From Lachnospiraceae bacterium (GTDB taxonomy: Bacteria > Bacillota > Clostridia > Lachnospirales > Lachnospiraceae), in the NCBI GenBank assembly GCA_024698345.1, contig JAILRH010000203.1:28968-92967 (forward strand): 64,000 bases of DNA. The letters are read 5' to 3'. Below, one piece after another: positions 1 through 64,000 of the stretch. Numbering within the stretch: the stretch's first letter is position 1; every line of letters begins with the position of its first letter. The translations under genes and the position numbers were made by a program. Under the pieces are notes generated by a model that worked only from the letters and a program-made list of their open reading frames with translations, was not told the DNA's origin and ran no database searches.

Positions 1-530
1 AAAATAACATACATACCTGTGAGAAATGCCATTACAAGAATAACAACCCAATATGGTAAATCGAATACAAGACCAAACAAACTTGAAAGTCCGTTGTAAA
101 GTGATGCTGTATATGGAATAAGGAAAATAAATACGATTACTGAAGCTATAACTTTAAGCTTGTCTGATGCAAATCTCTTTCCAAAGAAATCCGGCATAGT
201 CTTAGCATCAAGTTTCTGTGTCATAATTCTTGTTCTTCTTCCAAGGATATTCCAGGCAAGAAGTGAACCAATAAATGCATTTCCAAGTCCTGCCCATGTT
301 GAAGCAAGACCAAACTTCCATCCGAACTGTCCTGCATAACCTACAAAAATAACTGCTGAAAAGTAAGATGTACCGAAAGCAAATGCTGTAAGCCAAGGTC
401 CTACAGAACGTCCTCCAAGTACAAATCCATTAACATCTGTTGCATGACTTCTTGTGTAGAATCCAACGCCAATCATAACTGCGAAGAATACTATCAAGAG
501 TATTGAACAAAGCCAAATCTGTGGTGTCAT
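1..530 (-). CDS. Sodium:solute symporter (SSS) family protein, C-terminus cut by window edge
   Basis: My own translation from ATG at 530: MTPQIWLCSILLIVFFAVMIGVGFYTRSHATDVNGFVLGGRSVGPWLTAFAFGTSYFSAVIFVGYAGQFGWKFG...; SSS-like TM pattern; ORF runs off the window. Confidence 0.85.
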   Translation of the reverse strand, partial: MTPQIWLCSILLIVFFAVMIGVGFYTRSHATDVNGFVLGGRSVGPWLTAFAFGTSYFSAVIFVGYAGQFGWKFGLASTWAGLGNAFIGSLLAWNILGRRTRIMTQKLDAKTMPDFFGKRFASDKLKVIASVIVFIFLIPYTASLYNGLSSLFGLVFDLPYWVVILVMAFLTGMYVI

Positions 531-556
531 AATTAAAAATCCTCCGTATACTTTAT

Positions 557-610
557 ATCGCTTTAGTGCGTTGCGTTTTAAACCGTTACGCTTTAAAGCA
601 CTAAAGCGAT
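557..610. repeat. Inverted repeat, 13-bp perfect arms, in the 5' leader of the symporter
   Basis: ATCGCTTTAGTGC (557-569) / GCACTAAAGCGAT (598-610), 28-nt loop. Confidence 0.7.
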
Positions 611-698
611 TATATATAATGATTCATCCACTGTCAAGTTATTTTTCATACTTCTTGTAAGTTATTTTTCATACTTATTGTAAGAAAAAACTTGATGA

Positions 699-745
699 AG
701 CAAGCTTTATGAATTATCCTCGTTGCTAAACAACAAAGGCGCCAT
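699..745. repeat. Interspersed repeat copy related to 2221-2269
   Basis: AGCAAGCTTtATGAATTaTCcTcGTtGCTAAACAACAAaGGcGCCAT. Confidence 0.75.
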
Positions 746-795
746 GTCTGCGATTTTCACCACTAACATAACGCCCTGATATATTTCATAAAAGT

Positions 796-1260
796 CTACT
801 TACTATAATCCGCCTCGATTTTCTTGATAAGTTCAACTCTTCCTGCGTGTCTTCCACCTTCAAACTCTGTTCCAAAGAATTCATCAAGTATCATCTTTGC
901 CATCTCATCGCCCACAACTCTTGCTCCGAATGCAATAATATTTGCGTTGTTGTGCATCTTTGTCATACGTGCTGAATATGGTTCGCTGCAAACTGCTGCA
1001 ATTACTCCCGGAACCTTGTTTGCTGAAATTGAAATGCCAATTCCCGTTCCGCACATAAGAACTCCGTAATCAACATCACCTTTAACTACTGCCTCGCCGA
1101 CTTCTCGACCCTTGTCCGGATAATCACATTTGATGATTTCACCATTTTCATCATAATTTGTACCATAATCCACACATTCATAGCCCTTTTCTTTCATGTA
1201 GGCTATCATACTGTTTTTCAAATCAATTGCTGCATGATCGCATCCAAATCCTATCTTCAT
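796..1260 (-). CDS. rpiB: Ribose-5-phosphate isomerase B
   Basis: MKIGFGCDHAAIDLKN...GVLMCGTGIGISISANKVPGVIAAVC, RpiB/LacA signature. Confidence 0.95.
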   Translation of the reverse strand: MKIGFGCDHAAIDLKNSMIAYMKEKGYECVDYGTNYDENGEIIKCDYPDKGREVGEAVVKGDVDYGVLMCGTGIGISISANKVPGVIAAVCSEPYSARMTKMHNNANIIAFGARVVGDEMAKMILDEFFGTEFEGGRHAGRVELIKKIEADYSK

Positions 1261-1287
1261 ATTCTCCTCCTATGAAACAAAAATAAT

Positions 1288-2148
1288 TTAATCCTCAAGC
1301 ACCTGAATTCCGGCACCTACCAGTCCAAATCCAAGGTACACTGCCAATGCACCTCCAAGATCTGCTCTGACTAGCATATTATAATCAGGGAAGTGTTCAT
1401 TTACCATACCCTCAAGCTCAGCTCGAAGTTCGGGAACTCCTCCACCACAAATAACTATATTATACTTCTTTCCTTCTACTTTATATTCATCAACTAATTT
1501 GATAAGAGTAGCCAGTGTCTGTTTCATACCACGCACCTTTGCTGCTGCGTATATTTCACCATCATTGTCATCAAATGATAAAATTGGTTTGATGTTGAGC
1601 ACACTTCCAAGAAAAGCCGTTGCCTTTCCGATTCTTCCACCCTTCTGTAACAGATCCAAATCCTGTATGCAAAAGAATACCTTTGTTCCATCTATAAGCT
1701 GTTCAACTTTCTTTTTTAATGTATCAAAGTCCATACCCTGTGCTGCATACTCTGCTGCCTGAATAGCTATAATTCCAATACCTATACTTGCCTGAAGAGA
1801 ATCATAAACTTCAACTTCTAATTCTTCTTCGTCATCTGCAAGCATCTTCATAAATCCATATGTTCCTGATAATCCACTAGAAAGCATAATCATGATTGCC
1901 TTGTTATAACCCTGCTCTTTGATTTTATCAAATATATCAAGAACGTCTTCCCCTTGAGGCGAGCTGGTCTTTGGCACTTCTGTCTTTATCTTCTCATACA
2001 CTTCCTCAACTGTAATATCTACTCCATCCTTGTACTGTCCGTCCTCGCATGTAATAAGCATTGGAAGCATAAAAATATTGTACTTCTCAATCAGTTCCTT
2101 TGGAACGTCAGAACATGAATCTGTAATAATTGCTATCTTATCTGCCAT
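1288..2148 (-). CDS. DegV family (fatty-acid binding) protein
   Basis: IAIITDSCSDVPKELIEKYNI..., SSGLSGTYG, LLQKGGRIGKATAFLGSVLNIKPIL; typical DegV motifs. Confidence 0.93.
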   Translation of the reverse strand: MADKIAIITDSCSDVPKELIEKYNIFMLPMLITCEDGQYKDGVDITVEEVYEKIKTEVPKTSSPQGEDVLDIFDKIKEQGYNKAIMIMLSSGLSGTYGFMKMLADDEEELEVEVYDSLQASIGIGIIAIQAAEYAAQGMDFDTLKKKVEQLIDGTKVFFCIQDLDLLQKGGRIGKATAFLGSVLNIKPILSFDDNDGEIYAAAKVRGMKQTLATLIKLVDEYKVEGKKYNIVICGGGVPELRAELEGMVNEHFPDYNMLVRADLGGALAVYLGFGLVGAGIQVLED

Positions 2149-2197
2149 AGTTCCTCCTTATTAGTATTTACTAACAGATTTTCATTCCTATAAATAG

Positions 2198-2269
2198 CCG
2201 AAACCGCTACGCTTGTTTCAAGCAAGCTTGATGAATTTTCATTGTCGCTAAACAACAACGGGGCACCAT
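2198..2269. repeat. Interspersed repeat copy
   Basis: CCGAAACCGCTACGCTTGTTTCAAGCAAGCTTGATGAATTTTCATTGTCGCTAAACAACAACGGGGCACCAT. Confidence 0.75.
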
Positions 2270-2290
2270 CCTCGATGGTACCCCGTGATA

Positions 2291-2375
2291 TGCCGGCGAC
2301 CGGAATCGAACCGGTACGATGTTGCCACCACAGGATTTTAAGTCCTGCGCGTCTGCCAGTTCCGCCACGCCGGCA
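2291..2375 (-). tRNA. tRNA-Leu (anticodon TAA)
   Basis: Reverse complement TGCCGGCGTGGCGGAACTGGCAGACGCGCAGGACTTAAAATCCTGTGG...GTTCGATTCCGGTCGCCGGCA; acceptor, anticodon and T arms complete, long variable arm. Confidence 0.95.
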
Positions 2376-2380
2376 AAAAT

Positions 2381-2461
2381 GGGTGGAGAAGGATTCGAAC
2401 CTTCGAAGGCGGTGCCAACAGATTTACAGTCTGCCCCCTTTGGCCACTCGGGAATCCACCC
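2381..2461 (-). tRNA. tRNA-Tyr (anticodon GTA)
   Basis: Reverse complement GGGTGGATTCCCGAGTGGCCAAAGGGGGCAGACTGTAAATCTGTTGGC...GGTTCGAATCCTTCTCCACCC. Confidence 0.95.
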
Positions 2462-2551
2462 AGTTAATTTGTCAACCATGTATATTTATATCATATCTAA
2501 AAATAAACTTCAACATTTTTCTTAAAAGAAACCACCGTTGCAAAACAAAAA

Positions 2552-2584
2552 GTGGCCGCAGGTATTTCAAATACTAACGGCCAC
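2552..2584 (-). terminator. Rho-independent terminator of the CBM/VWA/lipase gene
   Basis: GTGGCCG...CGGCCAC hairpin followed by TTTTTGTTTTG on the minus strand. Confidence 0.75.
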
Positions 2585-2661
2585 CATAACTATTGCATAT
2601 TATTCAATTTAATGCTATACGACATAACAATCAACTAATATCGTTGTTACATGCCACGTTA

Positions 2662-5600
2662 TTACCTTACATCTCTAAATTTGTTGTGAGCGATAAGATA
2701 ATATGTAGGCTGCATATGCGGATGCTCTATTCCTCCAAACCAGAGAATCTTTCCGCTTGATAAAATAAATGATCCTTTTGCTGTTGCATATTTACCTTTT
2801 ACACCTGTCAATACGTTTGCCAAAACCTCTTCATTTCCTGCAAGGTTTGCAAGTACCTGCATCAGATATGCCGGACAGATGTTCTTCTCTGCATGCCATG
2901 CATAATAATATGTCTGCCATCCAAAGATTTTTACACCTTTTTCCCAGGAACCAACTGTATATATACTACAGAATTTGCTGAGTCGTCCCTTGTTAAAGAT
3001 ATTTTTCAATGCAAGCATGTCTAATTCTGCAAGTCCCGGTACAACATGTTTAGCATAACTAAGTGTTCCGTCACTTGATTTGTCAAATACGTATAATTCA
3101 TTTCTATTGTTTGCTATTCCTGCAAATGCATTAACGGTTCTATTAACACCTGTATCATTTCTGTAGTCATAACCTGTAAGCCACTCAAATGTTCCCTTAA
3201 TATTTCCGCTTAAAATGCCCTCATACCAGTATGTTTCATACTTGTCAGCAACACTTATGCTCTTTGTTATTCCGTATCTCTTAAATCCCCATGCTGAAAG
3301 TGGTAACTTTGGAATAAGATCATCTGAGTTAACAACATTAAATACCGTATTACATGTTCTTGAAAGTGTTGTTGTGAGTGGAGATGCAAATGTATATGTA
3401 AATGATCTATATCCTTTTTGCTCTCTCTCAAAGTACTCTCCAATAATATTTGCTATTCCTGCACCTCTTGAATGTCCTGTAATCAGAATACTCTTATTAT
3501 CAACTGAATTAATATTATATTTGTTAAGATATGCTTTTACATATGTAAGAATTCTGTTTGCAGCAACATCAAATCCCTTATGATGCTCTTTTGTCTTCCA
3601 ATCAGGATGGCTATATCCTAATTTATTATAATAATCATTTGTATTTGCACCAACGTCAAAATTACTTGACCATTCTCTTATACCATCCTCTGTTTTAGGC
3701 TTTGGCCCTGTTCCTCTTATTGTGAGAACTACAATTTCTCTTTCTTCACCGTTGTAAGAATACTTTCTGTGGCCGATGACAGCTTCTGACATATCATCAG
3801 TATCAACGCTGTATCCCTTTTCGTAAAGATTGATATTTTCAACGTCACTGTAACCCAACTTTTTCAATAAAGTTGTGTTTGTGTCATCTCCACCTGAAAT
3901 TCCTGATTTGAAATCAATATACAAATGCTCATAAATATCTGAAGCAAGAATTGATGAGAAAATAGACAAATCATCATCATACTTTGTATTGTTTCCAAAT
4001 AATTTTCTGTAATCTAAATCAAATTCAACATTACATGCCTTATTATTTTTATCCATATCCCTATAATTCATTACGCCTGTGAATGTTCTTGATTTAGGAG
4101 CATCGTCTTTGTCATCATTAATACCGTCAAAATCTGTATCTTCCATCAACGGATTAGAAACATAATTGTATACGTATATTTCTGTCAATCCATCATATTC
4201 AGTTTTTGGAACATTTTTTGCTTTAAGTAAAACCTTAATAAATGCTCCCAAATTAACTTTTTCTAATGTTCCAAGCTCGTACTTATCTGAAAGTGAATCC
4301 TTATCTGAACTGAATCCGTCATCAGAAAGCGGTTTTTTTAGTTTGATGTACTGATAATCACTGAGAAGTGCCCAATAACCGTCATTTACAACGCCACCGA
4401 TGTTTCTTGCAAGTTTGAGAAGTTCGTCACTGAAATTTGTATCAATATTTGCATAGATACCATCTGTTTCTTCATATAAATCTTCATAATCAGACTGATA
4501 TTTACTTCTTGTAACAACAGATGTGTTGATTTCCTTTTCTTTCAAAATTTCAATCATCTCATCCATTGTTGAAATTCCAAAATTGTTATCAATCTTGTAT
4601 CCTGCATCTGTAATTAAAATTGCAAACTTATCTGCATTCTTTCTAAAATCAAGTTCACTCATAGTTGCCAATGCATCAACTGCTGTTTCAGGTGTGTCAC
4701 CACCACCTGTTACTTTCAAAGCCTTGATTTTGTTCTTAAATTCATTTACGTCAGTGTACCAGTTTGAATTACCGTTTTTTACTGTTTTAGTATATTCGTT
4801 AGGACATGTAATATCCTTATAATCTACAAGAGCAAAATTTACTTTTACATTTAACTGTGAAAGTTCGTCAACAAATGCAGATACATTTTTTACAACGTTA
4901 TTGATTGCTCCGCCCATAGAACCAGTAGAGTCAATTACAAATACAATATCTGCCTGTCCTGCTGCTGTGCTATTTACTGCTGTTTCATCTGATGCAGAAC
5001 TATTTGCTACTGTTTCATCTGCTTTTGTTTCAGATACTTTTGTTTCAGATACTGTTGTTTCAGATACTGTTGTTTCTGTTGCTGTTGTCTCAGCTGCTGT
5101 TGTTTCTGTTGCTGTTGTTTCTGTTGTCTCTGTTGCTGCTGTTTCTTCCGAAGTTCCAAGCAGTTCTCTGCTTAATGGTGTTATGTCTGTTATTGCTGAC
5201 ACCTTTGTGCTTCCATCCGGAATAGTAATTCCCAAGCTGTCAAGGAACACTTCAACATCTAATACGAAAAATACTCCCGCACCTACTGAAGCACTGATTT
5301 TATTTCCATCACTCTCTGTCTCATAAGGCACAAACTCACCATCTTTGTACTCACATACCATAAGGTATTCAACTCTGTCACTTACCTTACTGCAGTCAAA
5401 TGAAAGTACAAGATCTGCTCCTTCATAATCTGTTGCAATTTCAACCTGCTTGCCGATAACTGCTCTGTTATCATCTAACTCGTAAACGTCTTCAGCCTCA
5501 ACAGAAACATGCTTGTCGATAAGTCCTGCAACTTTTGCCTCAATGGATGGTATCACATCATTTTCCTCAAAAAGCTCCTCTGCAAAATTGTCTTCACTTA

Positions 5601-6966
5601 ATTTCTGCTCAAATGTTCTCTCTGAGTCAGGTGTTGTTCCATCTGTTTTTTCCTTTGTAGGATCCAGTCCCAATGTTAATTCTTCATTATCTGAAAGACC
5701 GTCACCATCTGTATCACTATTAATTGGATTTGTGTTGTATTTATTTACTTCTTCACCATCTGTTATTCCGTCGCCGTCTGTATCTGCCTTTGATGGTTCC
5801 GTTTCAAGTCTGAGTTCTTCAATATTTGAAAGAGAATCTTCGTCTGCATCCTCGTCTGCATCACTAATACCATCCTCATCAGTATCAGCTAAAACAGGAT
5901 CAGTCTCAAGAAGATATAATTCCTCATAATCTGTAAGTCCGTCTCCGTCTGTATCTTCTTTTGTCACATCTGTGCCAAACATCTCTTCAAGATAATCTTC
6001 AACTCCGTCTCCGTCTGTATCCTTTTCAACGTAATCAGGAATTCCGTCTCCATCTGTATCTTCTTCCATCTCATCAGGGATTCCGTTTCCGTCTGTATCT
6101 TCTGCGTCATCGCCGAAAAGACCGCTTGCGGCTTTTTGCTTGTATGTGCACTGGGATAAAATAAATTTCTCCGGAACGTCTTCCTTGCTGCCACCTTTTC
6201 CTGAAAATCCGAATGTTACAGATTTGCCCGGCTTAATGTCAGCATTAAAGCCACTGTTTCTGACAACATATCTGTCATCATCACTAGGAACTAAAGCTGC
6301 ACTCCAGATATTTGTGATTGTTCTGTCATATGAAAAAATCATACTCCAGTCTTCAATTGTTGAATCAGAATTATTTGTGATTGTAATAGTTCCGTTAAAT
6401 CCGCTTCCCCAGTCTGCATCTATTTTATAGTCAACTGAAAAATCTTTAGAATCGATATAATCTATATCACTTACAAGATTAAAATATGCCGGGAATTTTT
6501 CGAAATCTTTATTTGCCGTGAATCCAAATTCAACCTGGCCGCCTATTGCAATCTCACGATTCCAACCCATGTTCTTATAAACATTTGTATCCTCACTGCT
6601 TTTTACAATCTGAGCATTCCAAATGTTTTCAATACTGTCATAACCAAGAGCCTCGAGATACCAGTTGTGAATAACCTCGTCACCTGTATTCACAATCTTA
6701 ATATAAGCTGTGTATCCACCATCCCACTTGTCTGAAACAGTATAAGTTACCGAGAAACCTTCGCCTTCATACTCTATCTGATTTGTCTCCATTTTTTCGA
6801 AATCCACACCCGGTCCATCAACCATTGTTTCTGATTCAACAGGATTAAATTCCGTATCCCCCGACAAATTGTCAAATAATAAATCTGCGTTAACAGTTCC
6901 TACCGGCTGAACAGCCAGTGCTGCAGTCATCATCAGTGCTGCAACTTTTTTGAAATTGATTTTCAC
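2662..6966 (-). CDS. Large secreted multidomain protein: signal peptide, two CBM2-like domains, thrombospondin type 3 (Ca-binding) repeats, Thr/Glu linker, VWA domain, C-terminal class 3 lipase-like domain
   Basis: N-term MKINFKKVAALMMTAALAVQPVGTVNA; FSVTYTVSDKWDGGYTAYIKIVNTGDEVIHNW and a second copy; repeated DTDGDGIPD; VFVIDSTGSMGG (MIDAS-like); ILITGHSRGAGIAN (lipase nucleophile elbow). Confidence 0.88.
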   Translation of the reverse strand: MKINFKKVAALMMTAALAVQPVGTVNADLLFDNLSGDTEFNPVESETMVDGPGVDFEKMETNQIEYEGEGFSVTYTVSDKWDGGYTAYIKIVNTGDEVIHNWYLEALGYDSIENIWNAQIVKSSEDTNVYKNMGWNREIAIGGQVEFGFTANKDFEKFPAYFNLVSDIDYIDSKDFSVDYKIDADWGSGFNGTITITNNSDSTIEDWSMIFSYDRTITNIWSAALVPSDDDRYVVRNSGFNADIKPGKSVTFGFSGKGGSKEDVPEKFILSQCTYKQKAASGLFGDDAEDTDGNGIPDEMEEDTDGDGIPDYVEKDTDGDGVEDYLEEMFGTDVTKEDTDGDGLTDYEELYLLETDPVLADTDEDGISDADEDADEDSLSNIEELRLETEPSKADTDGDGITDGEEVNKYNTNPINSDTDGDGLSDNEELTLGLDPTKEKTDGTTPDSERTFEQKLSEDNFAEELFEENDVIPSIEAKVAGLIDKHVSVEAEDVYELDDNRAVIGKQVEIATDYEGADLVLSFDCSKVSDRVEYLMVCEYKDGEFVPYETESDGNKISASVGAGVFFVLDVEVFLDSLGITIPDGSTKVSAITDITPLSRELLGTSEETAATETTETTATETTAAETTATETTVSETTVSETKVSETKADETVANSSASDETAVNSTAAGQADIVFVIDSTGSMGGAINNVVKNVSAFVDELSQLNVKVNFALVDYKDITCPNEYTKTVKNGNSNWYTDVNEFKNKIKALKVTGGGDTPETAVDALATMSELDFRKNADKFAILITDAGYKIDNNFGISTMDEMIEILKEKEINTSVVTRSKYQSDYEDLYEETDGIYANIDTNFSDELLKLARNIGGVVNDGYWALLSDYQYIKLKKPLSDDGFSSDKDSLSDKYELGTLEKVNLGAFIKVLLKAKNVPKTEYDGLTEIYVYNYVSNPLMEDTDFDGINDDKDDAPKSRTFTGVMNYRDMDKNNKACNVEFDLDYRKLFGNNTKYDDDLSIFSSILASDIYEHLYIDFKSGISGGDDTNTTLLKKLGYSDVENINLYEKGYSVDTDDMSEAVIGHRKYSYNGEEREIVVLTIRGTGPKPKTEDGIREWSSNFDVGANTNDYYNKLGYSHPDWKTKEHHKGFDVAANRILTYVKAYLNKYNINSVDNKSILITGHSRGAGIANIIGEYFEREQKGYRSFTYTFASPLTTTLSRTCNTVFNVVNSDDLIPKLPLSAWGFKRYGITKSISVADKYETYWYEGILSGNIKGTFEWLTGYDYRNDTGVNRTVNAFAGIANNRNELYVFDKSSDGTLSYAKHVVPGLAELDMLALKNIFNKGRLSKFCSIYTVGSWEKGVKIFGWQTYYYAWHAEKNICPAYLMQVLANLAGNEEVLANVLTGVKGKYATAKGSFILSSGKILWFGGIEHPHMQPTYYLIAHNKFRDVR

Positions 6967-7181
6967 TTTTTTCCTCCTCCTCGTGAAAATGTATGAGTCC
7001 CAACCTTACTTCTCCCCCATAAGTGTAAAACTCTGTTTATAGTCACCAATTTGCTATTCTATCATTTTAAACCATTTAATACAATGTATAAATTTGGTTA
7101 TTTCGTAATATTGTAGTCTTGGTATTATTGTAAATATCCCGTAAAAATGATATGCTTAACTATATTTTCAGGAGGAATACA

Positions 7182-7955
7182 ATGAAGAAAAAGAAATTTC
7201 TATGGATTGTAATTTTTATTATTTCCATGACTTGTATTATTACCTGTACCGTGTTCATTGCTCTATATATGAACTCAGGAAAACAGGATTACTCAGAATA
7301 TAAGATTGAGACTACTGCTTCAGAGTCAGGCATTGATTTGGATGAAACTAATAATTCTTTATCAATCCCTATCAACTTTAAGAAACTCCAAAAAAAGAAT
7401 TCTGACATTTACGCCTGGATAAAAGTTCCCGGCACAGTAATAGATTACGCAGTTTGCCAGGCCGGAAAAGGCAGAGATGATTTCTTTTATCTCTCGCACA
7501 ACATATACGGCAATTATGAATTTGCAGGAAGCATTTACAGTGAAAAGCAGAATGCTCTTGATTTTTCCGACCCTGTGACAGTTCTCTACGGTCACAACAT
7601 GAACAATGGTTCCATGTTTGCAGGTCTCGACAAATTCAAAAGTGAGAAGTTTTTTAAAAAACATGATAAGATTATTATTTATTTGCCGGACAGAATATTA
7701 ACTTACAGGATATACGCTGCTTATGAATATGACAACAGGCATATTCTCAACTCGTTTGATTTCAGTGATATGGAAGTCGTTGATTCATATTTCAAGTCAA
7801 CTCTTTCTCCAAAATCAATGGTATGCAATACCAGAGAAGGGATTTCCCTCTCTACCAAAGATCACATAATTACACTCAGTACATGTGTAAATTCAAACAG
7901 CAGTCTGAGATATCTCGTGCAGGGGGTACTTATAAAAGATGAGCGAGCAGAATAA
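7182..7955 (+). CDS. srtB: Class B sortase
   Basis: N-terminal TM; INFKKLQKKNSDIYAWIKVPGTVIDYAV; TVLYGHNMNNGSMF; ITLSTC catalytic Cys motif; RBS ggagga supports start at 7182 rather than 7152. Confidence 0.9.
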   Translation: MKKKKFLWIVIFIISMTCIITCTVFIALYMNSGKQDYSEYKIETTASESGIDLDETNNSLSIPINFKKLQKKNSDIYAWIKVPGTVIDYAVCQAGKGRDDFFYLSHNIYGNYEFAGSIYSEKQNALDFSDPVTVLYGHNMNNGSMFAGLDKFKSEKFFKKHDKIIIYLPDRILTYRIYAAYEYDNRHILNSFDFSDMEVVDSYFKSTLSPKSMVCNTREGISLSTKDHIITLSTCVNSNSSLRYLVQGVLIKDERAE

Positions 7956-9252
7956 ATCACGCAGAAAACATATTCCAAAACAGGTTGCAGATATTGTAGT
8001 TGAAAATGAAGACGGATTTGATATTGACTGGGACTCCATTGAAAACAATGTTGAACATGCCAATAGAGTTCGACGCTCAAAGCACAGGCACAGAATGTCT
8101 TCATCTTTACAATCTGATTCCATCGGCTATCCAACTACAGGCAGCAACGGTGACGATAAAGACAATTCTTCAAAATCCGGAACTGTTTTGAATCATTCTG
8201 TTAAGATTGATAATGATAAAAAATCCAAAAAAAAATCCAAAGGAATAACTGCAAAGAAAGTTCTTTTAATTATTCTCGCTGTTATTCTTTCTATAATAAT
8301 TGGTCTGATTATTGCTTTTTCTATTCTGAGAAAGACCGGTATGAAGAAGCTCTTTGATTATAACAATCTGAATATTCAGACTATAGATGATGCTACAACC
8401 GACAACCGTGGAAAAACTATTGTCTACAATGGCAAGACATATGACTTTAATCCTTATGTCACATCTATTCTTTTTATAGGTGTGGACAAAGAAACTTTGG
8501 ATCTTGTTGACAACACTGTTGGTACCGGAGGTCAGGCTGATGCCCTTTATCTGTTAGCATACAACGCAACAAGCGGCAATGTAAAAGTTGTCTCTATTTC
8601 CAGAGATACACTGATAGATGTTAACACCTACACTGTATCCGGAGACTACGCAGGTGTAATGAACACACAACTGTGTCTCTCATATGCTTACGGTGACGGC
8701 AAAGACCTCAGTGCTAAAAATGTTCTCACTTCTGTCAGACGAATGATGTTTAACATTCCGATTAATACTTATTTGGCAATGGATTTGAAAGCAATAAGTA
8801 AAATGAATGACAGTATCGGTGGTGTCAGACTTAACTCTATGATTACAGTTGACGACATTTTCACTGAGGGAGAAGATGTTTTGATAAAAGGTGATATGGC
8901 AGAGAAATATGTAAGATACAGAGATACTTCTGTACTTGATTCAAACAACAACCGTATGCAAAGACAACAACAGTATCTCAATGCATTTTCCGCAAAGCTT
9001 GTTGAAGCCACAAAGAATGATGTTACTACACCTTTGAAGATACTTAATGATTCATCTGATTATCTAATTACAAACTTTGATACTTCAAGAGTTACTTATC
9101 TCGCTTCAAGTATCATTCAGGATTATTCAGGACTCAACATAATAAACATTCCGGGAGATGTTGTTGAAAAAGAAGGTAAGGCTGTTTTCATTCCTGATGA
9201 AACGTCACTCTTTGAAACTCTTCTTGATATTTATTACATCTGCAGAGATTAA
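7939..9252 (+). CDS. LytR-CpsA-Psr (LCP) family cell-wall glycopolymer ligase
   Basis: TM anchor, SILFIGVDKET...GGQADALYLLAYN...KVVSISRDTLIDV..., NRMQRQQQYLNAF; LCP motifs; 17-nt overlap with the sortase gene. Confidence 0.9.
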   Translation: MSEQNKSRRKHIPKQVADIVVENEDGFDIDWDSIENNVEHANRVRRSKHRHRMSSSLQSDSIGYPTTGSNGDDKDNSSKSGTVLNHSVKIDNDKKSKKKSKGITAKKVLLIILAVILSIIIGLIIAFSILRKTGMKKLFDYNNLNIQTIDDATTDNRGKTIVYNGKTYDFNPYVTSILFIGVDKETLDLVDNTVGTGGQADALYLLAYNATSGNVKVVSISRDTLIDVNTYTVSGDYAGVMNTQLCLSYAYGDGKDLSAKNVLTSVRRMMFNIPINTYLAMDLKAISKMNDSIGGVRLNSMITVDDIFTEGEDVLIKGDMAEKYVRYRDTSVLDSNNNRMQRQQQYLNAFSAKLVEATKNDVTTPLKILNDSSDYLITNFDTSRVTYLASSIIQDYSGLNIINIPGDVVEKEGKAVFIPDETSLFETLLDIYYICRD

Positions 9253-9365
9253 ACTTCTTTTCTGCGTAACAGATACTGTATTTAATATGCTGTGATTGAC
9301 ATGTTGCAACTTGATTTATTATCAATATAGTTGTATAATTTTGTTAGTTATACACGGAGGTGACG

Positions 9366-9740
9366 ATGATGAGAAAAACTTCAATTTTAATAGCATTTAT
9401 GGCACTTACTTTAATATATACTCCTTCAGCATCAGTTTTTGCTGCTTCAAGCCCTTCTGCTGAAACTATTACCAACAGTTCTTCAACAGATAACGGCGCC
9501 AATGATAACGGTGGTTCCGATAAATATCCATACGGTGAAGCTATTTCTGAATTTGATGACAGCAATGACAGCGATGACATTGATTCCATTGAAGATTCAG
9601 ACGGTGCTGAAAGCAAAAAGAATAATGAAGGGGGCAATACTTCCGATACTTCTCCAAAGACCGGATTTCCTGTTCCTGTTTTTTTAGGAGTTATAGCAGC
9701 TTCAATTGGATCATTATTAGCCATTAAGAAAAAATCTTAA
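9366..9740 (+). CDS. Small secreted acidic protein with SPKTG sorting signal, putative SrtB substrate
   Basis: Signal peptide MRKTSILIAFMALTLIYTPSASVFA; acidic Ser/Asp region; C-term SPKTGFPVPVFLGVIAASIGSLLAIKKKS (motif, hydrophobic stretch, basic tail); RBS ggagg at 9356. Confidence 0.85.
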   Translation: MMRKTSILIAFMALTLIYTPSASVFAASSPSAETITNSSSTDNGANDNGGSDKYPYGEAISEFDDSNDSDDIDSIEDSDGAESKKNNEGGNTSDTSPKTGFPVPVFLGVIAASIGSLLAIKKKS

Positions 9741-9780
9741 TGTATTTATGATTAGTTAATTTAATTATCATGTCTTTACA

Positions 9781-9818
9781 GATAAAAAAGGAACTTCAAA
9801 CGAAGTTCCTTTTTTATC
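9781..9818. terminator. Bidirectional intrinsic terminator between convergent genes
   Basis: Perfect inverted repeat GATAAAAAAGGAACTTC-AAAC-GAAGTTCCTTTTTTATC. Confidence 0.92.
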
Positions 9819-9866
9819 TGCATTCACAATCACCTAATCCACTAAATTTGTTTGGAATTACGGCAA

Positions 9867-11915
9867 TTACTTGCTGATATATATCGCAGCTCCAAAAGGT
9901 CCTATGGTGACGCTTATTTCGCCTCCTGTTACACTTTTATCCACTGCCCCTATATTGTACTGTTCTTTGTCACATAACAATATTCTCTTCATGTTAATTC
10001 CGTCTTCAACACCCAGTCTCCATACAGGTATCTTTACTTCTATTCTGTCACCGGAATTATTTATAATAATGGCTGCCTTAGAATCTCTGCTGAATCTGCC
10101 ATATGAAATTACATCCTTATTCTCGTATAACGGAATGTAAGCGCCCGTTCTAAACACTTTGTTCTGCTTGTGAATTGCAATAACATCTCTGTGAAATTCC
10201 AACAAATCCAAATCTTCCCTGCCCCAGGGATAGGTTCTTCTATTATCCGGATCTGTCCATCCGCACAGTCCTGCCTCATCACCATAATACAATGTTGGTG
10301 CGCCCGGCAATGTCATCTGCATAACAACAGCTTCTTTCATGATGTGCTTGTTTATTCCAAGGGAAGCTGCCTCCGGTCCTACAGTGGCAGTACGTCCAAC
10401 CATACTGTTTGTTCTTGTAAGGAAACGTGAATGATCGTGATTTGACAACTGATTCATTGCGCACAGCATAGAATTAGTCTGAAAATTAAGCATGTTATAC
10501 CTCATGCTCTCAAAGAATACTCTGGCATTTCCTTTAAGGTCCGGATTATAATTGTCACTGTGTTTGTCAACACCTGTTAAAAACCAGGTAACAGGCTCCA
10601 TAAACGCATCATAATTCATTACCGTATCCCACTGATCTCCCATAAGCCATGACTTAGGGCTGCCGTAATGTTCTGCCAGTATTATGGCATTTGGGTTGGC
10701 TTTTTTGACTACTCTTCTGAATCTTCTCCAAAACTTGTGATTGAACTCTTCACTATGTCCCAAATCTGCTGCAACATCAAGTCTCCAACCATCCACATTA
10801 TATGGTTCGGAAACCCATTTAGCACCAATCTTCATAATGTAGTCACATAATTTCTGAGATTCCTCGTAGTTAAGTTTTGGGAGGGTATCAAATCCCCACC
10901 AGCCCTCATAAACAGTGTGATTGTCATCAAAAAACTTGAAGAATGAATCATATGAACTGTCCTTATTACCGTAGGCACCCGGCTTGTAACTGCCGTTTAA
11001 GTGATAGAATCCTTCCTTATCCAACCACTTATTAAAAGATCCGCAGTGATTGAACACTCCGTCAATAATAACCTTTATATTTCTCTTGTGAGCCTCTCTC
11101 ACAAGTTTTGCAAACAGTCTGTTGCTGGCGGTTAGATTCTCTCTGTGGGTAGTTCTCATGATATATCTTCCGGCATTTCTGTTGTTCATATCGCCATCAG
11201 CAAGATTCATTCCGCCGTCCCTTAATATCTTTCCGATATGCGGATCAACATGATCGTAATCCTGAGTATCATATTTATGATTTGATGGTGAAACAAATAT
11301 CGGATTGAAATATATTACTTCAACTCCAAGTTTCTGAAAATAATCCATCTTATCGATAACACCCTGCAAATCTCCACCGTAAAAGTTAAATACATCTCTT
11401 GCATCAGGCAGCTTATACCAATCAGAAATCTTCTTTACATGCTCACCTATATACGAATATTCATTATCCTGAACATCATTTAATCTATCCCCACTATAGA
11501 ATCTGTCAACATATACCTGATACATTACTGCACCCTTTGCCCACTCCGGAACGTCGAATCCCGGTGTAAGTTCAAATCTGCTACCTTCCGGTACGTTATA
11601 ATTTACTCCCAACTTATCGTAGTAAATCGTTCTGCCTTCAGATTCAATCTTAAAATAGTATCTAAGCAATTCATCCTCTGCTTCGAATGTCAGCTCGAAA
11701 TATTCAAAGATTCCGTCAACTTCAGCACTCTCCATCTCAAAATCTTCATCATTTATGGATATTACTGCCCTGTCAACTTTTTCTGACAATGTCCTCAAAA
11801 CGAAGGTATATGTGTTTTCTCCCTCTGGCGAAACTCTGCAAAAATCACTTGTTCCATCATGGAAAAGCGCTTCTTCAAGAGTCCAATTGATATTTGAGTT
11901 ATAATGTGTGTCCAT
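9867..11915 (-). CDS. GH13 alpha-amylase/neopullulanase-type glycoside hydrolase
   Basis: AVMYQVYVDRFYSGD, NPIFVSPSNHKYDTQDY, VIIDGVFNHCG, GWRLDVAADLG, ILAEHYG, NQLSNHDHSRF; RBS gagg supports start at 11915. Confidence 0.93.
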   Translation of the reverse strand: MDTHYNSNINWTLEEALFHDGTSDFCRVSPEGENTYTFVLRTLSEKVDRAVISINDEDFEMESAEVDGIFEYFELTFEAEDELLRYYFKIESEGRTIYYDKLGVNYNVPEGSRFELTPGFDVPEWAKGAVMYQVYVDRFYSGDRLNDVQDNEYSYIGEHVKKISDWYKLPDARDVFNFYGGDLQGVIDKMDYFQKLGVEVIYFNPIFVSPSNHKYDTQDYDHVDPHIGKILRDGGMNLADGDMNNRNAGRYIMRTTHRENLTASNRLFAKLVREAHKRNIKVIIDGVFNHCGSFNKWLDKEGFYHLNGSYKPGAYGNKDSSYDSFFKFFDDNHTVYEGWWGFDTLPKLNYEESQKLCDYIMKIGAKWVSEPYNVDGWRLDVAADLGHSEEFNHKFWRRFRRVVKKANPNAIILAEHYGSPKSWLMGDQWDTVMNYDAFMEPVTWFLTGVDKHSDNYNPDLKGNARVFFESMRYNMLNFQTNSMLCAMNQLSNHDHSRFLTRTNSMVGRTATVGPEAASLGINKHIMKEAVVMQMTLPGAPTLYYGDEAGLCGWTDPDNRRTYPWGREDLDLLEFHRDVIAIHKQNKVFRTGAYIPLYENKDVISYGRFSRDSKAAIIINNSGDRIEVKIPVWRLGVEDGINMKRILLCDKEQYNIGAVDKSVTGGEISVTIGPFGAAIYISK

Positions 11916-12066
11916 TTTCTCATTCCTCTTTATCTTTCTTTGGAGCTTTTCACCTAACTGCCTCCTCAAAACCCGCATTTATATATTGAATCATCATCCA
12001 TATAAAGTCAAGTAAATATGCTGATTAGTCTTCCAACCATCACTGCAACCTTATTATCCTAAAGAA

Positions 12067-12095
12067 AAAAGGACAGCTGCTACTGCTGTCCTTTT
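12067..12095 (-). terminator. Intrinsic terminator downstream of ftsH
   Basis: AAAAGGACAGC/GCTGTCCTTTT hairpin with TTTTTTCTTT on the minus strand. Confidence 0.85.
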
Positions 12096-12288
12096 CGGAG
12101 AAGGTATTTGTTTTTTTATGGGGTGTAGCAAAAAAAACTATATAATGTATTGGGGGGTTTTACAATACTAATAATACCATCTACTACCACTTTTGTCTAC
12201 CCCCTCAAAGGTATTTTTTTACATTTTCCCTAAAATTCACAATTAATTCACATACTTGGTGAAACCTTACTACCTTCTGTTTATCATT

Positions 12289-14118
12289 CTATCCCTCAAA
12301 GATAGACTCGAATTCTTCTCTTGTTATCTTCTCTTTTTCAAGAAGCATCTGCGTACATTTCTCAAGCTCATTCTTATGATCAAGTATCATCTGTTTTGCT
12401 TTCTTGTAACAGTCATCAACTATGCTTCTTACTTCGTCATCAATAAGTGACGCTGTCTTCTCGCCATAGCCTTTTGAGTGAGCAAGATCTCTTCCGATAA
12501 ACACCTCATCCTCATCACTTCCATAATTGATAAGTCCAAGGCTCTCAGACATTCCATACTTTGTAACCATTGATTTTGCAAGCGATGTAGCCTGCTTGAT
12601 ATCCTGAGAAGCTCCGGTTGTAATATCATCAAAGATAATTTCCTCGGCAATTCTTCCTCCAAGATCTACCATAATCTCCTGAAGCATCTTTCCTTTTGTA
12701 AGGAACATCTCATCCTTTTCAGGAAGAGGCATTGTATATCCTGCCGCTCCGCCACCTGTTGGAATGATTGATACCGTATGAACAGGTCCCACATCAGGAA
12801 GAAGATGGAACAATATAGCATGACCTGATTCGTGATATGCCGTAATCTTCTTTTCTTTCTCGGAAATAATCCTGCTCTTCTTTTCTTTTCCTATTCCAAC
12901 CTTAATAAATGACTTTTCTATATCTTCTCTTGTAATGAATCCTTTTTTGCTCTTTGCCGCACAGATTGCAGCTTCATTTAGAAGATTCTCTAAATCTGCA
13001 CCTGTAAATCCGGCAGTTGTTCTTGCGATTGTGTCAAGATCCACATCCTCGCCAAGTTTCTTGTTCATTGCATGAACTTCAAGAATCTCTTTTCTGCCCT
13101 CAACATCAGGTCTTCCAACCAATACTTTTCTGTCAAATCGTCCCGGTCTCATAATAGCAGGATCAAGAATATCAACCCTGTTTGTGGCAGCCATAACAAT
13201 GATTCCTTCATTTACTCCAAAACCATCCATCTCAACAAGCATCTGGTTAAGTGTCTGTTCACGCTCATCGTGTCCGCCACCCATACCTGTTCCTCGTCTT
13301 CTGGCTACTGCGTCAATCTCATCAATAAAAATAATACAAGGCGCATTCTTTTTTGCTTCCGCAAATAAATCTCTAACTCTTGATGCACCTACACCTACAA
13401 ACATCTCTACAAAATCAGAACCCGATATTGTAAAGAAAGGAACACCAGCCTCACCTGCAACAGCTTTCGCAAGTAATGTCTTACCTGTTCCGGGAGGTCC
13501 CTCAAGAAGAATACCTTTAGGAATTCTTGCCCCCATATCTATATACTTTCTTGGGCTCTTGAGGAAATCAACCACTTCCTCCAACTCTTCTTTTTCTTCC
13601 TTAAGACCTGCAACCTTTGAAAAATTGATATTCTTTGTATCAACTGCCAGTTTTGCCTTGCTCTTTCCAAAATTCATCATCTTACCGTTTCCACCTGAGT
13701 TTACACCCATCATGGAGAAGAAAAACAACACAAATACTCCCATGAAAACAAGTGGAAGTATAGTTGTCAGGAACACACTGTCACGTCTGACATCCGAAAC
13801 TTCAATATCAACTGTGTCTTCAAATGCGTTCAAATCTTTCAATGCAGCATTTACATCTGTAATGTAAATAAGGCGAGTCTTATAATATGTCTTCCCATCT
13901 TCTTCGTATCTGACTTTCGCCTGCAGTTTTCCTGTTGGAACTTCCTTATTCTGTATTACATATATGCTCTCAATATTACCATCCTTAAGATCTTTTAACA
14001 GATTGCTGTACTTATAGTCAGAACTTCCTCCGGCAAATAAAGTAGAACACGACAGAACAATGAGCAATAAGGCTATAATGGCCACGTATACCCCAAGTCC
14101 TTTACTTCTTCCCTTCAC
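12289..14118 (-). CDS. ftsH: ATP-dependent zinc metalloprotease FtsH
   Basis: [37 protein letters not shown], two N-terminal TMs. Confidence 0.98.
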
Positions 14119-14153
14119 TTTCCATTTCTCCTTTTCAACTTAAATTCTCTATA

Positions 14154-14681
14154 TCAATCGTCAAACTTAATAACTCCAACATATGGGAGATCTCTGTATT
14201 TCTGATCATAATCAAGACCATATCCCACTACAAACTCATTAGGAATGTTAAAGCAAGTGTACTTAACCTCGACATCAACCTCTCTTCTGTCCGGCTTGTC
14301 AAGCAATGTTGCAATTTCCAAACTTGCAGGCTCTCTGTCCTGAAGAATAGGAATAAGCTTACTCAACGTGTTTCCTGAATCAATGATGTCCTCAACAACA
14401 ATCACATGTTTGCCCTTGATAGAATCATCAAGATCCTTTTTGATTCTGACATCTCCCCTGCTCTCTGTTCCCGAGCCATAACTGCTCACACTGATAAAAT
14501 CCATGGTAACAGGGACTTTGATTCTTTTTGCCAGATCACTGAAAAAGAAAATACTTCCTTTCAGTATACATATAAGATGTACTGATTTGCCTGAATACTC
14601 TCTGCTTATTCTCTCTCCCAATTGCCTTACTTTTGTATCAATCAAATCTTCACTAATTAACTCTGTTATCTTCTCTGCCAT
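14154..14681 (-). CDS. hpt: Hypoxanthine phosphoribosyltransferase
   Basis: VIVVEDIIDSGNTL PRPP motif; synteny with tilS and ftsH. Confidence 0.96.
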   Translation of the reverse strand: MAEKITELISEDLIDTKVRQLGERISREYSGKSVHLICILKGSIFFFSDLAKRIKVPVTMDFISVSSYGSGTESRGDVRIKKDLDDSIKGKHVIVVEDIIDSGNTLSKLIPILQDREPASLEIATLLDKPDRREVDVEVKYTCFNIPNEFVVGYGLDYDQKYRDLPYVGVIKFDD

Positions 14682-14690
14682 AACTGTGTA

Positions 14691-16100
14691 TCATCCTCTC
14701 TTTTCAAATACTTTCCCCTTAAGAACCAGGCATTGCCTTGTATTCTTTGAAACTTTATAATAACTGCCAAGTCTGTAGCCGATAATCCAGACTATATGAC
14801 TGCCATCAGCAACGAGAAGGATATTATCTCTCTCGTCTCTTGGTATCTTCTCATTTATAAAGAAGTCTTTTAGTTTTTTTGTATTTCCTGCACCGTCAAT
14901 GGTAATATAATCTCCCTGCTGTCGATTTCTGACGTGCAATGTTCCTTTTATCTTATCACAATCAATCCATTTAGTATATATTAAATCGGGGATATTTTGC
15001 ACGAACTCTTCCGCTGACTCCGATGTCAAATCAACTTTTTCTATTGTCATGATATCATTTTCTATATATCGGTTATCTTTCCATATCTCTCTGTCGGTTA
15101 TTTCATCTTTCTCATATTTCTTCTGAGCTTTTTTTGTTTTAAAAATAATATGACTGTATGATTTTTGAACTGTTATCCCGTAAGGCAAATCCGCTGAATT
15201 GCCCGTTTCCGCCCCAAGAAGACCCATTGCTATATCAATATGGAGAGAGGTTACATCCTTTAATCTTCCAGCCATCTTATCGATTATCATCCTGATTACT
15301 CTCTTGACAATAGCCGGATGTTCCTCCTTTATACTCAAAGATAAATAGTAATCATCTGCCTCTATGCTCACATATCTGTCATAAACAGTTTCAGTCTGAG
15401 CCTTCAGATAATCTTCTATCTCTAAAAGGCTTGAACCTGCCTTTGCAATATTAATATCTGCTGCGGGGTTCAGATTGTGTGTAATATACGGAATAACAAC
15501 ATTTCTCAATTTGTTTCTGGAATAATCAGTTCCAAGATTAGTGCTGTCAGTCCTAAAAGCAATATTTCTTTCAGAAAGATATTCTTCTATCTCTCTTCTT
15601 GCAAGACACAAAATTGGTCTTATAATATCATCTCTTACAGGCTTTATTCCACTCAGTCCCCCTATTCCCGTTCCCCTGAACAGATTAAAGAGAATAGTCT
15701 CGGAAACATCGTTCAAATTGTGTGCAACCGCAATTGACACTGCATTTTTAGCCTTTTTAACCTCCCGAAATATTCTATATCTTTCCTCTCTTCCTGCTTC
15801 CTCCTCAGAACATTTCATCTCACGGGCGATTTGGGCAGCATCAATGTCATAGCATATACATTCCACATTCAGTTTTCTGCACAAATCCACAACATATTTC
15901 TGATCTTCATCAGCCTCATTTCCTCTGATGTGATGATTCACATGAACCGCATACAGTCTCATGTCAAATTCTTTTGAAAAAGAATGCAACATAGTAAGCA
16001 GACAAACTGAATCAGCGCCTCCTGACACTCCAACTACAACGCCGTCTCCCTGTTTTATCATTCTATTTTGATTAATAAATTCTAATACCTTTTTTTCCAT
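14691..16100 (-). CDS. tilS: tRNA(Ile)-lysidine synthase
   Basis: VVVGVSGGADSVCLL PP-loop; C-terminal TilS domain; synteny. Confidence 0.96.
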   Translation of the reverse strand: MEKKVLEFINQNRMIKQGDGVVVGVSGGADSVCLLTMLHSFSKEFDMRLYAVHVNHHIRGNEADEDQKYVVDLCRKLNVECICYDIDAAQIAREMKCSEEEAGREERYRIFREVKKAKNAVSIAVAHNLNDVSETILFNLFRGTGIGGLSGIKPVRDDIIRPILCLARREIEEYLSERNIAFRTDSTNLGTDYSRNKLRNVVIPYITHNLNPAADINIAKAGSSLLEIEDYLKAQTETVYDRYVSIEADDYYLSLSIKEEHPAIVKRVIRMIIDKMAGRLKDVTSLHIDIAMGLLGAETGNSADLPYGITVQKSYSHIIFKTKKAQKKYEKDEITDREIWKDNRYIENDIMTIEKVDLTSESAEEFVQNIPDLIYTKWIDCDKIKGTLHVRNRQQGDYITIDGAGNTKKLKDFFINEKIPRDERDNILLVADGSHIVWIIGYRLGSYYKVSKNTRQCLVLKGKVFEKRG

Positions 16101-16201
16101 AAGAATAATATACTTTACAGATATTACAAAGTCAAATTACGACATTTTCTCAGCATACGACTCTTTTTATGAACGCGACTCTTTCTATTGCCCCATACAA
16201 C

Positions 16202-16789
16202 TTATGACTCCCAGATTCCTGAAACAAGAACTGTCATATCATCTTTTGGCTTGTCGCCCATTCTTTTTGTGACAGTCTCCAGTATTATATTTGCCATTTT
16301 CTGCGGATTATTCGTCTCAGTACTCATTATTACTCTTCCTACAAAATATTCTCCGCCACACTCTTCCACTCCGTCAACAATTCCATCTGAGACCATCACA
16401 ATAAAATCTCCGCCGTATAATTTTTTTGAAACACTCTCCATATCCGGATTTTTCAGTGCTCCTATGGGAAGTGTTTCTGATTTTACACACTCTACCCAGT
16501 TGCCCCTTTTTATATAAGTGCACGCCGCACCCATTTTTAATAATTCACAGGTTCCGGAGTACAAATCTATCATCCCCACATCAATTGCCATGGGACTGTC
16601 CCATTGATTTCCAAGCATCAATGCAGAATTGATAAGCTTTAGAGCCGTTTCTTTCCTAAACCCGTATCTAATCAGTTGTTCCAGCAAATCCAAAACAATA
16701 CCGCTATATCTGCCTGCCTTTTGTCCCACTCCCATGCCGTCACATATACTCAAAAGACATTGTCCGTATTTTAATTTTGCCACCTCCAT
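16202..16789 (-). pseudogene. spoIIE: SpoIIE C-terminal PP2C phosphatase domain remnant (N-terminal region missing)
   Basis: LLSICDGMGVGQKAGRYSGIVLDLLEQLI...GDFIVMVSDGIVDGVEE...GDKPKDDMTVLVSGIWE; located between divIC and tilS as for spoIIE, but only 195 codons and no upstream TM region. Confidence 0.75.
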
Positions 16790-16886
16790 TATTCAGCTTT
16801 TTAAGCATTATCTGTACAGGATTTTTAACGTCTCCTGTTTCGTCGTGAAAAGTATACCTTTGTTCACCTGCAAAAAAAGCCAAAAA

Positions 16887-16925
16887 AAGGAACATTGCCA
16901 TTATAATTTTTGACAATTGTTCCTT
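16887..16925 (-). terminator. Intrinsic terminator downstream of divIC
   Basis: AAGGAACAATTGTC...GGCAATGTTCCTTTTTTT on the minus strand. Confidence 0.7.
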
Positions 16926-16947
16926 AAAAAAATCAATTAACTTCCTG

Positions 16948-17307
16948 TTAGTTTGATGGTTTGAATATAACCTCATTAGGATAAATAAGTCCAAGCTTTC
17001 TAGCCTGTTCTTCAATATATGCATTTGTCTTAACGTAAACCTTTTTCTTTTCAAGTTCCTCTGCTAACTTAAGCTGTCTGTCATACTCTGCCTGAAGTTT
17101 CTGCTTCTGCTCGTTCAACTCGGCAAGTTTCTTGCGTGAACTGTTAATATTTATTACAAACACACTACTCACAATAGAAACAACAATGATAATCATCGCA
17201 ATCATAAGACGGTTATCGTTTCTTCTCTTGGACTTGCTGCGTCTGCTTACTCTTGCTGTAGCGGTATTTGGTTTTCTCACCTTTGCGGATCGTTTTCCAT
17301 CTGTCAT
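16948..17307 (-). CDS. divIC: Septum formation initiator (DivIC/FtsB family)
   Basis: Basic N-terminus, single TM, coiled coil, EEQARKLGLIYPNEVIF; RBS agaggt supports start at 17307. Confidence 0.85.
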   Translation of the reverse strand: MTDGKRSAKVRKPNTATARVSRRSKSKRRNDNRLMIAMIIIVVSIVSSVFVININSSRKKLAELNEQKQKLQAEYDRQLKLAEELEKKKVYVKTNAYIEEQARKLGLIYPNEVIFKPSN

Positions 17308-17674
17308 TAATCTGACCTCTTTCCCTTTTATATAATCTAACAATAAGTTTAATAGGTTTACAAATAAATATCAATGCCTTAACACAATAATTCACAAAAA
17401 AAATGCTGACATATGAATAATATAAAAACATTGCCGCAAATAATATACCAATTGCAAAGAATCTGACTCCTCCATAGTTGTATCTTAAAAATATCTCGTA
17501 GGTAACTGCCGAATACAGTAACCAATAGAACAAATCCTGAATACATTTTGAGGGGTATGACGGTGGTATAAACAATCTCAAGACCCTGACAACATCATAT
17601 AAGAAAGCCATCACAAAGCCCATAACAAAGGATACAATTCCAAGAATCAATTGTTCTCTGATAAAATCAGTCAC
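17213..17674 (-). CDS. yabQ: Spore cortex biosynthesis protein YabQ-like
   Basis: Multi-TM, GFVMAFLYDVVRVLR, position upstream of divIC; C-terminus overlaps divIC by ~95 nt. Confidence 0.75.
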   Translation of the reverse strand: MTDFIREQLILGIVSFVMGFVMAFLYDVVRVLRLFIPPSYPSKCIQDLFYWLLYSAVTYEIFLRYNYGGVRFFAIGILFAAMFLYYSYVSIFFVNYCVKALIFICKPIKLIVRLYKRERGQINDRWKTIRKGEKTKYRYSKSKQTQQVQEKKR

Positions 17675-17917
17675 TATCCAAACATCCTCTTGACTACTGA
17701 TTTTCCTTTTGATTTGAGAGATGAAAGTTCTGAATACACCACACTGTCTACACAGCCTTGTGCCTCAACCTCACCCTCTTCAAGTTTCACGCTGTTTACT
17801 TTCAAATCATTCCCTTTAACATTCATAACACCGCAGATTGTCTCAAGTGTTATCGCGCTCAAGTCAAATGAAATAACATCCACAACACCGGTGATTATTA
17901 TGCTGCGTCTGATCCAT
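17674..17917 (-). pseudogene. yabP: YabP family sporulation protein, N-terminus apparently disrupted
   Basis: ITGVVDVISFDLSAITLETICGVMNVKGNDLKVNSVKLEEGEVEAQGCVDSVVYSE is YabP-like; the only nearby ATG with a plausible RBS (17917) is out of frame with this body. Confidence 0.6.
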
Positions 17918-17967
17918 ATTAAAAACTGACCTTCTTTATTGACACATTCTTTGATTAATTGTATGTT

Positions 17968-18210
17968 CTAGGTCAGATCTTTATACATCTCAACTGCATT
18001 TTCCTTCTTAACTGTTTCATTAAGTGAAAGCACTTCAACTTTAACAGTTCTCTGTCCGAACATTATTTCTAAAATATCTCCAACCTTAACTTCTGCTGAA
18101 GCTTTTACAACTTTTCCGTTTATAAGAACGCGCCCTGCATCACATGCTTCGTTTGCAACAGTTCTTCTTTTAATAATTCTTGATACCTTTAAATACTTAT
18201 CTACTCTCAT
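17968..18210 (-). CDS. rqcP: S4-domain RNA-binding protein (RqcP/YabO/Hsp15 family)
   Basis: MRVDKYLKVSRIIKRRTVANEACDAGRVLINGKVVKASAEVKVGDIL; RBS ggag 5' of ATG at 18210. Confidence 0.9.
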   Translation of the reverse strand: MRVDKYLKVSRIIKRRTVANEACDAGRVLINGKVVKASAEVKVGDILEIMFGQRTVKVEVLSLNETVKKENAVEMYKDLT

Positions 18211-18266
18211 TTCTTCTCCTATATTCTTATGCACAGATTTTCACTTGGCTCGTCATGGATAATAAA

Positions 18267-18295
18267 AGGAGCCTTTGCACCTTGCAAAAGCTCCT
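18267..18295 (-). terminator. Intrinsic terminator downstream of hup
   Basis: AGGAGCTTTTGC-AAGGT-GCAAAGGCTCCT followed by TTTATT on the minus strand. Confidence 0.7.
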
Positions 18296-18321
18296 AATAA
18301 ATCTAACTATTTATCAAACAA

Positions 18322-18594
18322 TTAGTTGATAGCGTCCTTTAAAGCCTTACCAGCTTTGAACTTTGGTACGTTAGATGCAGCAATCTTGATTGTCTTACCT
18401 GTCTGTGGGTTTCTTCCTTCTCTAGCTGCTCTCTTAGATACTTCGAATGTACCGAATCCAACTAACTGAACCTTGTCCCCTGCCTTTAATGCTTCTTCAA
18501 CTACTTCTGCGTAAGCTTTTACTGCCTTTGTAGCATCTGTTTTTGATAATCCTGTCTTTTCAGCGATTGCTGCGATAAAATCTGTCTTGTTCAT
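18322..18594 (-). CDS. hup: HU family DNA-binding protein
   Basis: [25 protein letters not shown]...[26 protein letters not shown]. Confidence 0.98.
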
Positions 18595-18776
18595 CGTATA
18601 ATTCCTCCTAATATAAAATATATAAACAATAATACGTTTTCTCGCGTATACCTCAAGTAAATTTATACCATTTTTATACTTGTATTGTCAAGCAAATTAA
18701 CGATTTTAGCCCTATTTTATTACATTTTTTTGTCATTTTGTAACAATATGTCAACTGACAAAATAAATCCACAAAA

Positions 18777-19322
18777 TCAACTATACAAATTACCAAAAAA
18801 TGCCGCTGTAACTTTCAAGATTTTTTCCTCAAAATCATATTTTTCTTCATCCTTTTGGTAACTGATTAACCCCACAGTGCCAATCACATCTCCACGACTC
18901 AAAATCGGATAAATAATCTGACTTTTATCCGTCAAGTCTTCACCCTCATAGACAAAAATCTTTTGTCCTTTATTATCTGAGGTATTGATAATCTTTCTCG
19001 CCTCCATAGCATTCTCCAGCTGTCGGCTGACGATTCTGTCCTCATATTCTGTTTTGCGCCTTCCTTCAGAAGCTATAATTCGCTCTCTGTCGCTTATTAT
19101 GACAGTCTTTGCAGTAATTTCCGCTATGGTCTTTGCAAATGATTTTGCATAATTACTCAGTTCCCCCATAGGCGAATACTTTTTCAGAACTATTTCGCCG
19201 TCCCTTGAAGTATATATCTCGATGGGGTCTCCCTCTCTGATATGATAATTCTTTCTGATTTCTTTCGGGATTACAATCCTGCCAAGTTTATCTACAGCTC
19301 TGATAACTCCTGTTGCTTTCAT
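18777..19322 (-). CDS. spoVT: Stage V sporulation protein T-like AbrB/GAF regulator
   Basis: MKATGVIRAVDKLGRIVIPKEIRKNYHIREGDPIEIYT (AbrB SpoVT domain) plus C-terminal GAF-like region. Confidence 0.92.
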   Translation of the reverse strand: MKATGVIRAVDKLGRIVIPKEIRKNYHIREGDPIEIYTSRDGEIVLKKYSPMGELSNYAKSFAKTIAEITAKTVIISDRERIIASEGRRKTEYEDRIVSRQLENAMEARKIINTSDNKGQKIFVYEGEDLTDKSQIIYPILSRGDVIGTVGLISYQKDEEKYDFEEKILKVTAAFFGNLYS

Positions 19323-19396
19323 TTCTAAATCTCCTTTATATTTTTTATTATTATTGCTAATAATTAGGAGATTATACATATTTAGTCTGCACAGAT

Positions 19397-19609
19397 TTAT
19401 TCTGCACAAGCCATGGCAACTTTTGTTTTTATATATCTTCCATTTTTTACTCTCTCATCTTTTGGTTTCTTTGTGTTTGCCGGAATAGCCCACATATTAC
19501 CAAACTTAACCGCTCCTTTAATACGTCCCTGGAGACACAGTGTGTTGATTCGTCTCTCACTGATTCCCCACAACTCAGACATTTCTTTTAATGTTTTAAA
19601 TTCACCCAT
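19397..19609 (-). CDS. Small HTH (MerR/excisionase-like) DNA-binding protein
   Basis: MGEFKTLKEMSELWGISERRINTLCLQGRIKGAVKFGNMWAIPANTKKPKDERVKNGRYIK; RBS ggagg at 19616-19620. Confidence 0.8.
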   Translation of the reverse strand: MGEFKTLKEMSELWGISERRINTLCLQGRIKGAVKFGNMWAIPANTKKPKDERVKNGRYIKTKVAMACAE

Positions 19610-19693
19610 AAAAAACCTCCCCATGCTCTTTTGTTAATTTGTTTTCCATAATGTTGTTTTTCTTTGTTTCGTTTTTCCACATCCTGCACTTGT

Positions 19694-19783
19694 TTAGCAA
19701 TGCAGTAATTCAAGGTTTATTTCTGTCGGATTGCATAATTTAGTTTTACAACTCAACCATAGCGGGTTTTGTTTTTCACTCAT
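19694..19783 (-). CDS. 29-aa small ORF downstream of the c-di-GMP riboswitch
   Basis: Own translation MSEKQNPLWLSCKTKLCNPTEINLELLHC; AGGGG SD-like sequence 5 nt upstream of ATG. Confidence 0.5.
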   Translation of the reverse strand: MSEKQNPLWLSCKTKLCNPTEINLELLHC

Positions 19784-19836
19784 AATACCCCTAATAATTT
19801 TCATATCAACCTATCCTAAACTTGAAATAAAAAAGA

Positions 19837-19869
19837 AAAAGCACTGCAGCTGGTACTACAATGCTTAAT
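19837..19869 (-). terminator. Terminator/expression platform of the c-di-GMP riboswitch
   Basis: AAGCATTGTAG-TACCAG-CTGCAGTGCTT stem (11 bp with G-U pairs) followed by TTTCTTTTTTATTTC on the minus strand. Confidence 0.8.
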
Positions 19870-19940
19870 GCATGCAACTGGCTGACATTTTAAAGTCCCT
19901 ATAGCTTTGCGTCATTGCCTTTCGACAATTTTGCCTTTTT
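19870..19940 (-). promoter_or_regulatory. Cyclic-di-GMP-I (GEMM) riboswitch aptamer
   Basis: Minus strand GGCAAAATTGTC-GAAA-GGCAATGACGCAAAGCTATAGGGACTTTAAAATGTCAGCCAGTTGC; P2 with GAAA tetraloop, GACGCAAAGC core, GCTATAGGG...AGCCAGTTGC P3 receptor arm; the position equivalent to Vc2 G20 is G. Confidence 0.87.
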
Positions 19941-19960
19941 TTCTATTAAACCTATTGATA

Positions 19961-19989
19961 ATTTTACTCTCATCATAGTACAATGTCAA
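19961..19989 (-). promoter_or_regulatory. Sigma-A type promoter for the riboswitch transcript
   Basis: TTGACA - 17 nt - TAAAAT on the minus strand. Confidence 0.8.
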
Positions 19990-20097
19990 CCTTACCAATT
20001 TTTATCGGTATAAACTAAAAAATCAATACCCATTGTACCATGACGTTATTTGTACTGCAATTTCTTGCATTTTAATTATTTATTCAGGTTTTTATTC

Positions 20098-21228
20098 CTA
20101 TTTTATTTTTACAATTCCACTGTTATTATTAAGTGAATCGATATTATAAAGAACAAGAACATCTTTAACATTTTCGTTCTTCTTTACATAATCACTGATA
20201 TGAGGCATATAATAGCGGGGATCGATTATGTGTATCTTTCTGTAGTGATATACCAAAAACGGTACAAAGCAATTTGCAAAACTGTCTTTGACAATCACAA
20301 GTTCATCCTCGCTCTCCGACTCCTGATTTTCAACAATCTGAAGAGCCTGATTTCCTCCTCCAAATACGCTGTACTTATCTTTTTTCTTCAAAAATGAATA
20401 GTCATAGTAATCATTTGTTTCTTTCTTTTTATCAACATATTCAACTTTGATTCCACTCTCAGGAAATTCAACAGCCTCTATTACATCAGGCTTCATGCTC
20501 TTAATAAGAACTTTAGAATACAAAGTTCCCCTGAAGTCTTTTGCCAATGTCTTCCTTTCAAAATCTTCAATATCTTTTGGCTCAATACCTGTCTGTTTAC
20601 AGTACTGTCTGTATCCTGCATAGGCGCCATAATAATTCCAATGATGATCCAGATTATAATACAGATTGTGATTGTCTTTTTCATTAAGCAGTTCTTTTAC
20701 TACATCAATGCCATTGCAATTTGTATTATCATAAATCTCGTGAATTATTGCCTGCTCATTTACAATGTCAGGCGCATTTTTAGGAAGTTGGGATGAATAA
20801 ACCGTTGCATTAGTCGGAATTAACATGAGATTAAGTTCTGTTCCTGTACCTTCAAGATTATCACAAAGTCTGTTAATTCTATCTTCAAACACACCTGTTT
20901 GAGGTTCTTCAATATGCTGTATGAGTCTGCCTTTTCCCAGAAAAACATTGTTAAATTCTTTGATTCCCGCAATCTTTTGAACGGAGCATTTAAGTGATAC
21001 CAACTCATCTCTCAGTGGAAAATGATCTGACACGTATTTTTCTACTTCGTCAGAAAAAACTCCCTCTTTAATATTTTTCAAAGTAACAACCGGTACCTTT
21101 TGTAACATTCTGTTTTCATTCTCAGAGAAATCTTTTTTTGGAAGAACTATTATTAAAACCGGTACCAGCAAAATAAGTGCAGCTACTGTAACCGGCACTA
21201 TTTTATTTTGCATTATTTTATTTTGCAT
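20098..21228 (-). CDS. DHHW/AlgJ-AlgX-like SGNH acetyltransferase-associated protein
   Basis: N-terminal TM, FSENENRMLQKVP, NLDHHWNYYGAYAGYRQYC (DHHW motif), VIVKDSFANCFVPFL. Confidence 0.85.
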   Translation of the reverse strand: MQNKIMQNKIVPVTVAALILLVPVLIIVLPKKDFSENENRMLQKVPVVTLKNIKEGVFSDEVEKYVSDHFPLRDELVSLKCSVQKIAGIKEFNNVFLGKGRLIQHIEEPQTGVFEDRINRLCDNLEGTGTELNLMLIPTNATVYSSQLPKNAPDIVNEQAIIHEIYDNTNCNGIDVVKELLNEKDNHNLYYNLDHHWNYYGAYAGYRQYCKQTGIEPKDIEDFERKTLAKDFRGTLYSKVLIKSMKPDVIEAVEFPESGIKVEYVDKKKETNDYYDYSFLKKKDKYSVFGGGNQALQIVENQESESEDELVIVKDSFANCFVPFLVYHYRKIHIIDPRYYMPHISDYVKKNENVKDVLVLYNIDSLNNNSGIVKIK

Positions 21229-21248
21229 AATAACATTCCCTCCTTTTG

Positions 21249-22640
21249 TTAAAATCTGAAATATAAAAACGGATTATAAGACTCACTGATAATCATTGCC
21301 ACTGATATGATGAACAGGCCAATGTAAACAACCGGTGAAATCACCTTAATTGCTTTTTCATATCTGTTACCCGCTTTTTTTATAAGCCATCCTGCTACAG
21401 GCGTACTAAACAGCATTGCCACCACAAAAACAACTTTATACTGTCCAAAAATGAAAAGCGCCTTATCGTCTACAGGATTTGCAAAATTGAACATACCTAC
21501 AACATAACTGAAAATATCCGACACCTTGTCAAATGAGAATATAACCCAGCCAATCATTGCCATGACACATACGTAAATGTGAAGTATAGCTGAAGGTATT
21601 TTCTCCAAAACAGACTTCAAAACATACTTTTCAGTTATAAGAATCACTCCAAAATACACTCCCCACAGCATGAAATTCCACTGTGCACCGTGCCAGAATC
21701 CCGTGAGTGCCCACACTACAAGTATATTGAGAATGTTGCGCCCTACGCTGCATCTGGAGCCTCCAAGAGGTATGAACACGTAATCTCTGAACCAGGTTGT
21801 GAGAGACATATGCCATCTTCTCCAAAATTCAGAAACCGACTTTGCTATATATGGATAATTAAAGTTTTCAGGGAATGTAAATCCAATCATTCTTCCTATT
21901 CCGATTGCCATATCTGAATATCCCGAAAAATCAAAATAAATCTGAAGTGAAAAAGCAAGTATCCCAAGCCATAATGTCAGTGCCGACTGCCCTTTAATTC
22001 CTACGTTTTGAATATCCGTAAATACTGCTCCTACACTGTTTGCAATTAGTACCTTCTTAAACAAGCCGATAAGAAATCTGCGCATTCCGGCTTCAAATGA
22101 GTTAAAGTCAATTGTTCTTTCATGAAGTTCTGCTCCCACAACACTATATCTGACAATAGGACCTGCAATGAGTTGCGGAAACATAGATACATAGGTCATG
22201 AAATCTATAAAATTGTGTTCTGTCTTAACCTTTCCACGATACACATCAATACTGTAGCTCATTGTCTGAAAAGTATAAAAACTGATGCCTATTGGCAAAG
22301 CCAGATTTGGTACAGTTAGTGACGCTCCCGTGACATCATTAAAGGTTGAAATTAATAGAGTTGAATATTTAAAAAATCCAAGCATTGATAGATTTACACA
22401 CACCGATATTACAAGAAATACAATCTTTTTACCGGGAAACTTTTCAATACAAATACCATTCATATAGTCCACAATGGAAGAAAACACCATCAATAGAATG
22501 TAGACAGGTTCTCCCCATGCATAAAAAACAAGGCTAAAAATACAGAGAACTATATTCTTAGCCTTAAATGGTACTATGTAATATAATATGAAAAATATCG
22601 GCAAAAATACAAACATAAATGTCGAACTGCTAAATACCAT
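21249..22640 (-). CDS. MBOAT family O-acyltransferase (AlgI/PatA/DltB-like)
   Basis: MVFSSSTFMFVFLPIFFILYY, QLIAGPIVRY, YFDFSGYSDMAIGIGRMIGF, FWRRWHMSLTTWFRDYVFIPLGG, WHGAQWNF. Confidence 0.95.
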   Translation of the reverse strand: MVFSSSTFMFVFLPIFFILYYIVPFKAKNIVLCIFSLVFYAWGEPVYILLMVFSSIVDYMNGICIEKFPGKKIVFLVISVCVNLSMLGFFKYSTLLISTFNDVTGASLTVPNLALPIGISFYTFQTMSYSIDVYRGKVKTEHNFIDFMTYVSMFPQLIAGPIVRYSVVGAELHERTIDFNSFEAGMRRFLIGLFKKVLIANSVGAVFTDIQNVGIKGQSALTLWLGILAFSLQIYFDFSGYSDMAIGIGRMIGFTFPENFNYPYIAKSVSEFWRRWHMSLTTWFRDYVFIPLGGSRCSVGRNILNILVVWALTGFWHGAQWNFMLWGVYFGVILITEKYVLKSVLEKIPSAILHIYVCVMAMIGWVIFSFDKVSDIFSYVVGMFNFANPVDDKALFIFGQYKVVFVVAMLFSTPVAGWLIKKAGNRYEKAIKVISPVVYIGLFIISVAMIISESYNPFLYFRF

Positions 22641-22652
22641 TATTCTACCTTC

Positions 22653-23264
22653 TTATTTATATGTCTCAATATCATTTTTTGCTTCTTCAGTCTTATTGCA
22701 GATAACAAGATACACAAAATTGTTATCATTTACCACTTCAGCCTTCGTAGTCTTATCATACTCTTCAGGCGCATAATCTTTTGTTGAATCTTTTATGCTG
22801 TCAAGAACTGTATTAAGTGCTGTTTCTATTCTTGATGCTGCCGCATTATCCTTTGCTCTGAATAATGCAAGAACATCCGCAGACGGTGAAACTGTTCCCT
22901 GATAGAATGCATACTCTGTAGCATCATTTACGTCAACACCATAATAATCCATCAAATCTTCTTCATCCAGGCTGTATGTATCTGAAAAATAGCCTGCCGC
23001 AAATAGTTTGTCACAGATATCTGATATCTTCAAACTCTCTTTTGGCTCTGTTGTCTCTTCTATAGTTGTTTCTTCTGCTGTAGTTTCTTCTGCTGTTGTT
23101 TCTTCTGCTGTAGTTTCTGTATCTTCATTTGTATTCTCTGTAACTTTTGTTGTGCTATTTGATTCCTTATTATCTGAATTATTGCAACCGGTAAAAGAGA
23201 TTGCCGAAATCAGCATAACAGTTGACAATCCTAATGCAATTACTGATAATCCTCTTTTTCTCAT
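22653..23264 (-). CDS. Lipoprotein with TAEETTAEETT linker and DUF4358-like domain
   Basis: Lipobox ISFTGC; Thr/Glu linker; C-terminal domain resembling DUF4358, encoded next to the MBOAT gene. Confidence 0.75.
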   Translation of the reverse strand: MRKRGLSVIALGLSTVMLISAISFTGCNNSDNKESNSTTKVTENTNEDTETTAEETTAEETTAEETTIEETTEPKESLKISDICDKLFAAGYFSDTYSLDEEDLMDYYGVDVNDATEYAFYQGTVSPSADVLALFRAKDNAAASRIETALNTVLDSIKDSTKDYAPEEYDKTTKAEVVNDNNFVYLVICNKTEEAKNDIETYK

Positions 23265-23279
23265 TTTCTTTTTCTCCCT

Positions 23280-24614
23280 TTAGTGTTTTTTATTCCACGC
23301 ATAATTTCTCAGAACTTTGTCCCATATTGAATAAGCAGATATCTGCTGATGTATAAAAGAATCGGAGCAATACTGTGATTTCAAATAACCGTCACTTGTT
23401 GAAACATAGGATGTTATATCAATGTACTCACAATCCGACTTTTCACAATATGATCTCATTAAATCATTTAATTTTTTTAGATTCTTTGCAAGAACCTCAC
23501 TTCCTTCGTGTTCCTTCACGGGATAGGTCGTACTCATTATATAAATCTGCACATCAGGGCAATTCTTTTTTATTCTGTCGATTAATTTCAGATACTTTTT
23601 GTAGGTACCTTTTGGATCTTTTGTGTTGTAGACATCATTTATTCCGAAAAACAAAAATACTTTTTTAGCGCCCACTGTCTGTGCCAATTTTTCCGGAGCC
23701 ATATGCTGTCCCTTGTAAAGTGGATGAAACTTTGAATCACTCTTCAATGCTTCTGTCAGAGAATAACTGACAACCCCGTCAACTTTTGCTCCATCAAGAT
23801 ACCCTTTGTTCTTTGATTTCATATAAATTCCAAGACCTGATAATACAGAATCCCCGAAAAAGACAGAATCCTTAAAGAATCCATCTGTATCCTTGTACGA
23901 ACCGTTTATTATACTATTTGAATTTTTGACCTTACATTGTTTTGCATTCGACCAGTCACTGTAATACTTCTTTTTGTTCTTTGATTTGTATGTTCTGATT
24001 CTTACATAATAGGTCTTTTTGGATTTGAGTTCATATAACACTTTGTCTGAAGAATCATTTCCTTTAACATTTACTGTTTTTGCATGCTTGAACTTCTTAT
24101 TATCACTGTACTGTATATCATATCCGGTAACTCCATCACCTTTTTTCCATTTTACTATTGCAGAAAATGAATCAACGGCATTTACCTTTTTCAACTCTAC
24201 ATTTGTAATAACATTCTCCAGAGTATTGCTGTACTGCCCATATACAGTCTTTCCGTCTGAGTTCTTGTAACCTCTGACTTTTACTTTATATACTTTTCCT
24301 AATTTGAGTTTATCAATCCGAAACTGAGTATCACGGCCCGAAGACACTTTTTTGAACTTCTTTTTTCCGTTTCCTTTAACCCAGATTTCAAATCCGTCAC
24401 AATTGTCCTTATTCTCCCACACAATGACAGATCTGTCTGTTTTTGAATTCACCTGTAATATAGACGGGGTACTGACCTGAGGTGTAATAGCCAAAGTTGT
24501 TACTCCCTCTGCCGTAGTCTCCCCTTCTGCTTTAACTGAAATATCATTATTAAGCATTCCGCTTACCGAGATGCTTAGCAAAAGTACTGCAAATAATCGA
24601 TTTTTAGTGTTCAT
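23280..24614 (-). CDS. Secreted SGNH/GDSL hydrolase with N-terminal fibronectin type III-like domains
   Basis: Signal peptide; repeated KVYKVKVRGYKNSDGK/KTYYVRIRTYKSKNKKK FN3-like; VFFGDSVLSGLG; VFLFFGINDVYN; DSFIHQQ. Confidence 0.83.
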   Translation of the reverse strand: MNTKNRLFAVLLLSISVSGMLNNDISVKAEGETTAEGVTTLAITPQVSTPSILQVNSKTDRSVIVWENKDNCDGFEIWVKGNGKKKFKKVSSGRDTQFRIDKLKLGKVYKVKVRGYKNSDGKTVYGQYSNTLENVITNVELKKVNAVDSFSAIVKWKKGDGVTGYDIQYSDNKKFKHAKTVNVKGNDSSDKVLYELKSKKTYYVRIRTYKSKNKKKYYSDWSNAKQCKVKNSNSIINGSYKDTDGFFKDSVFFGDSVLSGLGIYMKSKNKGYLDGAKVDGVVSYSLTEALKSDSKFHPLYKGQHMAPEKLAQTVGAKKVFLFFGINDVYNTKDPKGTYKKYLKLIDRIKKNCPDVQIYIMSTTYPVKEHEGSEVLAKNLKKLNDLMRSYCEKSDCEYIDITSYVSTSDGYLKSQYCSDSFIHQQISAYSIWDKVLRNYAWNKKH

Positions 24615-24711
24615 TTTTTGCTCCTCAAATAGTCTTTTCGACTTTTTTCGCCAATCCCTAGTATATCACATTTATTATTATTCGCAAATATCAAATACTC
24701 AATACTCAAAA

Positions 24712-24748
24712 GATGAAGGCACATTGCGTTAGCAACAGTGCCTTCATC
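24712..24748 (-). terminator. Intrinsic terminator downstream of the JAB-like gene
   Basis: GATGAAGGCAC/GTGCCTTCATC hairpin followed by TTTTG on the minus strand. Confidence 0.7.
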
Positions 24749-24793
24749 TCATAATACATCAATATTTACTATGTTACAGATAACCGGAAGAAC

Positions 24794-26800
24794 TTAGTTA
24801 TTGTCCTCCTTATTATCATCTTTTTTATCATCGTTGTTGTCGCCTTTGTTGTCGTCTTTATTATCGTTCTTATCTTCTTCCTTTTTATTATCCTCAGAGT
24901 TCTCATCTGCTGCTGTTTCCTGGGCTTTCGTCTCCTCAGCCGTTGTTTCAGCGGCAGTTGTTTCAGCGGCAGTTGTTTCTCCATTGATAATATTTGTAAG
25001 ATTTACATCATTCTCATAAAGAGTCTCTGCAACACCGTTAAGACTCTCAACATCTGTATGCAGTTTATCTATCTCTGAATGTAATCCATTAACATATCCC
25101 TGCATTGAATTAATATAATTATTAAGAGAGTTAACTTTCCAGAAAAGAACAACTACAACCCCAAGAGACAGAATAAGCAAAGCAGTAAGAATACCCACAA
25201 ATCTCTTTAAGCCTTTTGTGCCTTCATTATACTCCGCTTCCTCTTCCGGATAAATATAATTAACAGAATCGGAATCTTTTATCTTTCTCTCAGACTCTTC
25301 GAATACTTTTTCGAATTCATTATCATTATTATTTTTAACTTCTTCGAGAGTGATCTCTTCTCGCATATTATTGTCTGACGCTGTATTGCTGTCACCGCTA
25401 ATTGATGATACAGTATCATCTATCAAAAATGGTGTCGCATTTTTTTCCTCAGACTTCTCACTCTTTTTTGGAGCCGCTTCTTCATTTATATCAGATTCAA
25501 CCGCTTCTTCATTTACTTCCGCATTTGATTCCACATTTGATTCTGCATTTGATTCTGCATCTAAGTCTTCATCTACCTTTTCAAGGTCATAATGTTCTTC
25601 AAATGCCCGAGCCACTTCATTTATATAAGCCTGACTCTGAGCATCACTGTCATAGTCTGACTCATTACCTTCCATTTCTTCGGAATCAGATTCATCTTTA
25701 GAATCTTCACCGGCATTGGAATGTGCATCAACATCATAAGCTTCCACCATAGGAATCTCAACCTCAGGATACTCTTCTGCTGCTGGTTCTGCTGCTGGTT
25801 CTGCTGTTGGTTCTGCTGACACTTCTTCTGCGACTTCTTCTGCAACTTCTTCTGCAACTTCTGCTACAACCTCTTCAACCGGCGCAACAGGTGTTTCTAC
25901 ATTGCCTGCTTCGTCTGCTGCAACTTCTGCTGCTGGTTCTGCTGTTGGTTCTTCCGCAACATCTTCTGCTATTGGTTCTGGCGCAACATCTGCTGCAACA
26001 TCTTCTGCTGATTCTGCTACAGTCTCTTCAACCGGCGCAACAGGTGTTTCTACATTGCCTGCTTCTTCTGCCGCAACTTCTGCTGTTGGTTCTGCTGCGA
26101 CTTCTTCTGCGACTTCTTCTGCAACTTCTTCTGCAACTTCTGCTACAGCCTCTTCAACCGGCGCAACAGGTGTTTCTACATTGCCTTCTTCTTCTGCAAC
26201 TTCTGCTGCTGGTTCTGCTGACACTTCTGCCTCAGGCAATTTCTGAACAGGCTCTGCAATTTCAGGGATTATACGTTTTTCTTTCTTCTTACTTTCATCA
26301 TCAGTAAAAATAAAGAATCCGTCTATCTTTTTCATTTTTCCGTTTTCCATGTAGTAAAATGCCTCTACTATCTGAACCGGGTCCACGATATATTCAATTA
26401 TATTCTTGCCTTCAAAGGTACGTGTCTGAAAATACTCATCGTACTCTGTTGCATTACAGCCGGTGTCAGGATTTGTGTGCATCCATCCGATTATCTTATA
26501 TGACGGATAGTTCTTCTTAACCTGCTCAATGTACTTGATAGTATCCTTTGTAAACTTTATCGAGTTAGATGTTGCCTCACAATGCTTAGCCTCAATAAAA
26601 GCACGAATAATATAATAGTGTGTCTCACCTTTTCTAAGTTTGTTTCCAAGCAGAATCCCCCCTGCCTGAACTACGTTCTTGTCCTTAGAAAAATTAAATA
26701 TATCTTTGTATACTTCTTTTGAAATATATACTCTCTGTAATCCCTGGCCTGTACCTCCGACAACTCTTGTCTTTGCAGGCAATCTGTTCTCTTTGCTCAA
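24794..26800 (-). CDS. Membrane-anchored JAB1/MPN (JAMM)-like domain protein with long acidic repeat region, TM helix, coiled coil and Thr/Glu/Asn/Lys-rich C-terminus
   Basis: VYISKEVYKDIFNFSKDKNVVQAGGILLGNK...IIGWMHTNPDTGCNATEYDEYF; three copies of GNVETPVAPVEE; TM FVGILTALLILSLGVVVVLFW; ETTAAETTAAETTAEET tail. Confidence 0.78.
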   Translation of the reverse strand: MSKENRLPAKTRVVGGTGQGLQRVYISKEVYKDIFNFSKDKNVVQAGGILLGNKLRKGETHYYIIRAFIEAKHCEATSNSIKFTKDTIKYIEQVKKNYPSYKIIGWMHTNPDTGCNATEYDEYFQTRTFEGKNIIEYIVDPVQIVEAFYYMENGKMKKIDGFFIFTDDESKKKEKRIIPEIAEPVQKLPEAEVSAEPAAEVAEEEGNVETPVAPVEEAVAEVAEEVAEEVAEEVAAEPTAEVAAEEAGNVETPVAPVEETVAESAEDVAADVAPEPIAEDVAEEPTAEPAAEVAADEAGNVETPVAPVEEVVAEVAEEVAEEVAEEVSAEPTAEPAAEPAAEEYPEVEIPMVEAYDVDAHSNAGEDSKDESDSEEMEGNESDYDSDAQSQAYINEVARAFEEHYDLEKVDEDLDAESNAESNVESNAEVNEEAVESDINEEAAPKKSEKSEEKNATPFLIDDTVSSISGDSNTASDNNMREEITLEEVKNNNDNEFEKVFEESERKIKDSDSVNYIYPEEEAEYNEGTKGLKRFVGILTALLILSLGVVVVLFWKVNSLNNYINSMQGYVNGLHSEIDKLHTDVESLNGVAETLYENDVNLTNIINGETTAAETTAAETTAEETKAQETAADENSEDNKKEEDKNDNKDDNKGDNNDDKKDDNKEDNN

Positions 26801-26881
26801 TGTATCAATCCTTCTCTTTTCAATTAAAATATTTAGCCGTAAAGTGTTACTGAATTATAATTGAATTGTATCACTCAATTG

Positions 26882-27868
26882 TTATGAAAGTGTGGCTTTC
26901 ATAACAGCTTTGATTGTGTGCATTCTGTTCTCTGCCTCGTCAAATACTATAGACTTGTCGGACTCAAACACTTCGTCTGTAACTTCCATCTCTGTAAGTC
27001 CAAATTTTTCATATATTTCCATACCTGTTGTAGTCTTTAAATCATGGAATGCAGGAAGACAATGCATAAACTTACAATCAGGTGCAGCATTGTTCATGAG
27101 TTCCATTGTCACTCTGTATGGCAACAAATCGTCAATACGTTCTTTCCAGATTTCAGTGGGCTCACCCATTGATACCCATACATCGGTATAGATGACATTT
27201 GCTCCCTTTACTGCCTCCATTGGTTCTTCCATAAGTGAAATAGTTGCACCTGTTTCTGCTGCAACTTTCTTGCACTCTTCCACAAGTTTCTCATTAGGCC
27301 AGTATTTCTTTGGTGCACATGCAACAAAATCAAGCCCCATCTTTGCGCATCCTACCATAAGCGAATTGCCCATGTTATATCTTGCATCACCCATGTAAAC
27401 AAACTTGATACCTTTTAACTTTCCAAAATGTTCTTTGATTGTGAGAAAATCTGCAAGAATCTGTGTTGGATGGAACTCATTTGTGAGACCGTTCCAAACA
27501 GGAACACCTGCGTATTTTGCAAGTTCCTCAACTATCTCCTGCCCGTATCCTCTGTACTCGATTCCGTCAAACATACGTCCAAGAACTCTAGCTGTATCTG
27601 CAATGCTCTCTTTCTTTCCAATCTGTGATCCCGACGGATCAAGGTATGTTACTCCCATTCCAAGATCATGTGCTGCAACCTCAAAAGAACATCTTGTTCT
27701 TGTACTTGTCTTTTCAAAAATGAGGGCAATATTCTTTCCCTTAAGAGTATCAACAGGAATGCCCTGTTTCTTCTTTGCTTTCAAATCTGCTGCAATATCT
27801 AAAAATTCCTGAATCTCGTCAGGTGTAAAATCTAATAATTTAAGGAATGATTTTCCTGCTAATCCCAT
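26882..27868 (-). CDS. argF: Ornithine carbamoyltransferase
   Basis: [41 protein letters not shown]; start refined to MGLAGKSF. Confidence 0.95.
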
Positions 27869-27869
27869 C

Positions 27870-28298
27870 TTACTGTCCTTTCTCCAGTGCTTCTTCACAA
27901 TACAAGCAACGGTAAACCTTTTTTTCTATATCTGCCAAGAAGAATATCTGCTCCAATTCCTGCTCAACACAGGTAATGCATCTTGGGTTTTTACACTTTG
28001 CCACATTTGAAATACGTGTCGGCAATGTGAGCGGCTTCTTCTCTATAATCTTCTCATCTTTTATTACATTGACAGTTATATTGTCATCTATAAATCCAAG
28101 CAGATCCAGATTAATATCAAGCAAACCTTCTATCTTGATAATATCTTTCTTTCCCTGCTTTCCACTCTTTGCATTTTTGATAATTGCAACTTCACCTGTG
28201 CACTTATCCAAATCTAAAGCTCTGTAAATGTCCATGCATCTTCCGGCTTTGATATGGTCAATAACATATCCATCTTTCAATCCACTGATATTTATCAT
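27870..28298 (-). CDS. pyrI: Aspartate carbamoyltransferase regulatory subunit
   Basis: [29 protein letters not shown]-terminal zinc Cys motif [13 protein letters not shown]...YRCLYCE. Confidence 0.94.
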
Positions 28299-28333
28299 CT
28301 TTTTCTCCATTTCTTCGCTATCATTTTGCAAAA

Positions 28334-29251
28334 CTACGCCTTCAATCCTAAAAGCATCATAATCAGTGCCATTCTGATATATACTCCGTTTTGTGCCTGT
28401 TTGAAATAAACTGCTCTAGGGTCTGAATCAACCTCAACAGATATCTCATTTACTCTTGGAAGGGGATGCATTACTATCATGTCGTCTGACGCATATTTCA
28501 TCTTGTTCATATCAAGAATATATCTGTCCTTGAGTCTTATATAATCCTCTTCATTGAAGAATCTTTCTCTCTGAACTCTTGTCATATATAAAATGTCCAT
28601 CTTTGGCATTACATCTTCTAAAGTTTCAACCTCTTCAAACGGAATGTTATTCTTCTGTAAAACATCTTCGCGAATAGATTCAGGAATTCTGAGTTCCTCC
28701 GGTGAAACGAGAATGAACTTAACTCCCGGGTATCTTACAAGTGCAGTAATAAGTGAATGAACAGTTCTTCCAAACTTCAAATCACCACACACACCAATAG
28801 TGAGATTATCAAGTTTCTTCTTGTATGTGTGAATAGTAAGCAAATCAGTGAGAGTCTGTGTCGGGTGCTGATGTCCGCCGTCTCCTGCATTGATAATAGG
28901 AACTGCCGACTTCATTGATGCAACCAAAGCCGCTCCCTCTTTTGGGTGTCTCATTGCAATAATATCGCTGTAGCAACCAACTACCGATACCGTATCAGAT
29001 ACACTCTCTCCTTTGCTGGCTGAACTTGACGTAGCCTCAGAAAAACCAAGAACCTGTCCTCCCAGCCTGATCATTGCCGACTCAAAGCTAAGTCTTGTTC
29101 TTGTACTTGGCTCATAAAAACAAGTTGCAAGAATCTTTCTTTTTGCAACTTCGCAGTACTTATCAGGATTCTCTCTGATATCCTCCGCAACCTTTATCAG
29201 GTCGTATGTTTCTTCAACTGTTAAATCCAATGGATTTAGTAAATGTCTCAT
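28334..29251 (-). CDS. pyrB: Aspartate carbamoyltransferase catalytic subunit
   Basis: [40 protein letters not shown]. Confidence 0.97.
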
Positions 29252-29357
29252 ATACTTCTCCTAGTATGTATATTTCACATTAACCATGTGATTAATCATT
29301 TTCTTTCCGACATGTAACATTATACAATCAATATCTGCTAATCGCAATAATTTTACC

Positions 29358-30407
29358 CTACTTCTTGAAGGTAAAGCGCATATTTTTTATGTAATCTTCA
29401 ATTCTTTTTGTTTGTCCGCTTATATGCCACTTAGGAAAGGCTCTCGACATTCTTTTTGAATTCGCCATTACCCTTTTTGTGAGAGATTCGTATTTACTGT
29501 TGAGGGCTTTCGTAAACTCTGTCCTCACATCTGACATCTCATTTTTGAACTCATCGCTTCTCTTTGAAATATTCTTTCCAAACTCTATAAATTCAACTTT
29601 AAATGCGTCGCTCTTCCTATATACACTTCTGCTAAATTCCAGAAGTTCTTCCTTCATATTGCCTTTAATTCCAGAGAATCCTTCCCTTAAATCATCACTA
29701 AAATCCATAACATTCTCTTTAAATTCATCGCTGATTCCTGCGACACTCTCTTTAAATCCATCGCTCATTTCTGCGACACTCTCTTTTAGTTCATCACTCT
29801 TCTCTGCCGCTTCAATTGCAGTCTTTCCAACTTTCTGTGTAAGATTATCACTTATTTCGTGAAGTACTTTTGCCACTCGCTCTATTTCCTTAATATCTCT
29901 TGTAATGCCAATAACAGTCTTGTATGTAACAATCAAATCGCAAATCATTGCTATCGCACATACAATCAATATAAATACTCCAAGATAAAAAGGCACATGG
30001 GCAACCAACTTGTAAACTATAGCATGAAAATATCTAACTGCAAATACAACCGCAATTCCCCACAAAATACAGAATTTAAGACATATATATCCGTTCAGAT
30101 TAAAGGGTTCCTCTGAATAATCCCACCATCGCATATGAAACAGTTTGTCCAAGGCCCATCCCCCAAACAACTCTATCACCGTTGCAATTATTATTCCTCC
30201 AAAGAACAAAAGCCACTTGTTATCTATTACCGGTGACAGCAGTGTCAAAACTCCTACCATTCCAAATCCATATATCGGACATACCGGCCCGTTTAAAAAT
30301 CCTCTGTTAATCAATTGTCCCTTAGCCACACCCTGATATGTCACCTCCAGGCACCAGCCGAGAAATGAGTAAATAAAGAAATATGCAACCAAATAATAAA
30401 ACCACAT
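29358..30407 (-). CDS. Putative ABC-transporter type IV (CmpB-like) membrane protein with C-terminal heptad-like repeats
   Basis: SFLGWCLEVTYQGVAKGQLINRGFLNGPVCPIYGFG signature; repeated SDELKES/SDGFKES/SDEFKEN. Confidence 0.8.
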   Translation of the reverse strand: MWFYYLVAYFFIYSFLGWCLEVTYQGVAKGQLINRGFLNGPVCPIYGFGMVGVLTLLSPVIDNKWLLFFGGIIIATVIELFGGWALDKLFHMRWWDYSEEPFNLNGYICLKFCILWGIAVVFAVRYFHAIVYKLVAHVPFYLGVFILIVCAIAMICDLIVTYKTVIGITRDIKEIERVAKVLHEISDNLTQKVGKTAIEAAEKSDELKESVAEMSDGFKESVAGISDEFKENVMDFSDDLREGFSGIKGNMKEELLEFSRSVYRKSDAFKVEFIEFGKNISKRSDEFKNEMSDVRTEFTKALNSKYESLTKRVMANSKRMSRAFPKWHISGQTKRIEDYIKNMRFTFKK

Positions 30408-30628
30408 GTCAGTCCACCTCGATTTCAATAATAGTTCAAGAACGCCTCAGCGTTCCTGCTTCTCAGTTATTAATTGTCATGTTCACTGTTATTATTATAC
30501 TTCAAAATGCATAAAAAATGCACAGTCAACTAATCTTTTTGAATTACACTTCACTCTGATTACCTGACTGTGCATAATTATTTATAGTTGTCATTTATAG
30601 TTGTCATTTATTTTTGCAATATATCATA

Positions 30629-32656
30629 TCACAATAATCCTGCGCCAAATACTCCTGCAAACACAAGAGATACAATAGTCATAAGCTTAATAAGAATATT
30701 GATTGAAGGTCCGGAAGTATCTTTGAAAGGATCTCCCACAGTATCGCCAACTACTGCTGCCTTATGCGGTTCGCTTCCTTTTCCTCCTTCAGCACCACCT
30801 TCTATATATTTCTTGGCATTATCCCATGCTCCACCTGCATTTGCCATAAATATAGCCATCATTACTCCACTCACAAGAGAACCTGCAAGCATTCCTCCAA
30901 GAGCTTTAGATCCAAGTAAAAATCCCATTGCAAGCGGTGATAATACCGCAAGTACTCCAGGAACTATCATCTCATGCAAAGCTGCTGTGGTTGATATTGA
31001 TACGCAGGTCTTGTAATCAGGTTTCTCAGTGCCCTTAAGAATTCCCGGCTTTTCTCTGAACTGTCTTCTCACTTCTTCAATCATCTTATTTGCCGCTTTT
31101 CCAACAGATGACATAGTGAGGGCTGAAAACATAAACGGAAGCATACCTCCAACAAACAGTCCCACAACAACTCTGGGATCTAAAATATTGATTCCATCTT
31201 TTGAAATTCCTGCTGTCTCTGCATAGGAAACAAACAATGACAATGCCGTCAGTGCAGCAGAGCCAATTGCAAACCCTTTTCCAATGGCCGCTGTAGTATT
31301 TCCAACCGCATCCAACTTGTCAGTAATATTTCTGACAGACTCATCAAGTTCTGACATCTCCGCAATACCACCTGCATTATCTGCAATTGGTCCGTATGCA
31401 TCGACTGCAACAGTCATTCCCGTAGTTGAAAGCATTCCTACTGCGGCAAGTGCTATTCCATACATTCCACAGAAATAATGCGCCATAAGAATACCAATAG
31501 CAATAACAACTATAGGCATACATGTAGACTTCATTCCTACCGATAGTCCGCTGATAATATTTGTTGCAGCGCCTGTGTTGGAACTCTTAGCAATCTCTTT
31601 TACACTTCCATGCTTTTCTGATGTATAAATTTCCGTAATTTTTCCGATTATAACTCCCACTGCAAGGCCCGCAACAATAGCTGCAAAGGCATTATATGTT
31701 CCAAAGAAAGACTTGCTTAACACAAAGGACGCGATAATAACAATAATCGATGCTGTATATTCTCCTATATTAAGGGCAAGTTGCGGATCAGATCCCTCTT
31801 TTCCTCTCACAAAGAAAGTTGCAATAATCGATCCGACGATACCTATTGCCGCAAGTACCAACGGGAACAATGCCCCACCCAGTTCTATCTTACTCTCTAC
31901 TGCATTAGTGACAAGTCCAAGGGTGACGGCTGACACCAGTGCACCGACATAGCTCTCAAACAAATCCGCACCCATGCCGGCAACATCTCCAACGTTATCA
32001 CCAACATTATCCGCTATAACTGCCGGATTTCTCGGATCATCTTCAGGAATTCCCGCCTCAACTTTTCCAACCAAATCCGCTCCCACATCTGCAGCTTTGG
32101 TATATATTCCGCCACCTACTCTGGCAAACAGCGCAATGGACGATGCTCCAAGACTAAATCCGGTAAGAATACTGATTGACTCCGGTGTTACATCACCACC
32201 TTGTCTAAAATATACAATTGCAAAAATACATCCAAGTCCTAAAATACCAAGTCCCACTACCGATAATCCCATAACAGCTCCGCCGGAAAAAGCAATCTTA
32301 AGTGCCTTATTCATGCCTCCGTCTTTTGCTGCTTTTGCAGTTCTGACATTTGCCTTTGTGGCAACATTCATTCCGAAATAACCTGACATGGTAGAAAAAA
32401 CAGTTCCAACCAAAAAGCACATAGCTGTAATCCAATTAACTCCAAAACCTATTACCGCAAAAAGGATAAATATAAAAAATATCAGTATCCTGTACTCTGC
32501 ATACAAAAAGGCCTTTGCACCCTCTGCGATGGCATCTGCTATCTCTCTCATGTGCTCATTTCCGACCGGCGCTTTCGAAATAACAGCAGTTTTGATGAAT
32601 GCAAAAACAAGTGCAAGTGCACCGGCAATAGGAGCCAGTAACAACAAATATTCCAT
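30629..32656 (-). CDS. hppA: Membrane-bound proton/sodium-translocating pyrophosphatase
   Basis: Multi-[76 protein letters not shown] ggaggtgac upstream of 32656. Confidence 0.97.
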
Positions 32657-32760
32657 ACCTGTCACCTCCGTCTTTTCATAATTCAATTATCCGATGTAAA
32701 CTATTAATATTATAGCACTTTTTTATTGCTTTTGTCCCTATATTTTTATACAAATCACAA

Positions 32761-32805
32761 AAACCGTACTCTTGTTTCAAGATCGTATCACGGCCGCCAA
32801 ATGCA
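32761..32805. repeat. Interspersed repeat copy related to 63739-63785
   Basis: AAACCGTACTCTTGTTTCAAGATCGTATCACGGCCGCCAAATGCA. Confidence 0.75.
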
Positions 32806-32814
32806 AACAAAAAA

Positions 32815-32850
32815 GGATGTTGTACAAAAATAGCAAATCGTACAACATCC
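32815..32850 (-). terminator. Intrinsic terminator
   Basis: GGATGTTGTAC...GTACAACATCC hairpin followed by TTTTTTG on the minus strand. Confidence 0.8.
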
Positions 32851-32907
32851 CATTCAACTTCAATAATTTGTTAGAAATATTACTAATACTTCATTTGATT
32901 GTCATAA

Positions 32908-33321
32908 TTATAGGAATAATTCTCTAAAATCCTCGTTTGTGAAAGCAACTCCATCGATTACAAAAAACATATTCTTCTTTGGAAGGATAAGTTTTGTCTT
33001 CTCATATGCTATAACATGATTCTGTTCTCCGTCTTCAATAGAGTAACCAATCGGAAAATCATATGTTTTTGAATATGCATATAACTTTATTCCGTCTTCC
33101 TTTTTCTCAACTTTGTATACTGTGACAATACAATAGTAATAATACAAAAATGCAACAATTCCAAGGATTATTGCTGTAGAAAGGAATTTAAGAAATCCAC
33201 CTGCTATACTACCTGAAGTAACAATTCCGATTAAATTAATAACAAGCCAAACTATTCCGAATACTTTTAAAACTTTATCAATTACAGATAAAACTTCAAA
33301 CAACTTCTGTTTCTCTACCAT
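32908..33321 (-). CDS. Small two-TM hypothetical protein
   Basis: 137-aa ORF with two hydrophobic segments and its own terminator. Confidence 0.65.
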   Translation of the reverse strand: MVEKQKLFEVLSVIDKVLKVFGIVWLVINLIGIVTSGSIAGGFLKFLSTAIILGIVAFLYYYYCIVTVYKVEKKEDGIKLYAYSKTYDFPIGYSIEDGEQNHVIAYEKTKLILPKKNMFFVIDGVAFTNEDFRELFL

Positions 33322-33548
33322 TTTCTTCTCCTCGATTATATGTTAATTTGCATATCTGTCATTTTTCAATACTCTGATTTATTTTAATACATAATATAAA
33401 ATAAATCAAATAAAAAGTGTATTTTTTGCGAATGCGAACCAACTCTAAGATTTAGCCTTTTACTATATCCCCACAATATGTTATACTGACTAATGTATTA
33501 ATTTTTGGATTGATACATCAGGACTGAATAATATGAAAGGAGTAATAT

Positions 33549-34007
33549 ATGAAACACGAATTAGATCATATTGATGAACAAATAATTAATTTGTTACATG
33601 ACAATGCCCGTATCCCCCTAAAAGCAATTGCCAATCAGGTTTTCCTGTCTTCACCGGCCGTATCAGCCAGAATTGAAAGACTGGAAAAAGCAGGTATAAT
33701 TCTTGGTTACAACGCCAGACTCAATCCTGCCGAACTTGGTTATCACATTAAGGCATTTATCAATTTAGAAGTTAAGCCGGGGCAGAAAGCCGACTTTTAT
33801 CCTTACATAAAGAGTTGTAATAATGTTGTTGAATGTAACTGCGTTACAGGTGATTATTCAATGCTTATTGAGGTAATGTTTAAAAGCACTGATGAACTGG
33901 ATCATTTTATTGGTGATTTACAGAAATTTGGCAGTACAAAGACCCAGATTGTTTTCTCCACTTCCGTTGAACACCGCGGTATTCCGGTTCAGCAGATTGA
34001 AGAATAA
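33549..34007 (+). CDS. Lrp/AsnC family transcriptional regulator
   Basis: LDHIDEQIINLLHDNARIPLKAIANQVFLSSPAVSARIERLEKAGIILGY; C-terminal RAM domain. Confidence 0.93.
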   Translation: MKHELDHIDEQIINLLHDNARIPLKAIANQVFLSSPAVSARIERLEKAGIILGYNARLNPAELGYHIKAFINLEVKPGQKADFYPYIKSCNNVVECNCVTGDYSMLIEVMFKSTDELDHFIGDLQKFGSTKTQIVFSTSVEHRGIPVQQIEE

Positions 34008-34042
34008 CAGACAACAATGATTGTTTTTAAATTATAGTTTTA

Positions 34043-34081
34043 AAAAAAGTAGGATTTGCTTATGCATCTCCTACTTTTTTT
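34043..34081. terminator. Bidirectional intrinsic terminator between convergent genes
   Basis: AAAAAAAGTAGGA...TCCTACTTTTTTT. Confidence 0.85.
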
Positions 34082-34093
34082 CTTCAATTTTCT

Positions 34094-35836
34094 TTAATTT
34101 TCATCAGATGGAGATTGCTTCTCATCTTTCTTGTCCTGAGGTCTTTCTATGGATTCATTACTTATGACTATTCGCTTTGCTGTCTTTCGCTCCTTAGCCA
34201 TGAATTCAGTGTCATTAACTTTTTCATATTCACTTTCACCGTAACCGTAAGAACCTCCATAGCCCTTTCCGTAACCGTAACCGTAGCCGTAACCATAGCC
34301 ATATCCATAACCATAGCCGTAGCCTCTTCCATATCCATAGCCATAACCTCTTCCGTAGCCATAGCCCCTGCCATAACCATAATTAAGTCCCACTGAACCG
34401 ATACTGTCATTTAGAACACTTCCTAAAATCGGTTTCTTTGTATATGACAATTCCTGAAGAACATCCAATATGGTATTAACTTTTGCAAAATCTTCCCTGA
34501 CAACATATATAGATGCATCAACATACTTTGAAAGTGCAACTGCATCTGCAACTCCGGAACATGCCGGTGCGTCGATAATAACGTAATCGGCAACTGCTTT
34601 ACACTGTTCAAGGATATTTTCCATCTTTGTTGAGTTAATGTGCTCTATTGGATTCGGCGTTGGCTTATCCGCTGCAATCAAAACCACTCTTGTATCGGCA
34701 ATATTCATAAGTGCATCTTTGAGACTTACTTTTTTATCGAGAAACTCTTTCATATCGTAAGATATGCCCTTCACTCCCGAAAGTTCTCTAAGTGATGGAT
34801 TTCTCAGGTCACCATCAATAAGCATTACCCTTTTTCCAAACTTGGACAATGTAAGTGCAAGATTTACAGAAAATGTGCTCTTTCCCTCTTTAGGCAGGGT
34901 ACTTGTAACAAGGAGCACTTTATAATCATTGCTCTGCATGTCTTTCTCAATTCTTGTACTAATACTTCTAATAGCCTCTAAGTATCTAAAGCCAATCTTT
35001 TTGTCAAGAATCAGCTGCTTTCCACTGTCTTTATCCTGTTCTCTCACTCTGGCATTTCTGCTGACAGAACATATTATTCGTTTATACATTGATGGTTTCT
35101 TAATTGTCTCTTTTGTACCATCTTCTTTTAATTTTGGAACCATTGCATTTGGTAATGCACCGTAGCACTTAAGACTTATGTAATCCTCAATATCTTCTCT
35201 CGACTGAATTGTCTTTACAAAGAATCCGAAAATCACCACAGGAATCATCGCTATAGCAATTCCTACCAAAACAAAAATAATCATAGTTCTATAAAAAGAA
35301 AACGGATTGATTGCTTTTGTAGGAACTGTAGGTTCCTCTAATACAGTAAGTTTGGTATCTCCCAAAACAAACTGCGCCACACTGGAATAATTCTTCATTA
35401 CTGAAAGAAGAATATTATATGCATCATCAGGATTTGAACTTTGAACCTCCAATGTCAGGATATTAGTTCCTTCCAGTACTGAAGATAATATCTGTCCATT
35501 GAGATATGGAACCCCCATATCCTTTCTTATTACCTCATAAAACAAGTCATTATTTATCAGATAATTAAAGGATACTCCCAGTTCTTTTGCAAGTTCTTCA
35601 TCATTGGTGCGGGACAAATCCTTGTCTCCACTGTAAGTTGGAGCTGTAATGGAAATAGTTGCTTTTGAACTATATATAGGGACATATGTAGCTTTTGCTC
35701 TCTTATATCCCAGTGCACCAAACATAATAATAAGTATAAAAAATAACCACCAGAACTGAATCACGCCGGCAATAATCTTGTCCAGCATATCAGCAATACT
35801 CAGTTCTTCAACGTTTTCCTGTGTATTATTATCCAT
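34094..35836 (-). CDS. Wzc-like fused chain-length determinant/BY-kinase with long Gly-Tyr-rich tail
   Basis: Wzz-like N-terminus with two TMs; VTSTLPKEGKSTFSVNLAL Walker A; VMLIDGDLRNP; YVIIDAPACSG; tail GLNYGYGRGYGYGRGYGYGYGRGYGYGYGYGYGYGYGYGYGKGYGGSYGYGESEYE. Confidence 0.92.
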   Translation of the reverse strand: MDNNTQENVEELSIADMLDKIIAGVIQFWWLFFILIIMFGALGYKRAKATYVPIYSSKATISITAPTYSGDKDLSRTNDEELAKELGVSFNYLINNDLFYEVIRKDMGVPYLNGQILSSVLEGTNILTLEVQSSNPDDAYNILLSVMKNYSSVAQFVLGDTKLTVLEEPTVPTKAINPFSFYRTMIIFVLVGIAIAMIPVVIFGFFVKTIQSREDIEDYISLKCYGALPNAMVPKLKEDGTKETIKKPSMYKRIICSVSRNARVREQDKDSGKQLILDKKIGFRYLEAIRSISTRIEKDMQSNDYKVLLVTSTLPKEGKSTFSVNLALTLSKFGKRVMLIDGDLRNPSLRELSGVKGISYDMKEFLDKKVSLKDALMNIADTRVVLIAADKPTPNPIEHINSTKMENILEQCKAVADYVIIDAPACSGVADAVALSKYVDASIYVVREDFAKVNTILDVLQELSYTKKPILGSVLNDSIGSVGLNYGYGRGYGYGRGYGYGYGRGYGYGYGYGYGYGYGYGYGKGYGGSYGYGESEYEKVNDTEFMAKERKTAKRIVISNESIERPQDKKDEKQSPSDEN

Positions 35837-37241
35837 GCTGCACCTCCATTATCTGATTGTATTTAGCGTAATCCCTGTTACCGTTTGGCACAGATATATT
35901 CTTGAAATCATTTAGTATGCAACCAAGGAATTTGGAATTTGCATCTTCCAGAATATTTATACTATTTCTAACATCATACTTAAAACTGAAATCATGTCGC
36001 ACTACCAGCAATGTAAAATCTACCATATCTGCCATAGCTTCAGCATCTGAAATCATCGCCATTGGCGGTGTATCAACAATAACATAATCTGCCATCTTAG
36101 ACAGTGTATTAACCAAATCTCTCATCGCTTCAGATTTGACATACTCGTATGAACTTGAATGTCCCTTGCATGACATAACTATTCCAAGACCTTTAATCTG
36201 TTCGCGACAAATGACTTCTTCCAATGTCTTTTTACCCTGAAGAAGTTCTATATAATCAACAACATTTTCTTTCTTAATGTCGAGAAGTTTGTACAAGGCA
36301 GGTTTTCTGAGATCTCCATCTAAAAGAATAACTGACTTTCCTTCCCTTACAAGGGAAAGTGCCAGATTTACTGCAACAGTACTCTTTCCTTCATTCTCGC
36401 AGGCGCTGGAAATCATGAATACATTCTTATTCTCCCTGCGTTCATGCTCATATTCCATCTTAACACGCACATTATTTATAGCTTCTATGAAGTTGAAGCT
36501 AATAATTGGACTGGTAATAAGAATACTCTTTACATTATTTTTAATCTTTGCCTTAAAAGTCTTATTCTTTTTTTCATGGCCGATAGTTCCGTAATGAACT
36601 GTCCCCAACTGATTTTCAAACATATAGTCAGTCTTCACCGTATCTCTGAGAATACTCAAAAATGCCACAAGCGCCATCATCAGTAATGCCGCAATTCCTC
36701 CTGCCATCAGAGATTTGTACCTTGCAACAGTTGCATTATCCGGATACTCGGCAATCTTTGGAGCCTTAAGTTCTTCAAAAATTGCATCCTCATTGAGGTA
36801 CTGCGATAAATCACCGTAGTTCTTCATTATGTATCTGATTATTAAAAAGGACTCCATTGGACTTGGCGATGTAACCTTCATAGTCATAATATTGGTCTCA
36901 TCGGTGTTCTCAACTACGACAGTTGCGTCCCATGGTACATCTCCAAGTGAATGAACCACCCTCTTTATCATAATATCCTGATTCACCAATCCCTTGAATG
37001 AAGTGATTGCATTTCTTGCTATAAGTTTATCGGTTCGTCTGTATCCCGTACTTTCCTTTGGTGTAACAACGTATACTGCCGATGAAGTATACTCCGGCTG
37101 ATACGTACTTCTGATTACAGTATAGGTTGCCATTATGCCTATAAAGCCAGCTAACAGAATTACCCACCAGTTCCTGATAATATCCCTCAGAATACTGTAT
37201 ATATTTATATTATTAACATTAAAAATACTGTTATTATTCAT
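35829..37241 (-). CDS. Second Wzc-like fused chain-length determinant/BY-kinase, no GY tail
   Basis: SSACENEGKSTVAVNLALSLVREGKSVILLDGDLRKPAL, YVIVDTPPMA; 8-nt overlap with next gene. Confidence 0.92.
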   Translation of the reverse strand: MNNNSIFNVNNINIYSILRDIIRNWWVILLAGFIGIMATYTVIRSTYQPEYTSSAVYVVTPKESTGYRRTDKLIARNAITSFKGLVNQDIMIKRVVHSLGDVPWDATVVVENTDETNIMTMKVTSPSPMESFLIIRYIMKNYGDLSQYLNEDAIFEELKAPKIAEYPDNATVARYKSLMAGGIAALLMMALVAFLSILRDTVKTDYMFENQLGTVHYGTIGHEKKNKTFKAKIKNNVKSILITSPIISFNFIEAINNVRVKMEYEHERRENKNVFMISSACENEGKSTVAVNLALSLVREGKSVILLDGDLRKPALYKLLDIKKENVVDYIELLQGKKTLEEVICREQIKGLGIVMSCKGHSSSYEYVKSEAMRDLVNTLSKMADYVIVDTPPMAMISDAEAMADMVDFTLLVVRHDFSFKYDVRNSINILEDANSKFLGCILNDFKNISVPNGNRDYAKYNQIMEVQHG

Positions 37242-37295
37242 ATTTTCTCCCGCTGACACCGAAGTCCTCTTTTGTTATTTTCATCATCACTTTCC

Positions 37296-38141
37296 TTATT
37301 CAAGAACCACCACTGTCAGATAACCTCTTCCCTCATTGTCTTCAGAATCTTTAAATTTATATGTTACATGGTAAAATCCATCCTGATTTGTATCAACTGA
37401 AGTCTTCTCGACTTTTACTGATTTAACATCGATTGGGTTACCCTTATAGTCAACTACCTTTTCAATATTGTCTAATGGATTATAATCTGTTCCCTTATTT
37501 ATGTAAACAATATTATTCTTCAACTGAATAACCGGCTCTAAATTATTTTTTTCTTTTACAACTACTACAGCCTGAAGTTTTGATGTATCACCAAGGGAGT
37601 TTGTAACCTGTGCAGTCACGGTATAAGTCCCCGCCGTCTTGGTAGATACGGAACTTGAAAGTAATTTTACATTGTTTGTGATATCTCCACCGTTTTCCTT
37701 ATTGTCATAGCAATCAACTGCTCCGATAATATCCGTAGTATCAATATTCTGTCCCATATACAGACACAATTGCTGCGACAAAGTAAATCTAGGAGATACA
37801 TAATCAGTAAACTCTATCATTCTTGATACTCTGGCAATATGGTTGTCGGAATCAGATACTGCATATGTAATCTTACACTGATGACCCTGTATGAACTTTG
37901 AAATTTCTTCAACTGTAATCTGAGAAGTCAAATCTCCATCCTTTTTGTCATATGCAGTTACTCCGGTTCTAAGTTCTTCTTCTGATGCATTAACACTTAC
38001 CTTAAATACATCATCCGGATTCTGCACCGAAAACTCCGGCATAGTCTGATCTACATTTATTCTTATCTGGTAAAAATTATATGAAAAAATGCAGGTAACT
38101 ATAGCAAATATAATTGCCGTAACAATTCTAATTAATCTCAT
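37296..38141 (-). CDS. Secreted/membrane protein with DUF5011/Ig-like domains
   Basis: N-terminal TM; repeats of VNASEEELRTGVTAYDKKDGDLTSQI, VDCYDNKENGGDITNNV, TAGTYTVTAQVTNSLGDTSK. Confidence 0.8.
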   Translation of the reverse strand: MRLIRIVTAIIFAIVTCIFSYNFYQIRINVDQTMPEFSVQNPDDVFKVSVNASEEELRTGVTAYDKKDGDLTSQITVEEISKFIQGHQCKITYAVSDSDNHIARVSRMIEFTDYVSPRFTLSQQLCLYMGQNIDTTDIIGAVDCYDNKENGGDITNNVKLLSSSVSTKTAGTYTVTAQVTNSLGDTSKLQAVVVVKEKNNLEPVIQLKNNIVYINKGTDYNPLDNIEKVVDYKGNPIDVKSVKVEKTSVDTNQDGFYHVTYKFKDSEDNEGRGYLTVVVLE

Positions 38142-38195
38142 CTTCCGCTCCTAATTTGAAAATAATACTCTCAACCTTCTTTGAGAAAAATAAAA

Positions 38196-38230
38196 AGGGC
38201 ATAATACACCACTGTGATACATTATACCCT
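38196..38230 (-). terminator. Intrinsic terminator downstream of thioesterase
   Basis: AGGGTATAAT...ATTATGCCCT followed by TTTTTATTTTT on the minus strand. Confidence 0.7.
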
Positions 38231-38239
38231 AAATGTCAT

Positions 38240-38395
38240 ATTCATTTCAACCTTATGCTAAAAAACCTTATGCTAAAAAACCTTTTACTCAAAATCCATG
38301 TATCTATTTTTACTGTTTATTAACTTTCTGCTCAAAAACCTTGTGCCCATTTTTTCTGTTTATTAACTTTCTGCCTAAAATCCTTCTGCTCTTCT
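38240..38395. repeat. Short tandem duplications immediately 3' of the thioesterase stop codon
   Basis: tttt(a)ctgtttattaactttctgc-ctcaaaa-cctt at ~38308 and ~38352; ccttatgctaaaaaa twice at ~38250. Confidence 0.7.
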
Positions 38396-38851
38396 GTGCT
38401 TCCTGAGTTCTCTTCGCTTCAAAGCACTTTCCCACTCTGCCTTTTCACTCTCGCTATTTAGTTCAAGCCCATACTGTATCTTTGTAGGAGTACCCCCTTC
38501 ATCCACGCACACTTCTGTAAAATATGCCCTGTTTATCTGTCTTCGCTCTCCATTTGTCACATCTTCAACATAAACATCAACGCGTATCTCCATGGAAGTA
38601 TTACCTACATAGGTTATTTTGGCGATTATTACAACTATGTCGGCAAGATAAGCACCACTTTTAAACTGAAGATTATCAACGCATGCCGTCGTTACATAAT
38701 TGCCACAATGTCTCTGGGCAGTTATTGCAGCCGCCTCATCCATCCACGCCATAAGCTTACCGCCAAAAAGTCTGTTGGCTCCATTGATATCTGAATACTG
38801 AAGACATCTTGTCCATTCCGTTATTGAATCTGATACTGATTTGTTAGTCAT
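38375..38851 (-). CDS. Acyl-CoA thioesterase (hotdog fold, YciA-like)
   Basis: ANRLFGGKLMAWMDEAAAITAQRHCGNYVTTACVDNLQFKSG. Confidence 0.88.
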   Translation of the reverse strand: MTNKSVSDSITEWTRCLQYSDINGANRLFGGKLMAWMDEAAAITAQRHCGNYVTTACVDNLQFKSGAYLADIVVIIAKITYVGNTSMEIRVDVYVEDVTNGERRQINRAYFTEVCVDEGGTPTKIQYGLELNSESEKAEWESALKRRELRKHRRAEGF

Positions 38852-38969
38852 ATCTCACCTCTATACTCTTCTAAAATCCAATTTATTATCGAATCAACAC
38901 TGTTTATACTTGACTAATTATATTTTTCCAAACAATTATTGAAATGAGAATCTCACCGATACCAAACAT

Positions 38970-39971
38970 CTATTTTTTCATAATTTTCTTTGCAGTATAT
39001 ATAAGATTCAACTTCATTGCAATATATACCAATCTGTCTTTTACCTTTCCCTTAAGAGTATTATTTCCCATATACTTTTGTACTGCGGCATAACCGTCTT
39101 TTTTATATATTTCCCAAAACATGTCATACCCTGAAGGCTTATCACATGGCTTATACAAATGAGGTTGTCTTACTCTACTCAAATCTGTAGTTTCCATTAC
39201 CATATTGTCTTTAACATCCTCAACCATTTTCTTCCCTTTTTCTGTGCTAACTAAAATAAGAGATTTTGCTTCTTCTGTTGTTTTTGAATTCCAATAATCT
39301 GCAAGTGTTATATCTGACTCTCTTTCAATACTTGTAAACTTACAACTATAACAGGATGGTTTCAGTATAAGATTCTTTAAATATATCGAATAAAACCAAT
39401 CATATTTTGTAGAAGAAGCATTATACTTTTTACCATTTTCAAAAGATATCTCCATATCCTGCTTTCTTCCCGGTTTACTTTTAGCTCTGAAATTCACTTT
39501 AACAGCTTTACTTTTATACTTTTTTTCCAAATAACGTACATAATCCTTGAAAAATCCGTTATCGCCAACACCATGGCACACAAAATCAATCAATAATAAA
39601 TTATCACCATATTCCACTTGATTCTTGGCCAAATATTTTTTTAGCGAAGCACACTGACAAGGTGTTCCTGAGAACAATACCTTATATCCAAGTTTCAGAT
39701 CATCCAACACTTTATTATTTATTCCAATAACGTTTGATCCAATATACTTTGACCCTCTCATTGGTTCACATTCTACAATACTTGTGGCTCTATAATGCAC
39801 TGCATCCAAATTTTTATTCATCTTGCAACCGTAGACAACACATTTCCCATCTTTGTCAAACCACGCCTTTATCAGTTCAGTAAAAGCGCCTCCTGAGGAA
39901 CTTGTTTTACGTATATTTCGGTCTTTACTATTTGCAATTATTGTTTCTTTTATCAATATTATATCCTCCAT
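38970..39971 (-). CDS. Coenzyme F420 hydrogenase/dehydrogenase beta-subunit (FrhB)-like protein in EPS cluster
   Basis: SSSGGAFTELIKAW..., GTPCQCASLKKYL, FVCHGVGDNGFF, CKFTSIERESDITLADYW. Confidence 0.85.
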   Translation of the reverse strand: MEDIILIKETIIANSKDRNIRKTSSSGGAFTELIKAWFDKDGKCVVYGCKMNKNLDAVHYRATSIVECEPMRGSKYIGSNVIGINNKVLDDLKLGYKVLFSGTPCQCASLKKYLAKNQVEYGDNLLLIDFVCHGVGDNGFFKDYVRYLEKKYKSKAVKVNFRAKSKPGRKQDMEISFENGKKYNASSTKYDWFYSIYLKNLILKPSCYSCKFTSIERESDITLADYWNSKTTEEAKSLILVSTEKGKKMVEDVKDNMVMETTDLSRVRQPHLYKPCDKPSGYDMFWEIYKKDGYAAVQKYMGNNTLKGKVKDRLVYIAMKLNLIYTAKKIMKK

Positions 39972-39992
39972 AGTTTTTCAAAGATTAAAAGA

Positions 39993-40020
39993 AATCAGGT
40001 GTGGATAACCACACCTGATT
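39993..40020 (-). terminator. Intrinsic terminator downstream of the Ig-repeat protein gene
   Basis: AATCAGGTGTGG-ATAA-CCACACCTGATT, followed by T-rich tract on the minus strand. Confidence 0.8.
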
Positions 40021-40047
40021 TTATATAAATAAATTATTATTTACAAA

Positions 40048-41340
40048 TTACTGTACTGTTACAACAGCTGGATTAGATGTTACAGACTGACCAGTCTTAT
40101 CTGTGATTACACATCTGTATTTGTATCCGTTGAATGTTGATGTAGCTTTTGTAATTGTGTATGTAGCTCCCTGGGAAGCAGCTCCTGAAAGGTTCTTCCA
40201 TGTGCTTCCTGAAGCTGTACAATACTGCCACTGATATGTGATTCCAGGACCCTCAGCTTCAACTGTAAATGATGCTGAATTTCCAGCTTTTACTGTTACG
40301 TTCTGTGGCTGAGAAATAATAGTTGTTCCTGTTACGATCTTAACAACTGCAACGTTTGTTGTCTTTGTCTGACCATAGAAGTCTGTGATTACACATCTGT
40401 ATTTGTATCCGTTAAATGCTGAAGATACTTTTGTGATTGTGTACTGTTTACCCTGAGCAGCTGATCCTGTAAGGTTCTTCCATGTGCTTCCTGAAGCTGT
40501 ACAATACTGCCACTGGAATTTAAGACCTGTACCTGTAGCACCTGCTGCGAATGTAGCACTGTCACCAGCTAAAGCGTACTGGTTAGTTGGCTGTAAGTTG
40601 ATTGCGAAATCCTGTTTTACATAGATGTATGCTGGATCTGTAACTAAAAGTGTTCCAACTGCATCTTTAATGAAACATCTGTATTTGTATCCGTTAAATG
40701 CACCTGTAACATCCATTGAGAATGTATCTGTCTTAGCTGAAGCCTGTGTTAACTTCTTCCATTCTCCTGAAGATGGTACATAATACTGCCACTGATACTG
40801 AACTTCAACACCCTTTGTTTCAACATGGAATGTTACTGTCTGAGCTGACTCGATAACTACATCCTGTGGCTGTGAAACAATCTCAAGTGGAGTTCTTGCT
40901 ATAATTGTTACTGTTGCTGCGTTTGTTGACTTTGTTGCACCACTAGCATCTTTTACTGCACATTTATATCTGTATCCGTTATATTTGCTTGTTGCAATTT
41001 TAACTCTTACAGATGACTGTGTTGCACCAGATAAAGCCTTGTAAGAACCTGTTGCTGTAGCATAATACCACTGATAAGTAAGTCCCTTACCTGTAGCCCC
41101 AACACTAAATGTAGCATATTCACCAGGCTCAACCTCAACGTTCTGTGGCTGTGATGTGATTGCAAAAACCTCTGATTCCTCTGTAGGTGTTTCCTCCTCG
41201 AAACGATCACCAAATGGGTTTGTGATCAAGTCACCGTCTTCTTCGTATGCATCTGCCTTAACTGTTGTAACAGGTGCAACTGGTGTGATTGTTCCTGCCA
41301 TTAATGCTACTGAACATAACATTACCATAAATTTTCTCAT
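40048..41340 (-). CDS. Secreted protein with four tandem Ig-like domains
   Basis: Signal peptide MRKFMVMLCSVALMAGTITPVAPVTTVKA; four repeats of ISQPQNV...FSV...Y.WQY...FNGYKYRC.I.D; RBS aaggagagg supports start at 41340, 258 nt inside the ORF. Confidence 0.87.
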   Translation of the reverse strand: MRKFMVMLCSVALMAGTITPVAPVTTVKADAYEEDGDLITNPFGDRFEEETPTEESEVFAITSQPQNVEVEPGEYATFSVGATGKGLTYQWYYATATGSYKALSGATQSSVRVKIATSKYNGYRYKCAVKDASGATKSTNAATVTIIARTPLEIVSQPQDVVIESAQTVTFHVETKGVEVQYQWQYYVPSSGEWKKLTQASAKTDTFSMDVTGAFNGYKYRCFIKDAVGTLLVTDPAYIYVKQDFAINLQPTNQYALAGDSATFAAGATGTGLKFQWQYCTASGSTWKNLTGSAAQGKQYTITKVSSAFNGYKYRCVITDFYGQTKTTNVAVVKIVTGTTIISQPQNVTVKAGNSASFTVEAEGPGITYQWQYCTASGSTWKNLSGAASQGATYTITKATSTFNGYKYRCVITDKTGQSVTSNPAVVTVQ

Positions 41341-41646
41341 TATCTTCCTCTCCTTCTTAATGATACTTTTTTTACTTTTTTTCTTTCGATGCAAACGTGG
41401 GCTATTGCTATCGAATAAATATAACAAGCGATTCAATTTAACATTGTAAAAAAGTTCCGTTCGCTTAGGCTGTTTGATATATACCCACAACATACCTCGT
41501 TGAGTATAATGATAACAAATTTGTTCATATTCATCAAGTCTTACATCAAAATTTAGTAATTTTTTACAGTAATTCGTTATTTTATTATTCATATTCACAA
41601 TTTTACTTGTTTTTTCTTGTCCGTTACAACCAATAAAATTAAACTT

Positions 41647-43050
41647 TTACTGTTTTGTCTTCTTCACCATACTCGTTATTATACTTCGGTTTGAAAATAA
41701 ACTGTATGTTCCCGCGATAATTACATTACAAATCAATTTCCAAACACAATCATAATCATATAATAACAGAATTATTATACAAACCGCAACCTCTAAAATT
41801 ATTGTTTTTACATCTAACTGAACTTTCAGCATTTTACCTATGCTTGCGGAACGCAAAACAAATAACACAAAAGTTGCTATCAGTGTTGAAAGTGCTGCTG
41901 CAAGTAACCCAATCTTTCCGATAAGCAAAACATTAACTGACACGTTTACAATCGCAGCAATAACTGTTGTTGTGGCAATAACCTTTGTTTCCTTAAGAGC
42001 CGTAAAAATACCCGAATAGAATTTACTGAGGCTGTCAAAATACATTGCCAACATTAATAATGGCACATATGAATAGCCTGACACATAATCTCCCCTAATA
42101 AACAGTCTGAACAAAATCGGCATTCCTGCTATCATGCATATTATAACCGAAAATATAAAAGAGTTGACTGTCTTAAGTAAGGACTGATAATACTTCTCCG
42201 CCTTTTCTTTTCCTGTATTGAATACTCTTGACGCGCTCTCACTCCAGGCTGTGTAGAAATAATGATACACAGTTTCTATAATATTGGGAAACTTGTAAGA
42301 TACAGAATAAATACCATTAGGCGCCTTTCCCATGTATGTACTGATAATAATTCTGTCTGAAATATTTATTATCTGCGCAGACAGTGCATTCGGTATAAGT
42401 GGCAATGAATATGCCATCATTTCCTTTATCTGTTTTTTGTTAATAGAGCTTAGTGATATGTTTCTCCACATCTTTGACGCAATAACAACAATAAGCACTG
42501 CCAGCACTTCAGATGTGCACATTGAAAGAAGTAAACCATGCATTCCCCATCTAAAAACCGCCACAACTATTACATTTATAATAAGCTGCAATATATTCTT
42601 ACCACTGGATATTATGGCATACTCTTTTATCTTTCCCAAACCTCTGAGAAAATTATTTGAAAAACTGTACAATGCATTTGCACTCACATAAAACCAGATG
42701 TAAATGACATTTTCCAAATTTGTAAATCTATCTAGCCCAAACATTATCAGTCCGGAACAAAAAACGCCCACAAGTACAATAAATGCCGAATTACTTATTA
42801 TCTCGTCAAATTTTTTTCCTTCTCGACCGGTGTCAATAATAAACCTGAACATAGCCTCATGCATTGACATTGTCACTATCGGCAACAGAAAAGTACTGGC
42901 TGCAACAATGAAATCATAAGTTCCGTATTCAGTTGTGGATAATATTGAAGTGTATAACGGAAGCAAAAGGAAAGATATCATCTTTGCCCCGAAGTTACCA
43001 ACAGCAATAATCCCCGTATTTCTCAACAGTCTTTTTTTCTCATTCATCAC
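41647..43050 (-). CDS. Oligosaccharide flippase (Wzx/MATE-like)
   Basis: 12+ TM, RNTGIIAVGNFGAKMISFLLLPLYTSILSTTEYGTYDF. Confidence 0.92.
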   Translation of the reverse strand: MMNEKKRLLRNTGIIAVGNFGAKMISFLLLPLYTSILSTTEYGTYDFIVAASTFLLPIVTMSMHEAMFRFIIDTGREGKKFDEIISNSAFIVLVGVFCSGLIMFGLDRFTNLENVIYIWFYVSANALYSFSNNFLRGLGKIKEYAIISSGKNILQLIINVIVVAVFRWGMHGLLLSMCTSEVLAVLIVVIASKMWRNISLSSINKKQIKEMMAYSLPLIPNALSAQIINISDRIIISTYMGKAPNGIYSVSYKFPNIIETVYHYFYTAWSESASRVFNTGKEKAEKYYQSLLKTVNSFIFSVIICMIAGMPILFRLFIRGDYVSGYSYVPLLMLAMYFDSLSKFYSGIFTALKETKVIATTTVIAAIVNVSVNVLLIGKIGLLAAALSTLIATFVLFVLRSASIGKMLKVQLDVKTIILEVAVCIIILLLYDYDCVWKLICNVIIAGTYSLFSNRSIITSMVKKTKQ

Positions 43051-44161
43051 ACAATTCCTTTATTTTTCCGACAAAGTTATCAAAAGTTTTTCTCTGCAGT
43101 TCTACTGCACTGGAAAAATCAACTTCCTGTCCTTCCTTTATTTCATTCGCTATTATTTCATAATCCTTTTCTGACATATCACTTGCACAGTAATATTTAT
43201 CGAGAAGATCAATTCTTCCAAGCAAATCGTATAATTTTGAAGTCTCACAGTTAGACTTATTCGCCCTTCTGTCAATTACGGAAAAAGGAGTATTCTGGTT
43301 AATGGCAAATACCATTCCGTGGAAATATGATGACACAAGGTAATCAGCTCCTCCTATTATATCAACCCATTCAAAAGGTGTAACCGCCGTAAGGTTCCTG
43401 TCAGCGTTCCACATTGGCCTTGCAATGCACACAAAGCAGTAATCCTTTCCCAAAATTTTTCTCAACCTGGTTATAATATTAGGTCTGTCATACATAACAG
43501 CAACTATCTTTTTATCGCCTTCTACTTTTAACCTTTCACGCAACTTTTGTTTCAGTTCACTCTTCCTGCCAAATCTGTCATAAAGAAAAGCCGGATCACA
43601 GTTTATCTCTGCCTGTATATTGTCCGTTACTCCTTCAACCATTTTTTTGGTCAATGAGTCCCTGACTCCAATATAATCAAAATCACTGTAAAGTTCTCCC
43701 AGTTTTGTTCTGACATCAGTGCTCAGATTGTCAATTTTCATTCTTCCCGAAGCGGCATAACTCATTTTTTTTGCTTTAGTATTCAATGGTAGCCAATATA
43801 TATTTGGGAAACCACGTGTTGCTATTCTCCAAATCTCATCGCTTCCCACAACAAGAACATCATAATCCTTCGAAATTTTTTCAAGAGTACCTGTATAGTC
43901 ATTATCCAAAATCAAATCACCGGACAGCAATTGTTCACTCTGCAATCTTTCAAACATCTTATCCTGTTTAAAATATTCAAAATAATAGATTGGACGTTTA
44001 TATTTTCGCTTTTTGTAAATCTCATCTTCACTTTCAAGATTATAATTAATCAGTTCACATTCAAATCCCTCAATTGCATTTATCGCATGAGACAAAGAAT
44101 ACGCCTGTAGATACGCACCATAATTATGCGATCTGTGGTAAGTCAATACGCCTACTTTCAT
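43040..44161 (-). CDS. Polysaccharide pyruvyl transferase family protein
   Basis: MKVGVLTYHRSHNYGAYLQAYSL, VVGSDEIWR, DYLVSSYFHGMVFAI. Confidence 0.9.
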   Translation of the reverse strand: MKVGVLTYHRSHNYGAYLQAYSLSHAINAIEGFECELINYNLESEDEIYKKRKYKRPIYYFEYFKQDKMFERLQSEQLLSGDLILDNDYTGTLEKISKDYDVLVVGSDEIWRIATRGFPNIYWLPLNTKAKKMSYAASGRMKIDNLSTDVRTKLGELYSDFDYIGVRDSLTKKMVEGVTDNIQAEINCDPAFLYDRFGRKSELKQKLRERLKVEGDKKIVAVMYDRPNIITRLRKILGKDYCFVCIARPMWNADRNLTAVTPFEWVDIIGGADYLVSSYFHGMVFAINQNTPFSVIDRRANKSNCETSKLYDLLGRIDLLDKYYCASDMSEKDYEIIANEIKEGQEVDFSSAVELQRKTFDNFVGKIKELCDE

Positions 44162-44180
44162 CTGCAACCTCTTCTACTTC

Positions 44181-45335
44181 TTATTTATTTCCTTCGAGTC
44201 TCTTTTTGTAAACTTCTAAAAATTTCACTGCCAGTTTATCCCAGGTATAACTATTCTTAATAGTCTCGGCTCCATTAACCGATATTCTTTGATACATTTC
44301 TTCATTTTCCACAACTTCTATTATCTTAGATGCCCAAAAATCCGGCTGATTGTTTTCAATTACAACTCCGTTTTCGGAATTCATCAGCGTACTTGATCCT
44401 CCGTTATACGTTGTGAAAACAGGAACGCCGTAGTACATCGCCTCTAACAAAACCATTCCAAAAATTTCATATTTTGTAGGAAGCAGGAATGCATCTGCAA
44501 GTTCATACACAAAATGCATATATTTCTGTTCCACTTTTTTCTCATAATATACACTGTCACCTATTCCATATTCTGAAATCTTATCCATTACAGCATTTGT
44601 GTAATCATCACTTCCTCTGCCAATCATAATAAGCTTCCAGTCTTTATTGTGATTATGTATTCTGGCAAACACATCAATCAGAAACAATGTATTTCTTCTA
44701 TCCTCAAGTACTCCGATATACAAAAAATATTTTTCATTTTCTTTCTTGTTGGATATTTTGCTGACAAATTCATTATCTTTTGCTGAAGCACTTTCATCTA
44801 TAAGATTATCAGCATCAAGCCCTACTCCAACAGTTGTAACATCTTCCAGACCTTTATTCCTCAGATACTGTTCTGCCAGAGAGCTTTTTGTCATACAAAT
44901 CATATTCTTCTTTTTTGAAAACGGAAGCAGCACCCTGTCTAACACGGCCGCTTTTAAAATGTCACCTTTATTATTCTTATAATAGTACGGTCCCTGGTAG
45001 TTCACCACTTTGTAACCGTATTTTCTATTTAGCAAACAAGAGACTATCCCTAAATAGCCTCCTATTTGTATCATATCGTAATTATTTATATATTTGTGAA
45101 GAGTAGGGTATATACTTCCTCTGGCAAGTGCATAACCTCTAAGCCACAGAACCTGTATCTCTTTGTTCCCATCAAATGAAACTTTTGTCCAGTGATCTTT
45201 TTCTTTTCCGCCGAAATAAGCCACGTCACAACTGTGCCCCATTCTTGTAAGAGCCTTTGCCAATCCAATTTCCTGAAGGTTGTATGTATTTAGATTTACT
45301 TTTCCTGATGCTGTCCTCAAAATCAGTATTTTCAT
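44181..45335 (-). CDS. Glycosyltransferase family 4
   Basis: GT-B fold pattern, FLYIGVLEDRRNTLFLIDVFA, ADAFLLPTKYEIFGMVLLEAMYYGVPVFTT. Confidence 0.92.
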   Translation of the reverse strand: MKILILRTASGKVNLNTYNLQEIGLAKALTRMGHSCDVAYFGGKEKDHWTKVSFDGNKEIQVLWLRGYALARGSIYPTLHKYINNYDMIQIGGYLGIVSCLLNRKYGYKVVNYQGPYYYKNNKGDILKAAVLDRVLLPFSKKKNMICMTKSSLAEQYLRNKGLEDVTTVGVGLDADNLIDESASAKDNEFVSKISNKKENEKYFLYIGVLEDRRNTLFLIDVFARIHNHNKDWKLIMIGRGSDDYTNAVMDKISEYGIGDSVYYEKKVEQKYMHFVYELADAFLLPTKYEIFGMVLLEAMYYGVPVFTTYNGGSSTLMNSENGVVIENNQPDFWASKIIEVVENEEMYQRISVNGAETIKNSYTWDKLAVKFLEVYKKRLEGNK

Positions 45336-45350
45336 TTAACTCCACTCCCA

Positions 45351-46625
45351 CTATCTGAATTTAACAAATTTTGCTGCTTGCTGTTTAATGTCATCCGAAA
45401 AGATAAGCGGTATCATAAAGAAAATTGCAACAGTAACGAAATTAAAAAATGTGGCTGTCGCTATACTCGACACTACCTGTGTTACAGCAATAAATATTCC
45501 TGCAACAAAAGTATATTTGTTATATCTTGTTTTCTTTAACACATCAAAAACCCACTGTCCAATCAGAACAACCATTGCAATCAGTCCCAAGAAACCGAAC
45601 TGTCCCATAATGGCCGGCCAATATGAATCTCTGGCAAAAACCGAATATTCTCTGGCCAATCCATATATTCTGTTAAAACCATACTTTACATACAAAGGCG
45701 AATAAAATTTTGCTGCAACGTCAGTTCCATATGTTCCAAAACCTGCACCAATAGGAAAATAATCTTTCATGGTTCTGATTCCATATCTCAAAAGATTTGC
45801 CCTTGCAGTCTTGTCATTTGCAAAATAAGATTCTGCCTGTTCCACTCCAAACATATACAATATGCCCAAGATAACTATTCCGTTTTTTATATTCAGTTTA
45901 AACTTTCCTTTTCTGATTACAACTGTATAGTATACAAAACAATAAATGGCAACAAACATAAACGCTCTTGATCTGAGAGTTGAAATCCATACTATCAGCG
46001 CCATTATTATAAACATCTTTTTAATTGCCACATTTCCGGGATTCTTCAAATCCGCAGTTAGCATCATGATAATGGCATACATCATTACACTGAGCTGCCC
46101 TGCGCCATTATTTACGAACTGAAAAGAATTCAATCCAAATCTCACGTCAGTTCCGAAATTTACGATTCCGGTAAAATGAAGTAACATACACACAAAAAGT
46201 ATACCTACAAACCCTTTGAATACAAAAGCAATATATTTTACTACATACTCTTTCTTTAAGTGATTGTAGAGATAACTGCTTGCACCTAAGTAGATTAAGA
46301 ACAACTTAATAGTATTACCCATATCATTAATAATAGGCTTGATATCAGTACGAACTCCTGCAGTATAATTACCCATAAGACCTATTATCACAACGGCAAC
46401 AATCATTATCAGCATCGTACAATGACTAGTCTGCAATCTCTTTGACAAAACCATCATGAAGTACAAAAAAAACAGTACCGAGAGCGCTTCGTCAAAATAC
46501 TGAAACGGGCTGACAAACAACTGTATATAAATTTGAAAATATAAAAGCAATGCCAACATGGCAAATAATACTTCTTTTGGTCTAAATACTATCATTTTTC
46601 CTACCTTAATTAAACAAACATTCAT
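45351..46625 (-). CDS. O-antigen polymerase/ligase-like membrane protein (Wzy-like)
   Basis: Multi-TM with large loop, IGAGFGTYGTDVA. Confidence 0.8.
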   Translation of the reverse strand: MNVCLIKVGKMIVFRPKEVLFAMLALLLYFQIYIQLFVSPFQYFDEALSVLFFLYFMMVLSKRLQTSHCTMLIMIVAVVIIGLMGNYTAGVRTDIKPIINDMGNTIKLFLIYLGASSYLYNHLKKEYVVKYIAFVFKGFVGILFVCMLLHFTGIVNFGTDVRFGLNSFQFVNNGAGQLSVMMYAIIMMLTADLKNPGNVAIKKMFIIMALIVWISTLRSRAFMFVAIYCFVYYTVVIRKGKFKLNIKNGIVILGILYMFGVEQAESYFANDKTARANLLRYGIRTMKDYFPIGAGFGTYGTDVAAKFYSPLYVKYGFNRIYGLAREYSVFARDSYWPAIMGQFGFLGLIAMVVLIGQWVFDVLKKTRYNKYTFVAGIFIAVTQVVSSIATATFFNFVTVAIFFMIPLIFSDDIKQQAAKFVKFR

Positions 46626-47748
46626 TCAGATACTCATCTGCTTCACTTCTTAATTTCTCAACAACTTTATCAACCTGAGTATAATCAATAATATTAACTT
46701 CTGAGTCCTGACCCTTAAACCTATTTTTAGACAGCCCAAGATTATCACACATGGTGTCTATTCTTGAATTTTTTGAATGTTTCGCATTTGCATCATATCT
46801 GTTAAACACCATAAACTGCTTGTGGTTAATTACAGAGAAACACATTCCATGGAAAGAATCCGTAAATACTGTCTCTGCATTTCTCAATAAGTTCAAAAAC
46901 TTATCCGGCGCCACATCGTATGGTGCATAATCTCCAAACTGCTCATCACTGTCCACATACTGATCCAGATGTCTCAGCGTCACAATCTTTATACCATGCT
47001 CCTTTGCATACTTCTTGACGAAAGAGCGATGTTCTTCGTTGTTTCCAAGAAAATAAGCAAAAACATATTTATCCTCATACACCCTTTCATCAGGTATATA
47101 TTCTTTCCATTCGTCACAGCTAAGCATGAAAACAGGATCCAAAACCGTGAGCGGTTTCCTGCCTGTCAGTTCCCTGACAATCTCACTACCTCTGTTTTCT
47201 CTCATACTTATATAATCAATTCTCTCAAGAAACTTACGCGTCCTGCCTCTTTGATACCATGGTATGGAACTAACCCCAAAACTTGAAGCATAAGATATCT
47301 TTTTGATTCCATCTCCCACAAACATGAGATTATAAAAATTAGTCGGCAACCCGGCAGGCGACCATAACTGATCACTTCCTGTAATTACCGCCTCGTAATT
47401 GCCGGCACCCTCACACAGATTTTTATATCCCTTGTAAATCCTTTCTTTGCCTGCAAAATTCTTTTCTCTGAATTTTGCAAAAGCCTCCATTCTCACTCTG
47501 TCATTACATGAGAATTGCGGATGCTTCTTTTTTCCTCTTTTTTTGATAAAAGCCTCAACTTTATCATTTATAAGAACTCTGTTGAACACCCTTGGAATAA
47601 ATCTGATTTTTTCTGCCAGTGTCAATTGCTTTTCATATCTGATCAGTTCATACTCTATTCCCTTTTTTTCTATTATTTTTGTAGTTGCAAAAGCCTGCAA
47701 CATTCCACCATAGTTTTCATGAAAATACTTAATACACAATCCAATCAT
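46606..47748 (-). CDS. Polysaccharide pyruvyl transferase family protein (second copy)
   Basis: IGLCIKYFHENYGGMLQAFATT, VITGSDQLWSP, TVFTDSFHGMCFSVI. Confidence 0.9.
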   Translation of the reverse strand: MIGLCIKYFHENYGGMLQAFATTKIIEKKGIEYELIRYEKQLTLAEKIRFIPRVFNRVLINDKVEAFIKKRGKKKHPQFSCNDRVRMEAFAKFREKNFAGKERIYKGYKNLCEGAGNYEAVITGSDQLWSPAGLPTNFYNLMFVGDGIKKISYASSFGVSSIPWYQRGRTRKFLERIDYISMRENRGSEIVRELTGRKPLTVLDPVFMLSCDEWKEYIPDERVYEDKYVFAYFLGNNEEHRSFVKKYAKEHGIKIVTLRHLDQYVDSDEQFGDYAPYDVAPDKFLNLLRNAETVFTDSFHGMCFSVINHKQFMVFNRYDANAKHSKNSRIDTMCDNLGLSKNRFKGQDSEVNIIDYTQVDKVVEKLRSEADEYLNECLFN

Positions 47749-47853
47749 TGTTCACCCACACCGGCCTCAACCGTTTTATCTTTTATTAAAAGAACGTTCT
47801 CTTGCACTCAACATGTTTTATTCTGTACTTTACGCCATGTTGTACTTTGGATT

Positions 47854-48984
47854 TTATTCTGCGTTCTTCTCAATTTCCTGCCTTGAGAGTTCACTCAAGC
47901 CGTCGTTAACCTTTGCATTAAAATCACATGTAGAACATTTGTCCAAATCCTCTTTTGAAACTTTTCCATCTCTGAAGTCTCTGACAATTTTGTTCTCATA
48001 CATACTGTATTTTTTCTTTGTCCAGAATTTAAGTTTGTGTTTCAATACCCAAAATGCCGGAACCCATATATATTTATGCATTGCCGGTGAAACCGAACCT
48101 ATCATCCAACATGATCTGTCGCAACAACGCACTTTTGTCCTGATCTTATCCGCCTGTTCACTAGTCCACAAATCTTCCCAACTTTCAACCTCATTAAGAT
48201 TACCCATTACCTCTTTGTCCTTTGTTCCGTTACATGGCATAACATCACCATAAGGATCAATAAAGAAAGTATCAAAAGCCATATCACAAGGAAGCAATCT
48301 CTTTTGTCCGTAAATATAATTAATTAGTCCGTGGTTAAAATATGCTCTGAACCACTTCTTAGGACTCTTTGATTTCAACAATTCATTGACAAGATTTTCA
48401 AATTCCTTTGCAACCATCGCTCTGTCGTGAATAATATTTTTTGCTTCTACAAAATAGAATGAATTGTGAAGACTCGCAGTTGCAAACTCCATATTCATCT
48501 CGTTTGAAAGATTATACAAGGCCACAAGATCCTTAGCATTGGCATCCTGAACAGTCATACCAAAACCTATATCCTTTATTCCCATCTCTTTCAGTTTTTT
48601 GAGAGTCTCATAGCCTTTCTTATAACCATCTTCAAGACCTCTTATTTTATTGTTGGTTTCTTCAAGACCTTCAATAGAAATTCTAATTCCTATATTTGGA
48701 AATTCTTTACAAAGATCAATGATTCTGTCTGTAAAGAATCCATTAGTCGAGATAACAATTCTGTCAGACTTCTTATATAACTCTCTCACAATATCCTTTA
48801 AATCTTCTCTGATAAAAGGTTCTCCACCTGTAATATTGGTAAAATACATTTCAGGTAATTTCTTTATTGTATCAAGTGTTATTTCCTCTTCCGCCTTTGA
48901 CGGAGCCTTATATCTGTTACACATATTGCATCTTGCATTACATCTGTATGTCACTATTACTGTTCCATTCAGTTTTCCACTCAT
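47854..48984 (-). CDS. Radical SAM/SPASM domain protein in EPS cluster
   Basis: VTYRCNARCNMCNRYK (CxxxCxxC), NITGGEPFIREDL, C-terminal Cys cluster. Confidence 0.93.
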   Translation of the reverse strand: MSGKLNGTVIVTYRCNARCNMCNRYKAPSKAEEEITLDTIKKLPEMYFTNITGGEPFIREDLKDIVRELYKKSDRIVISTNGFFTDRIIDLCKEFPNIGIRISIEGLEETNNKIRGLEDGYKKGYETLKKLKEMGIKDIGFGMTVQDANAKDLVALYNLSNEMNMEFATASLHNSFYFVEAKNIIHDRAMVAKEFENLVNELLKSKSPKKWFRAYFNHGLINYIYGQKRLLPCDMAFDTFFIDPYGDVMPCNGTKDKEVMGNLNEVESWEDLWTSEQADKIRTKVRCCDRSCWMIGSVSPAMHKYIWVPAFWVLKHKLKFWTKKKYSMYENKIVRDFRDGKVSKEDLDKCSTCDFNAKVNDGLSELSRQEIEKNAE

Positions 48985-48986
48985 AG

Positions 48987-49976
48987 TTACTTATTCTCCT
49001 TTTCTCTTTTGACTGTTCTGTTATATATCGCTTTCATAAACGGAACACTCACAAAACTGAGTATCAATGTCATAATAATCAGAACAGTATCATATATGGC
49101 ATTATTGACTTTCAAAAAATGAATTTTTGTAAGTATAATATTCAAAATTGCTATTATTTCCATATGAACAATCATTATCACAAGGCTGTTACGTCCAATC
49201 CACGACAAAACACCTATATTGCTGTTTTTGCTCTCAATATATCTGCTTAATGACATTATCATTACGCTTCCAAGAACAGCATTTATCATAAATAATAATA
49301 CGTTTCTTCCATATTCATACAGGAACATACTAACCTTTCCGTTAAAATATGTGCACAATATCCATAATAATGTAATTCCTGTAAATTGCATAGCTGAAAG
49401 TTTGATTTCTTTTTTCTTAAGATAGTAGCCTATGGCAACAAAAAAGCTACCTGTAAACCCACCAATAAATGTTCTGAAATAGAAGGATTTTGACGGTATT
49501 GTCATAACCAGAACAGGAAGCATTGCAACTACCAGCCAATACATCTTCCTATTCTTAATATTTCTGTAGCATACCACAAATATCATCTTTGCAAAAAACA
49601 AACATGGCAAAAACCAATCCGCCTTCAGACCTACAAGAAAAATCCATCTTCCTATTATAATGAATGAACTCTTAACATCTGCATCATGTTGTAAAATATT
49701 CTTTGCCAATTCTATCGCAACAATAAATCCTGTATAAAAATAATATGGAACCAATATATTTTTAAATTCCTTTTTTAACACTTTTCCATAACTGTAGTTT
49801 TCAATTTCTTCACTCTTGGAAATAAATCCACTTAAAATAAAAAACAATGGAAGATGAAAGGAATATGCATAAATGTTTATGTAATTTTTATCTGAAATAA
49901 TGTGAGCAATCACTACAAGAATAATTCCAATAGCCTTCGAGTAATCAACCCACTGAATTCTTTTTTCTCTTTCCAT
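48987..49976 (-). CDS. Acyltransferase 3 family protein
   Basis: RIQWVDYSKAIGIILVVIAHII, YSFHLPLFFILSGFI. Confidence 0.9.
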   Translation of the reverse strand: MEREKRIQWVDYSKAIGIILVVIAHIISDKNYINIYAYSFHLPLFFILSGFISKSEEIENYSYGKVLKKEFKNILVPYYFYTGFIVAIELAKNILQHDADVKSSFIIIGRWIFLVGLKADWFLPCLFFAKMIFVVCYRNIKNRKMYWLVVAMLPVLVMTIPSKSFYFRTFIGGFTGSFFVAIGYYLKKKEIKLSAMQFTGITLLWILCTYFNGKVSMFLYEYGRNVLLFMINAVLGSVMIMSLSRYIESKNSNIGVLSWIGRNSLVIMIVHMEIIAILNIILTKIHFLKVNNAIYDTVLIIMTLILSFVSVPFMKAIYNRTVKREKENK

Positions 49977-51012
49977 ATTCTCCACTCTTTTCTACTGCGT
50001 ATTTGAATATGTATGAAAATACAATTGCACCCAAGAGAACCGCAGCACAGCTAATCAAAAATGCAACAACGCCGTTTCCAACAAACTTATCCAAATGTAA
50101 TTTTTGCACAATTCTGAGTACCAGCATATGACTCAGATATATCTCCATACTAATCCCGCCAAGTATCCTTGCAAATTTGCACGAAAGTATCTTTCTGTTA
50201 TCGCCTATAGCATAACAAATCCAAAGTGTAAATATTACAATTCTTTTTATGGAAGAATTATCGATGAAACAATATGTCACAACTGAACCAGCCACAACCA
50301 GTACCAATGCAATTATACCCATTCGATTTACATAATTTACAATCTCATCTTTGTAAAGGAATATAATCCCACCTATTACAAAAAATACTCCACAAAAAAC
50401 TATATTACTATCCTTATTAAAAGATGGCAATACATGATTTGAATTCATAAAATAAACTTCGCTTGTAATGTGTAGCAACAATGCTATTGCTAACGAAAAC
50501 CATGCTCTTTTTTTATTTCCTATAAGAAAGCAAAAAAACGGGAAAATCACATAAAATGCAAAAATCACTCCGAGAGTCCAGGCAACTCCTATAACAGATA
50601 TATTTGCATTAGGCAAAAAAGAAAAGAGCAATGTCAAATCGGCAAAGGCCTCCATCAATGCATCTTTGCCCGGTGACACAACAAAATCCAGCAGAACAAG
50701 TATCGCAAAGAAAGGCCAGATCCTTCTGTATCTCTTTGAATAGAATTCATTAACAGATATTCTGTTTTCAATTATCTTATCGTAATATCCGCAACACATT
50801 GCAAATGCACTCAATATCATAAATAAAAATGCAAGATTCCCCAAATCAGAAATAAAATCATTATAGAATCTTCCTGAGATGTCAAACCTCATGTTTGCCT
50901 TTACATGCATTATCACAATACCAATTGCCGCAAAAGCTCTCAAGCCATCAAGTGCTGTATAACGTTTCTGAGTTGCAACTTTATTATTATCTTCAGACAT
51001 GTTTACTCCCAT
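49945..51012 (-). CDS. Acyltransferase 3 family protein
   Basis: YTALDGLRAFAAIGIVIMHVKANM, KRYRRIWPFF, MEIYLSHMLVLR. Confidence 0.92.
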   Translation of the reverse strand: MGVNMSEDNNKVATQKRYTALDGLRAFAAIGIVIMHVKANMRFDISGRFYNDFISDLGNLAFLFMILSAFAMCCGYYDKIIENRISVNEFYSKRYRRIWPFFAILVLLDFVVSPGKDALMEAFADLTLLFSFLPNANISVIGVAWTLGVIFAFYVIFPFFCFLIGNKKRAWFSLAIALLLHITSEVYFMNSNHVLPSFNKDSNIVFCGVFFVIGGIIFLYKDEIVNYVNRMGIIALVLVVAGSVVTYCFIDNSSIKRIVIFTLWICYAIGDNRKILSCKFARILGGISMEIYLSHMLVLRIVQKLHLDKFVGNGVVAFLISCAAVLLGAIVFSYIFKYAVEKSGEYGKRKKNSVG

Positions 51013-51077
51013 CGTATTCTAATCAACACATTTTTTACAATCCGGAACACTCTAATTTAAGAACATTCCAAACTGCA

Positions 51078-52292
51078 TTACTGATAGACTGACATTATTT
51101 TCTCATAATACTCTTTTATCGTTTCAAACTTCGCCTGCCTGCAATTGACTCCAAGCTGTTCTGTCAGTTTCCTGTCATTCCAAAGTTTTCTTACTTTTTC
51201 TGACAGCGATTCCTCATTTCCACTCTCGAAGAGTTCTCCTGTCTTTCCATTTTCAATCAGCTCCGGAATTCCACCTATGTCTGCTCCAAGAACCGGCGTG
51301 CCATACATCTGACTCTCCATAACCGAAAACGGACAGTTTTCATACCACTCTGAAGGATAAATACTGAATCTGGCTTTTCTAATTGTCATCTCAAGTTCCT
51401 CACCTGAAAGAAATCCACGATTTTCTATATTGGATAGTTTATTAACTTCATCCTCCAAAGGTCCTGATCCCGCAAACACAAATCGAACTTCAGGCATCTT
51501 CTTGCACACTTCCAGCAGTGTCTGAATGCCCTTTTCTTTCGAGTATCGTCCAAAATAAACTACATAATCTTCTTTGTCGACATTTTTATCCTCTACTCTG
51601 TCAATAAAATTGTGCATTGCAATAGTCTTATCAGCAAAAACAGGATTAATATCCATTTTTTTCTTCATAAATTCACTGCAACAAACCATTTTATCTATAT
51701 TTTTATATACTTTATTTATCTTATTCCAATATACAGCTTCCGCCATTCCGATAACACTCTTGGCTGTGGAACCGTGAATACATTTCCCTTTTACACAATT
51801 GGAGAATTTACCCTTTGCACACTTTTCGCAATTTTCTCCTGTGTTAGGATTATTCATCATATGATTTGGACACACCAGCTGATAATCATGAGCTGTAAAC
51901 ACTATTTTCAACTTATGGTTATTCTTCTTACTCCATTTTTTTGCTTCGAGAATAACAGAAGGAGTAAGTTGATAGTTAAAATTATTGAGATGCATAACGT
52001 CCGGCTTAAAATCATCCAAAACCTTTCTTAACTTTATTCTCGCTTCTTTTGAATAAATTGTCTTTATCGGATACGTTATTTTTGACAGGGGATTTCCACC
52101 ATGAAAATCCATGTCTGACGTATAGGCATCGACGTTATTTCCAACACATCTGCCATCGTGCTCCATTCCGAAGTACTGAACTTCGTGCCCCATATTAATC
52201 AGATATTCTCCCAATTTGAATATATAAGTTTCCGAGCCTCCGTTTGGATAAAGAAACTTATTTACCATTAACACTTTCATTTTTTGCTCCAT
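51078..52292 (-). CDS. Glycosyltransferase family 4
   Basis: NKFLYPNGGSETYIFKLGEYL, YFGRYSKEKGIQTLLEVCKK, MESQMYGTPVLGADIGGIPELI. Confidence 0.95.
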   Translation of the reverse strand: MEQKMKVLMVNKFLYPNGGSETYIFKLGEYLINMGHEVQYFGMEHDGRCVGNNVDAYTSDMDFHGGNPLSKITYPIKTIYSKEARIKLRKVLDDFKPDVMHLNNFNYQLTPSVILEAKKWSKKNNHKLKIVFTAHDYQLVCPNHMMNNPNTGENCEKCAKGKFSNCVKGKCIHGSTAKSVIGMAEAVYWNKINKVYKNIDKMVCCSEFMKKKMDINPVFADKTIAMHNFIDRVEDKNVDKEDYVVYFGRYSKEKGIQTLLEVCKKMPEVRFVFAGSGPLEDEVNKLSNIENRGFLSGEELEMTIRKARFSIYPSEWYENCPFSVMESQMYGTPVLGADIGGIPELIENGKTGELFESGNEESLSEKVRKLWNDRKLTEQLGVNCRQAKFETIKEYYEKIMSVYQ

Positions 52293-53331
52293 TAATATTT
52301 ATTCTGATAAATTTTCCGGGATTGATAAATATCTCCGGATAAAACAATTTTTCCATAATCATTGCTGATATAACAGGTCCAATTATACTGAAAGGAATTC
52401 CGACAATGCTTTGAATAAGTAAACTGTTCATTCCCATTTTATTAAGTACAATTCTGATTCCCGCCGCGAATATCGTATGCATTAAAAATACAGGCATTGT
52501 ATATTTTGAAAAAATACCAAAATAATTTTTGTAAGTATCTCCCGCAAAGAAGATAATTACACCTGCACATGCAATGATACCACATATAAACGGAATTAGT
52601 CCATTGTTAAAGTCTAATACATACACCAATACAGAAATTGCCAAAAATAAAATCATAACAAAACCAGCTATAATCTTTCCATACTTCTTTAAGACTCTAT
52701 CTTTTGAAGCATCTTCCGAAAACATTGAAACAACATTGACTCTGCTCAAAATCATTCCAACCACAAACCAAATTGTAAATGTCATAATTTTATCGCAGAG
52801 ATAAGGAAAGAAATTATCACCGGCAAGATCCACAACTACTCTCAAAATAAGTGAAGTTCCTGCAAAGAAATACATCATTCTGTCATTTTTGAATGTAGGT
52901 ATCAACACAAAAATAAAAAACAAAGTATACAAAAACCAATATGGTGAAGCCGGGTGTACAAACAAAGAATCAATCAAGCCGGTATTCTTGCTATTTACAG
53001 ATGAAGACAAAACAACCTTTATTAAATAAGTAATAATCGAAAAAGTAAAATATGGTATTCCAAGATTAACAAGCTTCTTTACTATGTTATTAATCCACGT
53101 CCCGGCACTGTCAACCACCGAATAACGCTGATATATGTATCCGCTGCAAATAAAAAAAAGCGGGACATGAAAATAGTAAATAGTCGTATTAAACCAAAGG
53201 TATATATCATTTTTTTCAATTATTCCGGACTTTACCATACTCTGAAAAAAATGTCCCAATAGAACTAATACACATGCGACTACTTTTATATTATCTATCC
53301 AGCTTTCTCTTATATTCTTATTATTTTCCAT
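52258..53331 (-). CDS. Acyltransferase 3 family protein
   Basis: RESWIDNIKVVACVLVLLGHFFQSM, YYFHVPLFFICSGYIYQR. Confidence 0.9.
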   Translation of the reverse strand: MENNKNIRESWIDNIKVVACVLVLLGHFFQSMVKSGIIEKNDIYLWFNTTIYYFHVPLFFICSGYIYQRYSVVDSAGTWINNIVKKLVNLGIPYFTFSIITYLIKVVLSSSVNSKNTGLIDSLFVHPASPYWFLYTLFFIFVLIPTFKNDRMMYFFAGTSLILRVVVDLAGDNFFPYLCDKIMTFTIWFVVGMILSRVNVVSMFSEDASKDRVLKKYGKIIAGFVMILFLAISVLVYVLDFNNGLIPFICGIIACAGVIIFFAGDTYKNYFGIFSKYTMPVFLMHTIFAAGIRIVLNKMGMNSLLIQSIVGIPFSIIGPVISAMIMEKLFYPEIFINPGKFIRININGAKNESVNGK

Positions 53332-53354
53332 CTTTTCTCTGTTACCCTATTGTT

Positions 53355-54524
53355 TCAATTTTCATCCAAGTATAATTTCAATGTTTCATCTGTTATGTCA
53401 TCCCAATTATACTTATTACAAATATAATCCGCAGATTCTGATTTTAATTTTTTCACAAGAGACTCATCATCAGACAAAAGCTGCAATTTTGTTGCCAGAT
53501 CGTCAACATTACTCTTTTCAAATATAACAGCTTTGTCTTCGACCACTTCAGTTATCTCAGGAATACTTGAGCCAAGCACTGCGTTACCGTATGACATTGC
53601 CTCTAACAAACTCAGTGGCATTCCCTCAAGGTCCGATGGCAATACATAGACATAAGCATTGCTGTACAATTCATCCAAAAGTTCTCCTTGAACAAACCCC
53701 GTAAAAATAATGTTAGGATTATCACCTGCCATTTCTTTGAGACTTGCCACATAATCATCCGTGTCGCTAGTGTCCCCTGCAATCACCAATTTTTTATTTG
53801 TGTTTATCTTTTTGTAGGCTTCAATAAGATAGTGGATGCCCTTCTCCTCAGTCAATCTGGACAGAGAGCAGAAATAGTCATTTCCTGCAAGGCCATACTT
53901 GTCTTTTATTATGTCAGCTTTTCGAATCTCAGGTCTTACCACACCATTAGGAATGAAAACAGTCTTTCTTCCATATGTCTCCATAAAATACTGCTGAACA
54001 TTCTTACTGAGAACTATTATCTCATCCGCGTGTTTTGCAATCACTTTTTCACCAAACCTGATATACTTCGAGCCAAAACCATTCTTCCATTTTGCACGCT
54101 GCCAATCAAGGCCATGGACAGTTGCTATGCATCTCTTTCCGAATAACTTTGGAATCCAAAGAGTTGCGCCCGGTCCTTCCGCATGAAAATGAATAATATC
54201 ATACTTCCCAAAAGAAACAGCTAGCGCCGAAAAAAGAGAGGATGTCATTGCAGATATTCCCTTTACCGGTATTGAAAAAATCTTCTTAAGTCTTACGCCC
54301 TTATAAAAATTATCATGAACATCAGCCACATACTCTTCGCCGAACTCTTCACCGGTTCTGTTATAACATGTAACCTTGTGTCCTCTCTCAGCCATAAGCG
54401 GTGTCATTGTAGTGAGTACAAGCTCAACACCACCTTTTCTTGAAGGCACAACCTTGTGTCCAAGCATGGCAATATTCAATTTCTCATTTGTTGATTTCTT
54501 TTGTTTACGTGCCATTATCTCCAA
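53355..54524 (-). CDS. Glycosyltransferase family 4
   Basis: LGHKVVPSRKGGVELVLTTMTPLM, VHGLDWQRAKW, SLSRLTEEKGIHYLIEAYKK. Confidence 0.95.
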   Translation of the reverse strand: MEIMARKQKKSTNEKLNIAMLGHKVVPSRKGGVELVLTTMTPLMAERGHKVTCYNRTGEEFGEEYVADVHDNFYKGVRLKKIFSIPVKGISAMTSSLFSALAVSFGKYDIIHFHAEGPGATLWIPKLFGKRCIATVHGLDWQRAKWKNGFGSKYIRFGEKVIAKHADEIIVLSKNVQQYFMETYGRKTVFIPNGVVRPEIRKADIIKDKYGLAGNDYFCSLSRLTEEKGIHYLIEAYKKINTNKKLVIAGDTSDTDDYVASLKEMAGDNPNIIFTGFVQGELLDELYSNAYVYVLPSDLEGMPLSLLEAMSYGNAVLGSSIPEITEVVEDKAVIFEKSNVDDLATKLQLLSDDESLVKKLKSESADYICNKYNWDDITDETLKLYLDEN

Positions 54525-54527
54525 TTC

Positions 54528-56027
54528 CTACATGGAACCTTTTCTTCCAAAAACTACAAAGAAAGTCTTCACTACAATTTTGAAATCCAAAGCCAGGCTC
54601 CAGTTTTTAATATATTCTGCATCAAGCGCAACTATCTCTTCAAAATCTGTTTTGTCACTTCTTCCGCTAACCTGCCACAAACCTGTAAGTCCTGGTTTGG
54701 CTGCCAGACGACTCTTATGATGCAAACTGTATTTTTCAAATTCATCTACTGTAGGTGGTCTTGTTCCCACAAGACTCATATCACCCTTTAATATACTCAA
54801 AAAATTAGGAAATTCATCCAGGGATAAAGTTCTGATCCAATATCCCACTCCTTTTCGCTTTCCGTCAGGACCGCTTCCTATGATTCTCGGATCCGCATCC
54901 ATTTTAAACATCAGCCCTTCCATCTTATTGTTTTTCATAAGATCTTTCTTTCTGGCTTCTGCATCCTTATACATAGATCTGAACTTATAAATTGTAAATA
55001 TTCTTCCGTTTTTTCCAACTCTTTTTTGTGAAAAAAACGCAGGTCCGGGATCCGCAATCTTTATGGCAGGTGCCAATACAATAAAAAGCAATCCGGTTAT
55101 AATGCATCCGACAATTCCTGCAACAATATCCGTTGCTCTTTTTATAAATGCCGCTGCAGGTGTTATTACATTTATAGAAGATGTCATAACTGTATATCCG
55201 TTCATTTTCTCAACTACTACATTCGGCATTCCCGTTGACAACATCGATAAATTAAGATGTACTGTTACGCCCATCTGCAAGAACGTATTTGCAATCTCAC
55301 GGTTAATGTCTGAATTGCTGTTAAGATTAATATACATAACCTCATCTACTATATTTCTGACCGCAAATTCATACGCATCTTCAGAAGTGTATGCGACAAC
55401 CGGCACTCCGCTAATCTCGCCAGGTTTTGACTTTTTGCTCTTTTCTCCTGAGTCATCAGAGGTGCCTGCATTACTACTGTCCAATATTACAATTCCAACC
55501 AATTCACAATCGTTGCTGTTATTGTTGAAATTATCAACATCTTTCTCTATATCTCCACGATTTGAAATGAGCAATATATGTCTTAAATTTATAGATCCAA
55601 GTTTCTTGGATTTTATGAAATGCTTCATTGTAATTCTGACTATGTATATACTCATAATAGAAAGAACAATATAACCGACAATTACAAGTCTTGAAGCCTG
55701 CTTAGATGCTCCCATTAAATAGATAAAAGAAATGAGCCCGGCAGACATGATGACGCCATGAACAAAAACCTTCATAAACTCCACCAAATTACCGCGCCTC
55801 AAGATACCCGAATAAGAATTTGTAAAAAAAACTATACAAAAATGAAGAATAGTGAGTACTATCCCTATAATTCTGTAACCTCTGTAATTATATACGAATT
55901 TTAAGCTCTGATTCATTACATAAACTCGCAATGCAAATGCAATAATCATGGACAAATGAATGCAAATCAAATCAGCAAATATAAAATCCAAATGCTTCAT
56001 CCAACTGTAACTTGCTCTTTTATACAC
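54528..56027 (-). CDS. Undecaprenyl-phosphate sugar phosphotransferase (WbaP/CpsE-like), EPS initiating enzyme
   Basis: N-terminal TMs; KRATDIVAGIVGCIITG; FSQKRVGKNGRIFTIYKFRSMYKDAE; GLWQVSGRSD. Confidence 0.95.
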   Translation of the reverse strand: MYKRASYSWMKHLDFIFADLICIHLSMIIAFALRVYVMNQSLKFVYNYRGYRIIGIVLTILHFCIVFFTNSYSGILRRGNLVEFMKVFVHGVIMSAGLISFIYLMGASKQASRLVIVGYIVLSIMSIYIVRITMKHFIKSKKLGSINLRHILLISNRGDIEKDVDNFNNNSNDCELVGIVILDSSNAGTSDDSGEKSKKSKPGEISGVPVVAYTSEDAYEFAVRNIVDEVMYINLNSNSDINREIANTFLQMGVTVHLNLSMLSTGMPNVVVEKMNGYTVMTSSINVITPAAAFIKRATDIVAGIVGCIITGLLFIVLAPAIKIADPGPAFFSQKRVGKNGRIFTIYKFRSMYKDAEARKKDLMKNNKMEGLMFKMDADPRIIGSGPDGKRKGVGYWIRTLSLDEFPNFLSILKGDMSLVGTRPPTVDEFEKYSLHHKSRLAAKPGLTGLWQVSGRSDKTDFEEIVALDAEYIKNWSLALDFKIVVKTFFVVFGRKGSM

Positions 56028-56164
56028 AAAAGTATCCTCCAGTTTCTTTTGTAAATCGGGGTATTCCCGGTAGACATATTTTTATGCATAATCAAATCTC
56101 ATTATAACATTAATAATAATGATTAGCAAATGATAATATACAGTATATTATACAATGTCACTTT

Positions 56165-56345
56165 TTAATCAACTTTAAAAACTCTGGCTGCTTTGAACTA
56201 TATGTCACTTTGCAAAAAATCCAGTTATTTTATACTATTCATCACCGTTCAAAAACTCTGACCATAAAAAACATCATCACTGTTCAAACGCTCCGGATAT
56301 TTTAAAATGTATATCATTCCGCAAAAAACTTCAGCAACTTCAGAC
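56165..56345. repeat. Degenerate ~36-bp tandem repeats starting at the 3' end of the dacF-like gene
   Basis: Minus-strand units CTGAAGTTTTTTGCGGAATGATAT / CCGGAGCGTTTGAACAGTGATGAT / CAGAGTTTTTGAACGGTGATGAAT / CTGGATTTTTTGCAAAGTGACAT / CCAGAGTTTTTAAAGTTGAT. Confidence 0.6.
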
Positions 56346-57360
56346 TATCCTCATATCGCCCGTCAGCATTGGAATTTAGTACAACACTTATACATGTTCT
56401 TCCGTCCTTAGTTGCTGCTGACACAAGACACTTACCTGCCGCATCAGTACTTCCCGTCTTCATTCCAATTGCATATTTATAGAAGAAACTGCTATCTTTT
56501 AACAGTAATTCATTAGTGGTAACAAAATCATGACCCTTAACTTTTGCCTTTGTCATGGAAAAAATGCTCTTAAGATTTTCATTTTCCAGTGCCACTATTG
56601 CAATCTTTGAAAGATCTTCCGCCGTGGTATACTGTTCCGCTTCATCATAGCCGTCCGGCGTTGTAAAATTTGAGTTCTTCGCTCCAATATCCGTCACATT
56701 CTTGTTCATCTCATAAACAAATCTCTTAATGCACTGGTCCGTTGTTATCTCAGTTCCGTCATACGCAATGTTATCATTTAGAAGTTTCTCTCCTCCTGCC
56801 TTTGCTATAATATATGCAGCATCATTTCCCGATGAAAGAAGAAGCCCCTCCAGCAATTCCTTAAAGGTAAGTTTCTCACCTTTCTTAAATCCTGCCTTGC
56901 TGGAATCCGCAGCAATAAGATTCACTTCATTCCCAACTACTATCTCTTCATCCATATCCAGAAGATTAACCGCTGTAATTGCGGTGGCAAGCTTTGTGGT
57001 ACTAGCCGGTGCCATCATCACATCAGCATTTTTCTCATAGATAACTTCCTTTGAATCATAATCAACAAGGATTGCCCCTTTTGCCACCAGGTTTGATTCA
57101 AACTTTGTGACATCCGTTGAGGCCTTGGCATATTCCACCGGATTGTATATATTCAGTTTCCAAAAATCATCACTGTAATTATCTTTTGCATAATCTCTTA
57201 CAGGAACTTTTTCTTCTTCAACCAGCTGATAGTCTTTCGGATCGACACATCCGTCCAGTTTTGCCTTATCACAGAAATGCAAAACCGCCGCCGATGTTGA
57301 AATCGTGCCCGCCAAGCAAATCAAAAAGCTTCCTATATTCATCAACTTATATTTATTCAT
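56314..57360 (-). CDS. D-alanyl-D-alanine carboxypeptidase (DacF-like)
   Basis: APASTTKLATAI (SxxK), SSGNDAAY (SxN), IGMKTGST (KTG). Confidence 0.92.
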   Translation of the reverse strand: MNKYKLMNIGSFLICLAGTISTSAAVLHFCDKAKLDGCVDPKDYQLVEEEKVPVRDYAKDNYSDDFWKLNIYNPVEYAKASTDVTKFESNLVAKGAILVDYDSKEVIYEKNADVMMAPASTTKLATAITAVNLLDMDEEIVVGNEVNLIAADSSKAGFKKGEKLTFKELLEGLLLSSGNDAAYIIAKAGGEKLLNDNIAYDGTEITTDQCIKRFVYEMNKNVTDIGAKNSNFTTPDGYDEAEQYTTAEDLSKIAIVALENENLKSIFSMTKAKVKGHDFVTTNELLLKDSSFFYKYAIGMKTGSTDAAGKCLVSAATKDGRTCISVVLNSNADGRYEDSLKLLKFFAE

Positions 57361-57485
57361 CTTTCATTTCTCCCATTACAAAATATTCAGAAACACCATG
57401 CATTCCTAAAATAAAATGTAGTCCCAGTCTTGTTTTTATATCTTATATAGAAGTTTTACCGTTCTACAACCAAGATGATATATCA

Positions 57486-58121
57486 TTACTTTGCAAGAAT
57501 AGTCTCATCAAAATTCAGTTTATCCCATTCAGCACCTGTGGTAACATTATTTGCAGTTTTCCAATTTTTATACACTTCATCGGCTTTGCCTGCTTCCTCA
57601 TCCTCAATAGTTTTTTCCACCTTCTTATATAAGATGTCTTTCTCAAAAACTTCTTCAAGCCTCAAAGGCGAAATCTCTATTTTTTCTTGAAGTTTAGGAT
57701 TCGTTTCAGTAAAAAATGTTTCCACCATAGTCTTTGCCTCCGCGAACTCCTCATTATCAAGCTTCACCTCGTACTCCTCTGCCAACGCGGCAATAACCTC
57801 TCTTCTGCAAATGTCGTCTAAAACAGTACTTTTAACACCTTCACTCATTGTGGTCCCTTCCTGAATCTCACTGTTCCAGTCAAGTTCCATTTCTTCTGCA
57901 ATATAATATGCCTCATAGGTCGCCTGCGTATTATAGAAATAATATCTCATCTCATCTTCAGGGACAACAATGTCTCCAACTCTAATAGTATCAACATCCT
58001 GAACTTTGATAGCAGGTGAACTTTTCATCTCGCATCCTGTATTTGCAAAAACAGTTGCAAACGCCAAAAGAAGTACCATTTGCAATTTGCAAATATGTTT
58101 TATCAAATTGTCTTTCTTCAT
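57486..58121 (-). CDS. Lipoprotein resembling PrsA/SurA N-terminal foldase domain
   Basis: Lipobox FANTGC; DTIRVGDIVVPEDEMRYYFYNTQATYE; adjacent to mfd; RBS aaaggag upstream of 58121. Confidence 0.72.
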   Translation of the reverse strand: MKKDNLIKHICKLQMVLLLAFATVFANTGCEMKSSPAIKVQDVDTIRVGDIVVPEDEMRYYFYNTQATYEAYYIAEEMELDWNSEIQEGTTMSEGVKSTVLDDICRREVIAALAEEYEVKLDNEEFAEAKTMVETFFTETNPKLQEKIEISPLRLEEVFEKDILYKKVEKTIEDEEAGKADEVYKNWKTANNVTTGAEWDKLNFDETILAK

Positions 58122-58350
58122 TTTTAGTTCTCCTTTCCGGCTACTGTTGTTTTCTATCATTTCTCCTTTCCGGCTACTGTTGTTTTTTATCACTTGTCCG
58201 TTCCGGCTACTGTTGTTTTCTATCATTTGTCCTTTCCGGCTATTTCTTCCAATCTCTTTCTGCTCCGGTTATTTTTCTTCCGGTTCTTTCTGACCTTTCT
58301 CTTTCTGCTCCGGTTATTTCTGCTCCGGTTCTTTCTGCCCCGGCTCTTCA
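58122..58350 (-). repeat. Coding-frame tandem repeats bridging the mfd 3' end and the PrsA-like start
   Basis: PEQKEKGQKEPEEK-type units then IENNSSRKGEM-type 36-bp units, all in the mfd frame, separated by two TAA codons. Confidence 0.85.
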
Positions 58351-61300
58351 AACTTCAGGCTTTCAATTTCCTTGATTATGCCCATAACCATGTCATACAC
58401 TTCCTCAAAGCCTTTTGGCTGACTGATTGGTGAATAAACAAAACACGGAATCTGATCCGTCTGCAGTTTGAGTCTTCCTCTGTATTTTTCAATGAGTGTA
58501 GGAATCTTTACCGTATCAATTTTGGCATCTTTCCACATTGTCAGCTTCAGTCTGCTCTTTCCACCGGAAATATCAGTAATATAACATCCGTTTGCATAGC
58601 CCTTCATAAGAGCTACTTTCAGAAGATTCTCCACCTGATTTGGGATATCACCATAACGATCCTGAAGTTCATCCTGCATATCCTCATATTCTTCCATATT
58701 CTCAATAGCCGCAATTCTCTTATATACATCGAGTTTTTGGAACTCATTTGAAATATATGAATTAGGAATAAATGCATCCACATCAAGATCAATGGTTGTC
58801 TCAAAGGATTCTTCTTTTCGTATTCCCTTCTTCATCTCCACGGCTTCATTCAACATCTTGCAGTACAAATCATATCCAACTGCTGCCATATGGCCATGCT
58901 GCTTTGCTCCAAGAATGTTTCCCGCGCCTCTTATTTCAAGGTCGCGCATTGCAATCTTAAATCCTGCACCAAGTTCCGAGAAATCTCTGATAGCCTGAAG
59001 TCTCTTCTCTGCAACTTCTTTAAGAATCTTATTTCTCTTGTACATCATAAAAGCATATGCAGTTCTGTTAGATCTGCCCACTCTTCCCCTGAGCTGATAT
59101 AACTGCGAAAGTCCCAGTTTGTCCGCATCATGGACAATCATTGTATTGGCATTCGAAATATCAATACCTGTTTCCACTATTGTAGTGGAAACAAGAACAT
59201 CTATATCTCCATTTACAAAATCATACATAATGCTTTCTATCATTCTCTCGCTCATCTGTCCGTGGGCAAATGCCACATTTGCGTCAGGCACAAGTTTGCT
59301 GATTCTGGCTGCAATCTCGTCTATATTTTTCACATTATTATAAATGTAATAAACCTGCCCGCCTCTGATAAGCTCTCTGTTGATTGCCTCTCTGACTATC
59401 TCGTCATTGTACTCCATAACATATGTCTGAATCGGAGTACGCTCCTGAGGCGGTTCCTCAATAATACTCATATCCCTGATTCCGATAAGACTCATGTGAA
59501 GAGTTCTCGGAATAGGTGTTGCAGTGAGAACCATAACATCAACATTTTCTTTGAGCTGTTTAATCTTTTCTTTGTGAGTAACACCAAATCTCTGTTCTTC
59601 GTCAATAATCAGAAGTCCAAGATCTTTGTATTTTACATCCTTAGACAAAAGTCGGTGTGTTCCTATTACAATATCCACATATCCTTTTTTCAAATCAGAT
59701 AAGGTCTTTGTAACCTGAGCCTTGGTTCTGAATCTCGAAAGCATGTCGACTCTGACAGGAAAATCCTTGAATCGCTGTGTAAAAGTATTGTAATGTTGCT
59801 GCGCCAAAACAGTTGTCGGCACCAGATAAGCAACCTGTTTATTATCCTGTACCGCCTTGAAGGCCGCTCTGATTGCAACTTCAGTCTTTCCAAATCCAAC
59901 GTCACCACAAATAAGTCTGTCCATTATCTTTGTGCTTTCCATGTCATCTTTTACGGCATTAATAGCTCTGAGCTGATCATCAGTCTCATCATATGGAAAT
60001 AACTCTTCAAATTCTTTCTGCCATACAGTTTCCGGACTGAACACAAATCCGTTCTTCTGCTGTCTCGCCGCATAGAGAGCCACAAGTTCATCTGCTATCT
60101 CATTAACCGCCGCCTTTGTTCTGGACTTTGTCTTAGTCCATTCATTACCGCCTAACTTATTGAGTTTCGGTGGCTTTGCGTCTGCTGCAGCATATTTTTG
60201 TATCATATTAAGCTGAGTTGCCGCAATGTAGAGAAATCCTTTTGCCGCATACTCAATCTTCAAATAATCCTTTACAACTCTGTCCACTTCGACCTTTTCA
60301 ATACCGCGGTATATTCCAAGTCCGTGATTTTCGTGAACAACGTAATCACCCACATTCAGTTCCGAAAAGCTGGATATATTCATTCCGGAGAACTGCTTCT
60401 TCTTTTTCTTCTTTTTTTTCTTTCCGAATATGTCTGTCTCGGAAATAACAACATATTTGATATCTCTGTAAATAAAGCCCTTGTGAATACTTCCCACACT
60501 GACCACTATTTCTTTTGATTTAATATCTCTGTCTGAATCATCGCTGAATACAGCATTAAGCTCATACTCCCTGAGATTTTCCGCGAGTCTCTGCCCTCTG
60601 GTTCTTGATGGAGAAAGAATCAAAACAGCGTACTTCTGTTTTTTATACTTCTTTAAATCTTCGACCAACAACTCAAACTGATTATTGTATGGGCTCAGAT
60701 TACCGGCATCAACTCCGGCTTTTTCATCTATGTCAAACTCCTTAACCTTTTGGTCAAGCATTGTAAATACAACTTTTTTTCTTTTCTTGAGTTTTGCAAG
60801 AATCTTTTTATAAGACCACATAACGTCTGTCTGTCTTGGAAGAACATATCCACCGGATAACCTATTGACCATGCTCTCCTTAAATTCTGTCTCGACAGCA
60901 TCGCAACGCTCACTTATATGTCTTGGCTCATCCATTAGAAACAAAGTGTCATCATCAAAATAATCTATAAAACTTACCAGTTCATCAAAGAAGTAATTGA
61001 CGTAACTGTCAAGTTGGACACCCTGACCGTTTATTTCGGCAACAGTCACAAACTCATTTGTTATTACCCTAAGCCTGTTTGCCTGTTCGGTCTTCATATC
61101 CGCCATAAAGACATCTATACACTTATCTTTTTCTTTTGTAATCTTTTTTATACCTTTTTCAACCTGTTCTTTTGTTATGATATACTCAGTTGCAGGGTAT
61201 ATTTCTATAGATTCAAGATTCTCAATCGCTCTCTGGCTTGCAACGTCAAAACTCTTAATAATGTCAACTTCTTCATCCCAAAAATCAATTCTGTAAGGAT

Positions 61301-61856
61301 TGTCATTTGTCAATGTAAAGACATCAACAATACTGCCTCGCACCGCAAACTCTCCGGGATTTTGTACCTGCTCAACTCCGTCATACCCTAGCATCACAAG
61401 TTTCTTCTTAAGAGCTTCAATCTCAACAGTAGCACCCTCTTCAACTCTCACAATATTCTGCCTGATAATATCTAGCGGGAGTACCTTGTCCATAAGTCCG
61501 TCAAAAGGAACAACAATTGTAATCTCTTCCTCGTTTATAATCTTAGAAAGAATCTCTAATCGCTCTTTGAGCATAAGATTTCCGTGAACATCCGCACTGA
61601 AGAAAATAAAATCCTTTGCAGGGTACACTGCCGCATTCTGACCTGTGCCTCGCAAATCTTCGTAAATCTCTGTTGCTTTTTTTGCATCAAAAGTAACGAT
61701 GACTTTTCTTTTAAAGCCATCGCCTATTCCACTCATGAAGTTAACAAGAAGCGAATCCGTACATCCACAAATCTGTGCGGTTGTCCCTTTTTCAATGCAT
61801 TCTCTTGCAACTTCATACCCTTTTAAATTCTTAAGCGGATAAACATAATTGCTCAT
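58314..61856 (-). CDS. mfd: Transcription-repair coupling factor
   Basis: CarD-like domain DYVVHENHGLGIYRGIEKV; helicase motifs GDVGFGKTEVAIRAAFKAV, IDEEQRFGV, TATPIPRTLHMSL. Confidence 0.97.
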   Translation of the reverse strand: MSNYVYPLKNLKGYEVARECIEKGTTAQICGCTDSLLVNFMSGIGDGFKRKVIVTFDAKKATEIYEDLRGTGQNAAVYPAKDFIFFSADVHGNLMLKERLEILSKIINEEEITIVVPFDGLMDKVLPLDIIRQNIVRVEEGATVEIEALKKKLVMLGYDGVEQVQNPGEFAVRGSIVDVFTLTNDNPYRIDFWDEEVDIIKSFDVASQRAIENLESIEIYPATEYIITKEQVEKGIKKITKEKDKCIDVFMADMKTEQANRLRVITNEFVTVAEINGQGVQLDSYVNYFFDELVSFIDYFDDDTLFLMDEPRHISERCDAVETEFKESMVNRLSGGYVLPRQTDVMWSYKKILAKLKKRKKVVFTMLDQKVKEFDIDEKAGVDAGNLSPYNNQFELLVEDLKKYKKQKYAVLILSPSRTRGQRLAENLREYELNAVFSDDSDRDIKSKEIVVSVGSIHKGFIYRDIKYVVISETDIFGKKKKKKKKKQFSGMNISSFSELNVGDYVVHENHGLGIYRGIEKVEVDRVVKDYLKIEYAAKGFLYIAATQLNMIQKYAAADAKPPKLNKLGGNEWTKTKSRTKAAVNEIADELVALYAARQQKNGFVFSPETVWQKEFEELFPYDETDDQLRAINAVKDDMESTKIMDRLICGDVGFGKTEVAIRAAFKAVQDNKQVAYLVPTTVLAQQHYNTFTQRFKDFPVRVDMLSRFRTKAQVTKTLSDLKKGYVDIVIGTHRLLSKDVKYKDLGLLIIDEEQRFGVTHKEKIKQLKENVDVMVLTATPIPRTLHMSLIGIRDMSIIEEPPQERTPIQTYVMEYNDEIVREAINRELIRGGQVYYIYNNVKNIDEIAARISKLVPDANVAFAHGQMSERMIESIMYDFVNGDIDVLVSTTIVETGIDISNANTMIVHDADKLGLSQLYQLRGRVGRSNRTAYAFMMYKRNKILKEVAEKRLQAIRDFSELGAGFKIAMRDLEIRGAGNILGAKQHGHMAAVGYDLYCKMLNEAVEMKKGIRKEESFETTIDLDVDAFIPNSYISNEFQKLDVYKRIAAIENMEEYEDMQDELQDRYGDIPNQVENLLKVALMKGYANGCYITDISGGKSRLKLTMWKDAKIDTVKIPTLIEKYRGRLKLQTDQIPCFVYSPISQPKGFEEVYDMVMGIIKEIESLKFEEPGQKEPEQK

Positions 61857-61949
61857 TGTCACTCCTGTATTGACCTTTAGTTGCTCACTATATTATTATA
61901 CATAAAAATACGATTATTTAAAACAGCAGTAGCTCTATTTTTTGCACTG

Positions 61950-62056
61950 CTGCTTTATTATGTATTGCTTTGTTTGTATTGCTTTGTTTGCTGTTTTTGC
62001 ACTGCTTTGTTTGCATTGCTTTGTTTGTACTGCTTTGTTTGCTGTTTTTGCACTGT
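61950..62056. repeat. Short tandem repeats between pth and mfd
   Basis: Plus strand tgctttgtttg(t/c)a(t/c)tgctttgtttgctgtttttgcac units repeated. Confidence 0.8.
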
Positions 62057-62064
62057 TCATTTTA

Positions 62065-62622
62065 TCAATTGAATTTGTTCATAGCCGCGTTAACATCTTC
62101 AATAATCATAACCTCTGTTGCCAAAGCTGCTTTCACAACGGCATCATCTACTATTTTTCTTTCTTTCGAACCAAATTTACCAAGAACATGTTTCACCATA
62201 TCACCATGCTGGTCACTTCCAACTCCAACTTTAATTCTCTTGAAAGTCTGTGTACCTGTATGAGCAATAATACTCTTTATTCCATTGTGTCCGCCTGCAG
62301 ATCCCTTGGCTCTAATTCGAATACTTCCTACTTCCAAACTGATATCATCATAAATTACAATAATATCTTCCTCCGGGTTAAGTTTATAAAAATCACATAC
62401 AGCTCTTACCGACTCGCCACTTAAGTTCATGTAAGTCTGCGGCTTAACTAAAATAACTTTCTCACTGCCAATCATTCCCTGACCTACTAATGCTTTGTGC
62501 CTCTTCGTAGTAACACTCACTCCCATCTGGCCTGCCAGTTCATCTATCACATCAAATCCAATATTGTGTCTTGTCTTATCATATTGTTTTTCAGGGTTTC
62601 CCAAGCCAAAAATTGCGTACAT
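62065..62622 (-). CDS. pth: Peptidyl-tRNA hydrolase
   Basis: AIFGLGNPEKQYDKTRHNIGFDVID, KPQTYMNLSGESV, AGGHNGIKSI. Confidence 0.97.
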   Translation of the reverse strand: MYAIFGLGNPEKQYDKTRHNIGFDVIDELAGQMGVSVTTKRHKALVGQGMIGSEKVILVKPQTYMNLSGESVRAVCDFYKLNPEEDIIVIYDDISLEVGSIRIRAKGSAGGHNGIKSIIAHTGTQTFKRIKVGVGSDQHGDMVKHVLGKFGSKERKIVDDAVVKAALATEVMIIEDVNAAMNKFN

Positions 62623-62734
62623 AAATTCCTCCTATTAAAGCAGTGCAATAGAACTAATAATACCCACTAATTATTACACTGTTTTTCTCTTTCACTTTAT
62701 TATTCTTATGCGCATGTTAATCACACCATTTTGT

Positions 62735-62831
62735 GCATAATTTAATTACATATTCTACGCATAATTTAATTACGCATTCTACGCATAATTTAATTACATA
62801 TTCTACGCATAATTTAATTACACATCTTTAC
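62735..62831. repeat. Four tandem copies of a 24-bp unit
   Basis: gcataatttaattac(at/gc)attctac at 62735, 62759, 62783 and a diverged copy at 62807. Confidence 0.92.
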
Positions 62832-62992
62832 ACATCTATTAATTCTACTATCCTTCCGTCTTTTTATCAACTTCATTTCCTAACCCAATTATACTCCCAA
62901 TTATACTCTTGTAACTATTCAGCTATTCAGCCTTTCAGCAATGCCAGTTCGAATATGCAGATAAATCTGCTAGTTCTCTTAGTTTACATACA

Positions 62993-63420
62993 TTTTGGAA
63001 TTTTCTTCTCATGGGATGCCGCACCTTACTTTTCCCTCAGAAACTCCTGACATCCCTTTTGGAATTTTCTCCACATGGGATGCCGCACCTTACTTTTCCC
63101 TCAGAAACTCCTGACATCACTTTTGGATTTTTCTCCACATGGGATGCCGCACCTTTCCTTTTCCCCGAAAATTTTCTACATCCCTTTTGGAATTTTCTTC
63201 TTATGGGATGCCGCACCTTTCCTTTTCCCCGAAAATTCTCTACATCCCTTTTGGATTTTTCTTCTTATGGGATGCCGCACCTTTCCTTTTCCCCGGAAAT
63301 TCTCTACATCCCTTTTGGAATTTTCTTCTTATGGGATGCCGCGCCTTTCTTTTTCCCCGGAAATTCTCTACATCCCTTTTGGATTTTTCTTCTTATGGGA
63401 TGCCGCACCTTTCTTTTTTT
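62993..63420. repeat. Seven tandem copies of an exact 64-bp-period unit (last partial)
   Basis: TTTTGG starts at 62993, 63057, 63121, 63185, 63249, 63313, 63377; each unit has (T)GGGATGCCGC(A/G)CC...CATCCC. Confidence 0.97.
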
Positions 63421-63427
63421 ACACAGA

Positions 63428-63720
63428 AACGCCTCTGCAAGTACCTCTACAACACCTCTGCAAGCACATTCTGCAACGCCTCTGCAAGTACCTCTACAAC
63501 ACCTCTGCAAGCACATTCTGCAAAACCTCTGCAAGTATCTCTGCAACACCTCTGCAAGTACCTCTACAACGCCTCCGCAAGTACCTCTGCAACACCTCCG
63601 CAAGTACCTCTGCAACACCTCTGCAAGCACATTCTGCAACATCTCTGCAAGTACCTCTACAGCACCTCTGCAAGTATCTCCACAACACCTCTGCAACACT
63701 TCTGCAACACCTCATCTGCA
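63428..63720. repeat. About 12 tandem copies of a 23-24-bp unit
   Basis: cctctgcaagtacctctacaaca / cctctgcaagcacattctgcaacg variants. Confidence 0.93.
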
Positions 63721-63735
63721 CCACAATAACAATCA

Positions 63736-64000
63736 CCGAAACCGCTACGCTTGTTTTGGTATTGTATCACGGTCGCCAAATGCATGAGAACAAGTTTTCC
63801 GCATTTTTCCCGCCGTGTAGATCGAGTAGGCTGATTCCTACTCGATACCCACTCTGTGCAATCACTTCGAATCCACTTCGCTACTTCTCAGTGATTACAC
63901 GGTCGCCAAGTGAAAATCTCTGTGCAAGCCATGAGATAACTTACTTAGTAAGTTATCGACTGCGACAGCGATTATTTATAATCGCGATAGCACAGATTTT
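63736..64000. repeat. Palindrome-rich element carrying interspersed-repeat modules
   Basis: ATCGAGTAGG-CTGATT-CCTACTCGAT, GATAACTTAC-TTA-GTAAGTTATC and GCGATTA-TTTA-TAATCGC hairpins; shares 21 bp with 2198-2218 and about 40 bp with 32761-32805. Confidence 0.8.

Follow-up and report, generated by a model that had tools for sequence, protein, structure and literature searches.

Which gene does a c-di-GMP-I riboswitch serve when it is followed by a 29-aa open reading frame (ORF), a small helix-turn-helix (HTH) gene, and spoVT? The question is raised by a 64-kb stretch of Lachnospiraceae DNA (hereafter the window), in which an earlier note, made from the letters alone, had pointed out these elements on the minus strand. 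In the best explanation of the locus as a whole, which we hold to be probable, a c-di-GMP-I riboswitch would act at the level of transcription, with the 70-aa excisionase (Xis)/BldC-like HTH gene as its main target.

The aptamer (19870–19945, minus strand) matched the covariance model RF01051 completely, from model position 1 to 87, with 63.2 bits, above the gathering score of 35, and an E value of 5.2e-10, and is the sole non-tRNA Rfam match within the window. The class is therefore a known one, RF01051, and the features listed earlier, namely a P2 closed by GAAA, the GACGCAAAGC core, and the GCTATAGGG...AGCCAGTTGC arm, were all found. The orthologous aptamers in two congeners (G001 and G002) scored 62.1 and 60.5 bits. 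An A at the equivalent of Vc2 G20 is the signature of GEMM-Ib, the 3',3'-cGAMP type. In the RF01051 alignment of the window aptamer, G occupies model position 11, which we take to be the G20 equivalent, and the GEMM-Ib (cGAMP) identity was rejected because this base is G rather than A. The window genome itself (G000, 3.7 Mb) contains two RF01051 aptamers together with nine GGDEF and six EAL domain matches, indicating that metabolism of the ligand is present. The preference for c-di-GMP over cGAMP, as first proposed, agrees with both the base and these domains, and c-di-GMP is the more likely ligand, with binding presumed from family membership.

The expression platform 3' of the aptamer consists of an intrinsic terminator stem-loop (19839–19866, minus strand; shuffle z −3.97), conserved in G001 and G002, and a T-tract, TTTCTTTTTT, at 19838–19829 following the stem. 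The hairpin and T-tract had been foreseen correctly, but the stem comprises 12 pairs, not 11. Judged from its sequence, the RNA is a genuine c-di-GMP-I riboswitch with a terminator platform.

The polarity of the switch was approached by folding. For transcripts ending before the 3' arm of the terminator, forcing the aptamer to form cost about 2 kcal/mol relative to the ligand-free fold in each of the three species. In the ligand-free folds of G000 and G002, the terminator 5' arm paired with the P3 5' strand of the aptamer. In the full transcript, the energy model let the terminator win with or without the aptamer, which leaves kinetic control as the only way to switch. The antiterminator pairings of lowest energy differed among G000, G001, and G002, and were not found at the other HTH-linked loci inspected by eye. 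Most class I switches of C. difficile are OFF switches (PMC6200980, PMC7699646), and on the strength of the folding and this precedent an OFF switch is the somewhat favored polarity. An ON switch, to which we give a smaller though appreciable chance, would operate through a c-di-GMP-stabilized P1 that captures the initial bases of the terminator 5' arm (AUUAAG and AAGCAUUG overlap), with read-through into the HTH gene. The P1 3' strand (UUUAAU/AUUAAG) indeed abuts or overlaps the terminator by 1–3 nt in G000 and G001, and Cdi-1-1, a class I switch of C. difficile, precedes a gene that rises with c-di-GMP (PMC6200980). However, the overlap costs few pairs at the stem base of the 12-bp terminator, which persists in aptamer-forced folds, and P1 is as weak as had been supposed, with only about six A/U-rich pairs drawable by eye in the window and hardly any drawing possible in G002.

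The 29-aa ORF (19694–19783, minus strand) exists as described, with AGGGG upstream, but is 36 aa long when read from another in-frame ATG, at 19804. Its proposed role as a gene or target did not survive the comparison with the orthologous loci of the two congeners, where the frame is not kept while the HTH gene is. In the alignment of G000, G001, and G002, the leader between the terminator and the HTH gene contains many gaps that are not multiples of three. A stretch QNPLWLSxKTKLC is readable in G001, but the frame there has 17 codons, begins with GTG, and differs in start, N-terminus, C-terminus, and stop; just a 9-codon ORF stands at this position in G002. The sole Pfam match of the 29-aa ORF was Integrin_b_cyt (E 0.21), judged to be chance. 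That the riboswitch controls a functional leader peptide or micropeptide is accordingly improbable, even though the 13 codons shared by G000 and G001 changed mostly synonymously, AGGGG lies 5' of the ATG, and small proteins follow class I switches in C. difficile (PMC6200980); the shared stretch leaves a small chance of a translated leader. At the eight aptamer-HTH loci outside the spoVT position (seven in other genera and a second one in the same genome, see below), the HTH gene comes straight after the terminator without an intervening peptide ORF. The micropeptide was rejected as the riboswitch target on the three-species alignment, and the 29-aa ORF is probably not a gene and belongs to a variable leader. 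ORFs in riboswitch leaders should be checked in relatives before they are called peptides.

Both genes announced further downstream, the excisionase-like HTH gene (19397–19609, start ATG 19609) and spoVT (18777–19322, start 19322; SpoVT_C E 4e-30), were found on the minus strand. Between G000 and G001, 69 of the 70 HTH residues are identical at a dS of 0.48 and a dN/dS of 0.012, showing that purifying selection on the gene is strong. Since the HTH gene is conserved while the short ORF varies, the former is probably the target of the c-di-GMP riboswitch. Pfam HTH_17 (PF12728) gave the window protein 23.3 bits (E 8e-5), below the cut-off of 27, whereas the aptamer-linked relatives in G146 and G155 exceeded it with 28.6 and 32.6 bits. 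An AlphaFold model (mean pLDDT 71) had the Xis proteins of lambda, Pukovnik, and Tn916 as well as BldC among its best Foldseek matches, with weak E values of 0.1–1 and high probability, so that the protein is best called Xis/BldC-like and winged-HTH on its predicted fold. Unlike Xis, it adjoins spoVT instead of an element end, and no integrase was recognised by eye among the surrounding ORFs. The same HTH domain also occurs within open frames of about 300–650 codons in several genera.

To what extent the pairing recurs was examined in 397 Lachnospiraceae genomes, with two follow-up searches added; RF01051 was found in 135 of them and an HTH relative at E ≤ 1e-12 in 142. Counting a locus as linked when an aptamer and an HTH relative share a strand and the aptamer lies upstream by at most 400 nt, we obtained 11 loci in seven genera (G000:C3, which is the window, G000:C72, G001:C45, G002:C19, G006:C5, G064:C50, G146:C7, G155:C54, G200:C11, G327:C7, and G327:C43), gathered, as was the operator pattern described below, post hoc, once the pattern had been noticed. 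About 0.02 would be expected by chance, an order-of-magnitude estimate from hand counts of about 117 HTH genes and about 220 aptamers in 80 genomes. The seven linked loci in other genera are all above the RF01051 gathering score; among the best unlinked HTH relatives, none of 20 loci had an upstream aptamer that reached it. On a tree built from 46 HTH proteins, four label changes sufficed for the linked ones, against 9.3 after shuffling (0 of 500 shuffles as low). They are thus clustered without forming one clade, which makes repeated gain, or loss, likely. The remark that a micropeptide/HTH target is unusual therefore needs correction, as the aptamer-HTH pairing recurs and C. difficile already offers examples of small ORFs behind class I switches. 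No report of a c-di-GMP riboswitch paired with an excisionase/HTH gene was found in the open-licence literature searched, and the HTH family is apparently an undescribed recurrent target of a known riboswitch class.

Some members of this set invite the thought that the aptamer is a decaying relic of a mobile element that no longer regulates. Some HTH-linked aptamers lie near mobile genes, such as a serine recombinase upstream at G327:C7 (read from the translated sequence alone), and the second HTH copy of the window genome (G000:C72) is broken by an in-frame TAA and a frameshift. In addition, G102:C10 (L094, HTH 1686–1504, minus strand), one of the 20 unlinked loci, carries an aptamer-like remnant, visible by eye, that has lost the 5' part of P2 and is flanked by an intact promoter and a terminator-like hairpin; the remnant gave no RF01051 match even at E 10, and the HTH is sister to an aptamer-linked copy in the tree. 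Decay is nevertheless very improbable for the window, as its genus keeps the aptamer and terminator far beyond synonymous sites: the aptamer is nearly identical across the three species despite the divergence at synonymous sites (dS 0.48) and the indels in the leader.

The order of promoter, aptamer, terminator, HTH gene, spoVT, and an HU-like gene is the same in G000, G001 (L023), and G002 (L025). No terminator was found between the HTH gene and spoVT, so that read-through is possible, and c-di-GMP inhibits sporulation in C. difficile (PMC8653836). It could hence be asked whether spoVT is the gene that the riboswitch mainly serves, which would link c-di-GMP to late sporulation and make the HTH gene a passenger. 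We consider this unlikely, because the aptamer-HTH pair is not beside spoVT outside the window genus, the HTH gene is under strong selection, and the three-species alignment revealed a conserved block, GTATA-N16-(GC/GG)ATAATAA, just 5' of spoVT, which resembles a promoter and may be spoVT's own; no sigma factor is claimed for it. In C. difficile, sporulation genes are apparently unaffected by any riboswitch (PMC8653836). With its linkage confined to one genus, spoVT was rejected as the main target; for that genus, a link between c-di-GMP and sporulation through spoVT is a testable possibility.

Returning to the HTH gene as the probable target, its promoter offers a second layer of control. The sigma-A-type TTGACA-N17-TAAAAT claimed from the outset is present at 19961–19989 on the minus strand, directly 5' of the aptamer, and agrees with the consensus at 11 of 12 positions. 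Its spacer element is common to 36 other HTH-gene promoters. These 37 distinct promoters, aptamer-linked or not and picked by their hexamers alone, follow the pattern TTGAYWTTRTTCS-N7-GNN-TATAAT, in which spacer position 6 is C in 37 of 37 and position 15 is G in 89%. At other promoter-like sites of the fetched loci, the corresponding values were 18% and 24%, biased downwards since sites having both C6 and G15 were left out of this comparison set. The window promoter keeps the C and G and deviates elsewhere from the family consensus. The symmetry of C6 and G15 fits an operator within the promoter, which suggests that HTH-gene promoters carry a spacer operator and that the HTH protein autoregulates initiation in addition to c-di-GMP-gated elongation; its binding to the candidate operator in its own promoter is what we infer from conservation. 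With such an element common to the family, autoregulation and possibly a regulon can be tested directly.

Further candidate sites were sought around and beyond the promoter. The segment CATTGTACTATGATG (19985–19971), inside the HTH promoter, has an inverted near-copy, CGTCATGGTACAATG, at 20031–20045 (13 of 15 positions). The pair also occurs in G001, and the near-copy was not found in G002; the two are possible, weakly indicated paired operators, such a repeat alone not being rare in AT-rich DNA. The family promoter pattern matched once within the 64-kb window, at the HTH promoter with one mismatch, and three times in the genome with zero to one mismatch, two of these matches being HTH genes and the third (C139) lying 5' of a secreted enzyme-like gene. 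At up to two mismatches, 13 matches stood against six for a reversed control pattern, and no HTH regulon was drawn for the genome. The distance from the −10 box to the HTH start is about 30–160 nt in unlinked genes (mostly below 80) and 137–366 nt in linked ones, consistent with the insertion of an aptamer-terminator unit into an existing HTH promoter region.

The neighbors of the other linked loci are varied. At G000:C72 (L086), the second aptamer of the window genome (8941–8865, minus strand) is followed by ORFs at 8563–3320 on the same strand, and a profile search placed three dynamin-family GTPase genes after the HTH gene, possibly a c-di-GMP-controlled dynamin or defence-like module. Translated sequence alone reads as a polysaccharide-type operon at G155, an ABC exporter at G146, and a WYL-type regulator at G064 and G327:C43. 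The aptamers of G155:C54 (L121:7354–7438) and G327:C43 (L126:1250–1325) have A at the G20 equivalent, the GEMM-Ib signature, and their ligand could differ from c-di-GMP. Between the HTH gene of G155 (L121, 7034) and the next, polysaccharide-type operon lies TTGACAGTTGACCGTTATAGGAATAAAAT, a further promoter that has the spacer element of the HTH family; it is a candidate HTH target site, hinting that the HTH protein also controls its neighbor operon.

These observations can be arranged into a working pathway. A sigma-A promoter whose operator is recognized by a DNA-binding protein, in the simplest case the HTH protein itself, would start the transcript, and the nascent aptamer would bind c-di-GMP as expected of its family. 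Without ligand, the terminator 5' arm would pair with upstream aptamer sequence and RNA polymerase would read through; with ligand, the folded aptamer would free this arm, the terminator would form, and HTH expression would presumably fall. The leader from the terminator to the HTH gene, the 29-aa ORF included, would be mostly unconstrained sequence, and spoVT would probably depend on its own promoter, with read-through at most. The HTH protein would then control its own promoter and probably neighboring or unlinked genes as well.

Compared with known systems, the window shares with RF01051 riboswitches the full-length match, the G at the G20 equivalent, the terminator platform, and the directly upstream promoter, and differs in its target, a small Xis/BldC-like HTH gene rather than structural genes for motility, adhesion, or EPS. 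In Vibrio, a class I c-di-GMP riboswitch stands upstream of the regulator gene tfoX, likewise a relay of c-di-GMP through a regulator, whose family differs from that of the window HTH. In C. difficile, cmrRST relays c-di-GMP through a regulator gene too, yet with a class II switch and another regulator family (PMC11477304). Class I switches precede small ORFs in that species, among them Cdi-1-8, Cdi-1-9, and Cdi-1-11, which are OFF switches (PMC6200980, PMC11477304); their ORFs encode hypothetical proteins of about 58 aa, a size taken from listed coordinates, and resemble the window in their position after a class I aptamer. The HTH protein is thereby a candidate c-di-GMP relay in commensal Lachnospiraceae, whose c-di-GMP outputs are little known. 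A broader and more speculative proposal, which we put forward tentatively as less likely to hold than to fail, is a reusable two-layer Lachnospiraceae cassette: an autoregulated Xis/BldC-like HTH gene with a conserved spacer operator in its promoter, having acquired a c-di-GMP-I terminator switch by insertion on more than one occasion, would relay c-di-GMP to the adjacent module, be it polysaccharide, exporter, dynamin-like GTPases, or, in the window genus, sporulation via spoVT.

Next to the riboswitch in the window, the minus-strand genes at 20098–24614 encode a DHHW/AlgX-like protein, an MBOAT acyltransferase, a DUF4358 protein, and an fn3-GDSL hydrolase, likely a surface-polymer acylation cluster.
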